Below are positions 1-11,063 of a DNA stretch of 11,063 bases, one piece after another. The stretch comes from Candidatus Mcinerneyibacteriota bacterium (GTDB lineage: Bacteria > Macinerneyibacteriota > Macinerneyibacteria > Macinerneyibacteriales > DSCS01), in the NCBI GenBank assembly GCA_016937175.1, contig JAFGWL010000041.1, positions 1 to 11,063 of the forward strand, written 5' to 3'. Positions within the stretch are counted from its first letter, which is position 1; the number at the start of each line of letters is the position of its first letter. Position numbers and translations under genes: made by a program. The notes under the pieces were generated by a model that saw nothing but the letters and a program-made list of their open reading frames with translations, ran no database searches and had not been told where the DNA came from.

Positions 1-1
1 G

Positions 2-2188
2 AAAATGGCCCATGAACTGCAGGAAGAGATCGAGAGGGGTTTTGGCGATTACGTTACGGCTTATGCCATCCTGAACACCCTCCCTCTTGTGGCTCTTCTC
101 AGCGAGATCGAAAAACGCCTGGAGCGCTATAAGACGGAGAATAACCTTATCCCCATTTCGGATTTCGGCAAAAAGGTCGCTGAAGTGGTGAAAACTGAGC
201 CTGTCCCCTTTATCTACTGGAAGGTCGGGGAAAAGTTCGAACACTATCTCATCGATGAATTTCAGGATACCTCACGGATCCAGTGGAGCAACCTCTTTCC
301 CCTGGTGGAGAATTCCATGGCCGGAGGCTGGGACAACCTGTGTGTGGGGGACCCCAAACAATCCATCTACCGATGGAGGGGCGGAGACCCGGAGATCATC
401 CGGGAGCTTCCGGAGCTTTTCGGCCCCACCGGCGGGGTCAGGACAGAACGCCTCAAGGGAAACTGGAGAAGCGCTCCTGAGATCGTCTCCTTTAACAACC
501 GGTTCTTCTCCTTTGATTCTCCTGACATCTCTCCGGGGGATTTTCAGGCTCCTCCCTTCTATTCTCCCGGCCACGTGGAGCAGAAGCCTCAGAAAAAGAT
601 CAGCGGCTATGTCTCGGTCTCGTCTCTCCCCGACGAGCATGATTTCCGGGAGAGAGCCCTGGATAGGGTTTTGGAGAATATTCATCGTTTACAGGAGCGC
701 ATGATCCCCCTTGCTGATATGACTGTTTTAGTGAGGACCAACAGGGAAGGGGCAAGGGCGGCGGATTACTTTTTCAGAAAAGGCATCGACGTCCTTTCTC
801 CTGATTCTCTCATGCTCAACAATGACCGGCGCGTGCGCTTCCTCGTCAGCCTCTTCAATTATCTTGAAAACGGGGAAGAGCTCTATTTGCGTGAACTCAC
901 CCTGTTTCTTTCGGATCAAGACGAGGGCTCAGAGGAGGACCTGGCCCGGAGGATCGCCTCTCTGCAAAACCGCCTCCGCCCGCTCTCTCTGTATGAAAAA
1001 GCTGAAGCGTGTCTCCAGGAGTTCGGCCTTCATGTCCAGGGGGGAAGCTTTATGACAGGCTTTTTAGAGGCGGTCTACTCTTTCTCTCAATCTTCGGGTG
1101 AGGGAGGAGGCCTGGCCGCGTTTTTAGAGTGGTGGGAAGAGAACAAGGAGAGTGAAAAATGCGCTTTGAAATCCATACACGGACGGAATGCTCTCCAGGT
1201 CATGACCATCCATAAGGCCAAGGGGCTGGAGTTTCCCGTGGTCTTTATCCCTTTTGCCGACTGGGAGATGATCGGCTTCTCCACGGGATTCCGCCAGAAC
1301 ACCCTCTGGGTGGATGATGCCGAAAGCGGCCTTCCCCTTCCCGTCTCTTTTCATAAGTATCTGAAAAAAAGCGCTTTTGAACATGATTTTGATGAAGAAG
1401 TGCAGAAAAACTATGAAGACAACCTCAATATTCTCTACGTAGCCTTTACACGGGCCTCCCGGGCTCTCTATATCGTCTTTCCCATGAAAGAGGGCAGCGG
1501 CGATGAGACCGCATCAAGCAAGATCCACACCTTTATCCGGGAGCGGCTGGCCCGTCTCTATGCCGATGACCTGAAACCCCTTCCCCAGGGCGGTTTTTGC
1601 CTTGAACTGGGCCGGGAGCCGCAGGGGGAGGAGCAGCACGGGGAGCAAGAAGAGAGCCAGGCTTCATTCGGTTTTATCTCGACGCCCTGGCAGGAGCGCC
1701 TCCACATCAAACGGGCTTCTCCGGAAGAGTGGGCGCTGCTCAGGGAAGAGGACCGGGCGGTGAAACGCGGCCTGGCCGTGCATCGCTGTTTTGAAAAAGC
1801 GAAAAACGAAGATGATATTCAACGAGAGCTTTCGCTTCTTTTCGAAAAGGGCGTATTAAACGAGAAAGAGTATGACGAATTCAAAAGCGGCCTGGAAAAG
1901 ATCATGGGCCTTTCAGCCGGAGAGGGACATGTGAGGGACTTCTTTTCCGGCGTCTACCCCTTTCTTAACGAAGCGGTCCTGCTCACGGGTTCAGGGGATT
2001 ACCGTCCGGACCGGCTTCTCTTTACCCCCCGGGGAGTGGTGGTCATCGATTACAAGACCGGGTCACCGCGTGAAGAGGACCGCCGACAGGTGCAGACTTA
2101 CCGGAGTCTCCTGGAGGAAGCCGGATACCAGGCAGGCGAGGGGTATCTTCTCTATCTGAGTAAGGGAATCATCGAGAGGGTTTTATGA
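2..2188 (+). CDS. addA: AddA-type helicase-nuclease, 5' end outside the window
   Basis: This is the C-terminal part of a UvrD/RecB-family (SF1A) helicase fused to a RecB-type nuclease. In double-strand break repair such enzymes unwind and resect DNA ends for RecA loading. Numbering from the methionine at position 5, the visible motifs are II (DEFQDTS, 84-90), III (GDPKQSIYRWRGG, 115-127), a motif IV-like stretch (LKGNWRSAPEI, 150-160), V (TIHKAKGLEFPVV, 401-413) and VI (NILYVAFTRA, 475-484). The C-terminal nuclease has H593, a YRPDR stretch (666-670), IDYKTG (681-686) and QxxxY (695-699), so its active site looks intact. Walker A/motif I is absent and motif II lies only about 84 residues in. 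AddA proteins are usually about 1,100-1,200 residues, so the true start is upstream and the methionine at 5 is internal. No ribosome binding site precedes it. The stop overlaps the next start (ATGA), which indicates translational coupling to the AddB-like gene. The AddA assignment rests on domain layout and this partner. Confidence 0.9.
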   Translation, partial: KMAHELQEEIERGFGDYVTAYAILNTLPLVALLSEIEKRLERYKTENNLIPISDFGKKVAEVVKTEPVPFIYWKVGEKFEHYLIDEFQDTSRIQWSNLFPLVENSMAGGWDNLCVGDPKQSIYRWRGGDPEIIRELPELFGPTGGVRTERLKGNWRSAPEIVSFNNRFFSFDSPDISPGDFQAPPFYSPGHVEQKPQKKISGYVSVSSLPDEHDFRERALDRVLENIHRLQERMIPLADMTVLVRTNREGARAADYFFRKGIDVLSPDSLMLNNDRRVRFLVSLFNYLENGEELYLRELTLFLSDQDEGSEEDLARRIASLQNRLRPLSLYEKAEACLQEFGLHVQGGSFMTGFLEAVYSFSQSSGEGGGLAAFLEWWEENKESEKCALKSIHGRNALQVMTIHKAKGLEFPVVFIPFADWEMIGFSTGFRQNTLWVDDAESGLPLPVSFHKYLKKSAFEHDFDEEVQKNYEDNLNILYVAFTRASRALYIVFPMKEGSGDETASSKIHTFIRERLARLYADDLKPLPQGGFCLELGREPQGEEQHGEQEESQASFGFISTPWQERLHIKRASPEEWALLREEDRAVKRGLAVHRCFEKAKNEDDIQRELSLLFEKGVLNEKEYDEFKSGLEKIMGLSAGEGHVRDFFSGVYPFLNEAVLLTGSGDYRPDRLLFTPRGVVVIDYKTGSPREEDRRQVQTYRSLLEEAGYQAGEGYLLYLSKGIIERVL

Positions 2189-4893
2189 AGACAAAAGATC
2201 TGCTTGAAGAAATCATCGAAAAGACTTGGGCTGCCGGGGGCTGGGAGGACTCCCTCTTTATTTTTCCCTCACGGCGGGCCGGGCTCTATTTCAGAGAAAC
2301 AGCCCGCCGCCTGCCTTCTGTCCCCAAGCCCCTTCTTTTCCCTCCTGTCTTTTCCATGACCGATTTTGTCTTTGATGTGACAGGACTGAAGCAGCCCGGA
2401 AGGCTCTCGCTTCTCCTGCGGATGTATGCTCTTTTTCTCCGCCAGGGAGGGGAGACTCCCGGATTCGACCAGTTTCATCCCTGGGGCGGGATGATGCTCA
2501 ACGATTTTAACGATATCGACCAGAATCTCCAGGATCCTTCTCTCTTTGAAAAACTGCGCAATTGGATGGGGGCTGATTTTCAGGAGGAGACTCCTTTTCA
2601 GCAGAAGTACCGGATGAAAGTCAATGAGATGGAGAACTCCTACCGCCTCTTCAGTGAAGCCCTTCTTCAGCAGGGAGAAGCCTATTACGGCCTGGCATTG
2701 CGAAAACTGTGTGAAGACAAAGAGCAGTATCTCTCGCGGTTCCAGGGAAAAAGAGTCATCTTTTGCGCCTTTAACGCCCTGAGCCGGGGAGAATGGGAAC
2801 TATTCCGCTATTTTAAAGATAAAGACGCCCTCTTTTTCTGGGATATGGATGCCTATTTTACCGAGGATCCCCTTCATGAAGCGGGATTCTTTTACCAACG
2901 GGGGATCAAAGAGCTCTATGCTCCTCTTCCGCCCCCTCAGGTTTTTGATTACCTGAGTGTCCATAAGAAAAAGGTCTCCATATACGGCTATCCGGGGATC
3001 GTGCAGCAGGCCAAGGCTCTGGGCCGGGATCTGGGCGCTCTCATCCGCGAGCAGGGAGAGGATGTTCTGGAGAAGACAGCGGTCATCCTCGGGGATGAAG
3101 GCATGCTCCTCCCTCTCTTACGCTCCCTTCCCCGGGAGGTGGACTCCTTTAACGTCACCATGGGACTCTCCATGAAAGAAAGTTCCGTCTTCTCCTTTAC
3201 AGAATCATACCTGCGTCTTCTCACGGGCCCTTCCCGCCGGGAAAGAGAGGGGTATTACGTGAAAGACCTTCATGCCTTTCTCCTTCATCCCCTGAGCCGG
3301 CATTTTTACAGAGATTTTTCCCCGGAGCTTTTTTTGAAGACATTACGGGACAAGGGAAGGCCTTTTATCTCCTTTGATGAGATCACAGAGGGGCTGGGAG
3401 AAGACCTTTTCTTCCATGAGCCCCAAGGAGCCTATGACCTGTTTGAGGGGTTCAAGTCCCTTATCATGGAGACGGCCCGGCGTTTGGACCCGCTGGCTTT
3501 GGAGCAGGAGTTCCTCTTTTCACTGCTTGAGTCCATGGGCGATTTCCAGTCTCTGCTCAAAGAGCTGGCTCCCCGGATGGGACTTCTCGAGATCAGCCGT
3601 GTCCTTCAGGAGATCGCTTCCCTGATTTCTGTTCCCTTCAGCGGAGAACCTCTCAAGGGTTTGCAGGTCATGGGGATGCTGGAGACCAGGGGGCTTTCCT
3701 TTGAACATGTCTTTATTCTGGGCGTCAATGAAAAACAGTTTCCCACAGGGAAATCAGAACAGGGGCTGATCCCCTATGAGTTCAGAAAAAACGCCGGCCT
3801 GACTACCTATGAAAGCCGGGACGCCATCTTCGCGTACTATTTTTACCGCCTTCTCATGCGTGCTGAGACAGCTGTTCTCTATTACAATACAGAGATGGAC
3901 CAGATGGGAAAGGGAGAGCGGAGCCGTTTTATCGAGCAGCTCCTTCATGAGTGGGCCGATACAAACAAAGAGAGCGCCATCTCCGAAAGCCTGGTCTCCA
4001 TGGGCGCTTCTCAAACCCTCTTTCCCGAGGTCACCGTTTCCAAGACACCGGAGATGATGACACAGCTTCTGGGATTGACTTATTCAGCTTCGGCGTTCAA
4101 TGAATACCTGGGCTGCTCCCTGAAGTTTTATTTTAAATACATTGAAAAGCTCAAGGAACCGGCCTCTCTCATCGATGACCCTGATGCCTCTCTGTTCGGG
4201 ACCATTATCCATAACAGCATGCAGGAGCTCTTCAAGCCCTTCACGGGGAAGACCATGACAGAACGCGACCTGGAGAGCATGAAGAAACGCCTGGAGCCTG
4301 TCATCGATGACGCCTATTCCGCCCAGCTTCCCGGAGTGGAGAAGGACAAAGGCAAAAACTACATCAACAGGCGCATCATGGCTCATCTCATCGGTAAACT
4401 CCTGGACCATGAAAAAGAGCGTCTCCCTTTCAAGGTCCTCGGGCTTGAGGAGTGGAAGGAAGTCTCTTTCAGACATCAGGAACGAGACCTGCGCCTGGGA
4501 GGATTTATCGACCGGGTGGATGAAAAAGACAACACAGTCACTATTCTCGATTACAAGACCGGGCAGATCAATCCCCTAAACCCGCCCAAGGGGAGAGATC
4601 CGGGGGAGCTGGCCTTTTATCAAAACCGAAAAGAGATGGTCCAGCTGTTGACCTATTCCATCCTCTACCCCTCTCAAAATGAGATCCGGCCCGGCCTTAT
4701 CAGCTTTACCTCGCTTTCCAACCCCTACTATTGGCTGCCCGGAAAGAAGCGGGGAGAAGACCTGGCCAAAGAAGCCCGAAGAATGGCCCATGTGGTCTTT
4801 GATGATATTCTGGATGAGAGTCGCCCGTTTGCACAGACCGAGGATACCAAGGACTGTGAGTATTGCCCCTATCGTAACATATGCGGGCGATAA
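2185..4893 (+). CDS. addB: AddB-type PD-(D/E)XK nuclease with Fe-S staple
   Basis: A 902-residue partner of the upstream AddA-like protein, starting inside its stop codon. The C-terminal nuclease has H676, the catalytic DYK (D789, K791), QxxxY (Q820, Y824) and a GGFIDRVD stretch before it. Four cysteines (C644 in YLGCSLKFYF; C891, C894 and C900 as C-x2-C-x5-C at the end) match the [4Fe-4S] staple that closes the nuclease domain of Bacillus AddB. The N-terminal half is a degenerate UvrD-like helicase. It starts FPSRRAGLYF (27-36), where the Walker A GxGKT would be expected, and keeps a motif V-like METRGLSFE region with ILGVNEKQFP (511-520). It therefore probably does not hydrolyse ATP and instead serves a structural or sequence-scanning role, as inferred for AddB proteins of alphaproteobacteria and Bacteroidota. 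It is shorter than Bacillus AddB (about 1,166 residues). The gene order is A then B, whereas Bacillus has B then A. The AddB-like assignment is firm; equivalence to the Bacillus subunit is inferred. Confidence 0.88.
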   Translation: MKTKDLLEEIIEKTWAAGGWEDSLFIFPSRRAGLYFRETARRLPSVPKPLLFPPVFSMTDFVFDVTGLKQPGRLSLLLRMYALFLRQGGETPGFDQFHPWGGMMLNDFNDIDQNLQDPSLFEKLRNWMGADFQEETPFQQKYRMKVNEMENSYRLFSEALLQQGEAYYGLALRKLCEDKEQYLSRFQGKRVIFCAFNALSRGEWELFRYFKDKDALFFWDMDAYFTEDPLHEAGFFYQRGIKELYAPLPPPQVFDYLSVHKKKVSIYGYPGIVQQAKALGRDLGALIREQGEDVLEKTAVILGDEGMLLPLLRSLPREVDSFNVTMGLSMKESSVFSFTESYLRLLTGPSRREREGYYVKDLHAFLLHPLSRHFYRDFSPELFLKTLRDKGRPFISFDEITEGLGEDLFFHEPQGAYDLFEGFKSLIMETARRLDPLALEQEFLFSLLESMGDFQSLLKELAPRMGLLEISRVLQEIASLISVPFSGEPLKGLQVMGMLETRGLSFEHVFILGVNEKQFPTGKSEQGLIPYEFRKNAGLTTYESRDAIFAYYFYRLLMRAETAVLYYNTEMDQMGKGERSRFIEQLLHEWADTNKESAISESLVSMGASQTLFPEVTVSKTPEMMTQLLGLTYSASAFNEYLGCSLKFYFKYIEKLKEPASLIDDPDASLFGTIIHNSMQELFKPFTGKTMTERDLESMKKRLEPVIDDAYSAQLPGVEKDKGKNYINRRIMAHLIGKLLDHEKERLPFKVLGLEEWKEVSFRHQERDLRLGGFIDRVDEKDNTVTILDYKTGQINPLNPPKGRDPGELAFYQNRKEMVQLLTYSILYPSQNEIRPGLISFTSLSNPYYWLPGKKRGEDLAKEARRMAHVVFDDILDESRPFAQTEDTKDCEYCPYRNICGR

Positions 4894-4941
4894 AAAAAGG
4901 GCGAAGGGGAAAATCGAAAGACTTTCCGCGCTCCGCCCCGG

Positions 4942-4966
4942 AGGTTATGTATGGGAAGCATAACCT
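4942..4966 (+). repeat. Perfect 8-bp inverted repeat (hairpin 1)
   Basis: AGGTTATG (4942-4949) and CATAACCT (4959-4966) are exact reverse complements around a 9-nt loop. The sequence after it is GAATATAAG rather than a U run. It resembles the hairpin upstream of the ferredoxin gene: both start CGGAGGTTA and end in AAGCAT(T)AACCT. Confidence 0.55.
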
Positions 4967-5006
4967 GAATATAAGAACAATCGGAGAGGACTTTTGTTTC
5001 AGAAAA

Positions 5007-5013
5007 AAGGAGG
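5007..5013 (+). promoter_or_regulatory. Strong ribosome binding site that fixes the lipoprotein start
   Basis: AAGGAGG ends 4 nt before the ATG at 5018. An in-frame TTG at 4994 would give an 8-residue longer protein but would place this site inside the coding sequence. The shorter form also gives a clean lipoprotein signal peptide beginning MKKQ, so 5018 is preferred. Confidence 0.75.
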
Positions 5014-5017
5014 AAAA

Positions 5018-6043
5018 ATGAAAAAACAATGTAAAATTCTGTCTCTTGCCGTCCTGACGGTTTTTTTGCTTTTTTTTACAGCCTGCAAGACAGGGGATCA
5101 TGTCCGGGGACACCTTGTGGAAGTCAAACGGATCACCCTGGAAGGGGGAGGCGAGTTCAACCGCTTGTACAGCTGGGAAGGGGGGTATGCCGGCCTGGAC
5201 TGGACGGATGCCTCGCTGCGGATCTTTACAAGAGACGGCCGATTGCTGGACCGGTATAGCAAAGAGGGAAGCGGCCCCGGGGAATACAACAAGAACCGCG
5301 TTCAGCTCATGGGCGTGGACAAAAACCGCATCTATCTGGCTGCTCTTGATAAGAGTGCTGTTTTGGCCTTTGAAGTGAAATCAGGTAAAATCCTTTTCAG
5401 GGACGAATACCCTGTGAATGAAGGAAGCCTTCGTGGAGGAGCTGTCGATCCCGATGGCCATATCTGGCTTGCTCTCCAGGGGGGTGCCTATGACGTGGCA
5501 GAACTCTCTCCGGAGGGCGAGATGATCAAGGGTTATCTTCCCGCTGAAGAAAAAGAGAGGGCTATGAGTCCGGAAAAGCTCATCAAATCCATGAAATGGA
5601 TCGCTTTCAGGGGAAATAAAGCGGTGTTCATCTCTTTTATGACCTATGAGCTCCACTTTTACTCCCGGGACGAGAAGGGGCTTCACCTGATTACAGAAAT
5701 GATACCCTGTCCCGTCTATGTGGAAAATAATTATGAGATCAAGACAAGCGGCAACAGCATCAGCATGACGGGCCGGCCCGGGATCAACGGGTATGCGGTC
5801 TCAGGCGAGACTCTTTTTATCAAATTACTCACAGACTCCGAAAACACAGAAGAAGAAAAAAACCAGGTCCACGCCTTCTCCCTGGATGGGGAAGACCAGG
5901 GGCTCTTTGAGTGTCGCCTGGAAGGAGGAGAGACCGTGAGCACTTTAGCCGGCGTCTCTCCGGAAGGCCATGTCCTGGCCTTCTTCGACAAGGAAGGCGA
6001 CAAAGGCGAGACCGTTCTGTGTGAATTACAGGTGCAGAAATAA
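5018..6043 (+). CDS. 6-bladed beta-propeller lipoprotein
   Basis: A 341-residue secreted lipoprotein of unknown function. Residues 1-22 form a basic then very hydrophobic signal peptide ending FFTAC, with C23 as the likely lipidated cysteine. The Phe at -3 is slightly off the usual lipobox but tolerated in some phyla. The mature part has repeated blade-like strands: VDPDGHIWLA near 143-152, SPEGEMI near 164-170, VSPEGHVLAFF near 313-323. It also has the hallmark SKEGSGPGEYN at 81-91, which in the 6-bladed beta-propeller family (Bacteroides and Acidobacteria-type proteins) sits between early blades. It would be anchored to the inner or outer membrane and probably binds a protein or ligand; no catalytic residues are recognisable. 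The 124-nt gap separates it from the AddB-like gene and the ferredoxin promoter follows it, so it may be monocistronic or a trailing gene. The propeller fold is inferred from motifs only. Confidence 0.75.
   Translation: MKKQCKILSLAVLTVFLLFFTACKTGDHVRGHLVEVKRITLEGGGEFNRLYSWEGGYAGLDWTDASLRIFTRDGRLLDRYSKEGSGPGEYNKNRVQLMGVDKNRIYLAALDKSAVLAFEVKSGKILFRDEYPVNEGSLRGGAVDPDGHIWLALQGGAYDVAELSPEGEMIKGYLPAEEKERAMSPEKLIKSMKWIAFRGNKAVFISFMTYELHFYSRDEKGLHLITEMIPCPVYVENNYEIKTSGNSISMTGRPGINGYAVSGETLFIKLLTDSENTEEEKNQVHAFSLDGEDQGLFECRLEGGETVSTLAGVSPEGHVLAFFDKEGDKGETVLCELQVQK
5048..5077 (+). terminator. Terminator-like hairpin plus T tracts inside the signal-peptide codons
   Basis: CCGT (5049-5052) and ACGG (5057-5060) form a small stem with a CCTG loop, with a possible extra C-G and G-U pair. 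T7 (5061-5067) follows directly, then GC and T8 (5070-5077). It starts 30 nt after the lipoprotein ATG. The stem is short for an intrinsic terminator and the T runs also encode Phe/Leu of the signal peptide, so this may be coincidental. Confidence 0.25.
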
Positions 6044-6070
6044 AATAGCATAAAAGCACTAACATTTATA

Positions 6071-6099
6071 TTGACACCCTCCTGGAACGTGATTATAAT
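6071..6099 (+). promoter_or_regulatory. Consensus sigma70-type promoter for the ferredoxin operon
   Basis: TTGACA (6071-6076) and TATAAT (6094-6099) are both perfect consensus, with a 17-nt spacer and AT-rich sequence just upstream. Transcription would start near 6105-6107, giving a leader of about 30 nt before the ATG at 6136. Such a strong promoter with a palindrome on its -10 box suggests control by repression. Confidence 0.85.
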
Positions 6100-6103
6100 C
6101 ACG
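6088..6103 (+). promoter_or_regulatory. Perfect 16-bp palindrome over the -10 box (likely operator)
   Basis: CGTGATTATAATCACG is identical to its reverse complement and contains the whole TATAAT box. Its core has the form GTGA-N6-TCAC, the half-site arrangement bound by many Crp/Fnr-family regulators, including HcpR of anaerobes. The usual outer T/A is C/G here. Position over the -10 box implies repression. Assignment to this regulator family is inference. Confidence 0.65.
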
Positions 6104-6104
6104 G

Positions 6105-6124
6105 AGGTTAGCAAGCATTAACCT
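6105..6124 (+). repeat. Leader hairpin before the ferredoxin start (hairpin 2)
   Basis: AGGTTA (6105-6110) and TAACCT (6119-6124) are reverse complements with an 8-nt loop, extendable by one G-U pair. The stem would lie at the very 5' end of the transcript from the promoter just upstream and ends directly before the ribosome binding site AAGGAGG (6125-6131). It shares CGGAGGTTA and AAGCAT(T)AACCT with the hairpin at 4942-4966. It could protect the 5' end or affect ribosome access. Confidence 0.45.
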
Positions 6125-6135
6125 AAGGAGGCGAT

Positions 6136-6957
6136 ATGAAGCGAAAGATCATTGCTATCGATAGAGAGAAGTGTAACGGATGCGGGCTCTGTCTTCCCGA
6201 GTGTCCTGAAGGAGCCCTCCAGATAATCGACGGGAAAGCCGTTCTTGTGAGTGACCTCTTTTGCGACGGGCTGGGCGCCTGCCTGGGCGAATGTCCGCAG
6301 GGAGCCCTTTTTGTCGAGGAGAGAGAAGCGGAGGCCTACAATGAAAAGAAGGTCCTTGAAGAGCAGATCATACCCAAAGGGGAGAATGTCATCAAGGCCC
6401 ATCTGAAACACCTTAAAGACCATGGCCAGGAGGAGTATTACAAAGAAGCTGTGGCTCTTCTCCGAAAAAAAGGGTTGGACGGGGACGTGGAAAAGGAGCA
6501 GAAGACACCCTCCTTTGTCTGTCCCGGGGTTCAGTCCCGCACCTTTCAGGCTTCAGGAGAAAAGGAAGAGAGTCCTGAAAGAGGCCGTTTATCACAACTC
6601 ACCCAGTGGCCTGTCCAGATGAAGCTGGTCAATCCCGATAACAATGACTTTGAGGGAGCCCATCTTTTGATCTCGGCCGATTGTGTCCCTTATGCCTTTG
6701 GTGATTTCCATAACCGTTTTCTTAAAGGAAGAAAGGTCATCACCTTCTGCCCGAAACTGGACGAAGGGATTGAAGAGTACGTGGATAAGCTCTCCCGGAT
6801 CTTTGCTCAGCATGATATCAAAAGCGTTACCGCGCTGAGAATGCAGGTGCCCTGCTGCTTCGGAACCATCCGGATCGTGGAAGAGGCCTTGAAGAGAGCG
6901 GGACGGGTCATGGCCATCCGGGAAGTTGTGATCGCCCCTGACGGGAGGATCCTGTAA
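6136..6957 (+). CDS. Two-cluster ferredoxin with cysteine-rich C-terminal domain
   Basis: A 273-residue cytoplasmic iron-sulfur protein, probably an electron carrier. The N-terminal 60 residues are a bacterial-type ferredoxin. The first cluster motif is canonical (C13, C16, C19, C23 then P24). The second has C43, C49 and C53 but Leu46 where a cysteine would stand (CDGLGACLGECP), so that cluster has three Cys ligands. A linker (60-150) with FVCPG (C129) leads to a conserved-looking domain: TQWPVQMKLVNP (156-167), SADCVPYAFGDFH (C183), TFCPKLDEG (C205) and VPCCFG (C240, C241). This N+C layout is known to me from uncharacterised 4Fe-4S proteins of anaerobes and methanogens. The start is set by AAGGAGG 4 nt upstream. 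The gene is driven by a consensus promoter with an operator-like palindrome and is followed after 9 nt by the NIF3-like gene. The electron partner cannot be named. Confidence 0.85.
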   Translation: MKRKIIAIDREKCNGCGLCLPECPEGALQIIDGKAVLVSDLFCDGLGACLGECPQGALFVEEREAEAYNEKKVLEEQIIPKGENVIKAHLKHLKDHGQEEYYKEAVALLRKKGLDGDVEKEQKTPSFVCPGVQSRTFQASGEKEESPERGRLSQLTQWPVQMKLVNPDNNDFEGAHLLISADCVPYAFGDFHNRFLKGRKVITFCPKLDEGIEEYVDKLSRIFAQHDIKSVTALRMQVPCCFGTIRIVEEALKRAGRVMAIREVVIAPDGRIL

Positions 6958-6966
6958 GGAGGGAAA

Positions 6967-7281
6967 ATGTACAGTATCACAGTCTTTGTCCCTGAAGAGC
7001 ACAGCGAACAGGTCAAAGAGGCGCTTTTCAGCGCGGGAGCAGGAAAACTCGGGGCTTACAAGAAGTGCGCCTGGCAGTGTTCCGGGGAGGGACAATTCAT
7101 GCCCCTGGAAGGAAGCTCCCCGGAGCGCGGGGAGTGGAACCGCCTGGAAAAGGTCCGTGAGACGATGATCGTCTGTTTCTGTTCCCGGGAGGCCCTGGCC
7201 GGGGCTGTCCGGGCCATGAAAGAGGCTCACCCCTACGAGACTCCGGCCTACTTTGTCTACGAACACGTCTCAGTTGAGTAA
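6967..7281 (+). CDS. Stand-alone NIF3/CutA-like small protein
   Basis: A 104-residue protein resembling the inserted or separate PII/CutA-like domain of NIF3 (YqfO-type) proteins. It starts YSITVFVPEEHSEQVKEAL, then GAGKLGAYKKCAW (25-36), GQFMPLEG (42-49) and a C-terminal AHPYETPAY (87-95), all typical of that family. The dinuclear metal-binding NIF3 core is absent, so this is the single-domain version, usually annotated NGG1p-interacting factor-like or divalent-cation-tolerance-like. It has three clustered-type cysteines (C34, C38, C70/C72). Function is unknown; a role in binding metals or small ligands, as in PII-fold relatives, is inference. The ribosome binding site AAGGAGGG overlaps the ferredoxin stop codon, so the two are co-translated and probably act together. 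Confidence 0.8.
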   Translation: MYSITVFVPEEHSEQVKEALFSAGAGKLGAYKKCAWQCSGEGQFMPLEGSSPERGEWNRLEKVRETMIVCFCSREALAGAVRAMKEAHPYETPAYFVYEHVSVE

Positions 7282-7289
7282 AAACGGGG

Positions 7290-7333
7290 ATTCTGTTGAC
7301 CGTAACCCTCTTCTCTTTTATAATAAACAGAAT
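7290..7333 (+). repeat. 8-bp inverted repeat flanking the promoter
   Basis: ATTCTGTT (7290-7297) and AACAGAAT (7326-7333) are exact reverse complements, 36 bp apart from start to start. The left arm overlaps the first two bases of the -35 box and the right arm covers the likely transcription start. It could be a split operator or chance. Confidence 0.35.
7296..7324 (+). promoter_or_regulatory. Near-consensus sigma70-type promoter for the TIM-barrel/prc operon
   Basis: TTGACC (7296-7301) and TATAAT (7319-7324) are separated by 17 nt. Transcription would start near 7330-7332, leaving a leader of only about 14 nt with GGGAG (7334-7338) as ribosome binding site for the ATG at 7345. It is the only promoter seen for the three downstream genes. 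Confidence 0.8.
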
Positions 7334-7344
7334 GGGAGAAGAGG

Positions 7345-8136
7345 ATGAGGCTCTTTTTAAATGTCCTTCGACTGAATGAAGAGATCGCCAGGTCCCTTGC
7401 CGGGAGGAGTATGGGAGTGGAAGTCTCTGCTTTTTCGGACCCCGGCCTTCTGGAGGATCCTCTGCGGGCCGAGGAGGAAGTTGAAAGACTCCGTTCTCTC
7501 ATCAAAGAGTTCAGTCTTCCAGTGCGTTTTCACGGCCCCTTTTATGACCTCTATCCGGCCAGCCGGGATCCTTCTATTCAGCGGGCTGTCGAGGCCCGCC
7601 TTAAGCAGGGGATCATCCTGGCTCGCAGAATAGGAGCTTCTTCCATGGTGGTTCATCCCCATTACATCTATCCCGGCGATAAAGAAGATGTGCGTAAAAG
7701 CTGGACAGAGAGATGCGCCGGCCTTTTGGGGCTGCTTATCCCTCTCATGGAAGAAAACAAAGTCGATATCCAGCTGGAAAATGTCCGTGAACCCCGGCCG
7801 GACTATTTGACCGGCCTGGTGGAGGAATTGGCCCATCCCGGATTCGGGATCTGTCTGGACACCGGGCATGTCCATCTCTTTGGGGCTGACCGCTCCCAGG
7901 AGTATTGGCTGGATAAGACGTCTCCTTTCCTGCGTGCCGTCCATCTTAACGGGAATCATGGCCTTGAAGATGAACATCTCGCTTTTACCAAAGGCGATTT
8001 GGAGTGGGGAGCCTTTTTTTCGAAGATCAGGGAACTTCATCACTCCTGTGAACTTGTTATTGAAGTGATGCGGGAAGAGGATTATAGTGAATCTGTTCAC
8101 GCACTGGCGAAAATGGGAATAAGAGGCGAAATATAA
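7345..8136 (+). CDS. TIM-barrel protein of the AP-endonuclease-2/sugar isomerase superfamily
   Basis: A 263-residue soluble protein of the xylose isomerase-like TIM-barrel superfamily (Pfam AP_endonuc_2), usually annotated sugar phosphate isomerase/epimerase. Metal ligands can be placed along the barrel: H63 (RFHGPF), H104 (VVHPHY), E145 (QLENV), D172 and H175 (CLDTGHVH), H200 (AVHLNGN), D209 and H211 (EDEHL), E240 (VIEVM). Their order and spacing match the nine ligands of endonuclease IV, including the D-x-H pair. DxH is, however, also common in the sugar isomerase branch, and the protein is slightly shorter than endonuclease IV (about 280). Residues 213-224 (AFTKGDLEWGAF) correspond to the conserved LGEG-type loop. 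The start has GGGAG 6 nt upstream, and there is no signal peptide. It is the first gene after its promoter and lies 23 nt before prc. Substrate is unknown; sugar isomerase or DNA-repair roles both fit. Confidence 0.82.
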   Translation: MRLFLNVLRLNEEIARSLAGRSMGVEVSAFSDPGLLEDPLRAEEEVERLRSLIKEFSLPVRFHGPFYDLYPASRDPSIQRAVEARLKQGIILARRIGASSMVVHPHYIYPGDKEDVRKSWTERCAGLLGLLIPLMEENKVDIQLENVREPRPDYLTGLVEELAHPGFGICLDTGHVHLFGADRSQEYWLDKTSPFLRAVHLNGNHGLEDEHLAFTKGDLEWGAFFSKIRELHHSCELVIEVMREEDYSESVHALAKMGIRGEI

Positions 8137-8159
8137 CCAAAACAAGCGGAGGAAAAGAC

Positions 8160-10277
8160 ATGCAGAAAACGATAACTCTCTTTCTCTTAATTTTGATCTC
8201 CCAGGGCTCTCTCCTTTTCGGAGCACCGGCAGGATTCAAAGAGGACGAGAAACCTACGATCATTTCAGACGTGATCCTCTATTCCATTGAAAAGCTCCAT
8301 TATGATAAGGTGGAGATCAATGATTCCTTTTCCCAGGGCCTTTTTGATGAGTTTATCACTCAGGTGGATTACATGAAATGGTTTCTCACGGAGAAGGACC
8401 TTAAAGAGTTGAGACATTATCGGAAAAAACTGGATGATATGCTCTATGTAAGTGATTTCTCCTTCTGCCGGGAAGTCTTCAGCCGGTTGGACAGGAATAT
8501 CCATGAGATCCAGGGGTGGGTGGAAGAATTTTTGAAAGAGCCTCTGGATTACAACTCAGAAGAGGCCTTTGAATCAGACCCGGATAAGCGCCGCTTCCCC
8601 TCAGGGAAGAAGGAACTCAAAGCGGTCTGGGAAAAGGTCGCCGCCATGAATATCATCAACCGTTACCTGGAGATCCTGGCTGAGAACAATATGGACGAAG
8701 AGGGATATTTCTCCTATGAGGATATCGACTTTGCCTTTGATCCTGAGATCGAAAAGGAAGCCCGCCAAAAAGCGGCCCATTCGCTTGAATGGATCCTCAG
8801 CCGTTATGACGAAATGGATGCCCAGGAGAGGATCTATCTCTATCTCAACAGCGTCATCCGGATGACCGATCCCCATTCCCTCTATTTTCCTCCAAAACTC
8901 AAAGAAGATTTCGATCTGGAGATGAGCGGTACCTTTGAAGGGATAGGTGCTATCCTTCAGGAGGCCGAGGGCTATATTAAAGTGGAATCAATCGTTCCGG
9001 GCGGCCCTTCCTGGAGGACCAAGAAGCTGGAGCCCGAAGACCTGATCCTCAAAGTAGCCGAAGAGGGGAAGCCGCCCGTAGAGCTCATCAATATGCCTCT
9101 GGACGATGCAGTGACCCTCATCCGCGGAAAAAAAGGGAGTATCGTCCATCTCACGGTTAAAAAACCGGACGGCCGCATCATGGTCATCCCCATTGAGCGG
9201 GACGTCGTGATCATTGAAGAGTCTTATCTTAAATATACTATTTTGCAAGACAAGGAGAGCGGGAAACGATACGGCTATATCTATCTTCCCAAGTTTTACC
9301 GCGATTTTTATGATCCAAACGGCAGAAATTCTTCCGATGACATGAAAAAGGCTTTGATCGACCTTCAGAAAAAAGGCATCCAGGGGCTGATCCTGGATAT
9401 GAGGGACAACGGAGGAGGAGCTTTGGAAGATGCCATCAATGTGGCAGGGCTCTTTATCCGTACCGGGCCTGTCGTCCAGGTCAAATCCAGGGCGGGAACG
9501 CCTGAAGTGGATTATGACAGGGATGATGACGTCTACTACTCCGGCCCCCTTGTGGTCATGATCAATACCTTCAGCGCCTCGGCTTCCGAAATCGTAGCAG
9601 GGGCTCTCCAGGACTACAATCGGGCTGTCATCGTGGGGACAGGCCACTCTTTCGGGAAAGGGACGGTCCAGAATATCGTGGATATCGACCGGATCGTCAA
9701 CCCGCTTTACACTTCTCTGAAGCCCTTTGGAGCTGTCAAGGTCACCATGCAGAAGTTCTACCGGGTCACCGGTGAAAGTAACCAGTATAAGGGGATAGAG
9801 CCCGATATCAACCTCCCCGGTATCTATGATGAGATCGATGTGGGAGAACGCAACTTTACCAATGCTCTCAAATGGGATAAGGTCAAACCTCTGGAGTATG
9901 AGCCCTGGAACCTCTATTCGTATGATGTGGCCGCTCTGAGGGAAAAAAGCCATAAACGTGTCGAAGAGAACCCCTACTTTGATATGATCAAAGATGAGGC
10001 CGCTCTCATCAAAAGGACCCGGGAAGAGTCCCGGCTACCCTTGAGCCTGGAAAAAGAGTTTCTGATACGCCGGGATATCAATAAAGAGATCGACCGGGTG
10101 GATGAGGCTTATGAAAAGATGAAAAACGACAGTTACACTGTTTTGAGAAGCGCTTCTATGAGCCGGTCGGGAAATTCCACTGAAGAGCTTTATGAAGAGT
10201 GGCTGAAGGATGTGGAAAAAGATGCCTATATTATCGAGTCTTTCGGGATCGTAAAAGATATGGCAGAAAGCTATTGA
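8160..10277 (+). CDS. prc: Prc/Tsp-type C-terminal processing protease (S41)
   Basis: A 705-residue periplasmic serine protease of peptidase family S41, close in length to E. coli Prc (682). Prc degrades or trims envelope proteins from their C-termini, including a peptidoglycan hydrolase and penicillin-binding protein 3 precursor in E. coli. An N-terminal signal peptide (about 1-22, ending LLFGA) exports it. The N-terminal Tsp domain spans roughly 30-245, then a PDZ domain (about 250-340, SGTFEGIGAIL to KKPDG) recognises substrate tails. The protease core includes GYIYLPKFY (372-380) and LDMRDNGGG (412-420). The catalytic pair is S474 in FSASASEI and K500 in FGKGTVQ. They lie 26 apart rather than 25 as in E. 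coli because of one extra residue in the loop; D485 matches the third conserved residue. A charged helical C-terminal domain (about 560-705) matches the tail of long Prc proteins. GGAGG lies 7 nt before the ATG. The PAS sensor gene follows after 28 nt. Confidence 0.92.
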   Translation: MQKTITLFLLILISQGSLLFGAPAGFKEDEKPTIISDVILYSIEKLHYDKVEINDSFSQGLFDEFITQVDYMKWFLTEKDLKELRHYRKKLDDMLYVSDFSFCREVFSRLDRNIHEIQGWVEEFLKEPLDYNSEEAFESDPDKRRFPSGKKELKAVWEKVAAMNIINRYLEILAENNMDEEGYFSYEDIDFAFDPEIEKEARQKAAHSLEWILSRYDEMDAQERIYLYLNSVIRMTDPHSLYFPPKLKEDFDLEMSGTFEGIGAILQEAEGYIKVESIVPGGPSWRTKKLEPEDLILKVAEEGKPPVELINMPLDDAVTLIRGKKGSIVHLTVKKPDGRIMVIPIERDVVIIEESYLKYTILQDKESGKRYGYIYLPKFYRDFYDPNGRNSSDDMKKALIDLQKKGIQGLILDMRDNGGGALEDAINVAGLFIRTGPVVQVKSRAGTPEVDYDRDDDVYYSGPLVVMINTFSASASEIVAGALQDYNRAVIVGTGHSFGKGTVQNIVDIDRIVNPLYTSLKPFGAVKVTMQKFYRVTGESNQYKGIEPDINLPGIYDEIDVGERNFTNALKWDKVKPLEYEPWNLYSYDVAALREKSHKRVEENPYFDMIKDEAALIKRTREESRLPLSLEKEFLIRRDINKEIDRVDEAYEKMKNDSYTVLRSASMSRSGNSTEELYEEWLKDVEKDAYIIESFGIVKDMAESY

Positions 10278-10292
10278 CAAGAAAGACTATGA

Positions 10293-10299
10293 GGGGAGG
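10293..10299 (+). promoter_or_regulatory. Ribosome binding site that supports a GTG start
   Basis: GGGGAGG lies 6 nt before the GTG at 10306. An in-frame TGA sits immediately upstream at 10303-10305, so no earlier start is possible in this frame, and the next codons encode the expected membrane segment. Confidence 0.75.
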
Positions 10300-10305
10300 C
10301 ATTGA

Positions 10306-11063
10306 GTGAGTTTGATCCTACTGGCACAGGCCACTGCCGCAGCAGCTCTTCTGGTTGCCGGAATCATGATTCTCTTTTCCGGCCCCAGGGCTGATTTTCT
10401 TTATCAGATACTTTTCAGGGAAGCACAGGACCCTATCTTTCTCATGACGGCCAAAAAGACCCTGAACCTCAATAAAGCCGCTTTGAAGCTTTTCGGGATC
10501 TCAAAAAAAGATGTCAGACACTTCGTCCCATACGAGTTTTCCCCTCCTTTTCAGCCCGACGGCAGTCCATCCCGTGAAAAAGCTTTTGAATATATAAAAA
10601 AAGCTTTAAACGGAGAACCTCAGGATTTTACCTGGGTTCATCAGAATAAAGAGGGCAAGACCTTTGATGCCCAGGTGAGCCTCAACCGTTTTCGTTTTCT
10701 GGGCCGCTCCTACCTCCTGTCTATTGTTCGGGACATCACAAGGGAAAAAGAGGCTTACGACAGTGTCGTGCGCGAAGAAAAGAGATTCAAGACCTTATTT
10801 GAACATTTTCCCGTAGGTATCTCGGAACAGGATTTTTCTGAGACCAAAAGAAAGCTGGAAGAGATCAAGGCCCGTGAAGGAGAGGCCTTCACTACGTTAG
10901 AAGAATATTTTTCCAGACATCCCGATGAAGCGGGGGAGTGTATTGAAGGCATGCACTTTCTGGCAGCCAATACAACAGCGCTCAAGATATTCGGAGCGGA
11001 GACGATTGATGAGCTGGCTGCAAACCGCCGCACCATAGTGGGGCCCGAGGCCGAGGAGCTTTA
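10306..11063 (+). CDS. Membrane-anchored PAS-domain sensor, 3' end outside the window
   Basis: The first 252 residues of a signalling protein that continues past the window. Residues 3-24 form one hydrophobic membrane segment (LILLAQATAAAALLVAGIMI) with no periplasmic sensor domain visible. A PAS domain follows (about 36-148): DPIFLMTAKKTLNLNKAALKLFG and SPPFQPDG, ending in VRDITREKEAYD, the usual PAS C-cap. A second PAS starts near 158 with RFKTLFEHFPVGISEQDFSETKR and continues through NTTALKIFGAETIDEL. Sensors of this layout usually end in a histidine kinase or GGDEF output, but none is in view. The GTG start has a strong ribosome binding site. It lies 28 nt after prc, so it is probably cotranscribed and may sense a cytoplasmic or membrane redox or ligand signal. 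Bound cofactor and output are unknown. Confidence 0.85.
   Translation, partial: MSLILLAQATAAAALLVAGIMILFSGPRADFLYQILFREAQDPIFLMTAKKTLNLNKAALKLFGISKKDVRHFVPYEFSPPFQPDGSPSREKAFEYIKKALNGEPQDFTWVHQNKEGKTFDAQVSLNRFRFLGRSYLLSIVRDITREKEAYDSVVREEKRFKTLFEHFPVGISEQDFSETKRKLEEIKAREGEAFTTLEEYFSRHPDEAGECIEGMHFLAANTTALKIFGAETIDELAANRRTIVGPEAEEL

Follow-up and report, generated by a model that had tools for sequence, protein, structure and literature searches.

Which element of the promoter of a FrdX-like ferredoxin gene is its regulatory site, and what kind of protein would bind there? The window, that is the whole stretch of 11,063 nucleotides that was analysed, contains a strong promoter whose -10 box lies within a perfect palindrome. 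A preliminary description had taken this palindrome for the operator of a Crp/Fnr-family regulator such as HcpR, relieved under redox or nitrosative stress. The features needed for the argument are given below, with L050 denoting the ferredoxin ortholog of the same genus (protein 75% identical to that of the window) and L051 the locus of Ca. Mcinerneyibacterium aminivorans.

6059 to 6070, forward strand: CTAACATTTATA, the stretch immediately 5' of the -35 box, identical in L050
6071 to 6076, forward strand: -35 box TTGACA, read directly, kept in L050
6088 to 6103, no strand assigned: palindrome CGTGATTATAATCACG over the -10 box, unique in the genome, lost in L050 and most likely incidental
6094 to 6099, forward strand: -10 box TATAAT, read directly, TATACT at equal spacing in L050
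6105 to 6124, no strand assigned: AGGTTAGCAAGCATTAACCT, an operator-like inverted repeat with the arms GTTAGC/ATTAAC, conserved in L050 and L051
6125 to 6131, forward strand: ribosome-binding site AAGGAGG, read directly
6136 to 6957, forward strand: gene of a 4Fe-4S dicluster ferredoxin-domain protein of 273 aa, FrdX-like (Pfam Fer4; orthologs near hcp)

Direct reading of the promoter gives TTGACA, a 17-bp spacer and TATAAT and confirms the 16-bp perfect palindrome over an all-consensus promoter (TTGACA-N17-TATAAT, CGTGATTATAATCACG) that had been described before. Related loci also support the earlier view that this promoter drives a ferredoxin-domain gene of the hcp-adjacent kind, since many of 80 related ferredoxin loci have hcp nearby, mostly directly downstream. 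Within the window the palindrome is the sole perfect gapless one of at least 16 bp, where base composition predicts 0.17 for a stretch of this length and about 28 for the genome. Around a given TATAAT, such a palindrome would arise with a probability of about 2e-4, a figure raised in part by ATTATAAT, which is palindromic in its own right. A pattern search for further copies, proposed as a check in the preliminary description, returned the 16-mer as a single copy in the 1.88-Mb genome. GTGA-N6-TCAC gave 38 matches, where a random 8-base pattern would give about 29; being near chance frequency, it is no recognisable genome-wide site.

Two genomes of the genus (G000, the source, and G001) and one more of its order (G002) were compared. 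In the alignment, the L050 promoter retains TTGACA, the 17-bp spacing and a -10 box TATACT, and its palindrome columns read TGTCAGTATACTCTTT, in which 4 of the 8 symmetric pairs are left; outside the -10 box, 4 of 10 bases match those of the window. Neither G000 nor G001 has the palindrome in its cupin-hcp promoter, and GTGA-N6-TCAC occurs up to 250 bp upstream in one of the 80 related ferredoxin loci, an archaeal one. Missing conservation upstream of orthologs together with missing copies near promoters was what the preliminary description had named as speaking against its own interpretation, and both were found. Based on these comparisons, the palindrome over the ferredoxin promoter is probably a coincidence.

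Beyond the promoter, two open reading frames separate the ferredoxin gene of the window from that of a Prc/Tsp-like protease: one of 104 aa at 6967-7281 with neither a Pfam nor an NCBIfam match, and one at 7345-8136 whose product, a TIM-barrel protein, has a below-cut-off resemblance to CbiR. The protease gene of L050 comes straight after that of the ferredoxin. Upstream of the ferredoxin, one beta-propeller lipoprotein-like open reading frame was seen in the window (4994-6043); L050 has two tandem copies of such a gene 5' of the ferredoxin (765-2913).

That the palindrome over the -10 box is an operator of an HcpR-like repressor or activator of the Crp/Fnr family is very improbable. Its inner half-sites fit the consensus wTGTGAnnnnnnTCACAw given for Desulfovibrio HcpR in PMC1274295, the target gene is FrdX-like, and the genome encodes a Crp-sized cNMP-binding protein. 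However, the outer bases are C/G and lack the outer T/A of the HcpR motif, and the loss in L050, the single genome copy with none at the hcp promoter, and the chance-like frequency of GTGA-N6-TCAC all speak against such an operator. In addition, HTH_Crp (PF13545) was found above the Pfam cut-off in no protein of the genome, compared with 14 of 14 control genomes that have one. Four cyclic-nucleotide-binding domains are encoded in the genome, and for the Crp-sized protein the Pfam search gave the cNMP domain alone and no DNA-binding HTH, though a very divergent HTH may still be present. The earlier assignment to Crp/Fnr or HcpR thus finds no support. At L130 (G000:C45:21619-21879), next to a GlmS-like and a CHASE2-like gene (named by eye), a protein of 215 aa is encoded that has a Crp-like cNMP-binding domain and no Pfam DNA-binding domain.

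Rex sites of many bacteria include GTGA/TCAC, and a Rex protein above the NCBIfam cut-offs is encoded in the genome, which would be in favour of a site for this NADH/NAD+ sensor on the -10 box. In contrast to the TTGTGAA/TTCACAA arms of known Rex sites, the window arms are CGTGAT and not of the TTGTGA type, and the palindrome is lost in L050 although the promoter there is the same. We regard a Rex site at this position as extremely improbable. Both candidates, Crp/Fnr including HcpR on the one hand and Rex on the other, are set aside as regulators of the palindrome on account of its non-conservation and the missing copies.

The inverted repeat AGGTTAGCAAGCATTAACCT starts two bases beyond the end of the palindrome and sits between the -10 box and the ribosome-binding site, over the expected start site. 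Aligned with it, L050 carries AGGTTAGCAGACATTAACCC, with both arms retained, the middle altered and AAGGAGG next. In Ca. Mcinerneyibacterium aminivorans a perfect palindrome, GAGGTTAGTAATTACTAACCTC, precedes the ferredoxin gene. An exact match to AGGTTA-N8-TAACCT occurs once in G000, at the window site, and once in G002, ahead of its ferredoxin gene, and G001 has two one-mismatch matches, at the ferredoxin and at an ArsP-like permease. With two mismatches, fewer matches than for the reversed control were obtained, so that loose matches (e.g. G000 C6:149936 and C2:6519) are weightless alone. Judged from sequence, the conserved element of the ferredoxin promoter is the AGGTTA-N8-TAACCT repeat, which is linked to a TetR-family gene.

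On the reverse strand, G000:C6:149936 and G001:C14:3141 share an identical ATGTTATATAAAGCTAACAT, and the G000 copy lies 5' of a NuoE-like gene. This sequence may represent an additional weak site, or its conservation may be due to chance. The stretch CTAACATTTATA, with its identical copy in L050, contains a CTAAC half-site and is possibly an UP-like element or an extra half-site of this kind.

In both genomes of the genus, the half-sites GTTARY/RYTAAC are shared by four promoters, those of the ferredoxin, cupin-hcp, cupin-flavodiiron NO reductase and ArsP-like permease genes. The Hcp exceeds the NCBIfam cut-off for hydroxylamine reductase and the flavodiiron protein that for anaerobic nitric oxide reductase flavorubredoxin. 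An operator of an hcp regulon would be expected before hcp in the genus, and the search for GTTAGT-N8-ACTAAC bore this out: there is one exact match each in G000, G001 and G002, always before the hcp operon. In G001 it lies directly before cupin-hcp and in G002 before a tetR-ferredoxin-cupin-hcp-flavodiiron cluster. In G000 the match is found some 100 bases short of the end of contig C22, downstream of a TTGACA-N16-TATAAT promoter and ahead of the opening codons of a cupin gene; contig C71 starts inside that cupin and continues with hcp. Six bases are common to the two contig ends, and joining them gives a frame that agrees with the G001 cupin, so that the putative junction of the G000 site with cupin-hcp is based on a 6-base overlap and orthology. 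With hcp and the FrdX-like ferredoxin joined by a common site, the gene content of an HcpR-type regulon is found with the shared half-sites. The G001 cupin-hcp promoter (L169, reverse strand) also has a 12-bp palindrome, TCACAATTGTGA, between -35 and -10, which is missing from the G000 cupin-hcp promoter.

At the cupin-flavodiiron genes of G000 and G001, GGTTAGTAACAATTA, as read on the opposite strand, lies in the -35/-10 interval and has one good half only. For the ArsP-like permease genes of the two genomes the sites are GTTAACGAATACTAAC and GTTAACGTGCACTAAC, placed after the -10 box and ahead of the ribosome-binding site. These permease genes are L165 (G001:C17) and G000:C44:37414-37908; in G001 a CoA-disulfide-reductase-like flavoprotein (below the NCBIfam cut-off) is encoded downstream. 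Both N4 and N8 spacings occur among the sites. In the window the site has the N4 form in an imperfect version (GTTAGC/ATTAAC), and the N8 sites before hcp and tetR include a partial overlapping N4 arrangement.

Between G000 and G001, 47 of 48 arm bases at the four promoters are equal, compared with 11 of 20 central bases and, for the ferredoxin and hcp promoters, 15 of 33 bases of the -35/-10 spacer. The resulting Fisher p of about 1e-8 (47/48 for the arms vs 26/53 for central and spacer bases) is descriptive, since the arm pattern was picked after the sites had been seen. The unique genome-wide matches before hcp are the stronger test.

As the repeat at 6105-6124 lies within the transcribed leader and abuts AAGGAGG, it might work in RNA as a small 5'-leader hairpin beside the ribosome-binding site. 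This is hardly probable, since the flavodiiron promoter has the motif between -35 and -10, where it is untranscribed, and two spacings with fixed arm letters suit a DNA site.

Evidence for the family of the predicted DNA-binding protein comes from the gene order outside the genus. In L051 the order is tetR, operator, ferredoxin, cupin, hcp and flavodiiron protein, and the tetR-ferredoxin pair is also present in Cloacimonadota (L053, followed by cupin and hcp) and Lentisphaeria (L055). GTTAGT-N8-ACTAAC precedes tetR in L051, L053 and L055 (GTTAGTGAATGCTAACTAAC, GTTAGTGAATACTTACTAAC and GTTAGTGATATATAACTAAC, respectively), so in these three lineages a palindromic operator overlaps the promoter or start and stands beside tetR, as for autoregulation. 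Sites, positions, conservation, gene content and this tetR adjacency can all be read from the sequences themselves.

Homologs of the L051 TetR are encoded in G000 (G000:C37:36437-36997, 40% identical) and in G001 (39% identical). Among the G000 matches the C37 protein stands far ahead, with an E value of 1e-44 compared to 3.6e-6 for the next best; TetR_N (PF00440) is found above cut-off in four proteins. The model of the TetR shows an all-helical TetR fold with a mean pLDDT of 92 and TetR structural matches, resembling the KstR2, FadR and SlmA structures. A His residue is shared by all five TetR proteins of an alignment. In both G000 and G001 the gene is flanked by an undecaprenyl-phosphate transferase-like gene on its upstream side and a UvrD-like gene on its downstream side (named by eye); no operator was found beside it, and it adjoins none of the genus sites. 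By homology, we infer that this unlinked TetR would be the functional counterpart of the site-linked one.

The missing linkage in the genus, together with at least three further weak TetR matches in the genome, would also be in accordance with a true operator at 6105-6124 that is bound by another TetR paralog or some other repressor. This is unlikely, given that the C37 protein is by a wide margin the best match to the TetR whose gene directly adjoins this operator in Mcinerneyibacterium.

Taken from the genome comparisons, the most fitting explanation is a TetR-type repressor on sites of the 6105-6124 type that controls the ferredoxin, cupin-hcp, cupin-flavodiiron and ArsP-like permease units and is freed by stress, and we consider this quite likely. 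A TetR-family dimer, most likely the product of G000:C37:36437-36997, would bind GTTARY-N4-RYTAAC or GTTAGT-N8-ACTAAC just 3' of the -10 box of strong sigma-70 promoters or, in the case of the flavodiiron genes, in the spacer that separates -35 from -10, and would thereby block transcription of the four units. The ferredoxin, hcp and permease sites cover the expected transcription start and leader, the flavodiiron site lies between the promoter boxes, and both positions would fit repression by steric block. Since the targets include Hcp and the flavodiiron NO reductase, nitric oxide or a related stress would be a likely inducer; the release signal is probably nitric oxide, its product, or oxidative or redox stress. 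With release of the repressor, Hcp, its ferredoxin and the NO reductase would be made together. Binding, repression and signal are what we infer from these arrangements. The derepression under stress proposed in the preliminary description remains plausible with a repressor-type site common to hcp, whereas the site and the regulator family named there were wrong.

According to a survey (Rodionov et al. 2005, PMC1274295), hcp and frdX are controlled by HcpR through the motifs wTGTGAnnnnnnTCACAw, wyTTGACnnnnGTCAArw and GTAACnnnnGTTAC, and in other groups by NsrR, NorR, DNR and NarP. The NsrR, NorR, DNR and NnrR regulons described there include control of hcp or of the flavodiiron NO reductase (norV). 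The regulators in this survey are of Crp/Fnr, Rrf2, sigma-54 or two-component types, and the word TetR does not occur in it. The HcpR regulon resembles the present one in its targets, hcp and the associated ferredoxin frdX, and in a similar stress function. It differs in its operator and in its regulator, which is of the Crp/Fnr family and not, as predicted here, of the TetR family; the present site 3' of -10, which suggests repression, is a further difference. NsrR, NorR, DNR and NnrR likewise act on hcp or norV in other bacteria, but are an Rrf2-family repressor, a sigma-54 activator and FNR-like activators (PMC1274295).

By profile and fold, the closest solved TetR relatives are FadR/YsiA of Bacillus (3whb, 1vi0), KstR2 (4w97) and SlmA. 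They are 17-25% identical and have roles in fatty-acid or sterol metabolism or nucleoid occlusion, not in NO defence. A TetR regulator of hcp or flavodiiron genes was not evident in literature titles and abstracts, a weak piece of evidence given their partial journal coverage. On balance it appears somewhat probable that these sites belong to an undescribed class of nitrosative-stress regulators, in which a TetR repressor with the operator GTTAGT-N(4 or 8)-ACTAAC replaces HcpR/NsrR in at least three phylum-level lineages (Mcinerneyibacterium relatives, Cloacimonadota and Lentisphaeria). The class would cover hcp, its ferredoxin, the flavodiiron NO reductase and the ArsP-like permease.

As this locus illustrates, a palindrome may catch the eye and yet be incidental, with the conserved site beginning two bases on. 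With a 20-base site and a named gene, the outcome is directly testable in a laboratory host. Among the defences of anaerobes against nitric oxide, Hcp and flavodiiron proteins are central. If true, a TetR-type repressor would add a new family to the regulators of nitrosative stress, in poorly studied uncultured lineages.
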